Positions 1 to 64,000 of a stretch of DNA of 64,000 nucleotides are shown piece after piece; the stretch's first letter is position 1; the number at the start of each line of letters is the position of its first letter. The stretch spans positions 434,001 to 498,000 of the forward strand of contig JAHVKF010000003.1 of assembly GCA_019800895.1 (NCBI GenBank), read 5' to 3'. Both the position numbers and the translations under genes were made by a program. Below the pieces are notes generated by a model. It was not told the origin of the DNA, ran no database searches, and was given only the letters and a program-made list of their open reading frames with translations. The DNA comes from Halomonas denitrificans (GTDB lineage Bacteria > Pseudomonadota > Gammaproteobacteria > Xanthomonadales > Wenzhouxiangellaceae).

Positions 1-289
1 CGCCGCGGGGCTCGTACAGGCTGATCCGGCCGCGAACCAGCACCTGGTCGCCGTTGGCCGGCCGGGCCGACACGTTGCCCTGGTTGCTGCGGAACAGCGC
101 GCAGCGGACCTGGGCGCGTGCATCCTTCAGGGTGAAGTAGAGGTGCCCGGAAGCGGGCCGCGCGAGGTTCGAGATCTCTCCCGACAGCCAGATGCGCGCG
201 AAGCCGGCTTCCAGGTGGACGCGAACCTCGCGATTCAGTTCGGCGGGCGTGTAGACGAGGGTTTCGGGGCCGGGCGGTGCAATGCTCAT
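1..289 (-). CDS. xseA: Exodeoxyribonuclease VII large subunit, N-terminal part (cut by window edge)
   Basis: Only the first 96 codons are present; the gene runs off the left edge. The protein begins MSIAPPGPETLVYTPAELNR and continues through the OB-fold (tRNA_anti-like) domain that binds single-stranded DNA, including the family signatures 'RIWLSGEISNLARPASGHLY' and 'FTLKDARAQVRCALFR'. The enzyme degrades single-stranded DNA to acid-soluble oligonucleotides and works with XseB, whose gene is about 34 kb away at 34510-34815 rather than adjacent. The gene is divergent from the MATE transporter, with 121 bp between the two starts. The catalytic part lies outside the window, so activity cannot be judged. 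Confidence 0.9.
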   Translation of the reverse strand, partial: MSIAPPGPETLVYTPAELNREVRVHLEAGFARIWLSGEISNLARPASGHLYFTLKDARAQVRCALFRSNQGNVSARPANGDQVLVRGRISLYEPRG

Positions 290-410
290 CGCGGAATTAT
301 ACGAGCCGTGCAGCTGCCCGCCCGGTCGCATCGCCTGCACACGGTCCGTGGATACTGACGCCTTCCCCGGATTGGGTGCGACGTGCCGAGCGCCCGTCCG
401 CACGACCTGA

Positions 411-1970
411 ATGAGCGACCCGCAAGCCCCAGAGCACGCGCCGGAACGAGACGCCTCGGGCGACCGCGAGACCGATCGCGAAAACGATCGCGAAATCGAT
501 CGCGAGAACGACAGCGCGAATGCCCGGAGCAAGGACCGCGACCTGACCTCGGGTCCGGTTTCCGTCAATCTGCTGCGCCTGGCCGGGCCGATGCTGTTCG
601 GCATCGCTGCGGTGATTTCGGTCCAGCTGGTCGATACCTATTTCGTCGGCCGCCTCGGGACCGATGCGCTGGCCGCTCTGTCCTTCAGTTTTCCCGTGGC
701 CCTGACCCTGACCAGCCTGTCGATCGGCTTGGCGGCGGGCGCGGCGTCGGTGGTTTCGCGCGCGGTCGGCGAGGGTCAGCAGGACCGCATGCACCGTCGA
801 GCGACCGATGCGCTGCTGCTGGCCTCGGTCATCGCCGTGCTGATGGCCGCGGTCGGCATCCTGCTGGTCCGGCCCCTGTTCCAGTTGCTCGGTGCCCAGG
901 GCGATGTGCTGGACCTGGTGGTGGCCTACATGCGGATCTGGTTCCTGTCGCTGCCGTTCGTGGTCGTGCCGATGGTCGCCAATGCCATGGTCCGCGCCTG
1001 CGGCGACGCGTTCTGGCCGAGCTTCATCATGATCGCCGCCTCGGTGGTCAATGCGGCAGTCACGCCGTTGCTGATCTTCGGCTGGGGGCCGGTGCCCGGA
1101 CTGGGGATCGAAGGTGCGGCAGTGGGCACGCTGGTGGCCCGGGTGCTGTCGCTCGCGATGGCCCTGTACCTGGTGCTGAAGCGCGACCGGCTCGTCGAGG
1201 CGCGCGTGCCCGCGGTCCGGCCGTTCCTCCGATCGGCGCGCGAGGTGCTGTGGATCGGACTGCCCGCGGCGATCGGCAACGCGTCGAACCCGGCCGGCAT
1301 CGCGGTGGCCACCGCGCTGATCGCCGTCCTGGGGTCGCAGGTCGTCGCCGGCTTCGGCGTGGCGACCCGGCTCGAGGCCTTCGCGATCCTGCCGATGCTG
1401 GCGCTGTCCTCGGCGATCGGCCCGATGGCCGGCCAGAATTGGGGTGCCGGCGAGATCGGACGTGTCCGCAAGGCGCTCGGCATCGCCTACGCCATCTGCG
1501 CGGGCTGGTCCCTGCTGCTGGCGGGGCTGTTCGCGCTGTTCGGGCAGACCATCGCCGGTTGGTTCGCCTCGGAAACCTCGGTGGCCGAAGAGGCGGCCCG
1601 CTATCTGCATATCGTGCCGATCAGCCTGTGGGGCTACGGCGTGGCGATCGTCGCTGCCGGCGGCTTCAACGGCCTCGGAAAGTCGTTGACCGGCTTGTCC
1701 TATTCGCTGACCCGGATCGCCGTGTTCTACGTGCCCATGGTCTGGATCGCGTCGCGCATCGACGGTTCCGAGACCGTGTATGCAGCCATTGCCGCAGCCA
1801 ACGGCCTGGCGGGCATCGCGATCGCGTGGCACTCGCTGCGCTGGCTGAAGAAGGCCGAGCAGCAAGGACTCGCCGAGGATGCCGACGGCGACCGGTCGGA
1901 AGGCGGCAGCGACCGGCAGGACGACACCGCGCCGGCCGGAAACACCCGGACCGACCCGGCCAGGTGCTGA
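411..1970 (+). CDS. MATE family multidrug/cation antiporter
   Basis: A 519-residue integral membrane protein of the multidrug and toxic compound extrusion family, which exports cationic compounds in exchange for Na+ or H+. Two MatE repeats follow each other from about residue 50 to 490, with roughly twelve hydrophobic segments. Recognisable family stretches include 'VQLVDTYFVGRLGTDALAAL' and 'GFNGLGKSLTGL'. The first 45 residues are an unusual charged leader containing DRET-DREN-DREI-DREN, coded by a 12-bp tandem repeat; this is not part of the transporter fold. The C-terminus is also a charged tail. It is convergent with the glycosyltransferase gene, only 4 bp away. The substrate cannot be predicted. 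Confidence 0.9.
   Translation: MSDPQAPEHAPERDASGDRETDRENDREIDRENDSANARSKDRDLTSGPVSVNLLRLAGPMLFGIAAVISVQLVDTYFVGRLGTDALAALSFSFPVALTLTSLSIGLAAGAASVVSRAVGEGQQDRMHRRATDALLLASVIAVLMAAVGILLVRPLFQLLGAQGDVLDLVVAYMRIWFLSLPFVVVPMVANAMVRACGDAFWPSFIMIAASVVNAAVTPLLIFGWGPVPGLGIEGAAVGTLVARVLSLAMALYLVLKRDRLVEARVPAVRPFLRSAREVLWIGLPAAIGNASNPAGIAVATALIAVLGSQVVAGFGVATRLEAFAILPMLALSSAIGPMAGQNWGAGEIGRVRKALGIAYAICAGWSLLLAGLFALFGQTIAGWFASETSVAEEAARYLHIVPISLWGYGVAIVAAGGFNGLGKSLTGLSYSLTRIAVFYVPMVWIASRIDGSETVYAAIAAANGLAGIAIAWHSLRWLKKAEQQGLAEDADGDRSEGGSDRQDDTAPAGNTRTDPARC
461..520 (+). repeat. 12-bp tandem repeat inside the MATE gene leader
   Basis: Units of the form cgatcgcgaaaa, cgatcgcgaaat and cgatcgcgagaa follow one another from 473 to 508, with a diverged copy before (cgaccgcgagac) and a further degenerate one after. 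Each unit codes DREx. The unit length is a multiple of three, so copy-number change would lengthen or shorten the cytoplasmic leader without a frameshift. Confidence 0.8.
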
Positions 1971-1974
1971 GCGA

Positions 1975-3099
1975 TCAACCGGCCGGATCGGCCAGCGGCG
2001 CGTCGAGCGGCTCGTCGGTCGCCGCCGCGGGTCCGCTCCGCGCGGCGACCAGGCCATCGACGAAGCGCCGCGTGCTGGCCTCCCAGGAATGCTGCTGGGC
2101 GTACTCCACGCAGTCCTCGGGCGCGACCGCCAGCGCGCGGAACACCGCGTCGCGGAGGTTCTCGTCCAGCGCACCGTTGGCGCCGTCGACGATCAGGTCC
2201 TGGGGCCCGGGGACCGGGAGTGCAGCCACCGGGACGCCGCAGGCCTGGGCTTCCAGGATGACCAGGCCCAGCGTGTCGGTCCGGCTCGGAAACACGAACA
2301 CATCTGCCGCGGCCAGCGTTTCGGCCAGCGCTCGCCCGTGTCGATAACCGAGGAAGTGGGCGTCGGGATAGCGCCGTCGCAGGCGCTCCAGCGACGGACC
2401 GCCGCCGACGATCACCTTCGAGCCGGGTAGCGACAGGTCGAGAAAGGTTTCGAGATTTTTCTCGGGCGCCACCCGCCCCATGTACATCGAGATCGGCCGC
2501 GGCAGCGCCAGCGCGTCCTTGTCGCGCGGATGGAACAGCCGCGTATCGACCGCCCCGGGCCAGATCGCCAGCCGCTCGAAGCCTCGCTCCGTCAGCAGGC
2601 GGCGCTGCGTGGCCGTCCGCACGAAAGTGCGTGCTGCCGCCGCGTGGAAGCGGCGCATCAGCCGATAGCTCCAGGTCAGCGGAATCGGTGCGCGCAGGCG
2701 GAGGTATTCCGGAAACCTCGTGTGGTACGAGGTGGTGAAGCGCAGGCCGAGCTGCAGGCACCGTCGCCGCGCGGCCCAGCCCAGGGGACCCTCGGTGGCG
2801 ATGTGGATGGCGTCGAAGCGTTCGCGGTCGACGAGAACCTCCCTGGCGGCGCGGTGCGGCCGCAGCGTCAGTCGGATCTCGCTGTAGCCCGGACAGCCGA
2901 TCGTGGCTCGCCCCTCCGGCGACAGGACCGAGACCTCGTGGCCGAGCGACTGCAGCGTCTCTCGCGTCCGACCGAGCGTACGGACCACCCCGTTGACCTG
3001 GGGCGTCCAGGCGTCCGTGACCAGCAGGATCCTCATGCCGCTTCCCTGCGGCCGATCAGGGCCGGTGCGGGCGGTGCGGAGCCGTTCCGGGGCGTTCAT
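1975..3099 (-). CDS. GT4-family glycosyltransferase
   Basis: A GT-B fold glycosyltransferase of family GT4, about 374 residues. The N-terminal Rossmann domain starts 'MRILLVTDAWTPQVNGVVRT' and the C-terminal nucleotide-sugar domain has 'GRVAPEKN' and 'FPSRTDTLGLVILEA'. The last motif corresponds to the EX7E motif with Asp replacing the first Glu, as I recall for the subgroup that includes glycolipid and mannosyl transferases (MgtA, SqdX, DGDG-synthase relatives). A glycolipid product is therefore possible but unproven. The chosen start has an AGGAG eight bases upstream; a second start at 3036 (MRILL) is also plausible and matches the fold better. It is convergent with the MATE gene. Confidence 0.85.
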   Translation of the reverse strand: MNAPERLRTARTGPDRPQGSGMRILLVTDAWTPQVNGVVRTLGRTRETLQSLGHEVSVLSPEGRATIGCPGYSEIRLTLRPHRAAREVLVDRERFDAIHIATEGPLGWAARRRCLQLGLRFTTSYHTRFPEYLRLRAPIPLTWSYRLMRRFHAAAARTFVRTATQRRLLTERGFERLAIWPGAVDTRLFHPRDKDALALPRPISMYMGRVAPEKNLETFLDLSLPGSKVIVGGGPSLERLRRRYPDAHFLGYRHGRALAETLAAADVFVFPSRTDTLGLVILEAQACGVPVAALPVPGPQDLIVDGANGALDENLRDAVFRALAVAPEDCVEYAQQHSWEASTRRFVDGLVAARSGPAAATDEPLDAPLADPAG

Positions 3100-3230
3100 C
3101 GCGAATTCTCCTGCGGGTCTGCGTCATCGTTTGCGTCATCGTGCTGACTCCGCCTTGCAACGCGATGACGGCCCGTTGACGAAGCCGTGACAGTCGCCAA
3201 CAATGAGCCGTCCCCGACGAGACCCGACCA

Positions 3231-4922
3231 ATGACCCGAATCGATCGTTCGTTCGCGGCCGCGCTGATGCTGGCCCTCGTTTCCCTGTCGCCTTGCGGAC
3301 TCGGCGAGGCCGAGCGCGATGCGGTCAAGGTGGCGATCAACGGCGTGATCCACACCATGGATGCCGATCGACCCCGCGCCGAGGCCCTGGCGTGGGACGC
3401 GGACGGTCGCCTGGTGGCGGTCGGGTCCAGCGCGGACCTGCAGGCGTGGTACCCGGACGTCGAGGTGATCGACCTCGGCGGCAAGGCCGTGATTCCGGGC
3501 CTGATCGATGCGCACGGCCACGTGATGGGATTGGGCCTGGCGCGGTTGAACGCCGACCTGGTGGGTGCGGCAAGCCGGGCCGAGGTCCTCGAGCGCCTGC
3601 GCGCCCACGAAGCGGAGCTGCCCGACGGCGCCTGGTTGCAGGGCCGCGGCTGGGACCAGACGCTGTGGGAGGACCCTTCGTTTCCGACTGCCGCCGACCT
3701 CGACGAGGCGTTCCCGGAGCGGCCGGTGCTGCTCGAACGGGTCGACGGCCACGCGGTCTGGGCGAATACGGCGGCCATCCGTGCGACCGGCGTCGAGTTC
3801 TCGGGCGACTGGCAGCCCGAGGGCGGGCAGATCGTGCGCGACGAGGCAGGCCGAGCGACCGGCGTGTTCGTCGACCGCGCCGAGGCGCCGTTCCGGGCCG
3901 TGATTCCGCCGCCGTCGGAAGCCGAATTCGCCCTTGCGCTGGACCGCGCGCTGGCCGAGATGGCCCGGCTCGGGTTGACCGGGGTGCACGACGCCGGCAC
4001 GTCGCTGGCCGATGTGCGCCGCTTCCTGCACCGCGAGGCGGCGGGAGAACTCACGGCCCGGATCCACGCCATGGCCGACGGCGACAGCGAGCACCTCGAC
4101 GCGCTCTGTCGCATGGGCACCGTCGAGACCGGGCGGGTTTCCGCCCGCGCGGTCAAGCTCTACGCCGATGGCGCACTGGGCAGCCGCGGCGCCGCGCTGC
4201 TGGCGCCGTACAGCGACGACCCGGGAAACCGCGGCCTGCTGTTCGAGACCGACGCCGAACTCCAGTCGGTGGTCGACCGCGCCATGGGCTGCGGTCTGCA
4301 GGTCGCCATCCATGCCATCGGCGACCGGGCGAACCGCCAGGTCGTCGACGCGTTGATCGCCGGCCAGGCCCGGCATCCGGACAACCCGGGCCGGCACCGC
4401 ATCGAGCACGTTCAGATCATCGATCCGGACGATATCCCGCGCCTGGCCGGGGCCGGCATCGTGGCCAGCATGCAGCCGACCCACGCGACCTCCGACATGC
4501 GCTGGGCCGAGCAGCGGCTCGGCGAAACGAGGCTGCAGGGCGCCTACGCCTGGCAGCGCCTGCGCAAGGCCGGGGCGCCGCTGGCCTTCGGGTCGGATTT
4601 CCCCGTCGAGCCGGTCAATCCGTTCTTCGGCATCCACGCGGCGGTGACGCGGCAGGACCGCGAGGGCGAGCCGCCCGGGGGCTGGCTTCCGGACCAGCGG
4701 GTGACCGTCGAGGTCGCGCTGGCAGGCTTCACGATCGAGGCGGCGAAGGCGGCCTTCGCCGAAGACGAGGTGGGGTCGCTGACCGCCGGCAAGCGGGCCG
4801 ATTTCGTGGTCCTGGACCGGGATCCGCTGGAAGCGCCGGTCGGGGAGCTGCATTCGATCCGGGTACTGGTCACCGCGCTGGATGGCGAACCTGTCTTTCG
4901 CGCCGACGACTCCCCGATGTAG
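3231..4922 (+). CDS. Exported YtcJ-type amidohydrolase
   Basis: A 563-residue metal-dependent hydrolase of the amidohydrolase_3/YtcJ group. A hydrophobic segment at residues 8-20 looks like a signal peptide; the Cys that follows is preceded by Pro, so a lipoprotein is unlikely. The metal-binding HGH lies at residues 95-97 (DAHGHVMG). Further signatures are 'AVKLYADGALGSRGAALL', 'VAIHAIGDRANRQVVD', 'HRIEHVQIIDPDDI' and 'GSDFPVEPVNPF', which carry the remaining His and Asp ligands. Members hydrolyse C-N bonds in varied substrates, and the substrate here is unknown. It precedes the GNAT-nitrilase fusion by 60 bp on the same strand, so co-transcription is possible. Confidence 0.88.
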   Translation: MTRIDRSFAAALMLALVSLSPCGLGEAERDAVKVAINGVIHTMDADRPRAEALAWDADGRLVAVGSSADLQAWYPDVEVIDLGGKAVIPGLIDAHGHVMGLGLARLNADLVGAASRAEVLERLRAHEAELPDGAWLQGRGWDQTLWEDPSFPTAADLDEAFPERPVLLERVDGHAVWANTAAIRATGVEFSGDWQPEGGQIVRDEAGRATGVFVDRAEAPFRAVIPPPSEAEFALALDRALAEMARLGLTGVHDAGTSLADVRRFLHREAAGELTARIHAMADGDSEHLDALCRMGTVETGRVSARAVKLYADGALGSRGAALLAPYSDDPGNRGLLFETDAELQSVVDRAMGCGLQVAIHAIGDRANRQVVDALIAGQARHPDNPGRHRIEHVQIIDPDDIPRLAGAGIVASMQPTHATSDMRWAEQRLGETRLQGAYAWQRLRKAGAPLAFGSDFPVEPVNPFFGIHAAVTRQDREGEPPGGWLPDQRVTVEVALAGFTIEAAKAAFAEDEVGSLTAGKRADFVVLDRDPLEAPVGELHSIRVLVTALDGEPVFRADDSPM

Positions 4923-4982
4923 TCCGCCCTTCCTGCCGGGGCACGTGTAGGCTAGACGCATTCGTTCACCGAACACGACCGC

Positions 4983-6512
4983 ATGAGCGCAGACACCGAC
5001 CAGCACCACCTGAAGCTCCGCCAGACCGAGCTCGAGGACTACGCCGATATCGCCGAGATCATGGACCGGGTCTACCCCGGCAAGCTCGACGGGGCCTGGA
5101 CGAAGGAGCAGTTCGAGTCGCAGATCCAGCGTTTCCCGGAAGGGCAGCTCTGCATCGAGGACAACGGCAAGGTCGTGGCGGCGGCCATTTCGCTGCGGGT
5201 CAAGTACAGCCGCTGGGGCCACGACCACAAGTACTGGGACATCACCGGGAACGGGTACCTGACCACGCACGACCCGAAGGGCGACGTGCTCTACGGGGTC
5301 GACGTGTTTGTCCACCCCGACTACCGCGACCTGCGCCTGGGCCGCCGGCTCTACGACGCGCGCAAGGCGTTGTGCGAGCAGCTGAACCTGCGCGGCATCG
5401 TGGTCGGTGGCCGCATCCCCGGCTACGAGAAGCACCGCGAGGAGATGACGCCGCAGCAGTACGTCGACCAGGTGCGGGCGCGCGAGCTGGTCGATCCGAT
5501 CCTGACCTTCCAGCTGGCCAACGATTTCCAGGTCCGCAAGATCATCCGCGGCTACCTGCCCGACGACCAGCAGTCGCACGGCTTCGCGACCCTGCTCGAG
5601 TGGGTCAACATCTATCACACGGAGGAGTCGGACATCATCGGCGGCCGTCCGTCCGACGTCCGGATCGGCGCCGTGCAGTGGCAGATGCGACCGACCCGAT
5701 CGCTCGAAGACCTCTACGGGCAGATCGAGTACTTCGTCGATGCGGTCTCGGGCTACCAGGCCGACGTGGTGCTGTTCCCCGAGTTCTTCAACGGGCCGAT
5801 GATGGCACCGTGGAACGACCAGGGGCCGGCCGAAGCCGTTCGTCAGCTGGCCGGCTATACCGAGGCCATCCGCGAGCAGATGTTGAAGTTCGCGGTGTCG
5901 TACAACATCAATATCGTCGCCGGCTCGATGCCCGAGTACGACGGCGAGAAGCTGCGCAACGTCTGCTACCTGCTCCGGCGCGACGGTACCTGGGAGCGCC
6001 AGTACAAGATCCATGTCACCCCCGACGAGGTCAGCTACTGGGGCCTGGTCGGCGGCGACAAGGTCAGGGTCTTCGACACGGACTTCGGCAAGATCGGCAT
6101 CCTGGTCTGCTACGACGTCGAGTTTCCCGAGCTGCCGCGCCTGCTCGCCGAACAGGGGCTGCACATCCTGTTCGTCCCGTACTGGACCGACACCAAGAAC
6201 GCCTACCTGAGGGTTCGGCGTTGCGCCCAGGCGCGGGCCATCGAGAACGAGTGCTACGTGGTCATCTCCGGCTCGGTCGGCAACCTCCCGCGGGTCGAGA
6301 ACATGGACATGCAGTACTCCCAGGCCGCGGTGTTCACGCCGTCGGACTTCGCCTTCCCGCACGACGCCATCGCCGCCGAGGCGACCGCCAATACGGAGAC
6401 CATGCTGATCGCCGACCTCGATCTCGACAACCTGCGCGAGATCCGGTCGCATGGTTCCGTGCGCAACCTGCGCGATCGCAGGCTGGACCTGTACGAGCTC
6501 AAGTGGCGCTAA
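4983..6512 (+). CDS. Fused GNAT acetyltransferase / carbon-nitrogen hydrolase
   Basis: A 509-residue two-domain protein. Residues about 1-215 form a GNAT N-acyltransferase domain (LRQTELEDYADIAEIMDR, then the acyl-CoA-binding region 'VFVHPDYRDLRLGRRLYDAR'). Residues about 225-509 form a nitrilase-superfamily domain. Its triad is visible as Glu in 'LFPEFFNGPM', Lys in 'RQYKIHVTPDE' and Cys in 'IGILVCYDVEFPELPR'. This fusion is known as a family in proteobacteria, but its substrate is not known to me. A likely scheme is that one domain makes and the other breaks an amide bond on the same small molecule. Both active sites look intact. Confidence 0.9.
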   Translation: MSADTDQHHLKLRQTELEDYADIAEIMDRVYPGKLDGAWTKEQFESQIQRFPEGQLCIEDNGKVVAAAISLRVKYSRWGHDHKYWDITGNGYLTTHDPKGDVLYGVDVFVHPDYRDLRLGRRLYDARKALCEQLNLRGIVVGGRIPGYEKHREEMTPQQYVDQVRARELVDPILTFQLANDFQVRKIIRGYLPDDQQSHGFATLLEWVNIYHTEESDIIGGRPSDVRIGAVQWQMRPTRSLEDLYGQIEYFVDAVSGYQADVVLFPEFFNGPMMAPWNDQGPAEAVRQLAGYTEAIREQMLKFAVSYNINIVAGSMPEYDGEKLRNVCYLLRRDGTWERQYKIHVTPDEVSYWGLVGGDKVRVFDTDFGKIGILVCYDVEFPELPRLLAEQGLHILFVPYWTDTKNAYLRVRRCAQARAIENECYVVISGSVGNLPRVENMDMQYSQAAVFTPSDFAFPHDAIAAEATANTETMLIADLDLDNLREIRSHGSVRNLRDRRLDLYELKWR

Positions 6513-6583
6513 CAAGCGGTGGGCGAGGGGCCAGGGGCGAGTAATCCCGTGTGGCCCCCACTAGCCCCGAGTCCCTTTTCCAC
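6513..6583. repeat. G-rich/C-rich short inverted repeat between convergent genes
   Basis: The spacer between the fusion gene and the DUF2189 gene holds gggcgaggggccaggggcga followed about 20 bases later by actagccccgagtccctttt. The two arms are partly complementary and built from a short ggggcga/ggggcta unit. It may act as a weak terminator for both genes or be a remnant of a dispersed short repeat. I cannot tell which. Confidence 0.35.
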
Positions 6584-7291
6584 CTAGGGGGACAGCGGCC
6601 ACTCCGATGCATCGATGGTCTGGCGATAGCCGTGGTGCGTGGCGTAGCCGAGCAGCGGGATCACGGCGATCAGTCCGAGGCCGGCGGTGGCGAGGCCCAG
6701 GGCGGTCAGGGCGACGATGCAGGCCGCCCAGACGGCCATTGCCGGCTTGTTTCGCAGGACCGCGTTCACGCTGGTCACGCAGGCGGTGATCATGTCCGCA
6801 TCGCGGTCGACGATCATCGGCAGCGAGAATGCCGAGATGGCGAACACGATGGCGGCGAAGATCGATCCCACGGCCGATCCGATCGCGAGGAAGGTCAGTT
6901 CGGCCTCGAGGCTCGCCTCGGCGCCGACCGGAAAGAACACGTGAAGCATGAAGGCGGCACGCACCCAGACGAGGAAGATCACCGTGAGCGCCAGCGCGAA
7001 GATCAGCGCATCGCGGATCGCCATCCGCATCCGCCGGAACGATCGTGAGAAGGACGGCCGCTCGCCGCGTTCGATCTGGCGGCTGACCGAGTACATCCCC
7101 GTGGCCAGCAGTGGTGCGATGAACACGAACCCGGACAGCATGGCCATCACCAGGCCGTAGCGTCCGGCCTTCCAGGCCAGCAGGCTGACGGCCAGGCTCA
7201 GCAGGAAGATCAGCAGCCCGTAAGCGAGGCTGACGCGCAGGCTTGCGACGTAGACGGCGGCACCTGCGCGCAGCCATGCGAACGCGGCCAT
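6584..7291 (-). CDS. DUF2189-like integral membrane protein
   Basis: A 235-residue membrane protein with about six hydrophobic segments. The start 'MAAFAWLRAG', followed by 'SLAYGLLIFLLSLAVSLLAW' and then 'GFVFIAPLLATGMYSVSRQI', resembles the DUF2189 family pattern (WLxAGWxD, yGl, GFxxxGPxxAxGLYxxSRxxE). No function is known. I chose the ATG at 7291 because the reading frame further upstream (to 7417) runs into the terminal repeat of the inserted element and has no family resemblance. The gene's own promoter must lie in the short stretch 7292-7358 or inside that element, so the insertion may affect its expression. Confidence 0.7.
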   Translation of the reverse strand: MAAFAWLRAGAAVYVASLRVSLAYGLLIFLLSLAVSLLAWKAGRYGLVMAMLSGFVFIAPLLATGMYSVSRQIERGERPSFSRSFRRMRMAIRDALIFALALTVIFLVWVRAAFMLHVFFPVGAEASLEAELTFLAIGSAVGSIFAAIVFAISAFSLPMIVDRDADMITACVTSVNAVLRNKPAMAVWAACIVALTALGLATAGLGLIAVIPLLGYATHHGYRQTIDASEWPLSP

Positions 7292-7358
7292 GGTTGGAAT
7301 TCGCCTGCACGGAGCGGCGAACGGGCGTTGGTCGGCCGGCGTGGGCTCGCTGCGCATG

Positions 7359-7628
7359 CTAGTGGGCCATGCGGCCAATTGGGTAACACTCAGCCGTCGC
7401 ACCGGCGTCGTGTGCAAGGCGCGCGAGCGCAGGCGTCCTTGCCGGGCCGTCTAGCGAGTGGAACGCAGTACACGGCGCTGGTGCGGCGGCCCTTCGGGAG
7501 TCACTGTGCCGGCCCGACTCGGCGTTGCGTTTCTTGGCAAGGGGGCGGCCATTCCCTGCGAAACGCGCCTTGATTCGCACCGGCACAGTGGCTCTGAGCA
7601 TTATCCAATTAGCCGCATGGCCCACTAG
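7359..7628. mobile_element. 270-bp palindromic MITE-like element
   Basis: The ends are inverted repeats. Positions 7359-7382 (ctagtgggccatgcggccaa then ttgg) match the reverse complement of 7605-7628 at 23 of 24 bases, and a weaker match continues about a dozen bases inward. Complementary blocks go on toward the centre: aaggcgcg near 7416 pairs with cgcgcctt near 7565, and ccttgcc near 7438 pairs with ggcaagg near 7533. The whole stretch could therefore fold into one long imperfect hairpin. No open frame inside resembles a protein. The end CTAG is itself palindromic, so a target duplication cannot be separated from the terminal repeat. It fills most of the 388-bp gap between two minus-strand genes. 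Confidence 0.65.
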
Positions 7629-7679
7629 GAGTGTAGTCAGCGACCCGCCGCGAGCGCAATGGGCCGGCAGGTCCTCCGG

Positions 7680-8465
7680 TCAGCGACGCGCTTTCAGTTG
7701 CTCGACGACCTGCTTCAGCGTGGCCTGGGTGTCCGGCTGGAACCAGAAGCGGGTGAACGCCTTCGTGTCCATCAGGGACTCCTCGTCGAAGAAGGCGCAA
7801 AGGTCGGCACGGACCAGTTCGCGGGTCCCGCGCATCGAATGCCGCGGCAGCTGGAGGTGGAAACGACACCACTCGAGCGCGCGATCAACCACGCGGTCGA
7901 CGGGCAGGGCCTCGTCCACGAGACCGATCGCGAGCGCCCGTTCGGCGCCGATCATCTGGCCGGCCACCAGGTGGCGCTCGGCCGGGTAGGGGCCGATCAG
8001 GCGAGCCAGCGCCCGGTGAATGACCGGAGGCACGATCAGGCCGACCTGGACCTCGTTCAGGCCGAGCTTGAAGTCGCCTTCGGCCTGCACGCGGTAGTCG
8101 GTGAACAAGGCGAGCACGGTGCCGCCAGCCGGGGAGTGGCCGGTGATGGCGCTGGCGATCGGAACCGGTGAGCGTGCGAGCGCTTCGAGCAGCGCGAAGA
8201 AGTCGCCCCAGAAGTCCTCCATGCCGTTTTCGTCCAGCGCCAGCAGTTCCGGGAGGTCGAGCCCGGCCGAAAACAGGCCTTCGCGGCCCGACAGGACCAG
8301 CGCCTCGACGCCGTCGGCGGGGGCGCTGCGAACCTCGTCGAGCAACTCGCGGACCAGGGCGGGATTCAAGGCGTTGACCGGGGCACGCGCGAGCCTCAGC
8401 TCGCGGATGGCGTGGTCATGATCGTGGATTTCCAGCAGGGACGAGCGCTTCGAGGCTTGGGACAT
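7680..8465 (-). CDS. Delta3,delta2-enoyl-CoA isomerase (crotonase family)
   Basis: A 261-residue crotonase-fold protein. Two oxyanion-hole segments are seen, 'FSAGLDLPELL' and 'GHSPAGGTVLALFTDYRV'. The segment 'FKLGLNEVQVGLIVPPVI' closely follows the mitochondrial-type enoyl-CoA isomerase pattern (GLNExQLGI), in which the Glu is the catalytic base. The hydratase-type second Glu pattern is not obvious, so isomerase is preferred over hydratase. The enzyme shifts double bonds during oxidation of unsaturated fatty acids in the cytoplasm. No other beta-oxidation gene is adjacent. The start has a short spacer to the divergent His-rich gene (66 bp between starts). Confidence 0.8.
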   Translation of the reverse strand: MSQASKRSSLLEIHDHDHAIRELRLARAPVNALNPALVRELLDEVRSAPADGVEALVLSGREGLFSAGLDLPELLALDENGMEDFWGDFFALLEALARSPVPIASAITGHSPAGGTVLALFTDYRVQAEGDFKLGLNEVQVGLIVPPVIHRALARLIGPYPAERHLVAGQMIGAERALAIGLVDEALPVDRVVDRALEWCRFHLQLPRHSMRGTRELVRADLCAFFDEESLMDTKAFTRFWFQPDTQATLKQVVEQLKARR

Positions 8466-8531
8466 CGATTCAGGCCGGATTCAGCAGGGGTTGCCTAGAG
8501 TGTACCCGTACCCCTCGGCACGGAGGCCGAC

Positions 8532-8933
8532 ATGAAGCGTACTCACCTGATCTCCGCGGGAATCGCGGCCCTGATGCTCGGCGCGTCTGCGCTGAGTTTC
8601 GCCGGCGGTCCGCATCACGGCGGACACGGTTATCGAGACCACGGCTACGATCGTCATGGCGCGGCTCACGGCTACCGGCATGGTGCTCGCCACGGCGCTC
8701 GACATGGCTACCGTCATGGGTATCGCCACGGCGCTCGGCACGGCCACCGCCACGGTTATCGTCATGGATATCGCCATGACCATCGCCATGACCAACGCCA
8801 CGGCCCCTACTGCCGGCATGCCGCCTTTCCCGTCTATCGCCCTGGCGTGTACTTCGGTGGGCCCGTGCCGTATCCCCATCCGCGCCCGTTCCGTTACCCC
8901 GGTGGACACGTGTCGCTGTATTTCGATTTCTGA
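8532..8933 (+). CDS. Small exported His/Gly/Arg-rich protein
   Basis: A 133-residue protein that I do not assign to a family. It starts after a strong GGAGG and has a clear signal peptide (MKRTHLISAGIAALMLGASA, cleavage after about SFA). The mature protein opens with a tract of degenerate HGYR/HGAR/HGHR units (residues about 28-90) containing dozens of His, Arg, Tyr and Gly, then a Pro/Gly/Tyr-rich end 'GHVSLYFDF'. The DNA under the tract is itself a degenerate repeat. High His density suggests metal binding (Ni, Cu, Zn) or an acid-base responsive surface; that is inference. The final aromatic residue ending in Phe resembles outer-membrane-sorted proteins, but there is no barrel. A bidirectional terminator follows. 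Confidence 0.75.
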   Translation: MKRTHLISAGIAALMLGASALSFAGGPHHGGHGYRDHGYDRHGAAHGYRHGARHGARHGYRHGYRHGARHGHRHGYRHGYRHDHRHDQRHGPYCRHAAFPVYRPGVYFGGPVPYPHPRPFRYPGGHVSLYFDF

Positions 8934-9006
8934 TCAGGGCCCCGCAAGACCGGCGCCTGCAGGTTTGCAGAGGCTTCGAACGCGGCTCGCCAACGAGCGC
9001 CCCATG

Positions 9007-9040
9007 CGAAAACGCCCCGGTTCATGCCGGGGCGTTTTCG
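9007..9040. terminator. Bidirectional intrinsic terminator
   Basis: A perfect 14-bp stem, cgaaaacgccccgg paired with ccggggcgttttcg around the loop ttcatg. The A-tract on one side and the T-tract on the other give a U-tract on both strands. It sits between the convergent His-rich gene and the aminotransferase gene. Confidence 0.9.
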
Positions 9041-9083
9041 TCTGTACTCGTGCCGCGGGCGGAGCCCCCGGGGCGTTCTTCGA

Positions 9084-10589
9084 TCAGGCGGCCTGGTCGA
9101 CCTGCTTGACCGGTCCGTTCAGCAGCGCGTCGCGCGTGGCCTCGACGATCAGGTCGACTTCCGCCGATGTGGTGGTGAAGCCCGGCGTGTAGCGCAGCGA
9201 GTTCTCGCCGCCGTGGATGACGTTGATGCCGTGCTCGCGCAGGTATTCCTCGGTGGAGCCGGCGCCGTAGGCCTTGTAGCGCTGTCCGTCGAGTTCCACG
9301 GAGAACAGCAGGCCCGTGCCCTGGACCCGGGTGATCCGGCCGTCCAGTTCGCCCATGAGCTTCTCGAGCTTCTCGACGAACTCGCGGCCCCGCTCGACGA
9401 TGTTTCGCCGCACCTCCGGCGTGACCAGGGTCAGGACCGTGGTCGCCACGTCGAGTGCGCGCGGGTTGGTCGTCATCGTGTTGCCGTACACGCCCTTGCG
9501 GTAGATCGCCGCGGCCTTCTCGTTCATGCCGAGCACCGACAGCGGGTACTGGCCGGCGTTCAGCGCCTTCGACCAGGTTTCCAGGTCCGGCTCCGGCAGG
9601 TCCTGGAAGCCCGGGTAGTCGACGATCGACAGCACGCCCTGGGCGCGCAGTCCGGCCTGGATCGAGTCGACCAGGAGCAGCGTGCCGTGGCGTTCGGTCA
9701 GCTCGCGCGCCAGGGCGTAGAACTCGGGGTCGAGCGCCGCGCCCGGATTTCCTTCGCCCATCACCGGTTCCATGAACGCCGCTTCGAAGAACACGTTGTC
9801 GCGCTCGGCCTCCTCGAAGATCTCTCTCAGGTGGTCGAGATCGTTCGGTCGAACGGTGACCAGCGCGTCGTCGTCCCGGAACGAGGCGAGGTGGCGATGG
9901 TAGGTCTTGCGGGTCGAGTCCGAATAGCGGGCCGGCTTGTCGGTCCGGCCGTGGAAGCCGCCGGTCAGCGACAGGCGCTTGATCGTCGCGCCCTCGCGAG
10001 GCCCGCCCGGATCGGTCATCTTCTTGGCGTTGATGTCGGCGATGCGGCCGGCCACGGTGACCGACTCGGAGCCGGAGTTCATGCAAAGGAAGCGCTCGAA
10101 GGGGCAGCCGTCGTCACGCGTATGGCCCAGTTCGGCGCGCAGGGTCTCGACGAACTTCAGGTGGCTGAAGCTCGGAGTCATGACGTTGGCCATGACGTGC
10201 GGCTGGTTCATCGAGGCCAGGACGGCGTCGGGCGCGTGGCCGAAGCCGAGCATGCCGTAGCCGCCCGAATCGTGCAGCACCGCGCCCTTGGTGGTGACGA
10301 TCCACGGCCCCTTCGCGGCCAGCGCCACGTAGGGGTTCACGGCGTCGTCCGCGTAGAAATTGACGTAGCCCGACTGCAGCTGCTTCTGCTGCTCGGCATC
10401 GTCGGCCGACCACAGCTCGGGGTAGGCGGACTTCCAGCACTCGGCGACGCTCAAGGCCTGGTCCACCGCCTGGTGCAGCCGCGAGTCGCGCGCCGCGAAG
10501 CGCTCGATCACGTCGTCGCCGAGGCCGTGGGTTCGGATTTCGCCGCCGCTCTCGCGCAGTCGGCCGAGTTTCTCGAGAATGCTGGACAT
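9084..10589 (-). CDS. Class III PLP-dependent aminotransferase
   Basis: A 501-residue fold-type I aminotransferase of class III. The glycine-rich phosphate contact 'MNSGSESVTVAGR', the cofactor Asp in 'LLLVDSIQAGLRAQG' (about residue 308) and the Schiff-base Lys in 'ETWSKALNAGQYPLS' (about residue 341) are visible. It is longer than typical GABA or ornithine aminotransferases (about 430), with an N-terminal extension of about 80 residues. The usual 'DEVQTG' reads DSIQAG, which hints at a divergent subgroup. The omega-amine substrate cannot be predicted. The start at 10589 has GGAGGT seven bases upstream; an in-frame extension to 10643 lacks this. Confidence 0.85.
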   Translation of the reverse strand: MSSILEKLGRLRESGGEIRTHGLGDDVIERFAARDSRLHQAVDQALSVAECWKSAYPELWSADDAEQQKQLQSGYVNFYADDAVNPYVALAAKGPWIVTTKGAVLHDSGGYGMLGFGHAPDAVLASMNQPHVMANVMTPSFSHLKFVETLRAELGHTRDDGCPFERFLCMNSGSESVTVAGRIADINAKKMTDPGGPREGATIKRLSLTGGFHGRTDKPARYSDSTRKTYHRHLASFRDDDALVTVRPNDLDHLREIFEEAERDNVFFEAAFMEPVMGEGNPGAALDPEFYALARELTERHGTLLLVDSIQAGLRAQGVLSIVDYPGFQDLPEPDLETWSKALNAGQYPLSVLGMNEKAAAIYRKGVYGNTMTTNPRALDVATTVLTLVTPEVRRNIVERGREFVEKLEKLMGELDGRITRVQGTGLLFSVELDGQRYKAYGAGSTEEYLREHGINVIHGGENSLRYTPGFTTTSAEVDLIVEATRDALLNGPVKQVDQAA

Positions 10590-10735
10590 GGGTCTACCTC
10601 CGGAAATGCAAGCCGCCGGCCACGGGGCCGGCGGGGCAGTCAAAGCATCATTTTACCAGCCCCGGGGACGCGGGCCAATGTCGGTTCCGCGGCCGGCCCG
10701 AAGCCCGGGCGAGGGCCCGGGCCGGGACGCCGCGT

Positions 10736-11437
10736 TCACTCCTCGCCGAAGGCGAAGCCGAACAGGTGGAGCAGGCTGGTGAACAGGTTGTAGATCGACA
10801 CGAACAGCGTCACCGTGGCCATGATGTAGTTGCGCTCGCCGCCCTGCACGATCTGCTGGGTCTGGAACAGGATCAGCCCGCACATCAGGACCGCGAAGAT
10901 CGCCGAAACGGCCAGGGCCAGCATCGGCAGGGCGAAGAAGTAGGCGCCCAGGCCCGCCAGGAACGCGACCAGGATGCCCGCGAACAGGAACGAGCCCAGG
11001 AAGCTGAAATCCTTCTTCGTGGTCACGGCGAACGCCGACAGCGCGACGAAGCTGACCGCCGTCGCGGTGAATGCGGAGATCACCAGTTCGCTTCCGTTGC
11101 TGAACATGGTCAGGTAGGCGCTGATGATCGGACCCAGCGTCAGGCCCATGAAGCCGGTCAGGGCGAACACGCTGACCAGGCCCCAGGCGGAGTTGCGCAG
11201 CGCCATGGTCAGGAACAGCAGGCCGAAGTAACCGACCAGCGTGATCACGACGCCGGGGTGCCCCCAGCCCTGGCTCATCGAGAGCGCGGCGGTGCCGGCG
11301 GAGAACAACAGCGTCATGGCCAGCAGGTTCCAGGTGTTGCGCAGCACGCGGCGCGCATCCTCGTCGATCGTCGGACGGGAGTCGGTGCCGGTGTAGGTCG
11401 CGGTACGGACCTGGCCTTGATGCCTTTGGTCATTCAT
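10736..11437 (-). CDS. Bax inhibitor-1/YccA family membrane protein
   Basis: A 233-residue protein with seven hydrophobic segments and the BI-1 family features 'VLRNTWNLLAMTLLFSAGTA', 'GLTLGPIISAYL' and the C-terminal 'LFVSIYNLFTSLLHLFG'. In this family two conserved acidic residues in the last helices are linked to pH-gated Ca2+ leak, or in YccA to inhibition of FtsH. Here only the family identity is supported. The initiator ATG follows GAGGAG at about ten bases. It lies downstream of the penicillin-acylase-like gene on the same strand with 155 bp between them. Confidence 0.9.
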   Translation of the reverse strand: MNDQRHQGQVRTATYTGTDSRPTIDEDARRVLRNTWNLLAMTLLFSAGTAALSMSQGWGHPGVVITLVGYFGLLFLTMALRNSAWGLVSVFALTGFMGLTLGPIISAYLTMFSNGSELVISAFTATAVSFVALSAFAVTTKKDFSFLGSFLFAGILVAFLAGLGAYFFALPMLALAVSAIFAVLMCGLILFQTQQIVQGGERNYIMATVTLFVSIYNLFTSLLHLFGFAFGEE

Positions 11438-11592
11438 GGTCGAAACACTCCTCGAGGTTCGATGGGTTGCGGAATCGCCCGGGCAATCTACCACCGTCCG
11501 AGGAACGCGCGGTGACTGCCGACGGGGAATTGGACCGCGAGGAGGGATCGGAATTCCACGGCGGCTGATCGAAGATCGATCGGCCGATCCGA

Positions 11593-13842
11593 TCAATCCG
11601 CGGGCGTCATCCGAAGCGTCGCCACCGTTGAACGGTCGACCGCTTCCTCGGTCCAGGGAACGGTCCACGGCGTTCCGCTTCGCCAGTCGGCGAGGAAATC
11701 GTCGAAGTGGGGAGAAAGCGGGTGTCCGGACTGGCCGAGGGCCAGGTTCAGCGTGAAGCCGTCCGGGTCCGCCCAGTCCATCACGTAGCGCATCGACGCG
11801 CCCGCCGCGGCCGAGAGCCGTTTGCTGGCTGCATGCCAGCGGTGATAGGTGACGTTCAGCGCGCCCGGCCCCGAGCCGATCGGCATCGGGCCGCGGGTCA
11901 GGTCCAGCCAGCGGTCGAGCAGGCCCGCGCGAGCCAGCGGATGGGCGACCGTCAGGGTCTGGATCGCGCCGAGCGGCCGTCGCGGGCCGCGCAAGGCGTC
12001 GTCCAGCGCCTGCTCGGCGGCGGTTTCGCGGTCCGCTCCGGGAAGCGGAGCAGGATGCTCCGCGGCAAGCCAGTCGTCGAGCAGCGTACGGCCGTGCCGG
12101 GCGTCGACCGGTCCCTGGGCGAACAGCCGGCCGGGAAGGTGGTGCCACCACAGGGCGAACAGGCCGGCGGTCACCGAATCGACGGCCATCGCGCCGTCCC
12201 AGGCGCGGAGCTCGGCGGCCAGCGGCGCGCGGCCGGTTCGTTCGGCGACCTCGGCCAGCCAGTCCTTCCACAACAGCGCGCGTTCGGACACGACGTCCAT
12301 CTGCATCGCGTGCATGCTCGACCGATCGAGCGTCCGCGAGCCCGATAGCCATGTTGCCGAACGCCGCATCCGCAGGTGCTTGTAGTAGCCCGGCATCGGC
12401 CATTCGAAATCACTTGCCGCGTGATTGTTCGAGTTCGCCAGCCAGCCCTGCTGCGGGTTCAGCGCGTGGGGACGCCGGTCCGGCGGCACGAAGCCCGCCC
12501 AGTGGTTGGCCGGGTCGGCGCCGTCGAGGGTGACGTAGAAGCGCTCGTGGGTTCGCATCGGCACCGGCGTGGACTGGACGTAGCCGATGTTGCCGTCGCG
12601 GTCGGAGTAGCTCCAGTTGACCGACAGCGCCCCCATGTCGCTGGCCGCCGCCCGGAACGCGTCGAAGTCCCCGGCCCGGTTCAGGGCCAGGCCCTTGGCG
12701 ACGAGGTCGCCGACCGGCAGGTCGAAGCCGGCCCAGTGCATGACCGTCGCGCCGTGTTCGTCTTCGTCGATCACGATTCCGTAGCGCGTACTGCGGGTGA
12801 TCAGGTCGACGGGAGCGTCGTCGCCGGCCACCGCCAGCCTCGATGCGTGCTCGTGGACCTCCACCGGACCTTCGGGGCCGCGCAGCAGGTCGGCCGCGCC
12901 GTCGAGCCGCTCGAAGCGGTAGAACTCGAACAGGTCGACCGGTGCGACCGTGAACGCGAAGGCGATCCGACCGTTGTGGCCCATGGCGACGAAGGGCAGG
13001 CCCGGGGCGGTCACGCCGACCACGTCCAGCGTTTCCCCGCTGTGCAGGCCGGCCGCGTACCACAGGCCCGGTGCCATCGTGATGTCCAGGTGGGGGTCGG
13101 AAGCGTGAAGCGCCGAGCCGCTGGCCGAACGCGCCGGGCCGACCACCCAGGTGTTCGACGCCTCGGTCATGCGCTGCGCCGGAATCGTCGGCAGCCCCCA
13201 GGCCGGCAGCCCGTCCAGCCAGTCGGCCATCTCCGGCGGGCCGGCATCCCCGGCCGCGCGCCAGGCCTCGGCCAGGCGCTGGACCAGGGTGGTCGGGTAC
13301 CAGGTCTGGTAGTAGGCCAGCGTCAGCACATCGGCCACGGTCCAGCGGCGCGGTTCGCCGCCGAGGAAAAGCAGGCCCGGCGGCAGATCGCCGGCCTCCA
13401 GGCGCTGGTTGATGCCGTCGACGTAGGCGACCAGCAGCTCGTGGACCTCGGGGTCGAGCGCCGGTGGATCCAGTGCGATCCGCCGGGCGAAGCCGAAGCG
13501 CTGGTGCAGGCGGTCGCTGTCCAGCGCCGCCGGGCCGACCAGGGTCGAAAGCTCGCCGCGCGCGACGGCGCGCATCAGCTCCATCTGCAGGCCGCGCTCG
13601 GCGGCGTGCAGCCAGCCCAGGGCCCGCACCGCGTCGGCGTCGGTGGCCGCCCGGATCCGCGGAATGCCACGTGCGTCGAAGGCCACCGCCACCGGGGCGT
13701 CCAGGCCGTGCAGGACGACCCGCCCGCCCGTGTCGAGCACGCTGCCTGCCAGGTACCATCGGCCCCCGAACCAGACCGCGGCGATCAGCAGCAGCATCGA
13801 GAGCAGGGTGGTGACCAGGAGGCGCTTGATCGGCAGACGCAT
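11593..13842 (-). CDS. Penicillin acylase family (S45 Ntn) hydrolase
   Basis: A 749-residue precursor of the S45 N-terminal-nucleophile family. The N-terminal hydrophobic segment (residues 8-25) directs export. The alpha-chain region (HGLDAPVAVAFDARGIPRIR, GWLHAAERGLQMELM) is followed by the cleavage site MTEA|SNTWVVG, where Ser229 would become the catalytic N-terminus of the beta chain. Further on, 'HASDPHLDITMAPGLWYAAG' and 'GLPFVAMGHNGRIAFAFT' match the family. Members cleave amide bonds in penicillin G, cephalosporins or acyl-homoserine lactones, so quorum quenching is one option. Substrate unknown. The start is 143 bp from the divergent efpL start. Confidence 0.88.
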   Translation of the reverse strand: MRLPIKRLLVTTLLSMLLLIAAVWFGGRWYLAGSVLDTGGRVVLHGLDAPVAVAFDARGIPRIRAATDADAVRALGWLHAAERGLQMELMRAVARGELSTLVGPAALDSDRLHQRFGFARRIALDPPALDPEVHELLVAYVDGINQRLEAGDLPPGLLFLGGEPRRWTVADVLTLAYYQTWYPTTLVQRLAEAWRAAGDAGPPEMADWLDGLPAWGLPTIPAQRMTEASNTWVVGPARSASGSALHASDPHLDITMAPGLWYAAGLHSGETLDVVGVTAPGLPFVAMGHNGRIAFAFTVAPVDLFEFYRFERLDGAADLLRGPEGPVEVHEHASRLAVAGDDAPVDLITRSTRYGIVIDEDEHGATVMHWAGFDLPVGDLVAKGLALNRAGDFDAFRAAASDMGALSVNWSYSDRDGNIGYVQSTPVPMRTHERFYVTLDGADPANHWAGFVPPDRRPHALNPQQGWLANSNNHAASDFEWPMPGYYKHLRMRRSATWLSGSRTLDRSSMHAMQMDVVSERALLWKDWLAEVAERTGRAPLAAELRAWDGAMAVDSVTAGLFALWWHHLPGRLFAQGPVDARHGRTLLDDWLAAEHPAPLPGADRETAAEQALDDALRGPRRPLGAIQTLTVAHPLARAGLLDRWLDLTRGPMPIGSGPGALNVTYHRWHAASKRLSAAAGASMRYVMDWADPDGFTLNLALGQSGHPLSPHFDDFLADWRSGTPWTVPWTEEAVDRSTVATLRMTPAD

Positions 13843-13985
13843 CGGCGGAGTTCATGGAGGGAAACCAGCGGCCGATTATGCACGGCCGAGTCGAGGGTAC
13901 TCCGCGCCGCGTCGGGCGGGGGCGGATTCCGGGCTCGAATTCGACGATAATCGCCAGCTTCCCGAACCCTCCAGGAAACGAGTTC

Positions 13986-14552
13986 ATGCCCAAGGCCAAC
14001 GAAATCAAGCGCGGCTTCGTCATCGAGCACGAAGGCCGCGTCTGGGCCGTCCGCGACGTGTCGCGCTCGGCGCCGACCGCACGCGGCGGCAGCACGCTGT
14101 ACCGCTTCAAGCTCGAAGCCATTCCCGGCGGCGATCGCCAGGAACTGACCCTGAAGGGCGACGACGTCGCCCGGGAAGCCGACCTGGTCCGCCGCCAGTC
14201 GAGCTTCTCCTACCGCGACGCCGACGGCTTCGTCTTCATGGACGACGAGGACTTCAGCCAGTACCTGCTCGACGAGGACGCGGTCGGCGATGCCGCCGGC
14301 TACCTCACCGACGGCCTCGGCGGCATCTACGTGCTGCTCATCGACGGCACGCCCGTCGCGCTGACGCTGCCCCAGTCGGTCGAGCTGACCGTCGCCGACA
14401 CCGCCCCGGTCATGAAGGGCGCCACGGCGACCCGGTCGGCGAAGCCGGCGACCACGGAAAGCGGGCTGGAAGTGATGGTGCCGGACTACATCACGCCGGG
14501 GGAGTCGATTCGAGTGAATACGGAGACCGGCGAGTTCATGGGCCGCTCGTGA
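13986..14552 (+). CDS. efpL: Elongation factor P-like protein EfpL (YeiP)
   Basis: A 188-residue EF-P paralogue with the three beta-barrel domains of the family. The tip loop of domain I reads SAPTARGG (residues 28-35) with Arg33 in the place where EF-P carries a modifiable Lys; this is the hallmark of the EfpL/YeiP branch. Domains II and III end with 'YITPGESIRVNTETGEFMGR'. EfpL helps ribosomes through proline-containing stall motifs. The ATG at 13986 is preceded by AGGAAACGAG; the frame continues upstream but without family similarity. The true EF-P is also in the window (42679-43248). The gene is followed by a 609-bp gene-free repeat region. Confidence 0.92.
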   Translation: MPKANEIKRGFVIEHEGRVWAVRDVSRSAPTARGGSTLYRFKLEAIPGGDRQELTLKGDDVAREADLVRRQSSFSYRDADGFVFMDDEDFSQYLLDEDAVGDAAGYLTDGLGGIYVLLIDGTPVALTLPQSVELTVADTAPVMKGATATRSAKPATTESGLEVMVPDYITPGESIRVNTETGEFMGRS

Positions 14553-14596
14553 AAATCGCTGGAGAGCTACTGCGCGACGCGCTGCGGGCGTCCGGG

Positions 14597-14691
14597 GGTA
14601 CTCGGATTCCTCTTGTACCTCGTACGTACACTGCGGATCCTCCGTTCCCGCGGCCACCCGCAGCGCGCCGCTCGCTACGCTCTCAAGCGAT
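14597..14691 (+). repeat. 95-bp direct repeat, copy 1
   Basis: Aligns without gaps to 15018-15112 at about 85% identity by eye. The shared core is ggatcctccgttcccgcggc followed by cacccgcagcg. It contains the restriction-like palindromes tgtacctcgtacgtaca and ccgcgg. Non-coding. Confidence 0.85.
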
Positions 14692-15017
14692 TTTCAGCGT
14701 AGAGAGCTCCGTGGCTGGCGGTGCGCGCGATCCTCATGCACCCAAAAGTGCACTGCGGTCGCTGCGCAGAGCCCGCCCCGGACCCCGATCCGGGGGCGGC
14801 CACCCGCAGCGGGCTGCTCGCTGCGCTCTCCACCGATCCTCACCCTTCGATCGATCTGGTGGGCGGCAGTGCTCGACATCCTCATGCACACGCAAGTGCT
14901 CTGCGGTGCCTGCGCGCTGGCGGTCGCCGGCAGCGACCCGCTCGCAAAGCCTGCCCCGGACTACGATCCTGGGGCGCTCCCCGAAAATCACCCCTGCGTT
15001 GCTTCACGGCGGCCTGC

Positions 15018-15112
15018 GGTACTCGGGTTCCTCGTGTACCGCGCACCTACACGGCGGATCCTCCGTTCCCGCGGCCACCCGCAGCGGGCTGCCCGTTACG
15101 TTCTCCAACGAT
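15018..15112 (+). repeat. 95-bp direct repeat, copy 2
   Basis: Second copy of the repeat at 14597-14691, 421 bp downstream and in the same orientation. It ends about 50 bp before the tyrA start codon, so the tyrA promoter is inside or immediately next to it. Confidence 0.85.
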
Positions 15113-15161
15113 CATCACCCCTCGATCGAACTCGGCGACTCGCAGCAGGCTGGACTGACAA

Positions 15162-16340
15162 ATGAGTGACGAGCGGAAGAGCGACATCGATTCGCTGCGG
15201 GCGGAGCTGGATCGGATCGATCGGGAACTGGTCGAGCGGGCGGCGGAGCGGCAGCGGATCGTTTCGGAAATCGGTCGGCTGAAGAAGTCGTCGGGGCGTG
15301 CGTTGCGCGATTTCCGGCGCGAGCGGCAGGTGCTGGACGGCGTTCGTGCTCGAGCGCTGGACGTGGGCCTGGATCCGGACCTGGCGGAAACGCTGCTGAC
15401 GGCCCTGATCGAGGCCTCGCTGACGCGCCAGGAGGCCGAGCGCGTGTCGGCGTCCGGGCGCGGCGGCGGGCGCACTGCCCTCGTGATCGGGGGACTCGGC
15501 CGGATGGGGGACTGGATGGTGCGCCTGCTGGCCGAGCAGGGCTGGCGCGTGGTCGTCGTGGATCCAGCGGTCGACGCCGAGTCCGGGACCGCGGTGCGTG
15601 AACTCGAGCGCGCACCGGGCGATTTCGAGCTGATCGTTCTGGCCGCGCCCATCCAGGCGTCGGCGGTCCTGCTGCGTGAACTGACCGACGCGCGCTGCGC
15701 GGCCACGGTGATCGACATCGCTTCGGTCAAGGGGCCCCTGGTCGACGAACTCAAGCGGGCTCGCGAGGCCGGACTGCGGGTCGCGTCGATCCACCCGATG
15801 TTCGGCCCGGACACGCGCCTGCTTGCCGGGCGGCACGTGCTGTTCATGGACTGCGGCAACGCCGAGGCGCTGCACCTGGCGCGCGAGCTGTTCGCCGACA
15901 CCATGGCCGAATGCATCGAGGTGCCCCTGGAGTCCCATGACGAGCTGATGGCCTGGGTGCTCGGCCTGTCGCATGCGGTGAACCTGGTGTTCGCCGACGC
16001 GGTGGCACGGTCCGGTCATGCACCGGATGCGCTGGCCGACATCGCATCGACGACCTTCGGCCGTCAGCTGGCCATCGCGCGGGACGTCACGCACGAGAAT
16101 CCGGCGCTGTATTTCGAGATCCAGAAGCTCAACCCGGACCAGCCGGCCGTGCTCGCACACTTGAGAAACGCGGTCGATGCCCTGATCGAAGCGGTGGAGC
16201 GGGGTGACGCCGATAGCTTCTCCGAGCGCATGCTCCGTGCCGGCGGCTGGGTGGAAGGGCATCAGCAGGCGCGCCGCCGGCGCACCCACCCTTCGACCGA
16301 CGACCCCGGGCACGACCCGCAAGAGAATCACGATCGATGA
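15162..16340 (+). CDS. tyrA: Bifunctional chorismate mutase/prephenate dehydrogenase
   Basis: A 392-residue T-protein. Residues about 5-90 are an AroQ-type chorismate mutase helix bundle ('IDSLRAELDRIDRELVERAA', 'RIVSEIGRLKKSSGRALRDF'). Residues about 102-380 are the NAD-dependent prephenate dehydrogenase, with the dinucleotide fold 'ALVIGGLGRMGDWMVRLL' and the conserved 'ASIHPMFGPD'. It converts chorismate to prephenate and then to 4-hydroxyphenylpyruvate for tyrosine synthesis in the cytoplasm. The Shine-Dalgarno is weak. The C-terminal tail is rich in His, Arg and Asp and non-conserved. Its stop overlaps the start of a sodium channel gene (ATGA), an unusual partner. Confidence 0.93.
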   Translation: MSDERKSDIDSLRAELDRIDRELVERAAERQRIVSEIGRLKKSSGRALRDFRRERQVLDGVRARALDVGLDPDLAETLLTALIEASLTRQEAERVSASGRGGGRTALVIGGLGRMGDWMVRLLAEQGWRVVVVDPAVDAESGTAVRELERAPGDFELIVLAAPIQASAVLLRELTDARCAATVIDIASVKGPLVDELKRAREAGLRVASIHPMFGPDTRLLAGRHVLFMDCGNAEALHLARELFADTMAECIEVPLESHDELMAWVLGLSHAVNLVFADAVARSGHAPDALADIASTTFGRQLAIARDVTHENPALYFEIQKLNPDQPAVLAHLRNAVDALIEAVERGDADSFSERMLRAGGWVEGHQQARRRRTHPSTDDPGHDPQENHDR

Positions 16341-17197
16341 ACACTGCCGCCGGTACCTTCTCTCGCCTGCGCTGGCGCGCCCGACTCGGGCGCTGGATCG
16401 AATCGCCGGGGCCGCGCAACGCCATCATCGCGCTGATCCTGGTCAACGCGGTCATCCTCGGCCTGGAGACCTCGGACGCGCTAATGGCTCGCTACGGCGG
16501 GCTGCTGACGGCGATCAACCAGGCCATCCTCGCGGTGTTCGTGGTCGAGATCGCGATCAAGCTCGTGGCGTTCGGCCATCGCTTCTTCCGCTCCGGCTGG
16601 AACGTGTTCGACTTCTTCGTTGTCGGCATCTCGCTGGTGCCGGCCGCAGGGCCGCTGGAGATCCTCCGCGCCTTGCGCATCCTGCGCGTGCTCCGGCTCC
16701 TGTCCCAGGTGCCGAGGCTGAAGATGATCATCGAGTCGCTGATGCGCGCCCTGCCGGGCATGGGCTGGACCGCCGCGCTGCTGGTGCTGGTGTTCTACGT
16801 CTTCGCGGTGATGGGCACGATGCTGTTCGGCGACGCGTTTCCCGATTACTGGGGCAGCCTGGGCAAGAGCTTCTTCTCCCTGTTCCAGATCATGACGCTC
16901 GAGTCCTGGTCGTCGGGCATCGCCCGGCCGATGCTCGAGGAAATGCCCCTGGTCTGGATCTACTTCGTGCCGTTCATCCTGGTCTCGAGCTTCATGGTAT
17001 TGAACCTGTTCATCGCCATCATCGTCACCGCGACCAACTCGATCCACGACGACGAGGAAGCGTTGGCCCGGCGCGAACTGCTCGATGAATTGCGCAGGAT
17101 CCGCCAGCGGCTCGAGGTGCTCGAAGGGCCGGTGGCGTCGGAAGCGGAGCCGGGTGCCTCGACGCGTCAGCCCGACCTGAAGCCGCGCGGCGACTGA
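16337..17197 (+). CDS. Voltage-gated sodium channel (BacNav/NaChBac type)
   Basis: A 286-residue single-domain six-helix ion channel. S1-S3 lie within residues 28-105. S4 has gating arginines at 111, 114, 117 and 120 in the RxxRxxRxxR spacing. The pore carries the selectivity filter TLESWSS at residues 187-193, essentially the NaChBac TLESWAS signature that gives Na+ selectivity. S6 is 'FILVSSFMVLNLFIAIIV'. A cytoplasmic tail with a heptad-like stretch 'RRELLDELRRIRQRLEVLEG' would form the tetramerising coiled coil. The start codon overlaps the tyrA stop in ATGA, implying translational coupling. A hairpin follows the gene. In bacteria such channels serve motility, pH or Na+ homeostasis. Confidence 0.92.
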   Translation: MNTAAGTFSRLRWRARLGRWIESPGPRNAIIALILVNAVILGLETSDALMARYGGLLTAINQAILAVFVVEIAIKLVAFGHRFFRSGWNVFDFFVVGISLVPAAGPLEILRALRILRVLRLLSQVPRLKMIIESLMRALPGMGWTAALLVLVFYVFAVMGTMLFGDAFPDYWGSLGKSFFSLFQIMTLESWSSGIARPMLEEMPLVWIYFVPFILVSSFMVLNLFIAIIVTATNSIHDDEEALARRELLDELRRIRQRLEVLEGPVASEAEPGASTRQPDLKPRGD

Positions 17198-17201
17198 GAA
17201 C

Positions 17202-17226
17202 GAACCGGGCGCGAGGCGCCCGGTTC
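17202..17226. terminator. Terminator-like hairpin after the sodium channel gene
   Basis: An 11-bp perfect stem, gaaccgggcgc paired with gcgcccggttc around gag, five bases after the channel stop codon. The downstream U-tract is weak (tctccgt), so efficiency is uncertain. It separates the channel gene from the convergent membrane-protein gene. Confidence 0.7.
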
Positions 17227-17251
17227 TCCGTCACTGGATATCCCGGCGGTC

Positions 17252-18286
17252 TCAGCCGGCCGGCTGGTTCGCCGGCGGCTCGTTGCCCGCTCCCGAGCCA
17301 CCGGAGCCCGAATTGCCGGACCCCGAATTGCCGGACCCGGAGTCGCTGGGCGTCCACTCGGCGGCCTTTTCCTTCATCTTGGAGAACTTCTTCGACACCT
17401 TTTCCAGCTTGCCGTCCCACTCGGGGTTCGGCTCCTGGCCTTCGGTGACCTTGAAGAACACCTGCATCAGCGCGGTCATGCCCAGGGGTTCGATCACGGC
17501 CTGCTTGATGCCCCAGGCGAAGACCAGCGCGATGATGAGCGCCAGCGGACCGGCAACGTTCGGGAACAGCGAGACCAGTCCGGCCACGGGCGCGAGGATC
17601 AGCAGGAAGACCAGGAACGTCATGCCCCAGATCACGAAGGCCAGCCAGAACGCGTTCTTCAGGAACGCCTTGTAGTTCTGGGCATAGAGCACCAGCGCGG
17701 TGCGCGACGAGGCCCAGGGGTTATCCGACTTCGTCTTGATGTTGTAGGCCAGGATGACCTCGTCTAGGTAGGTCAGCGACAGGGTGACGATCGTATTGAT
17801 GAACTTGGCGATGCCCTGGATGCCCGGGATCGGAATGAAGTTGGCGATCGTGAAGAACGCCCGGTTGAAGGCCTTGAGCACGCCCTTGATCAGCTGGTCG
17901 ACGCCGAACAGCACAGAGGACTCGGCAAAGCGCTCGCGAACGATGCCCTGCGCGTAGTCGATCTGGCCCTTGCCGCCGGGCAGGCTGCGGCCCTCCATCA
18001 GTTCGACCAGCACCGCGATGTGGCCGGCCTTTACCAGGTAGAGCAGGTATTCGCGGATGAAATACATGATGGCCCCGGCGATTCCGAAGCCGATCAGGCC
18101 GCCGTAGAAGGTGCCGCCTTCGGCGCTTCCGCCGATCGATCCGATTCCGTAGCCCACGCCGGCGCCGATGCCGGTAATCAGCACGTAGGCCAGCGTGATC
18201 CCGAAGTAGATCAGGAAGCGGAAGATCAGGAACGGCATCGTCTTGAGCAGCAGCGAGATGATCTCGCCGATCTTGAAGTCCATCAT
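17252..18286 (-). CDS. Uncharacterised multi-pass membrane protein
   Basis: A 344-residue protein that I do not recognise. It has about six to seven hydrophobic segments: two near the N-terminus ('FLIFRFLIYFGITLAYVLIT', then a Gly-rich stretch 'GIGAGVGYGIGSIGG'), a re-entrant-like pair in the middle ('FIPIPGIQGIAKFINTIVTL') and two near residues 215-265. The C-terminal 70 residues are hydrophilic and lysine-rich, followed by a Ser/Gly/Asn linker made of GSGNS repeats. The layout suggests a pore or envelope protein with a flexible tail. The start follows GGGAG at about ten bases. It is convergent with the sodium channel gene and nothing adjacent indicates a role. Confidence 0.75.
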   Translation of the reverse strand: MMDFKIGEIISLLLKTMPFLIFRFLIYFGITLAYVLITGIGAGVGYGIGSIGGSAEGGTFYGGLIGFGIAGAIMYFIREYLLYLVKAGHIAVLVELMEGRSLPGGKGQIDYAQGIVRERFAESSVLFGVDQLIKGVLKAFNRAFFTIANFIPIPGIQGIAKFINTIVTLSLTYLDEVILAYNIKTKSDNPWASSRTALVLYAQNYKAFLKNAFWLAFVIWGMTFLVFLLILAPVAGLVSLFPNVAGPLALIIALVFAWGIKQAVIEPLGMTALMQVFFKVTEGQEPNPEWDGKLEKVSKKFSKMKEKAAEWTPSDSGSGNSGSGNSGSGGSGAGNEPPANQPAG

Positions 18287-18485
18287 GGCCGGGCACTCCC
18301 TCGAAAAAGAACGGTACGCCCAAGAGTACGCAAATCGATGCCGAAATACGACATGCCCGGTGGGGTCGGAGCGAGGCGGCCGCCGTCTTGAAGGATGCGC
18401 TGAGGGATGCGCCGGACGGTGTGTCCGGCGACGTGTCCGTCGATGTGGCCGTCGATCGGTCGGCCGCCTCGCCTGCGAAGCCCGG

Positions 18486-19196
18486 TCAGTCGTTCATCGT
18501 GCGCACGTCGACGAACTGACCGCTGTCTCCTTTTTTCAGCGTATCGAGCAGCCCCAGGATCTGCTCCGCCGATTCGTCCGGCGACGGCATGGCGTCGGTG
18601 CCGCGAGCATCCTTCAGCTTCTGCACCGACGGGAACTCGTCGGCATCGACGTCCTCGCACAGGTAGTCCTGCATGCCCGTGTCGACCAGGCCGGGCGCGA
18701 GCGCGGTCAGGTGCGTGTCCGGCATCTCGTGGGCGTAGAGTGCAATCAGGTCGTTGACGCTGGACTTGGACATCGCGTAGCCGCCCCAGCCGTGGCTGAG
18801 ATTGTGACCGGCGCCGGAGGAGATCGCGATCACCTGTTCGACCGGAATCCGTCGCTCGATGAACCAGTCGAGGATCATCTTGTTGGCCCAGACATTGACC
18901 CGGTACAGGTGCTCGAGATCGTGCACGTCGGTCGTGTGCATCTCCTGGATGCGACCGAGAATGCCGGCATTGAGAACCAGCAGGTCCAGCCGCAGGCAGT
19001 CCGACATCAGACGGTCCATGGCTTCTTCGATCGCGTTGAGGTTGCCCAGGTCGACCTTGCGGTCTCGCAGGCCGTCGTCGTCGTGGATCGGGCAACCGGA
19101 GCGGCTCATGCCCCAGACGATCGCATCCTGCGCGAGCAGGCGTTTCGTGAGTCCGAGGCCGAGGCCGCTCGAGTTGCCGGTGATCAGTACGTTCAT
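18486..19196 (-). CDS. Short-chain dehydrogenase/reductase
   Basis: A 236-residue classical SDR. The cofactor motif is 'GNSSGLGLGL' near the N-terminus, the structural NAG is in 'LLVLNAGILGR', the catalytic Ser is in 'IAISSGAGHN' and the YxxxK is 'GYAMSKSS'. All active-site residues are present. The lineage within the family and the substrate are unclear; it resembles small oxidoreductases acting on carbonyl compounds. The 199 bp upstream of the membrane-protein gene, into which it reads, contain short degenerate repeats of the type tgtccggcga/tgtccgtcga near 18421-18445, still outside the gene. Confidence 0.85.
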   Translation of the reverse strand: MNVLITGNSSGLGLGLTKRLLAQDAIVWGMSRSGCPIHDDDGLRDRKVDLGNLNAIEEAMDRLMSDCLRLDLLVLNAGILGRIQEMHTTDVHDLEHLYRVNVWANKMILDWFIERRIPVEQVIAISSGAGHNLSHGWGGYAMSKSSVNDLIALYAHEMPDTHLTALAPGLVDTGMQDYLCEDVDADEFPSVQKLKDARGTDAMPSPDESAEQILGLLDTLKKGDSGQFVDVRTMND

Positions 19197-19263
19197 GGCG
19201 AGGTCCGGGGTCTCCGTGTTGAGTGAGTGGGCGGATCGATTCGATCACCGCAGCGAGGACGAA

Positions 19264-21411
19264 TCAGTCGTCCTCCGACGCGCGATCGTGCGAACGCTCC
19301 GAGTCCGTATCGTAGCGTTCGAACCAGGCCAGGATGTGTCGGATCTTGGAGGCCATCTGGCTGGGCCGCGCCGCGATGCCGTGCGGGGCTTCCGGGATAC
19401 GCACCAGCACCGAGTCGATGCCGCGCAGTTTCAGCGCCTGGTAGAACTGTTCCGATTCCCACATCGGTGTGCGCCAGTCGGCCTCGCCGGTGAGCACCAT
19501 GGTCGGCGTCGTCACGTTGCCGACCCTGGACAGCGGAGAGCGTCGCCAGTACTCGTCCTGGGCTTCCCAGGGCGGAGCCGGGAACCAGTAGCGGTGGAAG
19601 AACGGCGTGTAGTCTGCGGTCAGCACGAAGCTCGTCCAGTTGATCACCGGCTTGGCCACGACCGCGGCCCGGAACCGGTCCGTGCTGCCGACGATCCACG
19701 CGGTCAGGACGCCGCCGCCGGAGCCGCCGGTGACGAACAGCCGCTCTGGATCGGCAACGCCGCGCTCGATCAGCGCATCGACGCCGCTCATCAGGTCGTC
19801 GTAGTCCTCGCCCGGATAGGCGTGGTGGATTTCGTTGGCGAACTCGGCACCGTAGCTGGTCGATCCGCGCGGGTTGATGTAGGCCACGGCGTAGCCGGCG
19901 GCGGCCATCAGCTGGACTTCCATCGAGAAGCGGTCGCCGTAGTCGGCGAACGGTCCACCGTGAATCTCGAGAATCAAGGGCAGGGCGCCGTCGGACTCCG
20001 GGTCGTGGCCCGGAGGCAGCGCCAGCCAGCCCTGGATCTCCCGGCCGTCGGCCGAGGAGGAAAAGGTGAATTCTTCGACCGCCGCCAGGTCGCGGTACGC
20101 CAGCCGCTCGGCGTTCAGGCGGGTCAGTCGCTCGCTGTTCCAGCGGCGCATCCGCCGGTCGCTCCGGGCGATCACCAGGTCGCCGGGGTGAGCCGGGGTG
20201 GTCCGGGTGTAGACGACCCGGTCGGCGCCGGCGTCGAACGTGCCGCTGGCATACGGTCGGCCCAGGGTGGTGCCGCCGAGGTTTTCGGCGACTCGGCTCC
20301 GGTCGCCGTCCAGGGTGACCCGGTCGATCACGCCGTTGCCTCGGTCGCTGTAGCTGACGAACAGCGCGTCGCCGTCGTCGTCCCAGGCGAAGGCGTCGAT
20401 CGAGCGGTCCAGGTCCGCGGTCAGCGATCTCGGCGCGCCGTCGTCGAGGACGTAGAGCTCGACGTTGTGGTAGCCGAGCCGCTCGTCGTCGTAGCCCAGC
20501 CAGGCCAGGCGTTCGCCGCCCGGCTGGAAGGCGGGGGCATTGTCCGGGCCGAAGCGGTCGGTCAGCGTGGTGAGCTCCAGGTCGTCGAGGTCGAGGCGAA
20601 CCAGTTCCGTATCCGACGGTTCCAGCTCGAAATCCGGTCGACGGTTGGTCGCGAACACCAGCGCGCGGCCGTCGCGCGACCAGGTGACCGGGCCGGGCTG
20701 GGGATAGGGGCCTTCGGTCAGTTGCCGGACCGGGCCGCCGTCGGCCGGCACGATGAAGCGCTGGGTCTGGCCGTGGGGCAGGAAGCCGGCGCCGTCGGCC
20801 CGGAACACGGGGCGGTCGACGACGCGTGCCGGCGGCGCCCAGTCGGCGCCTTCGGGCGGCGAAAGTGGTTCGACGATGCGCGGCGGTGCGGCTTCGACGA
20901 AGCGGCTGAACGCGATCCGCTCGCCGTCCGGCGACCAGACCGGATTCGATGGGGTCAACGGGCCCCGGGTCAGGGCGGTCTGCCGGCCGCTGTCCAGCCA
21001 CAGCACCTGCAGCTGGCCGGACCCGGACCCGTCGTGGCCGATGAACGCGATCCGGCTGCCGTCCGGGGACCAGGCCGGCGACGATGCGTGGCCGTCGGCA
21101 GAGGTCAGGGGCTGGTGGCGATCGCCGTCGCGATCGATGATCCACAGCTGGCCGCGATTCCGATCGGTCATCGCGTCCATCGTTCGTCGCACGTAGACGA
21201 TGCGGTCACCGTCCGGGGCCAGGCGCGGTTCGTCGGCGTACTCGAGGCCGAAGATGTCGTCGACCGTCAGCGAATCGCCGGCCTGCACCGGGGCCGCCAG
21301 CAGGGCGGGCACCAGGACGGCGAGAAGTACCGATGCCACGGTTCGCGTGTCAATCCGTGCGGAAAGCTGCGCGGCAAAGCGCTGCACGGTGTGCGTTCGA
21401 GCGGCGGTCAC
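19264..21411 (-). CDS. Exported S9 family (prolyl oligopeptidase-like) peptidase
   Basis: A 715-residue serine peptidase. A signal peptide (TVASVLLAVLVPALLAAPVQ, then AG) is followed by a WD40/TolB-like propeller of repeated 'PxWSPDGxRIAF' blades (for example 'SSPAWSPDGSRIAFIG', 'PVWSPDGERIAFSR') and a C-terminal alpha/beta hydrolase domain. The triad is Ser in 'VTGGSGGGVLTAW', Asp in 'LTGEADWRTPM' and His in 'IPEAPHGI'. It would cut small peptides in the periplasm. The start is a GTG that overlaps the stop of the upstream S9 gene (GTGA), so translation is likely coupled and the two act on related peptides. Confidence 0.88.
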   Translation of the reverse strand: MTAARTHTVQRFAAQLSARIDTRTVASVLLAVLVPALLAAPVQAGDSLTVDDIFGLEYADEPRLAPDGDRIVYVRRTMDAMTDRNRGQLWIIDRDGDRHQPLTSADGHASSPAWSPDGSRIAFIGHDGSGSGQLQVLWLDSGRQTALTRGPLTPSNPVWSPDGERIAFSRFVEAAPPRIVEPLSPPEGADWAPPARVVDRPVFRADGAGFLPHGQTQRFIVPADGGPVRQLTEGPYPQPGPVTWSRDGRALVFATNRRPDFELEPSDTELVRLDLDDLELTTLTDRFGPDNAPAFQPGGERLAWLGYDDERLGYHNVELYVLDDGAPRSLTADLDRSIDAFAWDDDGDALFVSYSDRGNGVIDRVTLDGDRSRVAENLGGTTLGRPYASGTFDAGADRVVYTRTTPAHPGDLVIARSDRRMRRWNSERLTRLNAERLAYRDLAAVEEFTFSSSADGREIQGWLALPPGHDPESDGALPLILEIHGGPFADYGDRFSMEVQLMAAAGYAVAYINPRGSTSYGAEFANEIHHAYPGEDYDDLMSGVDALIERGVADPERLFVTGGSGGGVLTAWIVGSTDRFRAAVVAKPVINWTSFVLTADYTPFFHRYWFPAPPWEAQDEYWRRSPLSRVGNVTTPTMVLTGEADWRTPMWESEQFYQALKLRGIDSVLVRIPEAPHGIAARPSQMASKIRHILAWFERYDTDSERSHDRASEDD

Positions 21412-23810
21412 GCGCCGTCTCCGGCGGCGGCGCTTTCGCCGCCGATCGATTCCTCGAACAGCTTCAGGATGCGCCGGTACTGGTCGAGCCAGCTCTCCGG
21501 GTGGACGTAGCCATGGGGCTCGAGCGGGTAGGACGCGAGTTCCCAGTCCTCCTTCTCGAGCTCGATCAGGCGCTGGACGAGCCGGATCGCATCCTTGTAG
21601 AACACGTTGTCGTCGAGCATGCCGTGGCTGATCAGGAGGTCGCCCTCGAGGCCTTCGACGAATTCGATCGGCGACGAGCGATCGTAGGCTTCGGGGTCGA
21701 CGTCGGGCGTGTTCAGGATGTTCGAGGTGTAGGGGTGGTTGTAGTGCTTCCAGTCGGTGACCGGACGCAGTGCCGCGCCGGCGGCGAACACCTCGGGCGC
21801 ATTGAACATCGCCATGAAGGTCATGAAACCGCCGTAGGATCCGCCGTAGACGCCGACACGATCCGGGTCGACGTCGTGGTTCTCGACGAGCCACTCGACT
21901 CCGTCGACCAGGTCCTCCAGTTCGGGCGTGCCCATGCGGCGATAGATCGCGGTGCGCCAGTCGCGGCCATAGCCGCGGCTTGCCCGGTAGTCCATGTCGA
22001 GCACGTGGTAACCGCGCGCGGTCAACAGGTTGTGGAACATCTGCTCGCGGAAGTAGTACGGGAACCGGTGGTGCGTGTTCTGCGTGTAGCCGGCGCCGTG
22101 GACGAACAGCACGGCCGGTCGCGGCCCCTCGAACTCGCCGCGTGCCGGGTAGAACTTGGACCAGATCGGCCCGTCGACATGGCTGGAGGGCACGGCAACG
22201 AAGCGTGGTTCCTGCCAGTCGATCGCCTTGTAGTCGTCGGTGCGGGTGTCGGTCGCGGCGAACGGTTCGCCACCGTCGACGGGAACGACGGCGGCCTGGG
22301 CCGGCAGGTAGCTGCCGGAGTGGCGAATCAGGATGCGGTCTGCGGCCGGCGACAGCGCGTAGTCCTCGACGCCCTTGAGCTCGGTCAGCTGGGTCATGTC
22401 GCCGCCGGGCAGTTCGATCGAGTACAGGTCGTACTCGGTCGGATGGGCGCGGTTGCTCAGGGCCCAGGCGGTGTCGGGGTCACCGGCGAAGCCGATCGCG
22501 TAGACCTCGAACTCGCCCTCGGTCACCGCGCGCTGGCGTCCGCGCCGGTCGATCGTGTAGAGATGGCTGTAGCCGGACTCTTCGGACAGCAGCCACAGGG
22601 TGTCGCCGCCGGGAACCCAGCCGAACTCGTTGAACGACCAGTTGATCCAGGCCGGGTCCGTGAGACGGTGGAGTTCCGTCACCCCGGGTTCGTCGTCCTC
22701 GTCGTCGCCGGGTACGATGCGGACGGTCCACCGGTCCTTGTTGTCGATCGCTTCGACCTGCACTGCGGCGACGGAGCGAGTGGGGTGCCACTCGACCCCG
22801 GTGACGACGAGCGGACGGGGGTCGTCGGCGTCGTACGGTTCGACGTCCTGTTCGGCCTTCAGGTCGGCCAGCGGATCGACGTCGATCCCTTCCAGTGCAC
22901 TGAAATCCAGTTCATGCTTGACCCGCAGGTCCAGGTCGAGCAGCCAGAGCTGCTGCGGCGTCGGTGCATCGCGCCCGACCAGCGTGCGCACGTCCTCGAT
23001 TTCCACGTAGCCCGATTCGGTCACGAAGCGCGGCATCTTGTCGTCCCGGCCGTCGTCGGCGCCTTCCTCGCGGACGGCAACGAGCATCCATCGTCCGTCC
23101 GCCGACGGCTGCGAGAACAGCGGCTCCTTTCCCTTGCCGAGGTAGAACGGTTGCGGTGCGCGCGATGCGTCGGCATCGGCTACGGCGAGATCGTGCATGC
23201 GCTGTTCGATCCGCTGCCGACGCTCGCGGTCCAGCGTTTCGAACAGCTCCAGCTGATGCGCCTGAAGGCTGCCTTCGTCGGGATCGGCGTCCGGTTCGTT
23301 CTCGAACCGAAGGTCGGCCAACGGACGCAGCAAGCCGGTGGCGAGTTCGATGCCGTACCAGTCGCGGCCGAGTCGGACCAGCGCCGCATCTTCCTCGGCT
23401 CCGAACCGCACGTCGCCGGCGTCCCCGGTGGCGGTCAGCTGGGTTCGCGAGGCTTCGGCCAGGTCGTGCAGGAACACGTTGCCGTCGCGGATGGAGAGCG
23501 CGCGATCGCGGTCACGATCGTAGGCGACCTGAGGCCCATCGACGGCGGCGAGATCGGCGGTTTCGAGCCGCTCGACGCTGCCCTCGGGCACGGTAACCGC
23601 GAGCAGGTCGCGGACCTGGGAATCGGGCCGCTTCACGCGTGCGAAGTAGCGCTCCCCGTCGAGCTGCCACCAGGCGGCCTCGACCGGCGGCCCGATCCAG
23701 TCGGGGTCGGCCATGATCTGTTTCAGGTCGGGGGTTTCCGCGCTCGCCGTGGCGGCGAGCAGCAGTGCGGCCGCGGCGGTCGCGACGCGGTTCGTGATCG
23801 GATGGGTCAC
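21408..23810 (-). CDS. Exported dipeptidyl-peptidase IV-like S9 peptidase
   Basis: An 800-residue S9 enzyme with signal peptide (ATAAAALLLAATASA), an eight-bladed DPP IV-type N-terminal propeller and a C-terminal hydrolase domain. The nucleophile is in 'GVYGGSYGGFMT', the Asp in 'ISHGMLDDNV' and the His in 'YPLEPHGYVHPE'. It begins with GTG; a GAGGAG lies about eight bases upstream. An acidic, Asp-rich insert (PGDDEDDEPG, DADDPRP) suits a salt-adapted secreted protein. It is the first gene of a two-gene unit with the following S9 peptidase, overlapping by four bases. Confidence 0.88.
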   Translation of the reverse strand: MTHPITNRVATAAAALLLAATASAETPDLKQIMADPDWIGPPVEAAWWQLDGERYFARVKRPDSQVRDLLAVTVPEGSVERLETADLAAVDGPQVAYDRDRDRALSIRDGNVFLHDLAEASRTQLTATGDAGDVRFGAEEDAALVRLGRDWYGIELATGLLRPLADLRFENEPDADPDEGSLQAHQLELFETLDRERRQRIEQRMHDLAVADADASRAPQPFYLGKGKEPLFSQPSADGRWMLVAVREEGADDGRDDKMPRFVTESGYVEIEDVRTLVGRDAPTPQQLWLLDLDLRVKHELDFSALEGIDVDPLADLKAEQDVEPYDADDPRPLVVTGVEWHPTRSVAAVQVEAIDNKDRWTVRIVPGDDEDDEPGVTELHRLTDPAWINWSFNEFGWVPGGDTLWLLSEESGYSHLYTIDRRGRQRAVTEGEFEVYAIGFAGDPDTAWALSNRAHPTEYDLYSIELPGGDMTQLTELKGVEDYALSPAADRILIRHSGSYLPAQAAVVPVDGGEPFAATDTRTDDYKAIDWQEPRFVAVPSSHVDGPIWSKFYPARGEFEGPRPAVLFVHGAGYTQNTHHRFPYYFREQMFHNLLTARGYHVLDMDYRASRGYGRDWRTAIYRRMGTPELEDLVDGVEWLVENHDVDPDRVGVYGGSYGGFMTFMAMFNAPEVFAAGAALRPVTDWKHYNHPYTSNILNTPDVDPEAYDRSSPIEFVEGLEGDLLISHGMLDDNVFYKDAIRLVQRLIELEKEDWELASYPLEPHGYVHPESWLDQYRRILKLFEESIGGESAAAGDGA

Positions 23811-23901
23811 GCAACATCTCCTCGGAGTCGATCGCCCAAGGATAACGGCACCGAGACCCGGACCGGCGTGAAGCCGTGCTGCGTCCCGCAGAAGTCCCGG
23901 A

Positions 23902-25101
23902 TCAGGCCGCGCGGCGCAGTTCGCCGAAGGCCTCGACGATGTGCTCGATCTGCTCCGGGCTGTGCGCCGCGCTCAGGCTGATGCGCAGCAGGTTGGTGCC
24001 CTTCGGCGTCGCGGGCGGAATCATCAGGTTGGCATAGACGCCGGCTTCGAGCAGGCCGTACCAGTGAGCCAGCGCGGCCTGCCGATCGGGCAGCACGATC
24101 GCCGCGACCGGCCCGGGCCGGTCGCTGCCTAGCCGGTAGCCGAGGTTGTCGAGCGCGGCGTAGAGCTGGTGGATGTTTGCCCACAGCCGCTCGCGCAGCG
24201 CCTGACCGTCGATGACCTTCTGCAGAGCCTGGCGCGTTGCCGCGATGACCGCGGGCGACGGCGACGCCGTGAAGATGTAGGGGCGCGCTGCGAGCCGGAG
24301 CAGTTCGAGCTCCCGGTGTCGGCTGACGCAGAATCCGCCGATGCCGGCCAGGCTCTTGGAGAACGTACCGACGACGAAATCGATTTCGTCGACCAGGCCG
24401 CGGTCCTCGGCCACACCCAGGCCGTGTTCGCCGAACACCCCGAAGGAGTGCGCTTCGTCGAGCAGCAGCCAGGCGCCGTGTCGCTTCTTGACCTCGATGA
24501 ATTCCTCCAGCGGAGGCTGGTCTCCCATCATCGAGTACAGACCTTCGACCACGATCAGGGCGCGGGACGCATCGTCACCGAGGCGCGCCAGCCGGCGATC
24601 GAGGTTGGCCGGGTCGTTGTGGCGGAAGATGACGGTCTGTGCATTGCCGAGCTTTGCGCCGTCGTAGATGCTCGCGTGCGAGTCGCTGTCGAGGAGCAGG
24701 AAGTCGTCTTTCCCGGCCAGGGCCGAGATCGCACCGAGATTGGCCTGGTAGCCGGTGGAGAACACCATCGCCGAGGGCCAGCCCCACGCCGCCGCAAGCT
24801 CCTGTTCCAGCGCCTGGTGATCGGAATAGCTGCCGTTGGCCATGCGCGACCCCGTGGTGCCCGTTCCGTGCCTGCTCAGCGCATCGCGGGCGGATTCGAC
24901 CACGTCCGGGTCCATGGTCAGGCCCAGGTAGTTGTTGGTGCCGGCGAGGATCACCCGCCGTCCGCCGATCGTGCCCTCCGTCGCCGAGTGGACCGCCTCG
25001 ATCGGCGTGGCGACCGGCGGGACCGCGTTCGGTCCGGCGCCGGCGCGGACGAGACCGGCGCGCGCTTCGGCCAGCGGCTTGAACTTGTCGAACAGGCTCA
25101 T
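23902..25101 (-). CDS. spt: Serine palmitoyltransferase-type alpha-oxoamine synthase
   Basis: A 399-residue PLP enzyme of the AONS/KBL/SPT family. Motifs fit soluble bacterial serine palmitoyltransferase best: 'LDSDSHASIYDGAKLGNA' with the stacking His142, 'VVEGLYSMMGDQPPL', 'LLDEAHSFGVFGEHG' with Asp215 and His218, Schiff-base Lys249 in 'VGTFSKSLAGIGGFCVS', 'RPYIFTASPSP', and the late 'PPATPKGTNLLRISLS'. SPT condenses serine with an acyl thioester to 3-ketosphinganine, the first step of sphingolipid synthesis. The ATG at 25101 overlaps the ACP stop (ATGA). Neighbouring ACP, reductase and acyl-AMP ligase support the sphingolipid role over biotin synthesis; no bio genes are near. Confidence 0.85.
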   Translation of the reverse strand: MSLFDKFKPLAEARAGLVRAGAGPNAVPPVATPIEAVHSATEGTIGGRRVILAGTNNYLGLTMDPDVVESARDALSRHGTGTTGSRMANGSYSDHQALEQELAAAWGWPSAMVFSTGYQANLGAISALAGKDDFLLLDSDSHASIYDGAKLGNAQTVIFRHNDPANLDRRLARLGDDASRALIVVEGLYSMMGDQPPLEEFIEVKKRHGAWLLLDEAHSFGVFGEHGLGVAEDRGLVDEIDFVVGTFSKSLAGIGGFCVSRHRELELLRLAARPYIFTASPSPAVIAATRQALQKVIDGQALRERLWANIHQLYAALDNLGYRLGSDRPGPVAAIVLPDRQAALAHWYGLLEAGVYANLMIPPATPKGTNLLRISLSAAHSPEQIEHIVEAFGELRRAA

Positions 25102-25355
25102 TCGTCCCGCTCCTCGACCAGCGGCTGGATCCGCGTCGCAAGCTCGTTCAGCGTGCGGGCTTCGGCCAGCGCCTCCAGCGGAATCGAAATATCCAGCCGG
25201 TCCTCGATCTCCATGACCAGGTCCATGACCTGGACCGAGTCGAGTCCGACGTCTCCGGTCAGGGTGGCATCGAAATCGATGCCCTCGAGCTCGGGCAGGG
25301 AAGCGGATACGGCGTCTTCGATCGCGCTGCGGATCCTGGGGGCGGCGTCGGTCAT
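25098..25355 (-). CDS. Dedicated acyl carrier protein (sphingolipid locus)
   Basis: An 85-residue acidic carrier protein. The phosphopantetheine attachment Ser40 lies in 'GDVGLDSVQVMDLVMEIEDR'. The usual DSL is DSV. It would carry the fatty acyl chain made ready by the acyl-AMP ligase and hand it to the SPT encoded next. The start at 25355 overlaps the stop of the reductase gene in ATGA; an upstream in-frame ATG at 25367 has no better ribosome site. Its stop in turn overlaps the spt start. The double overlap argues for strictly coupled expression of the three proteins. Confidence 0.9.
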   Translation of the reverse strand: MTDAAPRIRSAIEDAVSASLPELEGIDFDATLTGDVGLDSVQVMDLVMEIEDRLDISIPLEALAEARTLNELATRIQPLVEERDE

Positions 25356-26368
25356 GGGTGATTCCATCCGGGTAGCGTGGGCAGTGCGTCGGCCAGGGCC
25401 CGTTGGGGCGTCCAGTCGAGGTGCGCGGAAAGCGCGAGATTATCGCAGACCCAGTCAATGTGCCGCAATTCGCGGACCTTGCCCGGCGAAAGCAGGGCAC
25501 GCCGCCCGCGCAGGCGCTGGACGGCCAGCCCAGCGGCGCCGGCCGCGCCGAGGACCGCCGCGGGGACCGGCACGGTCCGCACGGGCCCGCCGCGGAGCCC
25601 GGCGGCCAGGGCCGCGATGTCCGCCCAGCGCCAGCCGCCGTCGGGTGCCGGCCCGGCCAGGGTCAGCGCGGTCCCGGTCGGGCCGTGTCCGGCCAAACGG
25701 TCGATCGCCTCGACCACATCGTCGACATGAACCAGAGAAAAGCGCGCATCGCGGGGACCGAGGCGAATCAGCCATCCGCGCGCAAGCGCTTTCCAGAAGT
25801 CGGCCAGGGCCGGATCACCGGGACCGTAGACTGCCGGCGGACGCAGGATGGACCGGCGCTCGCTCGGCAAGGCCTGCCAGACCCGCTCCGCCCCGGCCTT
25901 GGATGCCGCGTACCAGGACAGTTCGGGATGCTCCGCGGCCAGCGACGAGATCAGGATCGCGTGCGCTCCGGGCGCGCGGTCGTGGATCGCTTCGACCAGC
26001 CGACGGCTGCCCTCGACGTTGACGCGATCGAAGTCCTCGGCGCGGCTGCCGGCGATCGCGCCGGCGAGGTGGACCACCGCATCGGCACCTTCGACCAGCT
26101 CGGTGAGGGCGTCGGAATCGTCGAGATCGCCGTCGATCCGGGTGACACGGTCGGCCATCGCGCCGGAGAGCCGTCCTCGCCCGCGAACCAGCACGCGAAC
26201 CTCGAGTTCGGCCCGGTCGGGGCAGGAATGCGGCGTAGCGTCGGACGAGTCGCGGTCGTGTCCGGACGATTCCGGCCCGGAATCGCGGGGCCGGGAATCG
26301 GCGACAAGGCGCTCCAGCAGCGCCCGTCCGATGAAGCCGGTCACGCCGGTCAGCGCGAGGACCGGCAC
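25352..26368 (-). CDS. NAD(P)-dependent epimerase/dehydratase-type reductase, candidate ketosphinganine reductase (CerR-like)
   Basis: A 338-residue extended SDR. The cofactor site is 'LTGVTGFIGRALLERL', the active site 'ISSLAAEHPELSWYAASKAG' contains Ser and YxxxK, and 'RPPAVYGPGDPAL' is the typical following segment. A low-complexity polar insert at about residues 27-50 (rich in Asp, Ser, Arg) is not conserved in the family. By position between SPT/ACP and the ligase it matches the reductase CerR of the Caulobacter ceramide pathway, which reduces the 3-keto group; this equivalence is inference. It begins with GTG and lies three bases after the ligase gene. Confidence 0.8.
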   Translation of the reverse strand: MPVLALTGVTGFIGRALLERLVADSRPRDSGPESSGHDRDSSDATPHSCPDRAELEVRVLVRGRGRLSGAMADRVTRIDGDLDDSDALTELVEGADAVVHLAGAIAGSRAEDFDRVNVEGSRRLVEAIHDRAPGAHAILISSLAAEHPELSWYAASKAGAERVWQALPSERRSILRPPAVYGPGDPALADFWKALARGWLIRLGPRDARFSLVHVDDVVEAIDRLAGHGPTGTALTLAGPAPDGGWRWADIAALAAGLRGGPVRTVPVPAAVLGAAGAAGLAVQRLRGRRALLSPGKVRELRHIDWVCDNLALSAHLDWTPQRALADALPTLPGWNHP

Positions 26369-26371
26369 GGG

Positions 26372-28162
26372 TCAATCGACCTGGTTCAGGGCCTGCGTGT
26401 GGGGCGTTCGATCGACCAGTTCGCGCGGCAGGACTTCCGTGTCTTCGAGGCCGTTGCGCTTGAGGAAATCGAGCCGCGTTCCGCTGCGCGAGAGCTTGCC
26501 GGAGGACGTGCGCGGCAGCGTGTGCAATGGAACCAGCTCGATCAGGCAGGCGATGCCGAACTCGGACTGGATCTGCTGCTTGAGACGCTCGACCAGGCGG
26601 GCCTGGCGAAACGGGTCCTGTTCACGGCACTGGACGACCAGGACCGCGACCTCGCTGCCGTCTTCGGAGGCGATGGCGAAGGCCGAGGCGTCTTCGGGTC
26701 GGACCTCCGGCTGCTGTTCGGCGAGATACTCCAGGTCCTGCGGCCAGATGTTCCGGCCGTTGATGATCAACAGATCCTTGGCGCGGCCGGTGATGTAGAG
26801 CGAATCGCCGGCGCGATAGCCGACGTCGCCGGTGTTGAGCCAACCGTCGCCGGTCAGCGCTTCGGCGGTCGCCTGCTCGTTGTTCGCGTAGCCCGACATC
26901 ACGCTCGGGCCTCGCAGGTGAATCGTCCCGCAGTGACGCTCGGGGAGCAGGTTGCCGTCGGCATCGCGGATCTCGACCTCGTAGTCGGGCAGCGGCCGGC
27001 CGCAATTGACGAATTCGGTGACCCGCAGTTCGTCGTCGGTCGTGATCGGCTCGGCGCGACGCTCGCGGGCCAGCAGGTCCGCGTCCAGCCGGTCGACTTC
27101 CAGCCCCTGGCCGAGCGGCGCGAAGCTGACTGCCAGGGAACATTCGGCCATGCCGTAGCAGGGCAGGAACGCCGACTCGGAGAAGCGGGCCTCCGCCAGC
27201 GCTTCGGCGAAACGATGCAGCCAGTTCGAGCGGATCATCTCCGCGCCGACGCCGGCCACGCGCCAGGCCGACAGGTCGTAGCGCGATACGTCGCCCGGGC
27301 GCAGGCGGCGAGCGACCAGCGCGAAACCGAACGGCGGTGCGTAGGAAATCGTCGCGGCGTTCCGCGACATCAGTTCCAGCCACAGGCGCGGGCGCATCGC
27401 GAAATCGCGGGTGCCGAGATAGTCGACCGAGAGCTGCGAGACCACCGGTCCCAGGATCAGGCCCACGAGGCCCATGTCGTGGTAGAACGGCAGCCACGAC
27501 ATGTAGCGGTCGCCGCGCCGGATCTGGACGCCGTATTGCAGGATGCCGGCCAGGTTGGTCAGCACCGCGCGCTGGGTGATCATCGTGCCGCGCGGGAAAC
27601 GCGTGCTGCCGGACGTGTACTGGAGGTACGCCAGATCGTCGGCACCGGGCGCTTCGGGCAGTTCCGTCGCCGGCTCCAGCGCGTCGAAGGCGTCCAGCGT
27701 GCCGCTGACCGCCAGGTCCAGCCCGTCGACCGCGTCGCGCAGGAACGGTTCGAAATCGGACGAGGCGTAGGCAGCACGCGCCCGGCAATCCTGCAGCAGT
27801 GCGCGCAGGTGCTTGACGAATGCAGTCTTTCCGCCGAGATGCACCGCCGCCGGCAGCGGCACCGGGACGAGGCCGGCGTACTGGCAGGCGAAGAACATGA
27901 CGTGGAACTCGGGCTGCGTATCGGCGACCAGTGCGATGCGGCTGCCTCGCGGCAGACCGAGACCGGCGAGCTTCAGCGCGGTGGAGCGCGCTCTCTCGCG
28001 AAGATCGCTGTAGGTCATGACCGACGTCAGCTCGCCCCGGCCGTTGTGGAAATTGCAGCCCGTGGTCCCCTGGGCGGCGTAGTCCAGCGCTTCGGCGAGG
28101 CTCCGATAGCCGGAGGTTTTCAACGGCAGCGAATTCTGCGTGGGGGTTGGCTTCAGGCTCAA
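26372..28162 (-). CDS. Fatty acyl-AMP ligase (FAAL-type), sphingolipid locus
   Basis: About 596 residues, ANL superfamily. The phosphate loop is 'YLQYTSGSTRFPRGTMIT', followed by 'MSWLPFYHDMGLVGLILGPV', 'CYGMAECSLAVSF' and 'GWLNTGDVGYRAGDSLYITG', the pattern of fatty acyl-AMP ligases that load acyl chains onto carrier proteins. It would activate a fatty acid and load the adjacent ACP. The start is uncertain. The TTG at 28162 has AAGGGA eight bases upstream and lies downstream of a TATAAT box at 28237-28242. The frame stays open to a TTG at 28225, but that lies at the predicted transcription start and lacks a ribosome site. First gene of the left operon. Confidence 0.87.
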   Translation of the reverse strand: MSLKPTPTQNSLPLKTSGYRSLAEALDYAAQGTTGCNFHNGRGELTSVMTYSDLRERARSTALKLAGLGLPRGSRIALVADTQPEFHVMFFACQYAGLVPVPLPAAVHLGGKTAFVKHLRALLQDCRARAAYASSDFEPFLRDAVDGLDLAVSGTLDAFDALEPATELPEAPGADDLAYLQYTSGSTRFPRGTMITQRAVLTNLAGILQYGVQIRRGDRYMSWLPFYHDMGLVGLILGPVVSQLSVDYLGTRDFAMRPRLWLELMSRNAATISYAPPFGFALVARRLRPGDVSRYDLSAWRVAGVGAEMIRSNWLHRFAEALAEARFSESAFLPCYGMAECSLAVSFAPLGQGLEVDRLDADLLARERRAEPITTDDELRVTEFVNCGRPLPDYEVEIRDADGNLLPERHCGTIHLRGPSVMSGYANNEQATAEALTGDGWLNTGDVGYRAGDSLYITGRAKDLLIINGRNIWPQDLEYLAEQQPEVRPEDASAFAIASEDGSEVAVLVVQCREQDPFRQARLVERLKQQIQSEFGIACLIELVPLHTLPRTSSGKLSRSGTRLDFLKRNGLEDTEVLPRELVDRTPHTQALNQVD

Positions 28163-28236
28163 ACCGATGTTCCCTTGTTGTTCTGCGTTCTCGCGTAGAA
28201 TCGCCAGCGAGATGTTTTTTAACAAAATCTAATCGA

Positions 28237-28265
28237 CCATTATAAGACGCTGGCGTGTCAATGGA
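28237..28265 (-). promoter_or_regulatory. Putative sigma-70 promoter of the left sphingolipid operon
   Basis: On the minus strand a perfect TATAAT is preceded by a 17-base spacer and TTTCCA (four of six matches to TTGACA). The region 28190-28350 is strikingly AT-rich for this genome. A perfect TTGACA also occurs but only 11 bases from TATAAT, too close to serve. The divergent operon starts at 28384, so the same stretch must hold promoters for both directions. Confidence 0.6.
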
Positions 28266-28383
28266 AACACGTCTGGCCGGGCGCAACTTCGCAACACGCT
28301 ATTCCGAGCGCGCTTCATATTGTGTTAATGATCGCAATTCTGCAATATTCCGGCCCGATTATGCCAGTCGGGCGTTGTCGGCC

Positions 28384-29601
28384 ATGAGGCCGGCATGCCG
28401 CGGGGTCGACCTGCGCCCGGTGCGCACGCGCCGGGACTGGCTGCGTTTCCACGCGCTGCCCGAGCGCCTCTACGCCGCCGATCCGAACTGGATTCCACCG
28501 CTGAAGCTCCAGCAGCGTCAACTCTGGGCGCCGCGCAACCCGTTCTTCGAGCACGCGTCCGGCTGCGCCTGGATCGCCCTGCGCGACGGCAGGACCGTCG
28601 GACGCATCAGCGCCCAGGTCGACCGCCTGAACGAAAGCGAGGGCCGCGCGGACCTCGGCTGGTTCGGGCAGCTGGAAGCCGAAGACGACCTCGACGTGTT
28701 CGCCGCGCTGACCGGGGCCGCCGCCGATTGGCTGGGGCGAGCGGGCCGTCGCCGCATGCAGGGTCCCTTCGACCTGTCGATCAACCAGCAGTGCGGCCTC
28801 CTGGTCGACGGTTTCGATTCCCCGCCGATGATGCTGATGGGCCACGCGCCGCCGTATTACCGGTCGCGCCTGGCCGAGCTCGGCTTCGAAACCGCCGCGA
28901 CGCTGCTGGCCTACCAGGGGTCGCCGGCCTTCGACGATCCGCGCGGCATGCGCCGCGTTCTCGCGCGCCTCGGCGACCGCGTTCGCCTGCGCTCGATCGA
29001 CCGCGGTGAACTCGATCGGCACGCCGAGACCATGCGCGGCCTGTTCAACGACGCCTGGTCGGACAACTGGGGCTTCGTGCCGATGACCGAGAACGAGTTC
29101 CGGCACGCGATCCACGACATGAAACTGCTGATCCGCCCCGGCTATGTCCAGCTCGCGCTGCTCGACGACCGCCCGGCGGCCTTCATGGTGGCCCTGCCGG
29201 ATCTCAACGAGCTGACCCGCGATCTCGGCGGCCGGCTGTTTCCGGTCGGCGCGATCAAGCTGCTGTGGCGGGTCTGGCGCAAGTCGAACCGGCGCGTGCG
29301 GGTACCGCTGATGGGCGTGGCCGCACAGCACCATCGGAGCGTGACCGGTGCCGCGCTGAGCTACGCCATGATGGCGGCCACCCGGGACCACCTCCTGGCC
29401 GACGGCGTGGCCTGGGCGGAGCAGTCGTGGATTCTCGAGCAGAACCGCGGCATGCGATCGCTGATCGAGTCGCTGGGCATGCGCGTCGCCAAGCGGTACG
29501 AGATCGTCGAACGCGAGATTGCATCGCCGACCTCCGATCTGCCCGGCAACTCGCCCAACGATCCGCTCGGCGACCCGGCGCCGGACCGATCCGGGCGATG
29601 A
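28384..29601 (+). CDS. GNAT-fold acyltransferase, candidate bacterial ceramide synthase (bCerS)
   Basis: A 405-residue protein of the long GNAT-like group. N-terminal 'RTRRDWLRFHALPERLYAAD' and 'PNWIPPLKLQQRQLW', central 'MQGPFDLSINQQCGLLVDGF' and C-terminal 'VAWAEQSWILEQNRGMRSLI' fit what I recall of bCerS homologues, which N-acylate sphinganine with acyl-CoA in bacteria. Divergence from the SPT/ACP/reductase/ligase operon supports the role. No signal peptide or membrane segment is clear. The ATG at 28384 has no good ribosome site; an open frame continues upstream through AT-rich promoter DNA and is unlikely to be coding. Its stop overlaps the nucleotidyltransferase start (ATGA). Confidence 0.75.
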   Translation: MRPACRGVDLRPVRTRRDWLRFHALPERLYAADPNWIPPLKLQQRQLWAPRNPFFEHASGCAWIALRDGRTVGRISAQVDRLNESEGRADLGWFGQLEAEDDLDVFAALTGAAADWLGRAGRRRMQGPFDLSINQQCGLLVDGFDSPPMMLMGHAPPYYRSRLAELGFETAATLLAYQGSPAFDDPRGMRRVLARLGDRVRLRSIDRGELDRHAETMRGLFNDAWSDNWGFVPMTENEFRHAIHDMKLLIRPGYVQLALLDDRPAAFMVALPDLNELTRDLGGRLFPVGAIKLLWRVWRKSNRRVRVPLMGVAAQHHRSVTGAALSYAMMAATRDHLLADGVAWAEQSWILEQNRGMRSLIESLGMRVAKRYEIVEREIASPTSDLPGNSPNDPLGDPAPDRSGR

Positions 29602-30398
29602 GTTCCGGCGCGCTTGCGATCGTGGTCCTGGCCGGCGACCGGGGCCCCGGCGACCCGCTCGCCGCGGCGGCGGGGGTTCCGGGCAAGGTGCTGGTGCCGG
29701 TAGCCGGCCGGGCCATGCTGCTTCGGGTGCTCGATGCTGCAGGCGGCCTCGACGCCGATCCGCCGATCCGCCTGGTGCGGCCGGATCATGCTGCCTACGG
29801 GGCCGCGCTGACCGGCAGCCCCGAAACCCGGCGAATCGAACCCGCCGCCGGCCCGGCCGCCAGCGTGTCCGCCGCGATGGCCGATATCGATGTCGGTCGT
29901 CCGGTGCTGGTCCTGACCGGCGACCACCCTTTGCTGACCGCCGATCGACTCCGCCGCTTCATCGACCAGGCGGCCGCCACGGGTGCCGACGCCGTGGTCG
30001 GCCTGGCCGATGCCGACGCCGTCCAGGCGCGTTTTCCAGAGGGTCGCCGGACGCGCTACCGCTTCGCCGATCGGCGGGTCTGCGGCACCAACCTGTTTCT
30101 CGTGCGCACCGCGGCAGGGCGGCGGCTGATCGCCCAATGGCAGGCCTTCGAGCGCGACCGCAAGCGACCCTGGCGGATCATCCGGCGTCTCGGCGTGATC
30201 AATCTGATTCGCTACCTGCGCCGTCGCCTGACCGTGGACGACGCGTTCGCGGCGCTGTCGAAACGCTTGGGCGTGACCGCCGCGCCGGTGCTCGTCGATT
30301 GGCCGGAAGCCGCCGTGGACGTCGACACGCCCGATGACCTTGCGCTGGTCGAGCGGGTCTTCGCCGAGCAGGCCGCGGCGGACGGAGCGTCGCGATGA
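29598..30398 (+). CDS. MobA-like nucleotidyltransferase, sphingolipid locus
   Basis: A 266-residue protein with an NTP-transferase Rossmann-like fold. The N-terminal signature 'LAGDRGPGDPLAAAAGVPGK' then 'VLVPVAGRAMLLRVLDA' is the nucleotide-binding loop, and 'VLVLTGDHPLLTADRLRRFI' holds the metal-binding Asp. The C-terminal half ('VCGTNLFLVRTAAGRRLI', 'WPEAAVDVDTPDDLALVE') is typical of a family often labelled nucleotidyltransferase. MobA itself is unlikely because no molybdopterin genes are near. By context it could activate a head-group precursor (for example a CDP-linked moiety) for ceramide modification. That is inference. It overlaps both neighbours by four bases. Confidence 0.8.
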   Translation: MSSGALAIVVLAGDRGPGDPLAAAAGVPGKVLVPVAGRAMLLRVLDAAGGLDADPPIRLVRPDHAAYGAALTGSPETRRIEPAAGPAASVSAAMADIDVGRPVLVLTGDHPLLTADRLRRFIDQAAATGADAVVGLADADAVQARFPEGRRTRYRFADRRVCGTNLFLVRTAAGRRLIAQWQAFERDRKRPWRIIRRLGVINLIRYLRRRLTVDDAFAALSKRLGVTAAPVLVDWPEAAVDVDTPDDLALVERVFAEQAAADGASR

Positions 30399-31462
30399 AG
30401 CGCATCGAGCGCTACGTCGCCGCCCAGCTGCTGCGGCCGATCTTCGGCGTCTTCTCGGTCGTGCTGCTGGTAATGCTGGCCTACTACTTCTCCAGCTACC
30501 TTGCCGACGCGGTCATCGATCGGCTTTCCATCGGCGCGGTGGTCACGCTCGCGACCCTGAAGCTCGGTCTGTTCTTCGACGTGTTGATTCCGGCCGCGAT
30601 CTTTCTCGGCACCATCACCGGGTTGGGACGCCTGCAGAGCGGTTACGAGATGACCGCCATCGCCGCCTCGGGCGTCGGTCGCGCCAGGATCGTTCGCGCG
30701 GTGCTGGCCATCGCGCTGCTCGGCGTGCTGCTCGTTGCCGCGATCACCCACGTGTTCCGGCCCTGGGCCTACGAGACCCTGTACCGGATGGAAGGCGAGC
30801 TGGTCGCCCGCGTCGACCTGTCGCGGGTCGAGCCGGGGCGGTTCGAGATCGGCGACGAGGAGTGGATGATCTTCGCCGAGGCCCGGGACGGGTCGGTGCT
30901 CTACGACGTCCTGGTCCACCAACGCACGCCGACCTATCGCAACCTGCTGCGCGCCGAGCAGCTGGCGCAGCGCGACGGGGCGGACGGCTCGATCGCGCTG
31001 GAGTTCAGCGGGGACGTCCGCTCCTACCGGCTGCAGCAGGGCGGCGACGCCGACCTGGTCGGCCGCAGCGAGCGCCTGGTCGTGCAGTTCGATCCGCCCG
31101 AACCGGTCGAGCCCTCGCGCAAGCGGCGCGAGCTCGGCCTGACGGAACTCATGGCCGGCGGCGGGGCGCTGGAATGGGGCGAGTTGCAGTGGCGCACGCT
31201 GATGCCGCTGTCGGTGGTCGTGCTCGCCGGACTGGCGCTCGCGGTTGCGCGGATCAATCCGCGGCACGGACAGACCTCGCGGGTGATTCTCGCCACGGTG
31301 CTGGTCACGCTCTACTTTGCCGCGGTCGGCACGCTGGCCAATCGGGTCGATGCCGCGACCATGCCGATCTGGCCCGGTCTGTTCTGGGCGCCGCTGGGCA
31401 CCCTGGTCTTCGTCGGCCTGCGGCTCTGGCGCAACTGGCGTGGACCCGGAGCGCCGTTGTGA
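30395..31462 (+). CDS. lptF: LptF-type permease of a lipid exporter
   Basis: A 355-residue YjgP/YjgQ family protein. Three N-terminal helices ('MKRIERYVAAQLLRPIFGVF', 'LKLGLFFDVLIPAAIFLGTI'), the coupling-helix region 'LGRLQSGYEMTAIAASGVGR', a periplasmic beta-jellyroll (about residues 130-265) and three C-terminal helices are seen. LptF and LptG form the transmembrane part of the LptB2FG transporter that extracts lipopolysaccharide. In most gammaproteobacteria lptF is divergent from pepA; here it sits inside a ceramide locus and overlaps the nucleotidyltransferase gene (ATGA). It may be a second pair specialised for sphingolipid export, or the only pair in this genome. Confidence 0.88.
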   Translation: MKRIERYVAAQLLRPIFGVFSVVLLVMLAYYFSSYLADAVIDRLSIGAVVTLATLKLGLFFDVLIPAAIFLGTITGLGRLQSGYEMTAIAASGVGRARIVRAVLAIALLGVLLVAAITHVFRPWAYETLYRMEGELVARVDLSRVEPGRFEIGDEEWMIFAEARDGSVLYDVLVHQRTPTYRNLLRAEQLAQRDGADGSIALEFSGDVRSYRLQQGGDADLVGRSERLVVQFDPPEPVEPSRKRRELGLTELMAGGGALEWGELQWRTLMPLSVVVLAGLALAVARINPRHGQTSRVILATVLVTLYFAAVGTLANRVDAATMPIWPGLFWAPLGTLVFVGLRLWRNWRGPGAPL

Positions 31463-32532
31463 AGGTGCTCGACCGCTACCTGATGACGCGACTGGTCCGC
31501 GGCTACGGCGGCATGGCGTTGGCCGTCGGCGCCCTGGTCTGGCTGACCGCGCTGCTCGACGCCCTGGGCGAGGCCGGCGGCCGCTCGAACATGCTCGGCA
31601 CGCTGTGGTCGGCCACGACCGCCGTGCCCGTACAGCTGATCGACCTCCTGCCGGTGGTCACGGTGCTGGCGACCGCGAGCGTGCTCGCCGGCCTGCAGGC
31701 CCAGCGCGAACTGACGGTGATGCGGGCCGCCGGAACGTCGCTGCTCCACGTGACCCGGTTGGCCCTGGTTCCCGCGCTGGCGGTCGCGCTGGCCGCGCTG
31801 GCCGCCCTGCAGTTCCTGGCCCCGGTGCTCTATCCGCCCGGCGAGCGCATCGAACAGGGCCAGGCGGCCGCGCCCGGCGAAAGCAGCCTGTGGCATCCGT
31901 GGCACGGTCTCTGGGTGCGTTCGGACGTCGACTTCATGAACGTGGGACGGTTCGATCCCGGGCAGCTTCCCGGCGAAATCGCGATCTACGAGTTCGACGA
32001 GGACGGCGCGTTCGAGCGCCAGATCCGCGCCGAGCGCGCGGTGCCGGCGCCGCAGACCTGGACCCTGGAGGAGGTCACGGTCAAGCGCATCGACGATGTC
32101 GGTCGACCGCGCATCGAACGGCACGACACCTACCGCTGGTCGTCGTTCCTGACCGCACGTCAGCTCGAGCTGTTCCGGCAACCACCGTCCAGCCTGCCCT
32201 TGTCCGACCTGTGGACCTATGTGGCCAGCCTGAAGGACCGCGCCCAGGATGCATCGGAGTTCGAGCTGGTGCTGTGGCGGCGGATCACGCTGCCGCTGGC
32301 CGGCATCGGCATGGTGCTGATCGCCGCGGCGCTGGCGGCGTCGCCCGGCAAGGGCCGCGGCTTCAGCCTCAAGCTGGTTGCGGCGATCGGGATCGGGCTG
32401 GGATACCACCTGCTGGCCGGCATGGCCGGATTCTTTGCCCTGGTCACCGACCTGCCGCCGGCGCCGGTGGTCCTGGTCCCGCCGTTGCTGCTGGTGGCTG
32501 TTGCGACCGTACTTCTCGCGCGAAGCCGCTGA
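31459..32532 (+). CDS. lptG: LptG-type permease of a lipid exporter
   Basis: A 357-residue partner of the preceding LptF. It begins with GTG in a GTGA overlap. The N-terminus 'VKVLDRYLMTRLVRGYGGMA', the coupling region 'GLQAQRELTVMRAAGTSL' and a periplasmic jellyroll (about 135-265) are followed by 'LVLWRRITLPLAGIGMVLIA' and two further helices. LptG usually provides much of the lateral gate contact for the lipid. The neighbouring LptB ATPase and LptC are not in the window, so the ATPase must be encoded elsewhere. It is the last gene of the right operon, and a hairpin follows 27 bases after the stop. Confidence 0.87.
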   Translation: MKVLDRYLMTRLVRGYGGMALAVGALVWLTALLDALGEAGGRSNMLGTLWSATTAVPVQLIDLLPVVTVLATASVLAGLQAQRELTVMRAAGTSLLHVTRLALVPALAVALAALAALQFLAPVLYPPGERIEQGQAAAPGESSLWHPWHGLWVRSDVDFMNVGRFDPGQLPGEIAIYEFDEDGAFERQIRAERAVPAPQTWTLEEVTVKRIDDVGRPRIERHDTYRWSSFLTARQLELFRQPPSSLPLSDLWTYVASLKDRAQDASEFELVLWRRITLPLAGIGMVLIAAALAASPGKGRGFSLKLVAAIGIGLGYHLLAGMAGFFALVTDLPPAPVVLVPPLLLVAVATVLLARSR

Positions 32533-32559
32533 GGCGGTTCATCGAGAGCTCGAACGAAA

Positions 32560-32582
32560 ACGCCCCGGATCGGCCGGGGCGT
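32560..32582. terminator. Terminator-like hairpin after lptG
   Basis: A nine-base stem, acgccccgg paired with ccggggcgt around a five-base loop, preceded by AAAA. The T-tract downstream is poor (cgtcgtcgt), while the A-tract would give a U-tract on the minus strand. It ends the right sphingolipid operon and faces the HiPIP gene coming from the other side. Confidence 0.65.
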
Positions 32583-32693
32583 CGTCGTATGGCGCTCGGG
32601 TTCGTGGTCGCCTCGAGGAGGGACAAGCGGCGGGCGAACCGGGGCGAACGATCGCGCCCCGGCTTGCGGTCACCGACGAACCGATTCCGGCAA

Positions 32694-33020
32694 TCAGCCC
32701 TGGGCCTGGACCCAGGCGCTGCACCAGCCGTTCTTGTTGACCAGCTTACCGGGGAAGATGGCGCAGCCGATCCACTCGCCGTCGCCGCCCTGCGCGAGCT
32801 GGCAGTTGGCGCATTTCTGCGCAACCTCGTGCGACGCGTACTGGCCGCTGTCGACCTCCTCGGTGTTGTGGACGTAGCCCAGGGCTGCGGCCTGCGCGTC
32901 GCCCGGGTCGAGCTGCTCCTGCGCGAGCGCCTCGCCGAAGCGGGTCATGGTCGGAAGGATCAGGGCCAGCGAGCCCGCGCCGGCGAGCTTGAACAGGTTT
33001 CTGCGGGAACACTTCGACAT
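32694..33020 (-). CDS. High-potential iron-sulfur protein (HiPIP), Tat-exported
   Basis: A 108-residue protein. A twin-arginine signal (CSRRNLFKLAGAGSLAL) occupies residues 4-33. The mature part has the four cluster cysteines Cys70, Cys73, Cys86 and Cys100 in the HiPIP spacing CxxC-x12-C-x13-C, with 'GWCSAW' at the end. HiPIPs carry one electron in the periplasm, between the bc1 complex and terminal oxidases or photosynthetic centres. The ATG at 33020 follows AAGGAG at about six bases, and a longer in-frame start at 33110 lacks this and would bury the Tat signal. A possible iron-regulator site lies about 100 bp upstream. Confidence 0.92.
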   Translation of the reverse strand: MSKCSRRNLFKLAGAGSLALILPTMTRFGEALAQEQLDPGDAQAAALGYVHNTEEVDSGQYASHEVAQKCANCQLAQGGDGEWIGCAIFPGKLVNKNGWCSAWVQAQG

Positions 33021-33253
33021 GGGAACTCCTTGCAACGGAAGGCCGTGGTTTGGGTCTATCTCAGCGAGGATGGAGTCTACTGCATGTACGGGACCTGAAC
33101 CGCGATGCAATCGTCACGCTGCGATGATCATTCGCATTCGTAAGTCATTCTCATTTCGAAGGTTTTTTTCCGGCGTCCCGCTCGCGGCCGTGGGATCGGA
33201 AGGCGGGGTTCCGGGGACTGTTCCGGTTCGCCGGGGATCGGCGTTCGGGCAAG
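33021..33253. other. Upstream region of the HiPIP gene
   Basis: Gene-free stretch between the HiPIP start and the fasciclin terminator. It has an AT-rich patch at 33124-33170 holding two direct copies of the ten-base pattern cattcNcatt, at 33129-33138 and 33146-33155. No small open frame with a ribosome site was seen. Confidence 0.5.
33129..33155. promoter_or_regulatory. Possible Fur-like half-site pair
   Basis: The sequence cattcgcatt, seven bases, then cattctcatt. The element attctcatt resembles one half of the gammaproteobacterial Fur box (aatgagaatnattctcatt), but here the copies are direct, not inverted, so a complete Fur site is not seen. An iron link to a HiPIP gene would make sense but is speculative. 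Confidence 0.3.
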
Positions 33254-33280
33254 AAAAAAGCGGGCGCCGAAGCGCCCGCT
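33254..33280 (-). terminator. Strong intrinsic terminator of the fasciclin gene
   Basis: On the minus strand agcgggcgc, loop ttcg, gcgcccgct and then TTTTTT. It lies about 60 bases after the fasciclin stop codon and points in its direction. Confidence 0.92.
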
Positions 33281-33341
33281 CGATCGTAGGCTCCACCGCG
33301 TTCGATCGCGGCGCAGCCGTTCGTCGATCATCCGTGATGGA

Positions 33342-33827
33342 TCACGGGATGAGGACGGTGTCGATCACGTGGATCACGCCGTTGCTGGCCATGATGTCGG
33401 TGGTCACGACGTTCGCATCATCGACCATCACACCCGAATCGGTGACCGAAATATCGATGTCCGAGCCCTGCACGGTGGTCGCGCTGTCGAGTTCGACCAC
33501 GTCGGCCGCGGTGACCTTGCCGGCGACCACGTGATAGGTGAGAACCGCGGTGAGTTGTTCCTGGTCGGCCAGCAGGGCATTCAGCTGTTCCGAGGGAATC
33601 TTGGCGAAGGCTTCGTCGGTCGGTGCAAAGACCGTGAAAGGCCCTTCGCCCTTCAGCGTTTCGACCAGGCCGGCGGCTTCAAGGGCGGTGGCCAGCGTAT
33701 TGAACGATCCGGCTTCGACGGCCGTGTCGACGATGTCCTTCTTTTCGCCGTGGTGCCCGGCCAGGGCCGGCAGGGCGAGCGCGAAGGCCAGCAGGGATGC
33801 GATTGCGATACGGTATGCAGCGTTCAT
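33342..33827 (-). CDS. Exported fasciclin (FAS1) domain protein
   Basis: A 161-residue protein with signal peptide ([20 protein letters not shown], cleavage near ALA-GHHG) and a single FAS1 domain: '[20 protein letters not shown]', '[20 protein letters not shown]', '[15 protein letters not shown]' and the terminal '[15 protein letters not shown]'. FAS1 domains act in adhesion or as periplasmic binding modules. An AAGGAG lies seven bases before the ATG. It is a single-gene unit with its own strong terminator. Confidence 0.93.
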
Positions 33828-33929
33828 TGAGCACTCCTTTGAGTGAGTGGTTGAGGACCCCGTGGGTCGACATGACCCATCGGACCGCGCCAGTCTGCGG
33901 GTGCCACATCGTTTTCCTGTGGAGTTTCG

Positions 33930-34562
33930 ATGAAGAACCGATCAAGGTCCGGTGAGCGAAGCGTCAATGTCCTTCCCCCCGGTGGACGCCTGGTCCACGA
34001 CCCGCGCTGGCTGGATCCCGGGGCGGCGCTCGGTGTGTTCGAAAGGCTGCTCAGGGAGGTCGACTGGCAGCGACGGAGCGTGAAGATGTTCGGTCGGGAG
34101 GTGCCGCAGCCGCGATTGATCGCGTTCCAGGGCGACGAGGGCGTGAGCTACCGGTACTCGGGCGGGGACTACCTGGCAGCGCCCTGGCACCCGGAGGTCG
34201 GCCTGCTTCGCGATCGCCTGGCCGAAGAACTGGGCGTCGGCTTCACCAGTGCGCTGCTCAACCTGTACCGCGACGGCGCCGATGGAATGGGCTGGCACGC
34301 CGACGACGAGCCCGAGCTGGGCCGCGAACCGACGATCGCTTCGATCAGCCTCGGTGCAGCGCGGCGATTCCTTCTGCGCAATCGGGACGATCGTTCGCGA
34401 CGGTTCGAATACCGTCTCGGCGCGGGCAGCCTGCTGGTCATGGAAGGGGACCTGCAGCATCACTGGCAGCACCGGGTGCCGAAGACGGCGCGCCCGGTCG
34501 GGCCGAGAATCAATCTGACGTTTCGTCGGATCCTGCCTCGAGGTCGGCGTTCGAAGCGCTAG
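33930..34562 (+). CDS. AlkB-like 2-oxoglutarate/Fe(II) dioxygenase
   Basis: A 210-residue protein of the AlkB family, ALKBH2/3-like in length. Iron ligands are His123 and Asp125 in '[13 protein letters not shown]' and His181 in '[12 protein letters not shown]'; 2-oxoglutarate is bound by Arg193 and Arg199 in 'RINLTFR'. '[18 protein letters not shown]' and '[16 protein letters not shown]' are further family signatures. It would remove alkyl groups from 1-methyladenine and 3-methylcytosine in DNA or RNA. Its 3' end overlaps the convergent xseB gene by 53 bp. Confidence 0.92.
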
Positions 34563-34815
34563 CGTTCGAGGCGTCGGTCCCGACCGCTTCGTCGTCCAGC
34601 AGCGCATCGACCTGCTGCTGCGCCGCGTCCAGCATCGCGCGGCACGAGCGGCTGAGCTCGACGCCGTGCTTGAATCGTTCCAGCGACTCGGCCAGTTCCA
34701 GGTCGCCGGATTCCAGCGCCTCGACCAGCGATTCCAGTTCGGCGAGCTGTGCCTCGAAGGACGGCGGCGGATCGGTGCGGGGGCTGGCGTTCTTCGATCG
34801 GGTCGATCCGGTCAT
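34510..34815 (-). CDS. xseB: Exodeoxyribonuclease VII small subunit
   Basis: A 101-residue protein with the XseB helical hairpin: 'SFEAQLAELESLVEALESGD' and 'LAESLERFKHGVELSRSCRA'. It partners XseA (start of the window) in a large complex that degrades single-stranded DNA. An acidic Asn/Ala/Ser-rich tail of about 30 residues follows the core, and it is this tail that overlaps the alkB-like gene on the other strand. The start at 34815 has only a weak GAGAG. It lies 118 bp after tilS on the same strand; no ispA or dxs follows, unlike in many relatives. Confidence 0.9.
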   Translation of the reverse strand: MTGSTRSKNASPRTDPPPSFEAQLAELESLVEALESGDLELAESLERFKHGVELSRSCRAMLDAAQQQVDALLDDEAVGTDASNASASNADLEAGSDETSD

Positions 34816-34933
34816 CGTCGTGGCTCTCGCATGCGGTGGGTCGGTTGGGGCGGACCGGTCCGTCGATCCGACTGACGCGGATGCGAGTCGCATTCCGGCG
34901 GCGGCCGGGCAGGCTGCGGCCCGCGCTTGCGCA

Positions 34934-36322
34934 TCAGCGGCGGACGGGCATCGATCCGCGATGGACATAGGGTAGCAAGTCGTCGGGAACGCCGGTCCAG
35001 GAGAGCCCGGCATCGACCAACATCGGATCCTGCCAGCGGGTGCCGAGGGCACGCAATCGACCGTCGACCCGGAGCGCAGGGACGCGGTGCCGGCGCCAGG
35101 GCGGCAGGCCGGCCTCGCGCAGGAGCTCGGCGGCTTTCCGGCGCGGACCGCCTTGGTGCAGGCGCAAGCGCTCGCCGGGGTCGAGTGCTCCGATCGCGAC
35201 GCGGCCGCGGATCGAGCGCCACCCGATCCGCCCCAGGTCGGCCGGCAGGTCCAGATGGGTACGGTCACCCTCGATGGGAGCGTCGCGTGCCTCGACCGCC
35301 CAGTCGCTCGGCGTGGCCGGTCCGCGATCCAGCCACAGGGCGTCACGCCATGCATGCAGGCGATATGCGGCGTCGACGAGAACCGGCGTGCGGTCCGCGC
35401 CGGCCCGGTGGCACTGGGCGCGGAACTCGGTCAGCCGTTCGTGGCCCGGAGGCGGATCGGGTCGCAGCCAATCGCGCAGCACCTCCAGCGCACGCGCCTC
35501 GGGAAGTGCCAGCCAGGCCCTCCGGTCGAGGACTGTTTCGCTCGACGCCTCGTCGTTCGCCCCCGGTTCGGCCGACCGCACGCTTGCACCGCGGCGTCCG
35601 ATCAAGGCGCTGCGGTCGTCCACGGCCCGTTGCTCGACGGCGTCGGCTGCATGGTCCAGCCAGCCCAGGGAACGGAGGACCGCCGACCGATAGCCCGGCC
35701 AGCGCGCCTCGATGATCGGCAGCACGTCATTGCGCAGGTGATTCCGATCGGGGCCGTCGTCGTCGTTGGTCGGATCGGCGATCCAGTCGATCCCCGCGTC
35801 TTCCAGCTCGGCGCGCAGTTCGGCCCGGGTCCAGGCCAGCAGCGGACGCCCCAGCCAGCCACGGCCGAGCGGCCTGCGCACCGGCATGCCGGCCAGCCCG
35901 CGCGGTCCGGCGCCGCGCATCAGCATCAGGAAAAGCGTTTCGATCCGATCGTCGAGATGGTGCGCGGTGAGGACAGTCTCGCCGGGGGCGAGACGCTCGG
36001 CGATGGCTGCGTAGCGGGCCTCGCGTGCCGCCGCTTCGGTTCCGACGCCTTCGCGCAGGCGCCGGGGATCGAGCGTGATGCGATCGCAGGGAACGGCGAG
36101 CGACGCGGCGACGCGGCAGGCCCGGTCGGCGCGGTCCGCGCTGGCCTCGTCGAGCCGGTGATCGACGTGCACCGCGTGCAGGCGGGCGGCCAGCCCGGCG
36201 GCGATCAGCCGGTGCAGCAGACAGGTCGAGTCGGGGCCGCCGCTGAACGCGATCCAGAGCGTGCCGTGTGCATCCCAGGCCCGATGGTCCAGCGCGGGCC
36301 GACCGGATGCGTCGCACTTCAC
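34934..36322 (-). CDS. tilS: tRNA(Ile)-lysidine synthase
   Basis: A 462-residue N-type ATP pyrophosphatase. The P-loop is SGGPDS at residues 27-32, followed by '[20 protein letters not shown]', '[20 protein letters not shown]' and '[20 protein letters not shown]'; the C-terminal domains bind the tRNA. It converts C34 of tRNA-Ile(CAU) to lysidine so that the anticodon reads AUA. It begins with GTG in a GTGA overlap with the accA stop, so it depends on accA translation. Confidence 0.93.
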
Positions 36323-37278
36323 TCGCGGTCCAGTGCGCCCATCTGCATCAGGCGCTGGTAGCGCGTGTCCAGTCGCTCCTGGTCGGACTGCCGGTCCAGG
36401 GCCTCGAGCTGGTTGATCAACAACTCCTTCATGCGCTGCGCGGTCTGGGCCGGGTCGCGATGGGCGCCGCCCAGCGGTTCACGAATCACGCTGTCGACCA
36501 GCCCCTGGCGCTTGAGCTTCGATGCCGTCAGGCCGAGCGCGCCGGCCGCCACCTCTGCCTTCTCCGCGCTCTTGTAGAGGATCGACGCACAGCCTTCCGG
36601 CGAGATCACCGAGTAGATCGAATACTGCAGCATGTTGGTCCGGTCGCCGACGCCGATCGCCAGGGCTCCGCCCGAGCCGCCCTCGCCGATCACGGTGCAG
36701 ACGATCGGGACCGAAAGACGCGCCATGACCATCAGGTTCCGTGCGATCGCCTCGGACTGGCCGCGCTCTTCGGCGCCCACGCCCGGGTAGGCGCCGGGCG
36801 TGTCGATGAAGGTGAGGATGGGAAGGCCGAAGCGCTCGGCCATTTCCATCAGCCGCTTGGCCTTGCGGTAGCCCTCCGGCCGCGGCATTCCGAAGTTGCG
36901 GTGGATCTTCTCCTTCGTGTCGCGGCCCTTCTGGTGTCCGATCACCATGCAGGCGCGTCCGTCCAGCGAGGCCAGGCCGCCGACGATGGCGTGATCGTCG
37001 GCGAACATCCGGTCGCCGTGAAGTTCCTGGAAACGGTCGAAGACCAGCGGAACGTAGTCGAGCGTGTACGGCCGCTTCGGATGGCGCGCGAGCTGCGAGA
37101 TCTGCCAGTCGCTGAGACCGGAAAAGATCGTTTCGATGCGCTCGGCGCACTTCGCCTCCAGCCGCTCGATCTCTTCTTCGAGGTTGAGTTCCTGACTGGT
37201 GCCGACGTTGCGCAGCTCGGCCAGCTTGGCTTCAAGCTCCGCGATCGGCTGTTCGAAATCCAGGTAGTTCGACGTCAT
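36319..37278 (-). CDS. accA: Acetyl-CoA carboxylase carboxyltransferase subunit alpha
   Basis: A 319-residue protein of standard length. '[18 protein letters not shown]' starts the N-terminal helices, and the crotonase-like core contains '[20 protein letters not shown]', '[20 protein letters not shown]' and '[17 protein letters not shown]'. With AccD it transfers the carboxyl group from biotin-BCCP to acetyl-CoA, giving malonyl-CoA for fatty acid synthesis. The accA-tilS order is common in gammaproteobacteria. The 161 bp upstream of accA hold nothing recognisable. Confidence 0.96.
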
Positions 37279-37439
37279 CGATGTCGGGGTCCGGAAAACA
37301 ATCGCTCAGTATAGCGACCGATGCCCGAGGCCGGAACCCATGTCGCGGCGGCGTCCGGGACCGGGGCCCGAGCCGCGGCAGACGCCGAGATTCTCCGTTT
37401 GCTGCTTGCCATGCGCTGGTCGCGGATCGCGGCGTACGG

Positions 37440-38366
37440 TCACAGTTCGAACGCTTCGGTCGGGATGGCTTCCGGGGTCCAGGCCTCGAGTGCCCAGGAC
37501 CACAGGGAGTCCAGCGTCCGGACGCCGCTCGGCGGTCGATGACCCAGCGCGGTCAGGGCCAGCGCCAGCGCCTCCCGCGGCGGACGCGAGGCCACCGGGT
37601 CGGCGCCGGTCGATTTCGACAGCTTTCGGCCGGTCGAATCCACGACCAGGGGCAGGTGCATCCAGGCCGGCGGCGGCGCGCCGAGCGCTTCGAACAGCGC
37701 CTGCTGCCGGCCCGAGGAGTCGAGCAGATCGGCGCCGCGGACCACCTCGGTGATGCCGGCCGCGAGGTCGTCGACCACGACGGCGAGCTGGTACGCGTAG
37801 AAGCCGTCGGCGCGGCGGATCACGACGTCGCCGCACAGTTCCGCTAGCGATTCGTCGAACTCGCCGCGCAGCCGGTCGCGGACCCGGACGGGAGCCTCCG
37901 GCACCCGGAAGCGGATGCTGCGCGCCTCGGAACCCGGCGGCAGGCCGTCGCGGCAGGTGCCCGGGTAGACGCCGGACGCGGGCAGATCGGATCGGCTGCA
38001 GCAGCAGGGGAACGCTCGGCCGGCGGCCAGCAGTCGCTGTACGGCATCCCGGTGCAGCGGAGTGGAATCGATCTGCCGGACCACCGGTCCATCGGAGCGC
38101 AGGCCGAAGCGTGCCAGCGTTTCGAGTTGATCACGCGCCGCCCCCGCGACGACCCGTGGCGGGTCGATGTCCTCGATGCGGATGGTCCATCGGCCGCCGT
38201 GGTGCCGCGCCTGGAGGTAGCTCCCGACCGCCGCGACCAGCGAACCGAAGTGCAGCGGCCCGGTCGGCGATGGCGCGAAGCGACCTCGATAGGGCGCTCG
38301 ATCGGCGGCACGCCCGTCCGGGCGCTGCTGCTTGTCTTTTTCCGGCGCGGCAACCATATTCGCCAT
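37440..38366 (-). CDS. gluQ: Glutamyl-Q tRNA(Asp) synthetase
   Basis: A 308-residue truncated glutamyl-tRNA synthetase paralogue. It has 'RGRFAPSPTGPLHFGSLVAA' (HIGH-type site), the zinc-binding group 'CCCSRSDLPASGVYPGTC' and the KMSKS-type loop 'RKLSKSTG', but no anticodon-binding domain. It attaches glutamate to the queuosine base of tRNA-Asp. The start at 38366 follows AAAGGGA closely; an ATG at 38357 is an alternative. It is divergent from htpX with only 26 bp between starts, so each promoter must lie in the other gene. Confidence 0.9.
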   Translation of the reverse strand: MANMVAAPEKDKQQRPDGRAADRAPYRGRFAPSPTGPLHFGSLVAAVGSYLQARHHGGRWTIRIEDIDPPRVVAGAARDQLETLARFGLRSDGPVVRQIDSTPLHRDAVQRLLAAGRAFPCCCSRSDLPASGVYPGTCRDGLPPGSEARSIRFRVPEAPVRVRDRLRGEFDESLAELCGDVVIRRADGFYAYQLAVVVDDLAAGITEVVRGADLLDSSGRQQALFEALGAPPPAWMHLPLVVDSTGRKLSKSTGADPVASRPPREALALALTALGHRPPSGVRTLDSLWSWALEAWTPEAIPTEAFEL

Positions 38367-38392
38367 CGGTCCCTTTCTACGGAAACCCCCAC

Positions 38393-39277
38393 ATGATGCG
38401 TCGAATCGGCTTGTTCCTGGGCACCAACCTGGCGATCCTCGTCGTGCTCGGGGTCGTGATGAACCTGCTCGAACCCTGGCTGCGCGCGCAGGGCATCGAT
38501 TACAACTTCGCCTACACGCTGGTGTTCGCGTTCCTGTTCGGCATGGGCGGCGCGTTCGTTTCGCTGCTCCTGAGCAAGAAGATCGCGCTGATGACCACCG
38601 GCGCCAAGGTGATCGGGTCGCCGTCGGGGGACATCGAACGCTGGCTGGTCTCGACGGTCGAGCGGCAGGCGCGCGAAGCCGGCATCGGCATGCCCGACGT
38701 CGCCATCTTCGAGGCCGCCGAGCCCAACGCCTTCGCAACCGGCGCGTCACGCAACAAGGCCCTGGTCGCGGTCTCGACGGGCCTGCTTCGTACCATGCGC
38801 CGCAACGAGGTCGAGGCCGTCCTCGCCCACGAGGTCTCGCACGTGGCCAACGGCGACATGATCACGATGACCCTGCTGCAGGGCGTGCTCAATACCTTCG
38901 TGTTGCTGCTGTCGCGCGTGCTCGGCCAGCTGATCGACCGCGTCGTGTTCCGCAGCGAAAGAGGCTACGGGCCGGGGTACTTCATCAGCGTGATCGTTCT
39001 GCAGATCGTGCTCGGCATCCTGGCCAGCATGATCGTAATGGCTTTCTCCCGCTGGCGCGAGTTCCGCGCCGATGCCGGCGGCGCGCGCCTGTCGGGACGC
39101 CAGAACATGATCGCCGCGCTGGAACGGCTGCGCCAGAGTCAGCAGCCGGGACAGTTGCCCGAAGCGGTCGAGGCCTTCGGTGTCCGGGGTCGGACCGGGC
39201 AAGGCTTCAAGCGTCTGTTCATGAGCCACCCGCCGCTCGAGGAGCGCATCCAGGCGCTGCACGACGGCGTCCGCTGA
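38393..39277 (+). CDS. htpX: Membrane zinc metalloprotease HtpX
   Basis: A 294-residue M48 peptidase. Two N-terminal helices ('GLFLGTNLAILVVLGVVMNL', 'YTLVFAFLFGMGGAFVSLLL') are followed by 'AEPNAFATGASRNKALVAVS', the zinc site HEVSH at residues 146-150, two more helices and the third ligand in 'WREFRADAGGARLSG'. HtpX degrades damaged inner-membrane proteins with FtsH. Two adjacent ATG codons (38393, 38396) exist; MMRRI is the family's usual start. Promoter elements would overlap gluQ. Confidence 0.95.
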   Translation: MMRRIGLFLGTNLAILVVLGVVMNLLEPWLRAQGIDYNFAYTLVFAFLFGMGGAFVSLLLSKKIALMTTGAKVIGSPSGDIERWLVSTVERQAREAGIGMPDVAIFEAAEPNAFATGASRNKALVAVSTGLLRTMRRNEVEAVLAHEVSHVANGDMITMTLLQGVLNTFVLLLSRVLGQLIDRVVFRSERGYGPGYFISVIVLQIVLGILASMIVMAFSRWREFRADAGGARLSGRQNMIAALERLRQSQQPGQLPEAVEAFGVRGRTGQGFKRLFMSHPPLEERIQALHDGVR

Positions 39278-39330
39278 GCGGGGCCGCCCGGCCGCGGACG
39301 ATTCCGGCTCGACTCCGCCGAGCCAGGGCC

Positions 39331-41364
39331 TCAGTCGCGGACGAAGTCGTCCTGGACCAACGTGATGCCGTACTGCCAGAGCGCGGCGAGATCGGCGGTG
39401 TTCTCGACCTTGGGCGCGATGACCTCGATCGCGTGGCTCTTGGCCTCGCGCGCGAGCGACTCCAGTGCGGCCTTGGCGACATCGTCGCGACCGAGCGCGG
39501 ACGACAGGTTGCCCTCGATCTTCAGGAAATCGAAGCTCAGGTTCTTCAGCAGCAGGTCGACCTTGGCGTCCAGCGTGACGCCGAGCAGCGCGAAGCGGAC
39601 GCCCCGCGCGGCGAAGCGATTGGCGAACCGCTGGACTTCACGCAGCGATTCCTGGATTTCGGCCTCGTGGACCCCGACGATCAGGCGCTGGCCCGGCAGC
39701 GACTCGTCTTCGATGCGTTCCTGCAGCCAGTCCACGAAGTCGTCTTCCGTGAGACTCGGCAGTGAGAGCGGAATCAGCAGGTGCGATTCCTCGTCGATAC
39801 CGTCGGCGATCAGCCGCTCGATCAGGTGACGATCCACGTCGGTGGCCAGCCCGGCCTTGACCGCCGCGGGTCGATAGGTCGACGGCAGGATGACCTCGTC
39901 GCTGCCCTCGGTGCGGAGCCGGCACTCGCACTCGCGAATCTGGAACGCATCGTCTTCCATGCTGGTGATCGGGAGCTGGACGAGTCGGAATTCCTTGTTG
40001 TTGAGCGCGTGGCGCAGTCGCTCGGACCACTGCTCGAGTTCGTCGCCGTCGCCCGTGTCGGCGCTGGGCCGGTAGCGGACATAGCAGTTGCCGCCGGTGC
40101 GCTCGGCTTCCTGGAGCGCGGTCTGGGCCTGGGCGAGCAGTTCGTCGGCACTGAACATCTGCCCGGCGCCCAGCGCGATGCCGACGGAGACGGTGATCGT
40201 CGGCGACTTGCCGCCGATCTCGAGAATCTTCCCGGAAAAATGTTCGACCAGGCGGGTTGCCAGCGCAACCACTTCGCCGCGGTCTTCGACCTGCTGCCGA
40301 ACGGCCATCACGTTGTCCGTGAGCCGGGTCGGCAGCAATTCGTCGTCGACGACCTCGCCGAACAGCTCGGCCATCTGCAGGATGATCTGATCGGAGGCCG
40401 CGGCGCCGACCTTGCGCTGCAGCGCGGCGTATTCGTCGAGGGAAACCAGCAGCACCGCCGTATTGTGGCCTTCGTCGACGTCGGCCATGTCGTCTTGCAG
40501 CAGGCGGATGAACTCCTGGCGGTTGAGCAGGCCGGTCAGCATGTCGCGCGAGCGAAGCTTTTCCAGTTCCTGCTGGAGCTCTTCGCTGTCGCCGGCGGCG
40601 ACCTTTTCGCGGACCATGATCTGGATGCAGTCCTCGCCCTCGTAGCGCGACGGTGAGAACTCGGCACGGGCACGGAATTCGCTGCCGTCGGCTCGAATCG
40701 CCTGGACATCGATCGGCGCATCGGGCACGTCGCCCCGGGCCAGGGACTTCAGCAGCGACTTGAGGTCCGTGCCGTCGTGCGCGTTGGTCAGCAGGTCGAG
40801 GATCGAGAAGCCCTCCAGCTCTTCGAACTCGGGATAGCCGAACTGCTCGAGGTAGCTGGGATTGGCGTAGACGTGCAGGCCCTCGTGCAGATAGGCGATC
40901 GCTTCGCGCGAGGATTCCAGCAGGAGGTTGTAGCGCTCCTGGATGTCGCTGACCTGGTGCAGTTCGCGAGCCTGGGAACGGGCGGTTCGGATCTGGTCGG
41001 CGCGCTCGCGGATCAATCGTGCGGCATTGCGCGGATCGTCGGAGCGCGCGATGCCCTCGGCTGCGCACTGGGCGGCCGCGGCGGCGGATTCGGGTTCCAT
41101 GTCGACCAGTGCGATCAGCGGAGCCGGCGGCTTCTGCGCGCGGAGCGCCCGCGCCAGCGGTTCGATCAGCGCCTGGCTGCCGCCATGGACGTGGACGATG
41201 CCGATGTCGATCGACGCTTCCTCGCTGGTCCGGGTGATCGCGTTCGGCGTGTCGGCGAACTGGAACAGCAGTCCGGCGTCATCGACCGCGGATTCGAGTT
41301 CGCCGACGATGCCGGGGTCGTCGTCCACGGTCAGCACAGTGAGTCGGTCCTGGCGGTCCGCCAT
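39331..41364 (-). CDS. FimX-like degenerate REC-PAS-GGDEF-EAL protein
   Basis: A 677-residue four-domain protein. The receiver-like domain (8-125) keeps 'LTVDDDPGIV' but lacks the phospho-Asp ('IDIGIVHVHGG'). A PAS domain spans about 145-255. In the GGDEF domain (270-430) the signature is replaced by RLTDNVMAV (347-355), so no cyclase activity is expected. In the EAL domain (455-677) EAL reads ECR ('RECECRLR'), so no phosphodiesterase activity is expected. This architecture and pattern of decay match FimX, which binds c-di-GMP and controls type IV pilus extension. No pilus genes are nearby. The start has AAAGGAG six bases upstream. Confidence 0.85.
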   Translation of the reverse strand: MADRQDRLTVLTVDDDPGIVGELESAVDDAGLLFQFADTPNAITRTSEEASIDIGIVHVHGGSQALIEPLARALRAQKPPAPLIALVDMEPESAAAAAQCAAEGIARSDDPRNAARLIRERADQIRTARSQARELHQVSDIQERYNLLLESSREAIAYLHEGLHVYANPSYLEQFGYPEFEELEGFSILDLLTNAHDGTDLKSLLKSLARGDVPDAPIDVQAIRADGSEFRARAEFSPSRYEGEDCIQIMVREKVAAGDSEELQQELEKLRSRDMLTGLLNRQEFIRLLQDDMADVDEGHNTAVLLVSLDEYAALQRKVGAAASDQIILQMAELFGEVVDDELLPTRLTDNVMAVRQQVEDRGEVVALATRLVEHFSGKILEIGGKSPTITVSVGIALGAGQMFSADELLAQAQTALQEAERTGGNCYVRYRPSADTGDGDELEQWSERLRHALNNKEFRLVQLPITSMEDDAFQIRECECRLRTEGSDEVILPSTYRPAAVKAGLATDVDRHLIERLIADGIDEESHLLIPLSLPSLTEDDFVDWLQERIEDESLPGQRLIVGVHEAEIQESLREVQRFANRFAARGVRFALLGVTLDAKVDLLLKNLSFDFLKIEGNLSSALGRDDVAKAALESLAREAKSHAIEVIAPKVENTADLAALWQYGITLVQDDFVRD

Positions 41365-41552
41365 GCGGGCTCCTTTCCTAGCTTCGGTTGACGTGCGTCG
41401 TTGCCATTGAATCGTGACCCCCCATCGTCGCCCCGTTGCCGTTCGGAACGAACCCCCGACCTCGCGCATTCTACGATGCCCGACGACGCCGCGCGACCGC
41501 TCTTCGTCCGCCCGCTCGCGAGTCGCGCTTCGGCGCCTCGCAGGCGATCGCT

Positions 41553-42554
41553 TCAGAGCACGGGAAGCTTGTAGGGGGCCCCCGCACGCTCGCGGACCAG
41601 GCGCGGCACCAGGTAGCCGGGAAGCCGCCGACGCAGGGTTTCGACGAGTCGCGATGCGGTGGCCTCGTCGACCTCGAAGTGTGCGCTGCCGTGAACGCGG
41701 TCGAGCAGGTGCAGGTAGTAGGGCAGGGCGCCGGCTTCGAAGCCGGTCTCCATCAGCCCGGCCAGCGCATCGGCATCGTCGTTCACGCCGGCCAGAAGCA
41801 CGGCCTGGTTCAGCACCCAGCCGCCGGCCTCGCGGAGCCGGGCCAGCGATCCGGCCACTTCCGCGTCGAATTCCCGCGCGTGGTTCGCGTGCACGACCAC
41901 CACCGGCGTCCACGGCAAGGCGGCCAGCCAGTCGCACAGGTTCTCGTCGACCCGGGCCGGGAGCGTGACCGGCATGCGGGTGTGGATTCTCAGCCGTTTC
42001 AGGCCGGGGGCCCCGGCCAGGACCTCGCCGAGCCGGCGCAACCGTTCGGTGGACAGCATCAGCGGGTCGCCGCCGGACAGGATGATCTCGGTGACGTCGG
42101 GCCGGTCGGCCAGGTACTCGGCGAGGGCGTCGAACTCGGATGCCCGCGCCTGGTGCTCGGCGTACGGAAACTCCCGGCGGAAGCAGTAGCGACAGTGGAT
42201 CGCACAGGCGCCGGTGGTGATGACCAGCACTCGTCCGTGGTACTTGTGCAGCAGCCCCGCGCCGGCCCGGCTGGCCGCATCGCCGACGGGGTCGGTGTCG
42301 AAGCCATCGACCGCCGTCCGCTCGCGGGTCCGCGGCAGGACCTGGCGCAGCAGCGGGTCGTGCGGGTCGCCCTTGCGCATGCGATCGACGAAGGCGCGCG
42401 GCACGCGCAGGGGAAACGGGCTGTCGGGGTCCAGGCCCAGTGCGGCCGGGTCCAGCCCGAGGTGGTCGAGAAGGGCATGACCGTCACGCCAGGCGTCGCG
42501 AAGTTGCTGCGACCAGTCGGAGGCGGCCTTGGAACGATGCGGGAGCGTTATCAT
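41553..42554 (-). CDS. epmB: EF-P beta-lysylation protein EpmB (lysine 2,3-aminomutase-like)
   Basis: A 333-residue radical-SAM/PLP protein of the KamA family. The cluster motif is Cys117, Cys121 and Cys124 in '[18 protein letters not shown]'; '[20 protein letters not shown]' and '[19 protein letters not shown]' follow. The PLP Lys is expected in the C-terminal part '[10 protein letters not shown]'. EpmB turns alpha-lysine into beta-lysine, which EpmA attaches to Lys34 of EF-P. The ATG at 42554 is preferred to a GTG at 42623, since '[20 protein letters not shown]' is the family N-terminus. It is divergent from efp, its substrate, with 124 bp between starts. Confidence 0.92.
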
Positions 42555-42678
42555 TACGGGCTGGATATCGAAACCTCGGTCGGACCGGATCGAAACGGCA
42601 GGAAACGGGCCGGACGGGCACACCCCGATCCGGAGTGCCGGATTGTACGAGACCGACCGCTACCGAACTGGAGACGAC

Positions 42679-43248
42679 ATGGCGAACTACGGAGCGAACG
42701 ACCTCAAGAACGGCCTCAAGGTGCTGTTCGACGGCGACCCGCACAACATCATGGACACGGAATTCGTGAAGCCCGGCAAGGGCCAGGCCTTCACCCGGAT
42801 TCGCGTGCGCAACCTGAAGACCGGCCGGGTGGTCGAGAAGACCATCAAGTCGAACGAGTCGGTCGAGAGCGCCGACGTGTTCGAGAAGGAAGTGCAGTAC
42901 CTCTACAGCGACGGCGAGTTCTGGCACTTCATGGACCCGGACAGCTTCGAGCAGTTGGCCGCCGATGCAGTCACGGTCGGCGACAGCGCCAAGTGGCTGA
43001 AGGAAGAGGACCGCTGCCAGATCACGCTGTTCAACGGTGAGCCGATCACCGTGATGCCGCCGAACTTCGTCGAGCTGAAGGTCGTCCAGACCGATCCCGG
43101 CGTGCGCGGCGACACCTCCGGCGGCGGCGGCAAGCCGGCCGAGATGGAGACCGGCGCCACCGTGCGCGTGCCGCTGTTCATCAACGAGGGCGAGGTGCTG
43201 CGCATCGACACCCGCACCGGTGAGTACGTGTCGCGAGTCAAGGAGTGA
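42679..43248 (+). CDS. efp: Elongation factor P
   Basis: A 189-residue EF-P. The tip loop of domain I is KPGKGQAF with Lys34, the residue beta-lysylated by EpmA/EpmB; epmB is the divergent neighbour. Domain II/III signatures are '[20 protein letters not shown]' and '[20 protein letters not shown]'. It rescues ribosomes stalled at polyproline. The window also holds efpL, so the cell has both branches. The initiator ATG has a 'ggagacgac' just upstream. The stop codon overlaps the next gene's ATG. Confidence 0.96.
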
Positions 43249-44573
43249 TGGACGCCAGCCCGGTCGCGCTGCTGCCCGACTGGGTCGTCCCGGTCGTCCC
43301 CGAAGGCCGGGTGATGACCCGGACGGCGGTGGTCGTCGAAGACGGCCGGATCGCCGCCCTGGTCCCGGTCGACGACCTCGAGTCCAGCCACGCGGGCATC
43401 GACCGCGTCGAGCTGGCCGGCCGTGCGCTGATTCCGGGCCTGGTCAACATGCACACGCACAGCGCGATGGCGCTGCTGCGGGGGCTGGCCGACGACCTTC
43501 CGCTGATGCGCTGGCTCGAGGACCACATCTGGCCCGTCGAGGGTCGCCTGATGGGACCGGACTACGTGCGTGCCGGGACCGAACTGGCGATCGCCGAAAT
43601 GGTCCGGGGCGGCACCACGACCTTCAACGACAACTACTTCTTTCCCGACGTGACCGCCGAGGTCGCGATCCGCACCGGCATGCGGGCCGTGGTCGGCATG
43701 CCGATGATCCGCTTTCCGACTGCGTGGGCCCAGACCACCGACGAGTACTTCCGGCGCGGCCTCGAGGTGCATGAACGCTTCGTCGGCGAGGCGCTGATCG
43801 GGCTCAGCTTCGTGCCGCACGCGCCGTACTCGGTCGACGATGCCGCCTTCGAGCGAATCCGGACCCTGGCCGAGGAGCTCGACCTGACGATCCACCTGCA
43901 CCTGCTCGAGGCGGCCGACGAGATCGAGTCCAGCCGCCGCGAGTACGGGCTGCACCCGCTGGACAGGCTCGACAAGCTGGGCCTGCTCGGGCCGCGCCTG
44001 CTGGCGGTGCACATGACCCAGCTCACGCCGTCGGACGTCGAGCGGGTCGCGCGGGCCGGCGTGCACATCCTTCATTGCCCGGACTCCAATCTGAAGCTGG
44101 CCAGCGGCATCTGCCCCGTGGCCCGACTCGACCGTGCCGGAGCCAACGTCTGCCTGGGCACCGACAGCGCGGCCAGCAACAACGACCTGGACCTGCTGGC
44201 CGAAATGCGGCTGGCCTCGCTGCTGGCCAAGGGCACCAGCGGTGATCCGGAGGCCGTGCCGGCGGCGCGGGCGCTGTCGATGGCCACGATTCACGGGGCG
44301 AAGGCGCTGGGCATGGATGATCGGATCGGCAGCATCGAGCCGGGCAAGCAGGCCGACCTGGCCGCGATCCGGCTCGACGCGATCGAGACGCAGCCGGTGC
44401 ACAACGTGATTTCGCAGCTGGTGTTCGCCGCGCCCCGAAGCCAGGTCACCGACGTCTGGGTCGCCGGGCGCAGGCTGCTCGACGACCGGCAGCTGACCAC
44501 GCTGGACGAAGACGGGCTGCTGGCCCGAACGGCGCGCTGGCGACAGCGCATCGCCGAAACGCCGGCGGACTGA
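43248..44573 (+). CDS. TRZ/ATZ family amidohydrolase (MtaD-like deaminase)
   Basis: A 441-residue metallohydrolase of the ATZ/TRZ group, close to 5'-methylthioadenosine/S-adenosylhomocysteine deaminase. The metal site is seen in 'VNMHTHSAMALLRGLADDLP', 'IHLHLLEAADEI', 'LAVHMTQL' and 'LGTDSAASNNDLDLLAEMRL'; 'SFVPHAPYSVDD' is also typical. It would deaminate adenine or related nucleosides in methionine-salvage side paths. The TGATG junction with efp implies coupled translation. The gene order hydrolase-ubiG-phosphatase is the same as I recall in Pseudomonas. Confidence 0.88.
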   Translation: MDASPVALLPDWVVPVVPEGRVMTRTAVVVEDGRIAALVPVDDLESSHAGIDRVELAGRALIPGLVNMHTHSAMALLRGLADDLPLMRWLEDHIWPVEGRLMGPDYVRAGTELAIAEMVRGGTTTFNDNYFFPDVTAEVAIRTGMRAVVGMPMIRFPTAWAQTTDEYFRRGLEVHERFVGEALIGLSFVPHAPYSVDDAAFERIRTLAEELDLTIHLHLLEAADEIESSRREYGLHPLDRLDKLGLLGPRLLAVHMTQLTPSDVERVARAGVHILHCPDSNLKLASGICPVARLDRAGANVCLGTDSAASNNDLDLLAEMRLASLLAKGTSGDPEAVPAARALSMATIHGAKALGMDDRIGSIEPGKQADLAAIRLDAIETQPVHNVISQLVFAAPRSQVTDVWVAGRRLLDDRQLTTLDEDGLLARTARWRQRIAETPAD

Positions 44574-44655
44574 TCGACATGCGCCAGGCACGCGGCCACG
44601 GCCTGCGCCCTGTTCGCAGGACTCCCTCGACACTGAAATCCAGGAGGCACCGAAC

Positions 44656-45438
44656 GTGACCGACAAGACCCCGGATCCGACGGCGACTCCGTCCGGCGAC
44701 GTCGTAGCCGAAAACGATGCATCCGAGAACGTTGCATCGGAAAACGTCGATCCGCGCGAGACGCAGGCCTTCGACGGCCTGGCCTCGCGCTGGTGGGACC
44801 CGCAAGGCGAGTTTCGCCCCCTGCACGACATCAACGGGCCAAGGGCCGACTGGATCGACGAGCGCGCCGGCGTTTCCGGCCGCTCCTTGGTCGATATCGG
44901 CTGTGGCGGCGGGCTGCTGACCGAGGCGATGGCCCGGCGCGGCGCGAAGGTGACCGGCGTGGATCGCGCCGGCAAGGCGCTGCAGGTGGCCGAGCTGCAC
45001 CGGATGGAGTCGGGATTGGAGATCGACTACCGCGAAGCCACGGCCGAGCAGCTGGCGGTCGAGTCGGCCGGCGCGTACGACGTCGTGACCTGCCTCGAAA
45101 TGCTCGAGCACGTTCCCGACCCGGCCAGCGTCGTCGAGGCCTGTCTCACGCTGGCCCGGCCCGGCGGCGACCTGTTCTTCAGCACCATCAACCGCACGCC
45201 GCTGGCCTGGGTGGCTGCCATCGTCGGGGCGGAGTACGTGCTGGGCCTGCTGCCGAAGGGCACCCATCGCTACGACCGGTTGATCCGGCCCTCCGAGCTG
45301 GCGGGTTTCGTGCGCGCGGCGGGCGGCGACGTGATCGAGATCGCCGGGATGCACTACAACCCGTTCTCGCACAGCGTGCGAATCGACCACCGGCCGAGGG
45401 TCAACTACCTGCTGCACGCCCGCAAGCCCGACGCATGA
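44656..45438 (+). CDS. ubiG: Ubiquinone O-methyltransferase UbiG
   Basis: A 260-residue SAM methyltransferase. Motif I is 'LVDIGCGGGLLTEAMARRGA', followed by 'YDVVTCLEMLEHVPDP' and the UbiG-specific 'STINRTPLAWVAAIVGAEYV' and 'GMHYNPFSH'. It methylates both hydroxyl positions during ubiquinone synthesis. The N-terminus carries a non-conserved extension of about 30 residues with ENDAS-ENVAS-ENVDP, coded by a 15-bp tandem repeat. The phosphatase gene follows after 13 bp. Confidence 0.95.
   Translation: MTDKTPDPTATPSGDVVAENDASENVASENVDPRETQAFDGLASRWWDPQGEFRPLHDINGPRADWIDERAGVSGRSLVDIGCGGGLLTEAMARRGAKVTGVDRAGKALQVAELHRMESGLEIDYREATAEQLAVESAGAYDVVTCLEMLEHVPDPASVVEACLTLARPGGDLFFSTINRTPLAWVAAIVGAEYVLGLLPKGTHRYDRLIRPSELAGFVRAAGGDVIEIAGMHYNPFSHSVRIDHRPRVNYLLHARKPDA
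44710..44754 (+). repeat. 15-bp tandem repeat in the ubiG leader
   Basis: Three units, gaaaacgatgcatcc, gagaacgttgcatcg and gaaaacgtcgatccg, each coding ENxxx. In frame, so copy change would only alter the disordered leader. Confidence 0.75.
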
Positions 45439-45451
45439 GGAGTTCGAATTG

Positions 45452-46135
45452 ATGGTCTCGTCGTCGATCCGGGCGGTGCTGTTCGATCTCGACGGCACGC
45501 TGGCCGACACCGCGCCGGACCTGGTCGCGGCGGTGGCTCGCCTGCGCCGGCGCCTGGGCCTGGCGGAGATCGACCTGACGCACCTCCCACCGCTGGCCGG
45601 GCGGGGCGCGGTGGCCTTGATGCAGGCCGGCATGCCGGAACTCGACGAGCACGAGCGCGATGCGTGGCGGGCCACCTATCTCGACGACTACCAGGCGCAC
45701 TGCTGGGAAGCCAGCAGGGCCTACGAGGGTGTCGAGGATCTGCTCGACCGCCTCGGCGCGATGGGCCTGCAGCTGGGGGTGGTCACGAACAAGATCGAGC
45801 GCCTGGCTCGACCTGTGATCGAGCAGGCCGGCTGGGCCGATCGGATCGGCTGCGTGATCGCCGGAGACACGTCGCCGCGCGCCAAGCCGGCACCCGACCC
45901 GATCCTCGAGGCCTGCCGGCGGCTCGACGTGGCGCCCGGCGACACGGTGATGGTCGGCGATGACGAGCGCGACGTGCAGGCCGGCCGCGCGGCCGGCTGC
46001 CGGACCGTGGCCGCGGCCTGGGGCTACCTGGGCCGGGACGAAGATCCACGGCAGTGGCGCGCCGACCTGCTGGTCGAGCGGCCGATCGAACTCCTGGCCG
46101 GCCTGGCCGAACTGCAGCCCGGGGGTGCGGCATGA
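45452..46135 (+). CDS. HAD phosphatase, MupP/phosphoglycolate phosphatase type
   Basis: A 227-residue HAD-superfamily hydrolase. Motif I is 'AVLFDLDGTLADTAPDLVAA', motif II is in 'LGVVTNKIERLARPV', and motifs III/IV are 'SPRAKPAPDPILEACRRL' and 'MVGDDERDVQAGRAAG'. General annotation would be Gph, acting on 2-phosphoglycolate. The placement right after ubiG is that of MupP in Pseudomonas, a MurNAc-6-phosphate phosphatase in cell-wall recycling, so that function is at least as likely. A GAGGAG precedes the ATG; a TTG three bases upstream is an alternative start. The stop overlaps hslO (ATGA). Confidence 0.85.
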   Translation: MVSSSIRAVLFDLDGTLADTAPDLVAAVARLRRRLGLAEIDLTHLPPLAGRGAVALMQAGMPELDEHERDAWRATYLDDYQAHCWEASRAYEGVEDLLDRLGAMGLQLGVVTNKIERLARPVIEQAGWADRIGCVIAGDTSPRAKPAPDPILEACRRLDVAPGDTVMVGDDERDVQAGRAAGCRTVAAAWGYLGRDEDPRQWRADLLVERPIELLAGLAELQPGGAA

Positions 46136-47070
46136 GCGGGTCGGACCGGGACTCGAACCGCGATCCGGAGGCGGACGACGCCTTGCTCGACGCCAGCGGC
46201 GACCATCTCCAGCGCGTGCTGCTCGAGGACGCCAACGCGCGCTGCGTGGTCGTTCGTCTCGAACGGACGCTGGCCGATGTGCTCGAGCGCGGTGCCTACG
46301 CGCCGTCCATCGCCCGACTGCTGGCCGAAACGCTGGTCGTGACCGCCCTGTGCTCCAGCGGCATCAAGTTCCGCGGCCGGATCAGCCTGCAGCTTCGCAG
46401 TGCCGGTCCGCTGACGCTGCTGATGGCCGACTGTACCGACGACGGTGGGCTGCGGGGTCTGGCACGCGTGAATGCCGACCCCGTCCCGGCAACCGCCGAC
46501 CTCAGGGAACTGGCCGAGGACGGCGTGCTGACCATGACGCTGGAGCCGTCGGACCGCGGCCAGACCTACCAGGGCATCGTGCCCATGGCGGGGGGCGGCA
46601 TGGCCTCGGCCATCGAGGGCTATTTCGAGCAGTCCGAACAGCTGGAGACGCGAATCCTGCTGGCCGTCGACGGCGTCCGCGCGGCCGGGGTGATGTTGCA
46701 GAAGCTGCCCGGCGACGCGCGAGATCCCGATGGCTGGACACGGGCCGGCACACTGCTGGAAACCCTGGCGCCAGGGGAACTGCTCGAACTGGACGCCGAG
46801 ACCCTGCTGCACCGCCTGTTCCATGAAGAGCAGCGGCGCTTGTTCCCGGCCCGCCCGTTGCGCTTCGAGTGCCCGTGCACCCGCGAACGCGTCGCTTCGG
46901 TTCTGCGCGGCCTCGGCGAAGACGAACTGCGAGAAATCGTCGCCACCCAGGGCGAGGTCGACGTCGACTGCCAGTTCTGCAACCAGGCCTACCACTTCGA
47001 CCGGCTCGACCTCGAGCGGCTGCTGCTCAGCGAAGACCCGGAGGCCCCCGATGGCGGCAGCGTCCACTGA
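46132..47070 (+). CDS. hslO: Redox-regulated chaperone Hsp33
   Basis: A 312-residue Hsp33. The N-terminal chaperone domain has 'GRISLQLRSAGPLTLLMADC' and 'YQGIVPMAGGGMASAIEGYF'. The C-terminal zinc switch has CPC ('RFECPCTRERV') and CQFC ('VDCQFCNQAYHF'). Oxidation of these cysteines releases zinc and turns the protein into a holdase under oxidative heat stress. It overlaps the phosphatase gene by four bases and the next gene by 20. Confidence 0.95.
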   Translation: MSGSDRDSNRDPEADDALLDASGDHLQRVLLEDANARCVVVRLERTLADVLERGAYAPSIARLLAETLVVTALCSSGIKFRGRISLQLRSAGPLTLLMADCTDDGGLRGLARVNADPVPATADLRELAEDGVLTMTLEPSDRGQTYQGIVPMAGGGMASAIEGYFEQSEQLETRILLAVDGVRAAGVMLQKLPGDARDPDGWTRAGTLLETLAPGELLELDAETLLHRLFHEEQRRLFPARPLRFECPCTRERVASVLRGLGEDELREIVATQGEVDVDCQFCNQAYHFDRLDLERLLLSEDPEAPDGGSVH

Positions 47071-47947
47071 CGGGCCGGAGACGGATTCGAGAGACTCCCG
47101 GCCGCTGGCCTGGTGCGCCGAGCGGCTGCTGGTCCCCGGCAATCCGCTGACCCTGAGCCGGCCCTATGCGGCCGAGGCGCTGCGCGATCCGCTGCTCGCG
47201 CTGCGCTCGGTGATCGGCGAGATCGCCCGTGTGCCCGGCGAGGTGTCCGACAGCGACGTCGGGCGGCGCAAGCTCGGGTGGTGGCGCCAGGCCTTGACCG
47301 AGCACCTGCCGCATCCCGCGCTTCAAGCACTGAGCGCGACCGGCGCGGCGGCCCCGCAGGTCGTCGCCGAACTGCTTCGCCTGGTCGAGGCGGTCGAGAC
47401 CACCCTGGACGCACCCCGCTTCGAAACCGTGGCCGCCTTCGACGCCCATGCCCGGGCCCTGGCCGGCCCCGCGGCGCGGGCCGAGGCGCGGCTGGTCGAG
47501 CCGGACGCGCCCGAGCAGACCGTCGCCGAACCGCTGGTCGCGCTGACCGCCGGCGCCTACCGCGTCCGGATGGTCCGTGACCTGGTGCTGGACGCCCGCC
47601 AGCAGCGATGGCTGGTGCCGCTGGAGTTGCAGGCCGAGTTCCAGGTCACGCGCCAGCAGGTGGCGGCCGGCGAGCAGTCGCACCGGACCCGCGCCCTGCT
47701 GGCCTGGATGGCCGGGCAGGCCGTGACCGAGATGACGCGTGCCGAGGCATCGATGGCCCCGACCGCAGCGTGGCGACATCGGCACGCGGTGCTTCACGCG
47801 GGGCTGGACGCGCGCCTCGGTCGCCGGATCGTCCGGCGCCCCGGTCGCGCCATGAAGCAGCGGCTTCCGTCGGTCGGACCGCTCGCGGCACTGGTTCTGT
47901 GGCGCCATGCTCGCAATCTGCGCCGGCGGGTCGACCGGGCCGGCTGA
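47051..47947 (+). CDS. Squalene/phytoene synthase-like protein (NDUFAF6-like)
   Basis: A 298-residue all-alpha protein of the squalene/phytoene synthase superfamily. 'SRPYAAEALRDPLLALRSVI', 'EIARVPGEVSDSDVGRRKLG' and 'WWRQALTE' resemble the first conserved region, but the canonical DxxxD diphosphate-binding motifs are not intact. This fits the subgroup related to the complex I assembly factor NDUFAF6 more than a working isoprenoid synthase. No carotenoid or hopanoid genes are near. The ATG lies inside the end of hslO, so translation is probably coupled. Confidence 0.7.
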   Translation: MAAASTDGPETDSRDSRPLAWCAERLLVPGNPLTLSRPYAAEALRDPLLALRSVIGEIARVPGEVSDSDVGRRKLGWWRQALTEHLPHPALQALSATGAAAPQVVAELLRLVEAVETTLDAPRFETVAAFDAHARALAGPAARAEARLVEPDAPEQTVAEPLVALTAGAYRVRMVRDLVLDARQQRWLVPLELQAEFQVTRQQVAAGEQSHRTRALLAWMAGQAVTEMTRAEASMAPTAAWRHRHAVLHAGLDARLGRRIVRRPGRAMKQRLPSVGPLAALVLWRHARNLRRRVDRAG

Positions 47948-48208
47948 TCCCCTGCCGATTCCGGTCGCCGGTCCGGCGACCGTTACCGAATCGCCGGCAC
48001 AGGAGGCCGACGGTCGCTCCACGTGCCGGCGTCTTTTCCCGCCGTTGTACTTCCCGCCCGTCCGCCGGCGTCGCACGGGCAGGGGCGGAGGGGCGGCCCG
48101 ATTGCGAACCGCCCCCGGGGCTGCCTATACTGGTCGCAACGCCGGTGCGTGCCGGCGACCTGTCAGGGAACCAGCCAACCAAGGGATCAGAACCCCAGGG
48201 GAGTCTCC
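47948..48208. other. Intergenic region upstream of the secreted subtilase
   Basis: A 261-bp stretch with GC-rich inverted segments (ccggtgcgtgccgg near 48142) and the promoter listed next. No gene was recognised. Confidence 0.5.
48102..48131 (+). promoter_or_regulatory. Putative sigma-70 promoter of the subtilase gene
   Basis: TTGCGA, 18-base spacer, TATACT, ending 77 bases before the start codon. Four and five of six bases match the consensus. Confidence 0.5.
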
Positions 48209-51200
48209 ATGCATCGTTCACTGCTTCGCGGCGCATTGATCGCCGCGGCCCTTTCCGCGCAATTCGCGTGCGACGCCTTCGTTTCCGCCGGCGCAGCCGC
48301 CGCTGAAATCAAGTTCACCGCACCGGCGTCCACGCGGGCGCCGGCCGGCAGCGCGCTTCGAAGCGTGGCCGACTACGGCGATTACGCGCTGTTCGCGATG
48401 CCGGAGGACGAATTCCGGGCATGGCGCATCGAGGGCCTTCCGCGCGGCGTCCAGCCTCTGCCCGAGGCGAATCGGTTGCTGTTCGATGCACAGCCCTTCG
48501 ACACCCAGGCCGACGCGATTCGCGTTCCGGCCGGCTGGCCGACCCGGGCGCCGCAGGGCGAGGCGCTGCAGATGGTCCAGTTCGTCGGACCGGTCCAGCA
48601 GGCCTGGCTCGACGAGGTGCGCGCCACCGGCGCCGTACCCGTGCACTACGTGGCCAACTACGGCTACCTGGTCTGGGCCGGCGCGGATGCGCGCGCGGCG
48701 CTGGACGCGATGGCCGCCCGGCGCTCGGTGCTTCAGTTCAGCCAGCCCTATCCCGATTTCTTCAAGCTGGGGCCGGCCGCCCGCGGTCGCTTCGACAAGC
48801 GCACGAGCGAAGGCGGGACAGTCATTCCCGTCACGATCCAGATGGTCCGGCATGCCGGCTCGGCCGATACGGAGCGGTTCCTCGACGATCTCGCGGTCCG
48901 CAAGCACGTCGACTGGTCCCCGATCATGGGGTTCCAGAACGCGCGCTACGACGTCCGGGTCGACGACCTGCAGTCGATCGCCGGCCGTCCCGACGTGTAC
49001 TGGGTCGAGGAAGTCCTGCCGCGACAGCTGATGGACGAAGTCCAGAACCAGATCGTCGCCGGCAACTTCGACGGCGGAATGACCGGCCCCTCGGGCACCG
49101 GCTACCTCGCCTGGCTCGGCGGACTCGGGTTTTCGACGTCCGCGGCCGACTATCCTGTGGTCGTGATCGTCGATGACGGGGTCGGCAACGGCACGGCCGC
49201 CAGCGGCGACCCGACGCTGCACGTCGGCGGCGACGCGGCGAACCCGTCGCGGCTGCAGTTCGTCACCAGCTGCCACAGCGTACCCAGCGGGGAGAGTACC
49301 GGCGGCCACGGCCACATCAACACCAGCATCGTCGGCGGCTACGACGAGCGCACGGGCTTTCCGTTCGAGGACCCGAACGGCTTCCAGCGCGGCCAGGGCG
49401 TCAACCCCTGGGCCTCGCTGGCGAGCACGCGGATCTTCGCCCCGGGCTTCGATCTCTCGGCCTGTGGCGGCACGGACACGGGCACGATCCAGCACACCTG
49501 GCAGCAGGGCGCCCGGATCAGCACCAACTCCTGGGGCTGCTCGGGCTGCGCCGGATCCTACGATGACGGCTCGCAGGCGTACGACGCGGGCGTCCGGGAC
49601 GCCGACCCCACGGCACCGCTGAATCAGGAACTGATGGTGCTGTTCGCGGCCGGCAATTCCGGCCCCGGCACCGGCACGGTCGGCACGCCCGGCAACGGCA
49701 AGAACATGCTCACGGTCGGCGCGTCGGAAAATGACCGGCCCAGCGACGAGGACGGCAACTGGACCGACGGCTGCGCGGTCGGGCCGAGCGGCGCGGACAA
49801 CGCGATGGACGTGATCGGCTTTTCCAGCCGCGGTCCGTCGCCCGGCGGCCGCGTCAAGCCGGAGACGATCGCCCCGGGAACCCATATCCAGGGCACCGCC
49901 AGCACCAGCGGCAACTACAACGGCGGATCCGTCTGCGACCAGTTCCGCCCCGGCAGCCAGTCCGTGTTCGCCGCCTCGAGCGGCACCAGCCACTCGACCC
50001 CGGCCGTGGCCGGCGTGACGTCGCTGGTCTGGTGGTGGCTCGAGAACGCGGCCGGCATCCTGCCGGCCAACGCCGGGCCGCTGGCCGACCCCAGCCCGGC
50101 CCTGCTCAAGGCCTACATCCTGGCCCATCCGACCTACCTGACCGGCGTGTCCGCCAACGACACGCTGCCGAGCAACGTGCAGGGCTACGGCATGCCCAAC
50201 ATGGGCCTGATGTTCGACGACGCGCTGAAGGTGGTGGTCAACCAGGAGGTGCTGCTCGACAACACGGGCGAGACCTGGGACATGACCGTCTCGGCCGCCG
50301 ATCCGGCCCGCCCGGTCCGGGTGATGATGGTCTACACCGACCAGGCCGGCGCGATCGGCACCAGTCCGCAGGTCAACGACTTGAACCTGTCGGTGGAGGC
50401 CGGTGGTCAGACCTACCTCGGCAACGTCTTCAACGGCCAGTGGAGCGTGACCGGCGGCAGCGCCGACAGCGCCAACAACTACGAGGCCGTGTTCTTCGAT
50501 GCCGGCGCCGTGTCGGCGCTGACCGTGACCGTCTCGGCGTTCAACATCGCCGGCGACGGCGTACCGAACGTCGGCGATGGAACCGACCAGGACTTCGCTC
50601 TGGTCTGCTACAACTGCGTGCAGGAGCCGACCTTCACGCTGGCCTCGACACCCACCGACGCGGCCATCTGCACCCCGGACACGGCCGACTTCGACCTCGA
50701 TGTCGGCTCCGTGCTCGGCTTCAGCAGCCCCGTGGCGCTGACCGCGTCCGGTCAGCCGGCCGGCACCACCGCGACGTTCACGACGAACCCGGTCAACCCG
50801 CCGGGCTCGTCCACGCTGACGATCGGCAACACCGGCTCGGCCGCGCCGGGCGATTACACGGTCACGGTCGAGGGCACGAGCGGGGCGACCAGCCGCAGCG
50901 TGGACCTGGGGCTTGCGGTGTTCACCCAGGCAGCCGGCACCGCCGGTTTGACCTCGCCTGCCGACGGTGCGACCAACGTGCCGCAGCAGGTCACGCTGGA
51001 ATGGAGCGCCGCGGCCCAGGCGGCCACCTACACGGTCGAGGTCTCGGATGATTCCGGCTTCGGCACCATCGTGTTCTCCGCGACCACCGACGCGACCTCG
51101 GTCGTGACCTCTCCGCTGCCCAGCAACACGGTGCTGTACTGGCGCGTGTCCACCGCCAACCAGTGCGGCGGCGCAGTGTCGTCGACGCGGTCCTTCACCA

Positions 51201-51814
51201 CCGTGGCGCTGCCCGGCGACTGCTCGATCGGCAGCACGGTCCAGACCCACCTGGTCGAGGACTTCGAGTCCGGCGCCAACGGCTGGACCACGGGCGGCAC
51301 GGGCAGCACGTGGGTGCTGCAGGGCGCACAGGTCAACAGCGGCGTCCAGGCCTGGCACGGCGATGACGTGCCCCAGGTCAGCGACCAGTTGCTGACTTCG
51401 CCGCCGATCGCGCTGCCCTCGGGGACCTCGGCCCACACGTTCCAGTTCTGGAACCGGCAGGAAATGGAGGACAGCGGTTCGGGCTGCTACGACGGCGGCC
51501 TGCTGGAAATCAGCACCGACGGCGGGGCGAACTGGAACCCGGTGGCGGATGCGAACATGCTGACCGATCCGTACGACGGGCCGATGGACGGCGGGTTCTC
51601 GAACCCCGCCGCCGGTCTGGATGCCTGGTGCGGCGACCCGCAGGAGTGGATGAACTCCGTGGTCGACGTCAGCGCCTGGGCCGGCCAGACCGTCCAGCTT
51701 CGCTTCCGGCTGGCGACCGATTCGTCGGTGGCCCACCCGGGTTGGTGGATCGACGACATCCGCGTCCAGAGCTGCGCGACCGAGCACATCTTCTCCGACG
51801 GCTTCGAGAGCTGA
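48209..51814 (+). CDS. Large secreted subtilisin-like (S8) protease
   Basis: A 1201-residue exported serine protease. Signal peptide at 1-32, an N-terminal prodomain-like region (about 33-290), then the S8 domain with Asp near 323 ('VVVIVDDGVGNG'), His near 367 ('GGHGHINTSIVGGYD') and Ser near 594 ('SSGTSHSTPAVAGVTS'). A P/proprotein-like beta domain follows, then Ig/Fn3-like modules (about 810-1020; 'YTVEVSDDSGFGTIVFSATT') and a MAM/jellyroll-like end (about 1030-1190). The extreme C-terminus 'EHIFSDGFES' is a short tag I associate with secreted proteins of this lineage. The composition is acidic with few Lys, as in salt-adapted exoenzymes. AGGGGAG precedes the ATG. Confidence 0.9.
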   Translation: MHRSLLRGALIAAALSAQFACDAFVSAGAAAAEIKFTAPASTRAPAGSALRSVADYGDYALFAMPEDEFRAWRIEGLPRGVQPLPEANRLLFDAQPFDTQADAIRVPAGWPTRAPQGEALQMVQFVGPVQQAWLDEVRATGAVPVHYVANYGYLVWAGADARAALDAMAARRSVLQFSQPYPDFFKLGPAARGRFDKRTSEGGTVIPVTIQMVRHAGSADTERFLDDLAVRKHVDWSPIMGFQNARYDVRVDDLQSIAGRPDVYWVEEVLPRQLMDEVQNQIVAGNFDGGMTGPSGTGYLAWLGGLGFSTSAADYPVVVIVDDGVGNGTAASGDPTLHVGGDAANPSRLQFVTSCHSVPSGESTGGHGHINTSIVGGYDERTGFPFEDPNGFQRGQGVNPWASLASTRIFAPGFDLSACGGTDTGTIQHTWQQGARISTNSWGCSGCAGSYDDGSQAYDAGVRDADPTAPLNQELMVLFAAGNSGPGTGTVGTPGNGKNMLTVGASENDRPSDEDGNWTDGCAVGPSGADNAMDVIGFSSRGPSPGGRVKPETIAPGTHIQGTASTSGNYNGGSVCDQFRPGSQSVFAASSGTSHSTPAVAGVTSLVWWWLENAAGILPANAGPLADPSPALLKAYILAHPTYLTGVSANDTLPSNVQGYGMPNMGLMFDDALKVVVNQEVLLDNTGETWDMTVSAADPARPVRVMMVYTDQAGAIGTSPQVNDLNLSVEAGGQTYLGNVFNGQWSVTGGSADSANNYEAVFFDAGAVSALTVTVSAFNIAGDGVPNVGDGTDQDFALVCYNCVQEPTFTLASTPTDAAICTPDTADFDLDVGSVLGFSSPVALTASGQPAGTTATFTTNPVNPPGSSTLTIGNTGSAAPGDYTVTVEGTSGATSRSVDLGLAVFTQAAGTAGLTSPADGATNVPQQVTLEWSAAAQAATYTVEVSDDSGFGTIVFSATTDATSVVTSPLPSNTVLYWRVSTANQCGGAVSSTRSFTTVALPGDCSIGSTVQTHLVEDFESGANGWTTGGTGSTWVLQGAQVNSGVQAWHGDDVPQVSDQLLTSPPIALPSGTSAHTFQFWNRQEMEDSGSGCYDGGLLEISTDGGANWNPVADANMLTDPYDGPMDGGFSNPAAGLDAWCGDPQEWMNSVVDVSAWAGQTVQLRFRLATDSSVAHPGWWIDDIRVQSCATEHIFSDGFES

Positions 51815-51835
51815 GGTAACGCTCCATGCGACAAA

Positions 51836-51863
51836 AAAAGGCCCGGGTCGTCCCGGGCCTTTT
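51836..51863. terminator. Bidirectional intrinsic terminator
   Basis: A 12-bp stem, aaaaggcccggg paired with cccgggcctttt around tcgt, with A-tract and T-tract on the two sides. It lies between the convergent subtilase and patatin genes. Confidence 0.92.
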
Positions 51864-51908
51864 CGTTTCTGGAGGCGAGACCGCGGTCGCGGCGCGGCCG
51901 GGCCGGAG

Positions 51909-53138
51909 TCAGAGATCTTCGAGCAGGCGATCCAGGCGGTCGAGATTGCGCGCGAGGCTGTTGCCCAGCGGGGCGAGGTAGGGCGGTTCCTGGGCCAGGC
52001 TGGTCTTCAGCGAGCGCTCCTCGGCGAGCGCGTCGCGGTCCGGGCCGAGGCCGTAGGGGTCCAGGAACGCCTCGAGGTCGTCCGCGCGCGCGAGAAGTTC
52101 GCGGCGCGTGTGCTGGTAGGCGTGCTCGGCCAGGTCGCTGCGGCTGGAGTAGCTGAACATGTTGGTGAAGAACAGCCGTTCGTCGTGCCGGTCGGGCTCG
52201 ACCAGCAGGATCGAGGATTCCGGGAACTGGCTCCCGTACTTGGAGATGCCGATCTGCATCCGCGACTGGATCAGTGCGCGGAAGGTCTGCGCGAGCACCA
52301 GCGGCAGGCCGCCTTCGATCATCCGCTCCTGGTCGATCTGCATCCGTTCCGGGTCCTGCGCGGCATCGAAGGGCACCAGCGGATTGACCCCGATCAGCAG
52401 GTCGACGCCGTCGTTGAGCGCGACCGAAGCGTGCAGCGTGCGGCGCAGCGCGCCGTCGACGTAGTAGCGATCCTTGATCCGGACCGGGGGGTACAGGCCG
52501 GGCAGGGCCGCCGAGGCCTGGACCGCGCGCGAGATCGGCACGTCGTCGAGGCCCGGCTCGCCGAAGCGCACGGCGGCGCCGGTGTTGAGGTCCATCGCGA
52601 CGACGCGCAGGGTCGTGTCGAGCTCGCGGAAGTTGTTGGTCCGTCCGGGCCGGTCGAGCACGCGCGCGACGAAGTTGTGGATGGTCTCGTTGTCGAACAG
52701 GCCGGTCGGCAGGACCCGGGCCAGGTCGCCCATGGATTCCAGGCGGCCGATCCGGGTCGGGTGGCGGATCGCCTCGGTGATCAGGCCCCAGATCGCTCCC
52801 GGAGTGTTTCGGGCACGGCCGCCGAGTTCGCCGAAGGCCGGTCGCAGGAATGATTCGGGTTCGAAGGTGAACTCGGCGCCGGGCGCGCCCAGGAACACCC
52901 GGCACATCTGGCTGGTGGTCACCTGGTTGGCGAGGCTGGCCGCCAGGAAAGCGCCCGCGCTGACGCCGACGTAGTTGTCGAGCTGGTGCAGCCGCAGGCC
53001 GGAAATGCCCTCGTTGACCGCCTGCAGCGCGCCGAGCTCGTAGATCGCGCCCAGCGGACCGCCGCCGGCCAGCGCGAGGCCGATCTTCGGTACCTTGCGG
53101 CCCTTGCGTTTCCGTCCGGCGGGGTTCAGCGTCAGCAT
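51909..53138 (-). CDS. Patatin-like phospholipase
   Basis: A 409-residue alpha/beta lipid acyl hydrolase. The oxyanion loop is 'GLALAGGGPLGAIYELGALQ', the nucleophile is in GVSAG (residues 58-62) and the catalytic Asp in 'YYVDGALRRTL'. A Ser-Asp dyad is therefore complete. The C-terminal third (after about 270) is longer than the patatin domain and predicted helical. No signal peptide; the N-terminus is basic (GRKRKGRK), suggesting membrane-surface contact. It would remove acyl chains from phospholipids. AAGGAA precedes the start. Confidence 0.9.
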   Translation of the reverse strand: MLTLNPAGRKRKGRKVPKIGLALAGGGPLGAIYELGALQAVNEGISGLRLHQLDNYVGVSAGAFLAASLANQVTTSQMCRVFLGAPGAEFTFEPESFLRPAFGELGGRARNTPGAIWGLITEAIRHPTRIGRLESMGDLARVLPTGLFDNETIHNFVARVLDRPGRTNNFRELDTTLRVVAMDLNTGAAVRFGEPGLDDVPISRAVQASAALPGLYPPVRIKDRYYVDGALRRTLHASVALNDGVDLLIGVNPLVPFDAAQDPERMQIDQERMIEGGLPLVLAQTFRALIQSRMQIGISKYGSQFPESSILLVEPDRHDERLFFTNMFSYSSRSDLAEHAYQHTRRELLARADDLEAFLDPYGLGPDRDALAEERSLKTSLAQEPPYLAPLGNSLARNLDRLDRLLEDL

Positions 53139-53248
53139 ACGGATTCGTTCCTTGTCATCGCAGGCATTGTAACGCCGGACCCGGCGCGTACGCGCGCAAT
53201 GCGTCGGCGTTGCTATGCTTCAGCCCCGAGTCTTCCGAGGATGCGTGC

Positions 53249-53701
53249 ATGTCCCTTCGACCCGGCCAACCGGCCCCCGACTTCGCACTGCCCGACCAGG
53301 ACGGAGGCCGGTGGCGGCTCGCCGACCATGCCGGGAAGCGTCTGTTGCTGGTGTTCTATCCCGGAGACGGCACGCCCGTCTGCACGCGCCAGCTCTGCGA
53401 GTACCGCGACGGGCTCGAGGAGTTCGCGGGGCTGGACGTCGAGGTCGTCGGCATCAGCGCCGACGACGCGGATTCGCACCGCGCCTTCCGGGCGACCCAC
53501 GATCTGCCCTTCACCCTGCTGAGCGACACCGGGCTGGAGGTTGCGGAGGCATACGGCTGCAAGGGCCTGCTCGGCATGAAGCGGGGGGTGTTCCTGCTCG
53601 ACGCGGGGCACGTGGTCCGATACGCCCACGTCGAGGCGGTCGCGGTGTTCCGGCGCAGCCGCGCGGAGCTGGTCGACGCGATCCGCGCACTGGACGCATG
53701 A
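53249..53701 (+). CDS. bcp: Thioredoxin-dependent peroxiredoxin, Bcp/PrxQ type
   Basis: A 150-residue peroxiredoxin. The peroxidatic Cys45 and resolving Cys50 are in 'YPGDGTPVCTRQLCEYRD', five residues apart as in Bcp/PrxQ. It reduces peroxides with thioredoxin. The usual PxxxTxxC has GDGTPVC, where Thr is retained. The ATG at 53249 is selected by family alignment ('LRPGQPAPDFALPDQDGG'). It overlaps the next gene (ATGA). Confidence 0.9.
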   Translation: MSLRPGQPAPDFALPDQDGGRWRLADHAGKRLLLVFYPGDGTPVCTRQLCEYRDGLEEFAGLDVEVVGISADDADSHRAFRATHDLPFTLLSDTGLEVAEAYGCKGLLGMKRGVFLLDAGHVVRYAHVEAVAVFRRSRAELVDAIRALDA

Positions 53702-54438
53702 GCGACGCGCAAGGGGATTCCGGAGCCGGCGTCAGCGGCGCCGAGCACCTCGCCGAACAGGTCCGTCGGAGCCTGGACCTGCTCGACCGGCTGCCGGCCG
53801 ACGATCCCGTGCTCGAGCGCCTGCAGCGCTGGCAGCGGGCACGGCTCGATGCGACCTACGCCGACCTGGCTGGCCAGGAGCGTTTCCGCGACGCGTGCGT
53901 GTTCTTTCTCGACGAGCTCTACGGCGGCAAGGACATGCGCGAGCGCGATCGCCAGCTCGAGCGCGTGGTCCCGATCATGCGCCGCTTCCTGCCCGACCAC
54001 CTGCTGTTCGCCGTAGGCGAGGCGATGCGCCTGCAGTGGATGAGCCTGGACCTCGATGCGCGCCTGGCCGGCCACCTGGCCGCCGACCTCGACCAGCCGG
54101 AGTACGCACGCGCCTACCGCGAACTGGGGGCCTGGCAGGACCGCGAGGAGCAGATCGCATTGATCGGCAGTCTCGGCCGGCTGCTGGCCGAGACGGTGCA
54201 GAAGAAGATGATCCGGCGCCTGGTGCGCTGGATGCGTGCACCGGCCGAGGCGGCCGGTGTGGGACGACTCCAGGCGTTCCTGATGGAAGGTCTCGACGCG
54301 TTCGCGGTGATGGGCGACCGGGCGGACACGTTCGTCGAGACGATCGAAACGCGCGAGCGGCAGGCGCTGGAGGCTATGCGCAGCGGCTCGGACTGGCCCT
54401 TCGAACCCTGGATCGGTCGCGGCCCCGACGCGGCCTGA
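53698..54438 (+). CDS. Conserved protein of unknown function, coupled to bcp
   Basis: A 246-residue soluble, largely helical protein that I cannot assign. It carries the stretch 'ACVFFLDELYGGKDMRERDR' followed by 'RVVPIMRRFLPDHLLFAVGE', a pattern (FFLxxLYG...RD...R..P.M.RfLP) I have seen in uncharacterised proteobacterial proteins. No catalytic motif, signal or membrane segment is evident. The four-base overlap with bcp suggests a role tied to peroxide defence, which is inference only. Confidence 0.75.
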   Translation: MSDAQGDSGAGVSGAEHLAEQVRRSLDLLDRLPADDPVLERLQRWQRARLDATYADLAGQERFRDACVFFLDELYGGKDMRERDRQLERVVPIMRRFLPDHLLFAVGEAMRLQWMSLDLDARLAGHLAADLDQPEYARAYRELGAWQDREEQIALIGSLGRLLAETVQKKMIRRLVRWMRAPAEAAGVGRLQAFLMEGLDAFAVMGDRADTFVETIETRERQALEAMRSGSDWPFEPWIGRGPDAA

Positions 54439-54447
54439 TCCGGAGCG

Positions 54448-54488
54448 GGCGCGGCCCGGCTGCGGATCGCAGCGCCGGTGGCCGCGCC
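54448..54488. terminator. Long GC stem-loop between convergent genes
   Basis: Nested complementary arms: ggcgcggcc with ggccgcgcc, ccgg with ccgg, and gctgcg with cgcagc around gat. There is no U-tract on either strand, so if it stops transcription it does so by a non-canonical or Rho-assisted route. Confidence 0.5.
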
Positions 54489-54502
54489 GATCGATCAGCC
54501 GA

Positions 54503-55687
54503 TCAATCTGCCGGGCGAATCCGCCAGACGCCGTCGGCGTTCTCGCCGTTATCGGTCACCAGGTAGACGAAGCCTTCGGGACCGATCTCCAGGTCGCGCA
54601 CGCGGCCGACCTTGCCCTGGATCAGGCGCTCCTCGTGGACCACCTCGCCGTCCTCGAACACGATCCGGCGCACCTGCTCGGTGGCCAGACCGCCGGCCAG
54701 GAAGTTGCCCTGCCAGGCCGGGAAGGTGTCGTCGGTCAGCACCACCAGGCCCGACGGATGCAGGCCCGGAGTCCAGTCGATGTACGGGTCGACGACGCCG
54801 TCCATCGATCGTTGCGTGTCCTCGAGGAATCGTTCTCCGGTGCGGTAGTCGCGGCCGAGCGACACCACTGGCCAGCCGTAGTTGCTGCCGGGCTCCATGC
54901 GGTTCAGTTCGTCGCCGCCGCGCGGACCGTGCTCGACGGACCAGACCTCGCCGGTCGTTGGATGGACGACCAGGCCCTGGATGTTGCGATTGCCGTAGGT
55001 CCAGACCTCGGCGGCGTCGTCGTCGCGATCGACGAAGGGGTTGTCGGCGGGCACCGTGCCGTCGGCATTCAGGCGGAGCAGCTTGCCGGCGTGGTCGGCC
55101 AGGTCCTGGGCCCGGCGCGGTTCGGCGCCGCGGTCGCCGATGCTCAGCAACAGCGTACCGTCGGGCAGCCAGGCCAGGCGGCCGGCGTAGTGGCGACCGG
55201 GGGTCGAGAAGCGATCCTGGATGAATACCTGTTCGACGTCGACGAGTACGTCACCATCCAGGCGGCCCCTGGACAGCGTCGTCGCTGAATTCACCCCGTC
55301 CGGGCCGGCCTGCGACCAGGTGAAGTAGACCCAGCCGTTCCCGTCCTGTTCGAAGTCCGGGTGCAGGGCGACGTCGAGCAGCCCGCCCTGGCCTCTCGCG
55401 GCCACCTCGGGGACGCCGGCAATCTCGGACATGCTCCCGTCCGGGGCAACGCGCAGCAGCCGACCGCCGCGTTCGGTGACGAGCAGCTCGCCGTCCGGCA
55501 GGAAGGCCATGCCCCAGGGGTGGTTCAGGCCCTCGGCGACGGCCTCGAGCTCGATCGGCTGGTACTCGGTGCGCAGCGTCTCGGCCCGGGTCGGGCCGAC
55601 CACGAGCAGCACGGCGAGCAGGGCGGCAAGCGCGGCCAGCGCCGTCGGTCGGACTTCGTTGGTGGATCGATTCGTGCTCCGGGTCAT
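54503..55687 (-). CDS. PQQ-dependent aldose sugar dehydrogenase, soluble type
   Basis: A 394-residue exported six-bladed propeller of the soluble glucose dehydrogenase/YliI group. A signal peptide (TALAALAALLAVLLVVGPTR, then AE) is followed by 'LNHPWGMAFLPDGELLVTER', 'GQGGLLDVALHPDFEQDGNG', 'GRLAWLPDGTLLLSIGDRG' and 'VWSVEHGPRGGDELN', carrying the PQQ- and Ca-contacting His/Arg/Asp. It oxidises aldoses in the periplasm. The start at 55687 was chosen because it leads directly into the signal peptide. It is divergent from the MFS gene. Confidence 0.9.
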   Translation of the reverse strand: MTRSTNRSTNEVRPTALAALAALLAVLLVVGPTRAETLRTEYQPIELEAVAEGLNHPWGMAFLPDGELLVTERGGRLLRVAPDGSMSEIAGVPEVAARGQGGLLDVALHPDFEQDGNGWVYFTWSQAGPDGVNSATTLSRGRLDGDVLVDVEQVFIQDRFSTPGRHYAGRLAWLPDGTLLLSIGDRGAEPRRAQDLADHAGKLLRLNADGTVPADNPFVDRDDDAAEVWTYGNRNIQGLVVHPTTGEVWSVEHGPRGGDELNRMEPGSNYGWPVVSLGRDYRTGERFLEDTQRSMDGVVDPYIDWTPGLHPSGLVVLTDDTFPAWQGNFLAGGLATEQVRRIVFEDGEVVHEERLIQGKVGRVRDLEIGPEGFVYLVTDNGENADGVWRIRPAD

Positions 55688-55802
55688 GTCGGTTCTCGCA
55701 GGGACGTACCTGGCGCGGATCATAGCCCAGGGTCGGGCGAGCACGCGTCGGCGCGGCCGCGATCGGCTAGGCTGGCGGCCCAATCCGACGATATCGCTGT
55801 CC

Positions 55803-57032
55803 ATGTCTCTCGATTCCGAACCGGCCGCGCCGCGCGGCATCCCGCCCGCCGGTCGCTTCGCGCTGGCCGCGGCGCTGTGCTCCAGCGTCGGCCAGACCTT
55901 CTTCATCGGCCTGTTCGGCGGCGAATTCCGTTCGGCCTTCGGCCTGAGCGACGCGGCGTTCGGCACGCTGTACTCGACCGCAACGCTGGCCAGCGGCCTG
56001 CTGATGTTCTGGGTCGGCGGTCTGGCCGACCACGTCGCGCTGAAGCGGGCCGCGTTGGGCGTGGCCCTGCTGCTGGCCGCCGGGGCGGCGACCGTCGCCG
56101 GTTCGGCCGAACCGCTGGGCTTCGCGGTCGGCCTGTTCCTGTTGCGGCTCGCCGGCCAGGGGCTGCTCGGTCACCTGGCGGTGGTCGCGGCCGGGCGTTT
56201 CGCGACCGCCCGCCGGGGTCGCGCCCTGGCGATGGCCAGCTACGGCTTCATTCTCGGCGAAGCGCTGTTCCCGTCGCTGGTCGCGCTGGCGCTCGATTCG
56301 CTGGGCTGGCGCGACGTCTGGTGGAGCCTGGCGGTCGCCGCGGCGCTGCTGATCGGGCCGGGCCTGTACGCGCTGGGCCGGCCGCTGGTCGGCGATCCAT
56401 CGGCAGAGGGTCCGGACGCACGTGCGCCGGAGGACACCACCGCGCCGCCTCGCGTCGGCCGAGCGGGCTTGCTGATCGACACCAATTTCCTGCGCGTTCT
56501 CCTGATCGTTCTGGTGCCGCCGGTGGTGGTCACGGCGCTGTTCCTGCACCAGGCCGCGATCGCGGACCGGCAGGACTGGTCGATGCTGCTGGTCGGTCGC
56601 GGGTTCATGGCGTTCGCCGCGTGCCAGTTCCTCGCCTCGTTTGCGGCCGGCCGCCTGATCGACCGGTTCGGCGCGCGCCCGCTGCTGCGGGTCCAGCTGC
56701 TGCCGCTCGGCCTCGCGCTGCTGGGGCTCGGCGGCCTGACGCAGGTTCCTTCGCTGTGGGCGATGTTCATCGGGCTGGGCCTCACCGCCGGGATCAACAG
56801 CGTGCTGGCCGCCGCGGTCTGGGTCGAACTGTACGGCACCCGCCAGCTCGGCCTGGTCCGCGGTGTGTTCATGGCCCTGATGGTGGTCTCGACCGCGCTG
56901 GGTCCGATCGCCCTGGGCCTGCTGCTGGACGCGGGCGTCACCCTGTGGTCGATCGGTGTCGCGGTGATGGCCTGGGTGGTGCTGGTGCCGCCGCTGGCCA
57001 CGCCCGGCCGCCAGGCGCTGCGCCACGGCTGA
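55803..57032 (+). CDS. MFS transporter
   Basis: A 409-residue membrane protein with twelve hydrophobic segments in two halves joined by a hydrophilic loop (about residues 198-220, 'DPSAEGPDARAPEDTTAPPR'). The MFS motif A lies in the loop after helix 2 ('WVGGLADHVALKRAALGV'), and 'AGRLIDRFGARPLLRVQ' is the counterpart in the second half. The N-terminal half resembles the nitrate/oxalate and YbfB-like groups only loosely, so no substrate is offered. Confidence 0.88.
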   Translation: MSLDSEPAAPRGIPPAGRFALAAALCSSVGQTFFIGLFGGEFRSAFGLSDAAFGTLYSTATLASGLLMFWVGGLADHVALKRAALGVALLLAAGAATVAGSAEPLGFAVGLFLLRLAGQGLLGHLAVVAAGRFATARRGRALAMASYGFILGEALFPSLVALALDSLGWRDVWWSLAVAAALLIGPGLYALGRPLVGDPSAEGPDARAPEDTTAPPRVGRAGLLIDTNFLRVLLIVLVPPVVVTALFLHQAAIADRQDWSMLLVGRGFMAFAACQFLASFAAGRLIDRFGARPLLRVQLLPLGLALLGLGGLTQVPSLWAMFIGLGLTAGINSVLAAAVWVELYGTRQLGLVRGVFMALMVVSTALGPIALGLLLDAGVTLWSIGVAVMAWVVLVPPLATPGRQALRHG

Positions 57033-57065
57033 GCCGGCAGACCGTCCGCCCGGCAGGTCCGCGGC

Positions 57066-57365
57066 TCAATCGTCGGTGATGATGCCGGGCCCCTTGCCCG
57101 CGGTCTTCTCGTAGACGCCCTTGCCGATCTTCCTGTACTGGGTGAAGCCGTGTTTCTCGATGTTGTCGGGCCGGTGCATGTGCGCCTTGCCGGACACCAC
57201 CTGCGGCGCGGAGATCACGCGCCGGACCGGCCCGCCGCAGCCCGGGCAGGCGTCCAGCGGCTCCGCCGAAAGTTTCTCCAGCACCGTGAACCCGTCCCGG
57301 CAGTGCTTGCAGCCGGGCCCGGCGTGGTCGTTCGCGGCGTCGTGGCAGTACTCGTAGAACGGCAT
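57066..57365 (-). CDS. FmdB-family zinc-ribbon protein
   Basis: A 99-residue protein with the FmdB regulatory zinc ribbon: 'MPFYEYCHDA', Cys19-x2-Cys22 followed by 'DGFTVLEKLSAEPLDAC' and Cys40-x2-Cys43 ('CPGCGGPVRRVISAP'). The family is widespread and of unclear function; it was named for a gene near formamidase. The C-terminal half is basic and rich in Gly/Lys. It is divergent from the degenerate SDR gene. Confidence 0.9.
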   Translation of the reverse strand: MPFYEYCHDAANDHAGPGCKHCRDGFTVLEKLSAEPLDACPGCGGPVRRVISAPQVVSGKAHMHRPDNIEKHGFTQYRKIGKGVYEKTAGKGPGIITDD

Positions 57366-57470
57366 GGCGGGCGTCTGCAGGTCGGGAGATGGCCGCCGAA
57401 TGTTTCGAGTCGACGGCAGCACAGCGATACTATGGGGCGAATCTTTCAGCAGTACAAGGAAGCCGTCTCG

Positions 57471-58166
57471 ATGAACGACACGACCGCAGGCGCCGTCCTG
57501 GTCACCGGCGCGGCCGGGGCACTGGGTTCGGCGCTGGTCCGCCGCCTGCTCGCCGCCGGCACCGACTGCATCGCGCTGGACAAGAACCGTCGCAAGCTGG
57601 AGAAGCTCCACGACGAGCTCGCCGCCGACGGCCGCGCGCCGCTCTGCGTGCCGCTGGACCTGGCCGGCGCCGGTCCCGATCACTACGCCGAACTGGCCGA
57701 GTCGCTGACCGGCGAGTTCGGACGGCTCGATGGCGTGATCCACGCCGCCGCCGAGTTCAAGGGCCTGCGACCGATCGAACACCTGCCGCCCGACGAGTGG
57801 ATGCAGGAACTGCAGGCCGGCCTGACCGGCCCGATGCTTCTGACCCGCGCGCTGCTGCCGCTGTTGCGCGGCACCGAGGACAGCCGCGTGCTCTTCGTCG
57901 TCGACGACCCGGAGGCCCGCGCCGGCGCGTACTGGGCCGCCTACGGCGTCGCGCAGTCGGGCGTTCGGGCGCTGGCCGCCACGCTGGCCGCCGAGTGCCG
58001 CAAGACCGGCCCGGCCGTAGGCACCTACGACCCCGGCGCGTTCTACAGTCCGCTGCGGTCCCGCGTGTGGCCGGCCGAAGACCCCTCGTCCCTGCCGACC
58101 GCGGACGTCGCGGCCGAGGCCGTGCTCGAGGCGTTTTCCAGGGTCGAACGACCCGGTGCCGATTGA
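57471..58166 (+). CDS. YciK-like SDR with degenerate active site
   Basis: A 231-residue Rossmann-fold protein. The nucleotide motif 'LVTGAAGALGSALVRRLLAA' is kept, and 'EHLPPDEWMQELQAGLTGPM' with 'LTRALLPLLRGTEDSRVLFV' follows the YciK pattern. The expected catalytic Ser region reads VDD, NAG reads HAAA, and YxxxK reads YGVAQ, with Gln for the essential Lys. It is therefore probably not an oxidoreductase but a pseudoenzyme or NAD(P)-binding regulator. AAGGAAG eight bases upstream supports the ATG at 57471 over one at 57432. Confidence 0.82.
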   Translation: MNDTTAGAVLVTGAAGALGSALVRRLLAAGTDCIALDKNRRKLEKLHDELAADGRAPLCVPLDLAGAGPDHYAELAESLTGEFGRLDGVIHAAAEFKGLRPIEHLPPDEWMQELQAGLTGPMLLTRALLPLLRGTEDSRVLFVVDDPEARAGAYWAAYGVAQSGVRALAATLAAECRKTGPAVGTYDPGAFYSPLRSRVWPAEDPSSLPTADVAAEAVLEAFSRVERPGAD

Positions 58167-58191
58167 CCCCACCACGCCACAGGAGCCGACC

Positions 58192-58536
58192 ATGTCCGAC
58201 ACCCTGTTCGAGAAGATCGTCGCCCGCGAGATTCCCGCCGACATCGTCTACGAGGACGACGAGCTGCTGGCGTTCCGGGACATCCAGCCCCAGGCGCCGG
58301 TGCACGTGCTGATCATCCCGAAGAAGCGCATCGCAACGCTGAACGACCTGGAGACCGACCATGCCGAACTGGTCGGCCGGATGGTCCTCGCCGCGGCGAA
58401 GATCGCGAAGGACGAGGGCATCGCCGACGACGGCTACCGCCTGAACCTCAACTGCAACGAGCAGGGCGGACAGTCGGTCTACCACATCCACCTGCATCTG
58501 CTCGGCGGCCGACAAATGACCTGGCCTCCGGGATAG
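58192..58536 (+). CDS. HIT family purine nucleoside phosphoramidase (HinT-like)
   Basis: A 114-residue HIT protein. 'FEKIVAREIPADIVYEDDEL' starts the fold and the catalytic triad is 'QSVYHIHLHLLGGRQMTWPP' (HxHxH). It hydrolyses AMP-lysine-type phosphoramidates. AGGAG six bases before the ATG fixes the start. It follows the degenerate SDR gene by 25 bp and probably shares its transcript. A MITE-like element follows 29 bp after the stop. Confidence 0.94.
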   Translation: MSDTLFEKIVAREIPADIVYEDDELLAFRDIQPQAPVHVLIIPKKRIATLNDLETDHAELVGRMVLAAAKIAKDEGIADDGYRLNLNCNEQGGQSVYHIHLHLLGGRQMTWPPG

Positions 58537-58565
58537 GCTTCGATGCCGGTCGAGCGCGAGTCCTT

Positions 58566-58983
58566 TAGAGGATGGACGCAAAGGCGCGAAGGGGGACGAA
58601 GGAACGCAAAGAAGATCCTGAAGCGCTGGAATGCGGTCGCTCATGCTCGCCTGTGACGGGCTACGGCGAGGTTCTGGCCGATAGGCGTTTGATGGCGAGT
58701 TGATCGGACACTCAAAGTGAGGAGGCGCTGAGTTTGGGCGACCTTGAAGCGATTTTCGACCGACTTCGATCTCGGCCCAAAGCCTGTTTCATTGAGCCGA
58801 GGCCTGTCGAGTGTCGATATCGCTCAGAGCTTTTCTCAGCACATCCCCGCGCTTCTGGGAGAATAGGACGCTCGATGTCCATAGGACTCTTGCCCGGATA
58901 TATCCTCCGAGGCTCGCCCAGCGCTGCGATCAATTGCTTGCTTTGCGCCCTTCGCTCCTTCGCGCCTTTGCGCCCATCCTCTA
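58566..58983. mobile_element. 418-bp MITE-like element with ~47-bp inverted ends
   Basis: The left end (tagaggatggacgcaaaggc, then gcgaaggggg...) and the reverse complement of the right end (tagaggatgggcgcaaaggc, then gcgaaggagcg...) match over about 47 bases with few differences. The ends contain short nested units of the type gcaaaggcgcgaagg. The ~320-bp interior has lower GC than the genome and no convincing gene; frames inside have no recognisable domain. It fills most of the 476-bp gap between the HIT gene and the convergent gdhA gene. No transposase is encoded, so it would need one in trans. Confidence 0.65.
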
Positions 58984-59012
58984 GCCGTTCGTGACGTAAC
59001 TCCGAGTCTTCG

Positions 59013-60383
<1,371 letters not shown>

Positions 60384-60565
60384 TGCCGTTTCCTGTCGAT
60401 CGTGGTCGCGATGAGATCGAGGCACGGTAGCAGTCCCGGTGCCAACGTATCGACACGGCCCGGCAAGCGCGGGCCGGGCGGCCGGGCGGCCGGGAACCCC
60501 GGAAGCCCCGGGTGGCCCGGTCACGGGAGCCGCGGGCAATTGCGGGGCAAGGGGCCTGAATTTGC

Positions 60566-60571
60566 TAGAAT
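60566..60571 (+). promoter_or_regulatory. Putative extended -10 promoter of the miaB operon
   Basis: TGCTAGAAT contains TGn and TAGAAT (five of six). It lies 28 bases before the miaB start in an otherwise GC-rich spacer. No -35 match was found. Confidence 0.45.
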
Positions 60572-60599
60572 TCCCGGTTCTTTCACCCAGTGACCGAGA

Positions 60600-61937
60600 A
60601 TGGCCGGAAAGCTCTACATCCAGACCCACGGCTGCCAGATGAACGAGTACGACTCCGACCGCATGGCCGAAGTGCTGGCGGCGTCGCACGGCCTGGAGCT
60701 GACCGACGACGAATCGGCCGCCGACGTCATCCTGGTCAATACCTGCTCGATCCGCGAGAAGGCGCAGGAAAAGGTGTTTTCCCAGCTGGGTCGGTGGCGC
60801 CCGCTCAAGGAGGCCCGGCCCGGGGTCGTGATCGGCGTCGCCGGCTGCGTTGCCAGTCAGGAAGGCGACCGCATCCTCAAGCGCGCGCCGTTCGTCGACC
60901 TGGTGTTCGGTCCGCAGACCATCCATCGCCTGCCGCAGATGCTGGACCGTGTACGAGAGGACGGTCGGGCTGCGGTCGACGTGAGCTTTCCGGAGATCGA
61001 GAAGTTCGATCACCTGCCGCCGCCCGGTGCGAAGGGCCCCACGGCGTTCGTGTCGATCATGGAAGGCTGCTCGAAGTACTGCACCTTCTGCGTGGTGCCC
61101 TACACCCGCGGAGAAGAGGTCAGCCGGCCGCTCGACGACGTGATCGCGGAGATCGCCCAGCTCGAGGCCCAGGGCGTGCGCGAGATCAACCTGCTCGGCC
61201 AGAACGTCAACGCCTACCTGGGTCCGACCCATGACGGCGGAACGGCGGATCTCGCGATGCTGATCCGCTACGTTGCCGCCTTCGACGGCATCGAGAGGAT
61301 CCGCTTCACGACCTCGCACCCGGTGGAGTTCTCCGATCGCCTGGTCGAGGCCTATGCCGATACGCCGAAGCTGGCCAACTACCTCCACTTGCCGGTCCAG
61401 TCCGGCTCGGACCGGGTGCTGGCGCTGATGAAGCGGGGTCACACGGTGCTCGAGTACAAGGACCGCATCCGCAAGCTGCGCGAGGCGCGGCCGGACATTT
61501 CCCTGTCGTCGGATTTCATCGTCGGCTTCCCGGGTGAAACCGAGACCGACTTCGAGCAGACCATGAAACTCATCCGCGACCTGAACTTCGACCAGTCGTT
61601 CAGCTTCATCTACTCGGCCCGCCCGGGTACGCCGGCCGCGAGCCTGCCCGACAACGTGCCGATGGAGGTCAAGAAGGCCCGGCTTCAGCGCCTGCAGGCG
61701 CAGCTCAACGAGCAGGCGCACGCGATCTCCGAGGCCATGGTCGGGTGCACCGAGCGGGTGCTGGTCGAGGGGCCCAGCCGCAAGGACCCCAAGGAACTGG
61801 CCGGACGCACGGAGAACAACCGCGTGGTCAATTTCCAGGGACCGGCCTCGCTGATCGGTCGCTTCGTCGAAGTCGAGATCACCGCGGCGCTTTCGAACTC
61901 CCTGCGCGGGCGCATTCCTGCCCGCGAAGTGGCCTGA
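60600..61937 (+). CDS. miaB: tRNA-2-methylthio-N6-dimethylallyladenosine synthase
   Basis: A 445-residue methylthiotransferase. The N-terminal UPF0004 domain has Cys12 ('[17 protein letters not shown]'), Cys49 ('[10 protein letters not shown]') and a Cys near 83 ('[10 protein letters not shown]'). The radical-SAM domain has '[18 protein letters not shown]', and a TRAM domain closes the protein. It adds the methylthio group at A37 of tRNAs reading UNN codons. First gene of the miaB-phoH-ybeY-corC unit; phoH starts immediately at the stop. Confidence 0.97.
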
Positions 61938-62912
61938 ATGGCCGCGTCCACGCAACCGGTCACGCTCGAACTGGAGCCGGCCGACAACGAGCGGCTGGCC
62001 AACCTGTGCGGGCCCTTCGACGAGCACCTGCGCCTGATCGAGAAACGGCTCGGCGTCTCGGTCAACGCGCGCGGCAACCTGTTCGCGATCGAGGGCGAGG
62101 CCGACGCCACGGGCGCGGCCCGTCGCGTGTTGCGAAAGCTGTTCCGGCAGACCGAGCGCGAGGTGCTCACGCCGGCGCTGGTCAATCTCAGCCTGCAGGC
62201 CTCGGGCCTGGACGAGGCCGAGGACGGCGAGCGGGAGACCGTGATCCGGACCAAGCGCGGCCTGATCCGGGCGCGCGGCCCGAACCAGCGGCGCTACCTG
62301 GAGCGGATCGCCAACCACGACATCAACTTCGGCGTCGGCCCGGCCGGAACCGGCAAGACCTTCCTCGCGGTGGCCTGCGCAGTGGATGCACTGGAGTCGG
62401 ACCGCGTCCAGCGCATCGTCCTGGTGCGCCCTGCGGTCGAGGCCGGGGAGCGGCTCGGGTTCCTGCCCGGCGACCTGGCCCAGAAGGTCGACCCCTACCT
62501 GCGCCCGCTCTACGACGCGCTGTACGAGATGATGGGCTTCGAGAAGGTCGGCCGATTGATCGAGCGCAACGTCATCGAGGTCGCCCCGCTGGCCTACATG
62601 CGCGGCCGCACGCTCAATGACGCCTACGTGATCCTCGACGAGGCGCAGAACACCACGCCGGAACAGATGAAGATGTTCCTGACCCGGATCGGCTTCGGTT
62701 CGCGGGCCGTGATCACCGGCGACCAGACCCAGATCGACCTGCCGCCGAAGACCCTGTCCGGCCTGAAGCAGGCGATCGAACTGCTGCGCGGCGTCGAGGG
62801 GGTCGGTCAGACCTTCTTCGATGCGCGCGACGTGGTGCGGCATCCGATCGTGCGACGGATCGTCGAGGCCTACGAACGGGCCGATGCGGCCAGGGACGAC
62901 GATGGGAATTGA
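61938..62912 (+). CDS. ybeZ: PhoH-like ATPase (YbeZ)
   Basis: A 324-residue PhoH family protein. An N-terminal KH-like region (about 1-90) precedes the ATPase with Walker A 'GVGPAGTGKTFLAVACAV', 'VRPAVEAGERLGFLPGDLAQ' and Walker B 'AYVILDEAQNTTPEQMKMFL'. It is a nucleotide-binding partner of YbeY in RNA metabolism. It overlaps ybeY by 11 bases. Confidence 0.95.
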   Translation: MAASTQPVTLELEPADNERLANLCGPFDEHLRLIEKRLGVSVNARGNLFAIEGEADATGAARRVLRKLFRQTEREVLTPALVNLSLQASGLDEAEDGERETVIRTKRGLIRARGPNQRRYLERIANHDINFGVGPAGTGKTFLAVACAVDALESDRVQRIVLVRPAVEAGERLGFLPGDLAQKVDPYLRPLYDALYEMMGFEKVGRLIERNVIEVAPLAYMRGRTLNDAYVILDEAQNTTPEQMKMFLTRIGFGSRAVITGDQTQIDLPPKTLSGLKQAIELLRGVEGVGQTFFDARDVVRHPIVRRIVEAYERADAARDDDGN

Positions 62913-63381
62913 CGTCCAGCACGCCGTGGCCCTGGACGGCGTGCCGTCCGATGCCGACCTGGTCCGCTTCGCCGCGGCCGCGCTGCCCGACAGCGGCGCC
63001 GAGGTCGAGATCTGCCTGCGGGTGGTCGACGAGGCCGAAAGCCGCGCGCTGAATCGCGAATGGCGAGGCAAGGATGCGCCGACCAACGTGCTGAGCTTTC
63101 CCGCTTCGCGCCCGCCCGGCCTGCCCGAGGCGGTCGAGCTGCCGTCGCCGGCCGGCGACGTGGTGCTGTGCGCTCCCGTGATCGCGCGCGAAGCGCGGGA
63201 CCAGGGCAAGCCTCCGGCCGACCACTGGGCTCATCTGGTGATCCACGGCATCTTGCACTTGCGCGGCTTCGACCATATGCAGGAAGAAGAGGCGGAGCGT
63301 ATGGAGACGGTCGAGCGCGAGCTGCTGGCCGAACTCGGCATCGCCGACCCGTACCGGGACGCGGACGCGCCCGGCCGATGA
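62902..63381 (+). CDS. ybeY: Endoribonuclease YbeY (16S rRNA maturation)
   Basis: A 159-residue UPF0054 metalloprotein. The zinc site is 'HLVIHGILHLRGFDHMQEEE' (HGxLHLxGxDH). 'LNREWRGKDAPTNVLSFPAS' is the second conserved block. It takes part in 16S rRNA 3'-end maturation and ribosome quality control. The start lies within the end of ybeZ. Confidence 0.95.
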   Translation: MGIDVQHAVALDGVPSDADLVRFAAAALPDSGAEVEICLRVVDEAESRALNREWRGKDAPTNVLSFPASRPPGLPEAVELPSPAGDVVLCAPVIAREARDQGKPPADHWAHLVIHGILHLRGFDHMQEEEAERMETVERELLAELGIADPYRDADAPGR

Positions 63382-63433
63382 CCGATCCTGCGAGCGACCC
63401 ATTGACCCACAAGGAGAGTGGACCTTCCCTTCG

Positions 63434-64000
63434 ATGAACGACGACTCATCCAACAGTAGCAACGGCTCTGCGGGCCGTTCGTGGCTGGAGCGCCTCGGGC
63501 GCGCCTTCGGCAGCGAACCGCGGAGCCGGGACGACCTGATCGAGCTGATTCGCGAGGCCACCGAGAGCGGCTTGATCGAATCCGACACGCTGGCCATGAT
63601 CGAAGGCGCGCTGGAGGTCGACGAGCTCCAGGTCCGCGACGTCATGATTCCCAGGTCCCAGATGGTCGTGCTGTCCCAGGGCAGCTCACTGGACGACATT
63701 CTCCCGATCATCCTCGAGTCCGGCCACTCCCGGTTCCCTGTGGTCGGCGAGGACAAGGACGAGATCCAGGGCATCCTGCTGGCCAAGGACCTGCTGCGGC
63801 TGGTCGGCCGCGACAGCGACGTGGCCCTGGCCGACCTGATCCGGGCGCCGGTGATCATCCCCGAGTCCAAGCGGCTGAACGTGCTGCTGCGCGAGTTCCG
63901 GGTCAACAAGAACCACATGGCCATCGTCGTCGACGAATACGGCGGCGTCTCGGGCCTGATCACCATCGAAGACGTGCTCGAAGAGATCGTCGGCGACATC
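63434..64000 (+). CDS. corC: CorC/HlyC family CBS-domain protein, N-terminal part (cut by window edge)
   Basis: The first 189 residues are present. After a Ser/Asn-rich start comes the CorC region '[20 protein letters not shown]' and '[20 protein letters not shown]', then the tandem CBS domains ('[20 protein letters not shown]', '[20 protein letters not shown]'). The family influences Mg/Co efflux. lnt (apolipoprotein N-acyltransferase) would be expected next, beyond the window. An AAGGAGAG lies about 15 bases upstream, rather far, so translation initiation may be modest. Confidence 0.93.

Follow-up and report, generated by a model that had tools for sequence, protein, structure and literature searches.

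The closest described counterparts of the locus studied here are the sphingolipid cluster of Caulobacter crescentus, CC_1168-CC_1152 (Olea-Ozuna et al. 2024, PMC11324152), and the E. coli B genes yghO, aasR, epi, acpR and spt (Padilla-Gomez et al. 2022, PMC9386255), of which yghO was assigned as an N-acyltransferase. The Caulobacter paper names a ceramide kinase (CC_1160), a CDP-DAG-synthase-like protein (CC_1161), a CofC-like protein (CC_1153), and an LptF (CC_1156) and LptG (CC_1155) that by gene number adjoin cerS (CC_1154); it also lists orthologues of the cluster in A. vinelandii, P. luteola and N. eutropha, with an orthologue of the second LptC, CC_1168, missing in all three. Lpt-like transport of phosphosphingolipids was already proposed for Caulobacter in that work; transport itself is placed outside its scope by its authors, and the route of bacterial sphingolipids to the outer membrane is called unknown (PMC11324152, PMC11087976). 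For E. coli B, the passages that describe the five genes make no mention of an adjacent lptF/lptG pair (PMC9386255).

We analysed a 64,000-nucleotide stretch of Halomonas denitrificans DNA (contig JAHVKF010000003.1), hereafter the window, for which an earlier note had proposed a divergent eight-gene ceramide locus exporting its product by an Lpt-like route. All eight genes were found at the predicted coordinates and on the predicted strands, as two divergent, overlapping four-gene operons, spt-acpR-cerR-aasR and cerS-nucleotidyltransferase-lptF2-lptG2 (Table 1). The plus-strand junctions read in the sequence are, in order, ATGA, ATGA and GTGA, just as the note had them; on the minus strand, spt/acpR and acpR/cerR each overlap by 4 bp, and a 3-bp gap separates cerR from aasR. 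The true start of aasR is probably near 28150, the NF006624 match beginning at residue 26, and the cerS frame is open from 28255. Between positions 28050 and 28450, one sigma-70-like match was found against 0.2 expected, with matches scored by consensus only. The note's Lpt-like sphingolipid route was already in print for Caulobacter (PMC11324152).

Table 1. Features of the sphingolipid locus in the window.
Feature	Coordinates	Strand	Evidence
spt, serine palmitoyltransferase	23902..25101	-	NF047599 589.8 bits (cut-off 500); PF00155
acpR, dedicated acyl carrier protein	25098..25355	-	PF00550 51.7 bits (PP-binding); DSV serine in sequence
cerR, ceramide reductase, NAD-dependent epimerase family	25352..26368	-	PF01370 77 bits
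aasR, acyl-ACP synthetase, fatty acyl-AMP ligase type	26372..28225	-	NF006624 758.7 bits (cut-off 600)
A+T-rich divergent intergenic region	28226..28383	.	one sigma-70-like match, minus strand, 28267-28239
cerS, putative tandem-GNAT ceramide synthase, bCerS/YghO type	28384..29601	+	predicted structure, Enterobacterales homologues
MobA/CofC-like nucleotidyltransferase	29598..30398	+	PF12804 51.1 bits; weak F420 CofC match 32.5 bits (cut-off 105)
lptF2, sphingolipid-locus LptF	30395..31462	+	PF03739 154 bits; TIGR04407 217.9 (cut-off 230); tree
lptG2, sphingolipid-locus LptG	31459..32532	+	PF03739 188.7 bits; TIGR04408 236.8 (cut-off 240); tree

With spt, acpR, aasR, cerR and cerS, the window holds the full gene set of the Rhodobacterial sphingolipid (ceramide) locus, and the note's ceramide pathway of SPT, ACP, reductase, ligase and GNAT protein is supported by models, structure or homology. 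The same five genes occur in E. coli B, which shares with the window a dedicated AcpR/AasR logic; additionally, the place of acpR between spt and cerR matches that in the published aasR/acpR/spt loci, as far as these are described there (PMC9386255). The GNAT protein retrieved zero matches to Pfam and NCBIfam models at E 0.001, and none to Pfam at E 1 either. Its AlphaFold2 prediction (pLDDT 84.3) is a tandem GNAT fold, its top Foldseek matches are tandem GNATs, and it is 37-40% identical to homologues in 19 Enterobacterales loci; predicted structure and homology together argue for a ceramide synthase of the bCerS/YghO type.

The window shares with the Caulobacter cluster, as described in PMC11324152, the five ceramide genes, a second LptF and LptG, and a CofC-like nucleotidyltransferase, the window's MobA/CofC-like gene being paired with CC_1153 on its family and position rather than on a sequence comparison. 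Enzymes of the nucleotidyltransferase type, which the note had placed in the pathway, are present. In contrast to Caulobacter, a kinase gene (a DAGK_cat match) and the Tam41-like gene beside it lie 239 kb away in a second operon (they are possible counterparts of CC_1160 and CC_1161), which also contains desaturase/hydroxylase, MsbA-like ABC, LpxL-like and glycosyltransferase-like genes. Its LpxL-family acyltransferase and MsbA-like ABC protein recall the lipid A enzymes, but the latter scores 242 bits against an MsbA cut-off of 602, and the canonical MsbA elsewhere in the genome scores 683. The ceramide genes and LptFG pair of the window are thus only part of the system. In W. limi, the second operon is physically fused to the sphingolipid locus at spt. 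Tam41-like, ELM1 and full-strength kinase matches were absent in four CerS-positive genomes (G021, G022, G024 and G029, 65-84% complete), a point against the assembly-and-export reading set out below.

To assess conservation, 94 sources were examined, namely 80 scan loci, 13 fetched stretches (one of which, lacking CerS, served as a control) and the window. After three duplicate rows were removed, 26 further distinct loci were found to keep the eight genes, cerR in its position included, ordered and divergently oriented as in the window (19 from Wenzhouxiangellaceae, 6 from Pseudomonas and one from an unclassified gammaproteobacterial MAG). Because so many distinct loci share it, the arrangement, whose conservation the note had proposed checking, is far beyond chance. 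The lptFG2 pair remains linked to sphingolipid genes while the surrounding genes vary by lineage. In E. coli it stands beside spt, and a 7.8 kb block is present in 4,015 of 5,426 complete genomes, about three quarters. Presence in a gammaproteobacterium, which the note had thought noteworthy, is not unusual, both because of these genomes and because published cases exist for Azotobacter vinelandii and Pseudomonas luteola (PMC11324152) and for E. coli BL21 (PMC9386255).

Proteins of the LptFG family normally export lipopolysaccharide. The genome of the window encodes two LptFG pairs, one at the sphingolipid locus and a canonical one adjoining pepA, so the locus does have the private pair the note supposed. 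In the trees, LptF2 and LptG2 form a single clade of 31 rows, made up of gammaproteobacterial loci (Wenzhouxiangellaceae, Pseudomonas, Enterobacterales and others) and one Geobacter MAG, with support of 100/99 for LptF and 95/94 for LptG, separate from the canonical pairs of the same genomes. It is also apart from the sampled alphaproteobacterial pairs, Caulobacter's own pair being outside the tree. Grouping the Wenzhouxiangellaceae LptF2 with their own canonical LptF was rejected (AU p 0.0012). On these trees and the AU test the locus pair does not cluster with the canonical LptFG of the same taxa, and the note's worry that the pair might be the genome's only one and cluster with the LPS permeases is answered on both counts. 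The Carnimonas sphingolipid locus holds a duplicate of its own canonical LptFG pair and, because of this, is on the trees an independent recruitment. Among 43 family genomes, at least three LptF/LptG matches occur in 30/32 CerS-positive genomes and in none of the 11 CerS-negative ones, all of which have at most two; at 90% completeness or above the figures are 20/20 and 0/5, all of these counts being uncorrected for kinship and including some fragments. In the two exceptions, G001 (85% complete) and G038 (63%), the sole LptFG pair sits on the CerS contig.

We give a probability of about two in three to the reading that the eight genes serve to assemble and export a bacterial sphingolipid, with LptF2G2 exporting the finished lipid via a shared LptB and LPS bridge. 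The genes with their families, the way they co-occur, their phylogeny and the pattern of residues all come from sequence, and from them we infer each enzymatic step in Halomonas denitrificans, the head group, the sharing of LptB/C/A/D and the transport. AasR would put a fatty acid onto AcpR, SPT would join it to serine, and N-acylation by the GNAT protein and reduction by CerR would give ceramide. Enzymes of the second operon may then phosphorylate it in the manner of a ceramide kinase, activate it with a nucleotide through the Tam41-like protein, and glycosylate and further acylate it, and the MsbA-like ABC protein may flip the product. LptF2 and LptG2, powered by the cell's LptB ATPase, would pull the finished anionic or glycosylated sphingolipid out of the inner membrane and pass it to the LptC-LptA-LptD bridge, shared with LPS, that leads to the outer membrane. 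A profile search of the genome found one LptB over the cut-off, one LptC, one LptA-type match and one LptD, and these single matches suggest that the bridge is shared with LptFG. The search found no extra LptB over the cut-off and no second LptC; the note's extra lptB or lptC is accordingly not supported, and Caulobacter's CC_1168 has no counterpart. There are 40 further LptB-model matches below the cut-off of 240 (best 150.7 bits), and other ABC ATPases could replace LptB as partner, which counts against the shared-LptB model.

An alternative LPS permease, for modified LPS or stress for example, co-regulated with sphingolipid genes that balance envelope charge, is the leading rival reading, and we consider it unlikely. 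LptF2G2 has in common with the LptB2FGC exporter its family and the LptB-coupling glutamates (LptF E84 in 59/59 and LptG E88 in 50/54, with E at both sites in the window), and LptB/C/A/D would be available to share. The window's pair falls just under the LPS equivalog cut-offs and the same genome's canonical pair over them (244.9 and 276.6), but the window's is the only LptFG2 among the pairs scored to do so: those of Pseudomonas L065 (294.8, 308.7) and E. coli L075 (313.4, 299.8) pass, so TIGR04407 and TIGR04408 fail to separate LptFG2 from LptFG. At the lipid A phosphate contacts, none of the window's residues is basic (LptF2 S33, A317; LptG2 A34, G40, V62, E133, E136). The R133 site is R/K in 0/54 LptG2 against 12/19 canonical gammaproteobacterial LptG, and the K40 site, acidic in 48/54 LptG2, shows the same 0/54 against 12/19; this loss in every sampled LptG2 speaks against LPS as the client. 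R136 is R in 10/10 canonical Wenzhouxiangellaceae LptG and R/K in 5/28 of their LptG2. LptF R33, LptF K317 and LptG K34 are uninformative in this family because its canonical proteins are not basic there either (0/10 each). In Pseudomonas and Enterobacterales, LptF2 keeps R/K at R33 and K317 (21/21) and LptG2 at K62 and R136 (17/17), which, like the passing scores of their sampled pairs, favours the LPS permease, and the residue switch is partial, with some basic contacts lost and others kept outside Wenzhouxiangellaceae. Against that permease stand the lack of extra copies in CerS-negative relatives with canonical LptFG, and the pair's association with spt/cerS across differing gene orders, which in Carnimonas arose by an independent duplication.

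Less probable still is that LptF2G2 acts on sphingolipids without exporting them, whether by flipping them, by retrograde movement or quality control, or by regulation, competing for LptB so that LPS export slows during sphingolipid synthesis. Such competition would be possible if LptB is shared, and export lay outside what Olea-Ozuna et al. investigated (PMC11324152), but the separate MsbA-like ABC protein already fits the flippase role and canonical LptFG moves lipid towards the periplasmic bridge. That the eight genes were acquired and are now decaying or almost idle, without an important product, seems very improbable: CerS was not found in 11 of the 43 family genomes and E. coli MG1655 is missing the block, but all eight frames are intact in a widely repeated layout, and most E. 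coli genomes retain the block.

Should the export reading hold, the Lpt bridge may be a multi-client machine, in which a sphingolipid LptF2G2 is swapped onto the same LptB and LptC/LptA/LptD after a parallel lipid-A-like assembly line of kinase, nucleotide activation, glycosyltransferase, LpxL-type acylation and MsbA-type flipping, the widespread clade having been overlooked partly through an IS5 in MG1655 and through LPS-export annotation; we hold this broader version tentatively, with slightly more doubt than belief. The evidence here extends the Caulobacter transport proposal to a prediction for the whole permease family, which names particular residues and includes a shared-ATPase model. 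The proposed route of ceramide-type (animal-like) lipids to the cell surface becomes testable because the same pump family adjoins sphingolipid genes in other bacteria, most complete E. coli genomes included. Sharing of LptB and the bridge, if real, would mean that drugs aimed at the Lpt bridge might hit sphingolipid export too. We found nothing in print on a separate LptFG2 clade, the independent Carnimonas recruitment, the residue pattern, the lipid-A-like second operon or lptFG2 beside spt in E. coli.

Two laboratory strains of E. coli form a natural pair: BL21(DE3) carries the block and MG1655 (K-12) has IS5 in place of its core. The K-12 genes yghO, yghQ, yghR, yghS and yghT are plausibly remnants or neighbours of the sphingolipid locus. 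RefSeq labels lptFG2 as LPS export genes in the E. coli records examined, which are likely misannotated. Counting against the assembly-and-export reading, in 4 of the 19 Enterobacterales loci (L058, L071, L080 and L083), lptFG2 is absent from the fetched stretch; the genomes of L058 and L071 nonetheless have four LptF/LptG genes.

The genome under study carries two LptF/LptG pairs, so the pair of the sphingolipid locus (LptFG2) is not its only one. The second pair adjoins the leucyl aminopeptidase gene pepA, where the earlier note had expected the canonical, LPS-exporting pair to lie. Among 43 genomes of the family Wenzhouxiangellaceae, the tandem-GNAT protein of the locus (CerS) was present in 32; at least three LptF/LptG matches were found in 30 of these and at most two in all 11 CerS-negative genomes, counts in which some matches are fragments and relatedness is uncorrected. 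When genomes at least 90% complete are considered, at least three matches occur in 20/20 CerS-positive versus 0/5 CerS-negative genomes; in the two exceptions, G001 (85% complete) and G038 (63%), the sole pair found is that on the CerS contig. Copies were further counted in 15 named genomes, giving four matches each in nine gammaproteobacterial isolates that do not belong to Wenzhouxiangellaceae (three Pseudomonas, five Enterobacterales, and Carnimonas) and in W. limi, four, four, and six in three alphaproteobacteria, and three and four in two planctomycetes (partly split matches).

Maximum-likelihood trees were built from 58 LptF and 58 LptG rows, a subset picked for spread that leaves out the Planctomycete and Cloacimonadota loci and in which the label "canonical" on alphaproteobacterial rows is an assumption. 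Locus-linked LptF formed one clade of 31 rows (support 100/99), as did 31 rows of locus-linked LptG (95/94), both clades consisting of gammaproteobacteria and one Geobacter MAG, with the canonical proteins of the same genomes outside. The genomic outcome that the earlier note had named as refuting its reading, a sole pair that clusters with canonical LPS permeases, was not observed, the locus pair falling outside the canonical groups in both trees. Recent duplication of the resident pair as the source of Wenzhouxiangellaceae LptF2 was rejected when these proteins were joined with their own canonical LptF (AU p 0.0012). In Carnimonas nigrificans the locus-linked pair groups as sister to the canonical pair of the same genome, the one adjoining pepA (100/100 in both trees), and forcing the locus-linked LptF into the gammaproteobacterial clade was rejected (p 3e-5); this pair is an independent recruitment, a duplicate of the resident pair. 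The locus-linked LptF of Pararhizobium and three further LptF of alphaproteobacteria are likewise separate from the gammaproteobacterial clade, on long branches with few rows, and a single origin of the alphaproteobacterial and gammaproteobacterial pairs is disfavoured, though not firmly, by an AU test, which like the others covered LptF only (p 0.0057). Because of these long branches and few rows, because L088 is the only alphaproteobacterial pair inside its locus (of the remaining three, two are separated from CerS by roughly 30-80 kb and one is on a different contig), and because the AU-test groups were defined with the tree already in view, a separate alphaproteobacterial LptF origin is only suggested.

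Gene calls and family profile matches recovered the eight genes of the divergent operons as they had been read, in a 3.2 Mb genome of six contigs (the window being bases 434001-498000 of contig C3). The SPT exceeds its NCBIfam equivalog cut-off and the ligase that of the fatty acyl-AMP ligase subfamily. The nearest named relative by the GNAT protein is Wenzhouxiangella sp. XN79A (72% identity), and the genome probably belongs to Wenzhouxiangellaceae. No family model matched this protein, whose AlphaFold2 model (pLDDT 84.3, pTM 0.83) retrieved tandem GNAT enzymes from the PDB (best E 1.6e-13). Over about 370 residues it shares 37-40% identity with homologues encoded in 19 Enterobacterales spt loci. 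Since its E. coli homologue is yghO, to which Padilla-Gomez et al. (PMC9386255) assign the N-acyltransferase step of ceramide synthesis, we name it as a predicted CerS. Matches of the MobA/CofC-like nucleotidyltransferase (NTase) to MobA, GlmU, and CofC are all far under cut-off, and these functions were rejected for it. A promoter scan gave a single consensus match only. To the left, the locus is flanked by two minus-strand genes for S9-type peptidases; on its right side follow a HiPIP gene, an ORF that matches no Pfam family, tilS, and accA. As relatives of HiPIP, tilS, and accA recur across the annotated sources (24/94, 22/94, and 21/94, duplicate rows counted), the position of the locus in Wenzhouxiangellaceae is probably old and stable.

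These 94 sources comprise the window itself, 80 loci from a scan of named genomes, which are the best 80 among 192 confirmed matches, and 13 additional stretches, of which one lacks CerS and served as a control. The eight-gene layout, whose conservation had been proposed earlier as a check, recurs with gene order and divergence unchanged in 26 further distinct loci, of which 19 are from Wenzhouxiangellaceae, six from Pseudomonas, and one from an unclassified gammaproteobacterial MAG; many other annotated loci are interrupted by contig ends. Four family loci (L111, L112, L114, and L116) lack the NTase alone. In Enterobacterales, all 19 loci have the five ceramide genes; within the fetched stretches, lptF2G2 is found in 15/19 and the NTase in 0/19. 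CerS-like genes also occur in the 12 Planctomycete and Cloacimonadota loci, whose fetched stretches contain no spt.

Published functional sites were compared between LptFG2 and canonical proteins. The glutamates that couple to LptB (LptF E84 and LptG E88) are retained in 59/59 LptF2 and 50/54 LptG2. Among the lipid A phosphate contacts (LptG K34, K40, K62, R133, and R136; LptF R33 and K317), the R133 site is R/K in 0/54 LptG2 versus 12/19 canonical gammaproteobacterial LptG, and the K40 site, R/K in 12/19 of the latter, is R/K in 0/54 LptG2 and acidic in 48/54. The R136 site is R in 19/19 canonical gammaproteobacterial proteins and E in the window, and within LptG2 it is R/K in 5/28 Wenzhouxiangellaceae versus 26/26 others. 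This pattern fits a permease that would still couple to LptB, with a cavity partly remodelled, most strongly in Wenzhouxiangellaceae. Counting against a simple reading, all 21 LptF2 from Pseudomonas and Enterobacterales have R/K at both the R33 and K317 sites, and the LptF R33, LptF K317, and LptG K34 sites are also non-basic in canonical Wenzhouxiangellaceae proteins. The LPS equivalog cut-offs do not discriminate LptFG2 from LptFG, since in a control the Pseudomonas and E. coli LptFG2 pass them; for instance, the second pair of E. coli E69 (L075) exceeds the NCBI LptF/LptG cut-offs. These passing scores and the only partial residue switch weigh a little against sphingolipid export by LptF2G2, which we put at about two chances in three, and a little in favour of LptF2G2 as an alternative LPS permease, which we consider unlikely.

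If LptF2G2 does export a sphingolipid, it would borrow the cell's LptB and bridge, because these partners are found as single copies: one LptB over cut-off (389 bits; the next match has 150.7, the cut-off being 240), one LptC, one LptD_N/LptA-type match, and one LptD. The extra lptB or lptC for which the earlier note had proposed a search did not materialize, no further LptB or LptC exceeding cut-off in the genome, and no additional LptA or LptD did either. Sharing of LptB and the bridge is suggested by copy number, and another ABC ATPase could serve. A multi-client Lpt bridge, in which a sphingolipid line with LptF2G2 runs on the common LptB and LptC/LptA/LptD, is a tentative proposal, at somewhat less than even odds; the passing cut-off scores and the partial residue switch count slightly against it too.

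The locus is not a complete pathway, as further pathway genes lie elsewhere in the genome. Recurrent neighbours in other loci are a DAGK-type lipid kinase, whose profile matches YegS-type, DgkB, and sphingosine kinase structures, and a Tam41-like protein, whose best profile match is Tam41, a mitochondrial phosphatidate cytidylyltransferase (E 2e-4). In the window's genome both genes are 239 kb from the locus, in a second, tightly packed operon. The C-terminal half of its 753-aa protein weakly matches ELM1 (glycosyltransferase-like); the N-terminal half is poorly predicted (mean pLDDT 62.5), its GT8 match is not significant (E 0.41), and the model of the two-domain protein matches GT-B-type glycosyltransferases and related epimerases with low TM-score. 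Against the MsbA model, the operon's ABC protein reaches 242 bits, a long way short of the cut-off; the genome encodes a canonical MsbA (683 bits) at another place. Several relatives have an additional 2OG-Fe(II) oxygenase in this operon. In Wenzhouxiangella limi C33, the second operon is continuous with spt, giving a single cluster of sixteen genes that extends from DUF4124 to lptG2, and in 6/6 Pseudomonas loci the ABC gene follows spt, and the kinase and Tam41-like genes follow lptG2. The Tam41-like gene is present in 28/43 family genomes, all CerS-positive, a strong kinase match (at least 164 bits; all others at most 47.5) in the same 28, and an ELM1 match in 27/43, again all CerS-positive. 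In G006-G010 (and G002 by Pfam) the ELM1 match belongs to a distinct protein of 344-411 aa; such a distinct protein, with a stronger ELM1 match, is encoded in the window's genome as well. Four CerS- and LptFG2-positive genomes (G021, G022, G024, and G029; 65-84% complete) gave no Tam41-like, ELM1, or strong kinase match, perhaps because the assemblies are incomplete or the head group differs. From these genes we infer a putative assembly route in which ceramide would be converted to ceramide phosphate, then to a nucleotide-activated ceramide, and finally to a glycosylated and acylated product built much like lipid A.

Among 5,426 complete E. coli genomes, 4,060 have the lptF2G2 pair and 4,047 have spt, counting matches that cover at least 80% of the query, and 4,015 have a 7.8 kb block that runs from lptF2 to yghO. 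The RefSeq records examined name this pair, beside spt, as LPS export LptF and LptG. BL21(DE3) carries aasR-cerR-acpR-spt-lptG2-lptF2 and two more genes, with lptF/lptG at 2,994,920-2,997,066, at the site that in K-12 MG1655 holds an IS5 flanked by yghO and yghQ, a difference that makes the sphingolipid-export idea testable in laboratory strains.

Coordinates of features in the window's genome and in compared sequences
Feature	Coordinates	Strand	Content
Second operon, window's genome	C3:705775-714408	minus	fatty acid desaturase family, kinase, Tam41-like, ABC, LpxL-family acyltransferase, 753-aa protein, DUF4124
E. coli pair, example of RefSeq naming	NZ_CP092639.1:736439-738585		LptF and LptG
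BL21(DE3) with block (L205)	NC_012971.2:2989282-2999842
K-12 MG1655 (L206)	NC_000913.3:3129043-3134823		IS5 at the block's place
G005 CerS (L107)	C119:17587-18723		divergent CerS
G005 LptFG2 pair (L187 is part)	C136:20530-24232		short second CerS match adjoins pair
NeuB-plus-cupin neighbourhood	L028, L032, L033, L036, L037, L043, L052, L092 (up to ~5600)		conserved gene and unassigned neighbours beside spt
Small proteins	L063:2063-3731		weak P-loop or thymidylate-kinase-like
Small proteins	L046:8303-9953		weak P-loop or thymidylate-kinase-like
Small proteins, E. coli	yghS/yghT		weak P-loop or thymidylate-kinase-like

An Lpt-like sphingolipid route is not new as a general idea, since it has already been proposed for Caulobacter. 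In Olea-Ozuna et al. 2024 (PMC11324152), LptC2, LptF2, and LptG2 are named in the Caulobacter cluster and proposed, by analogy to LPS, to carry phosphosphingolipids to the outer membrane; orthologues are reported in two gammaproteobacteria and one betaproteobacterium, and the authors state that transport was not studied. Among the matches listed in our search, with most subscription journals and preprints outside its scope, no further publications on Lpt-like sphingolipid export appeared, nor, within the same scope, did any on LptFG2 as a clade, its residue pattern, the lipid-A-like operon, or the pair in E. coli. In the literature covered, LptF2 or LptG2 is named together with sphingolipid in one paper, and the two works naming both Wenzhouxiangella and sphingolipid are a coral and a biofilter metagenome study, using each word once. 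The system is real and conserved; its core idea is in print as a proposal, which the present evidence strengthens, widens, and makes testable.

Several minor observations were made. Four Cloacimonadota loci (L094, L095, L096, and L104) have two or three tandem CerS-like GNAT genes, spt not being found in the fetched stretch, and eight loci of Planctomycetes (Rhodopirellula and kin; L064, L081, L090, L091, L099-L101, and L103) have a CerS-like GNAT, with spt and LptFG2 absent from the fetched stretch. A genome of the window's own genus (G005) encodes a divergent CerS (30% identity) on a contig other than that of its LptFG2 pair. Eight Wenzhouxiangella loci have a conserved NeuB-plus-cupin gene and unassigned neighbours beside spt, perhaps a sugar head-group module, and next to the sphingolipid loci of Pseudomonas, Carnimonas, and Enterobacterales there recur small proteins that weakly match P-loop or thymidylate-kinase-like families.
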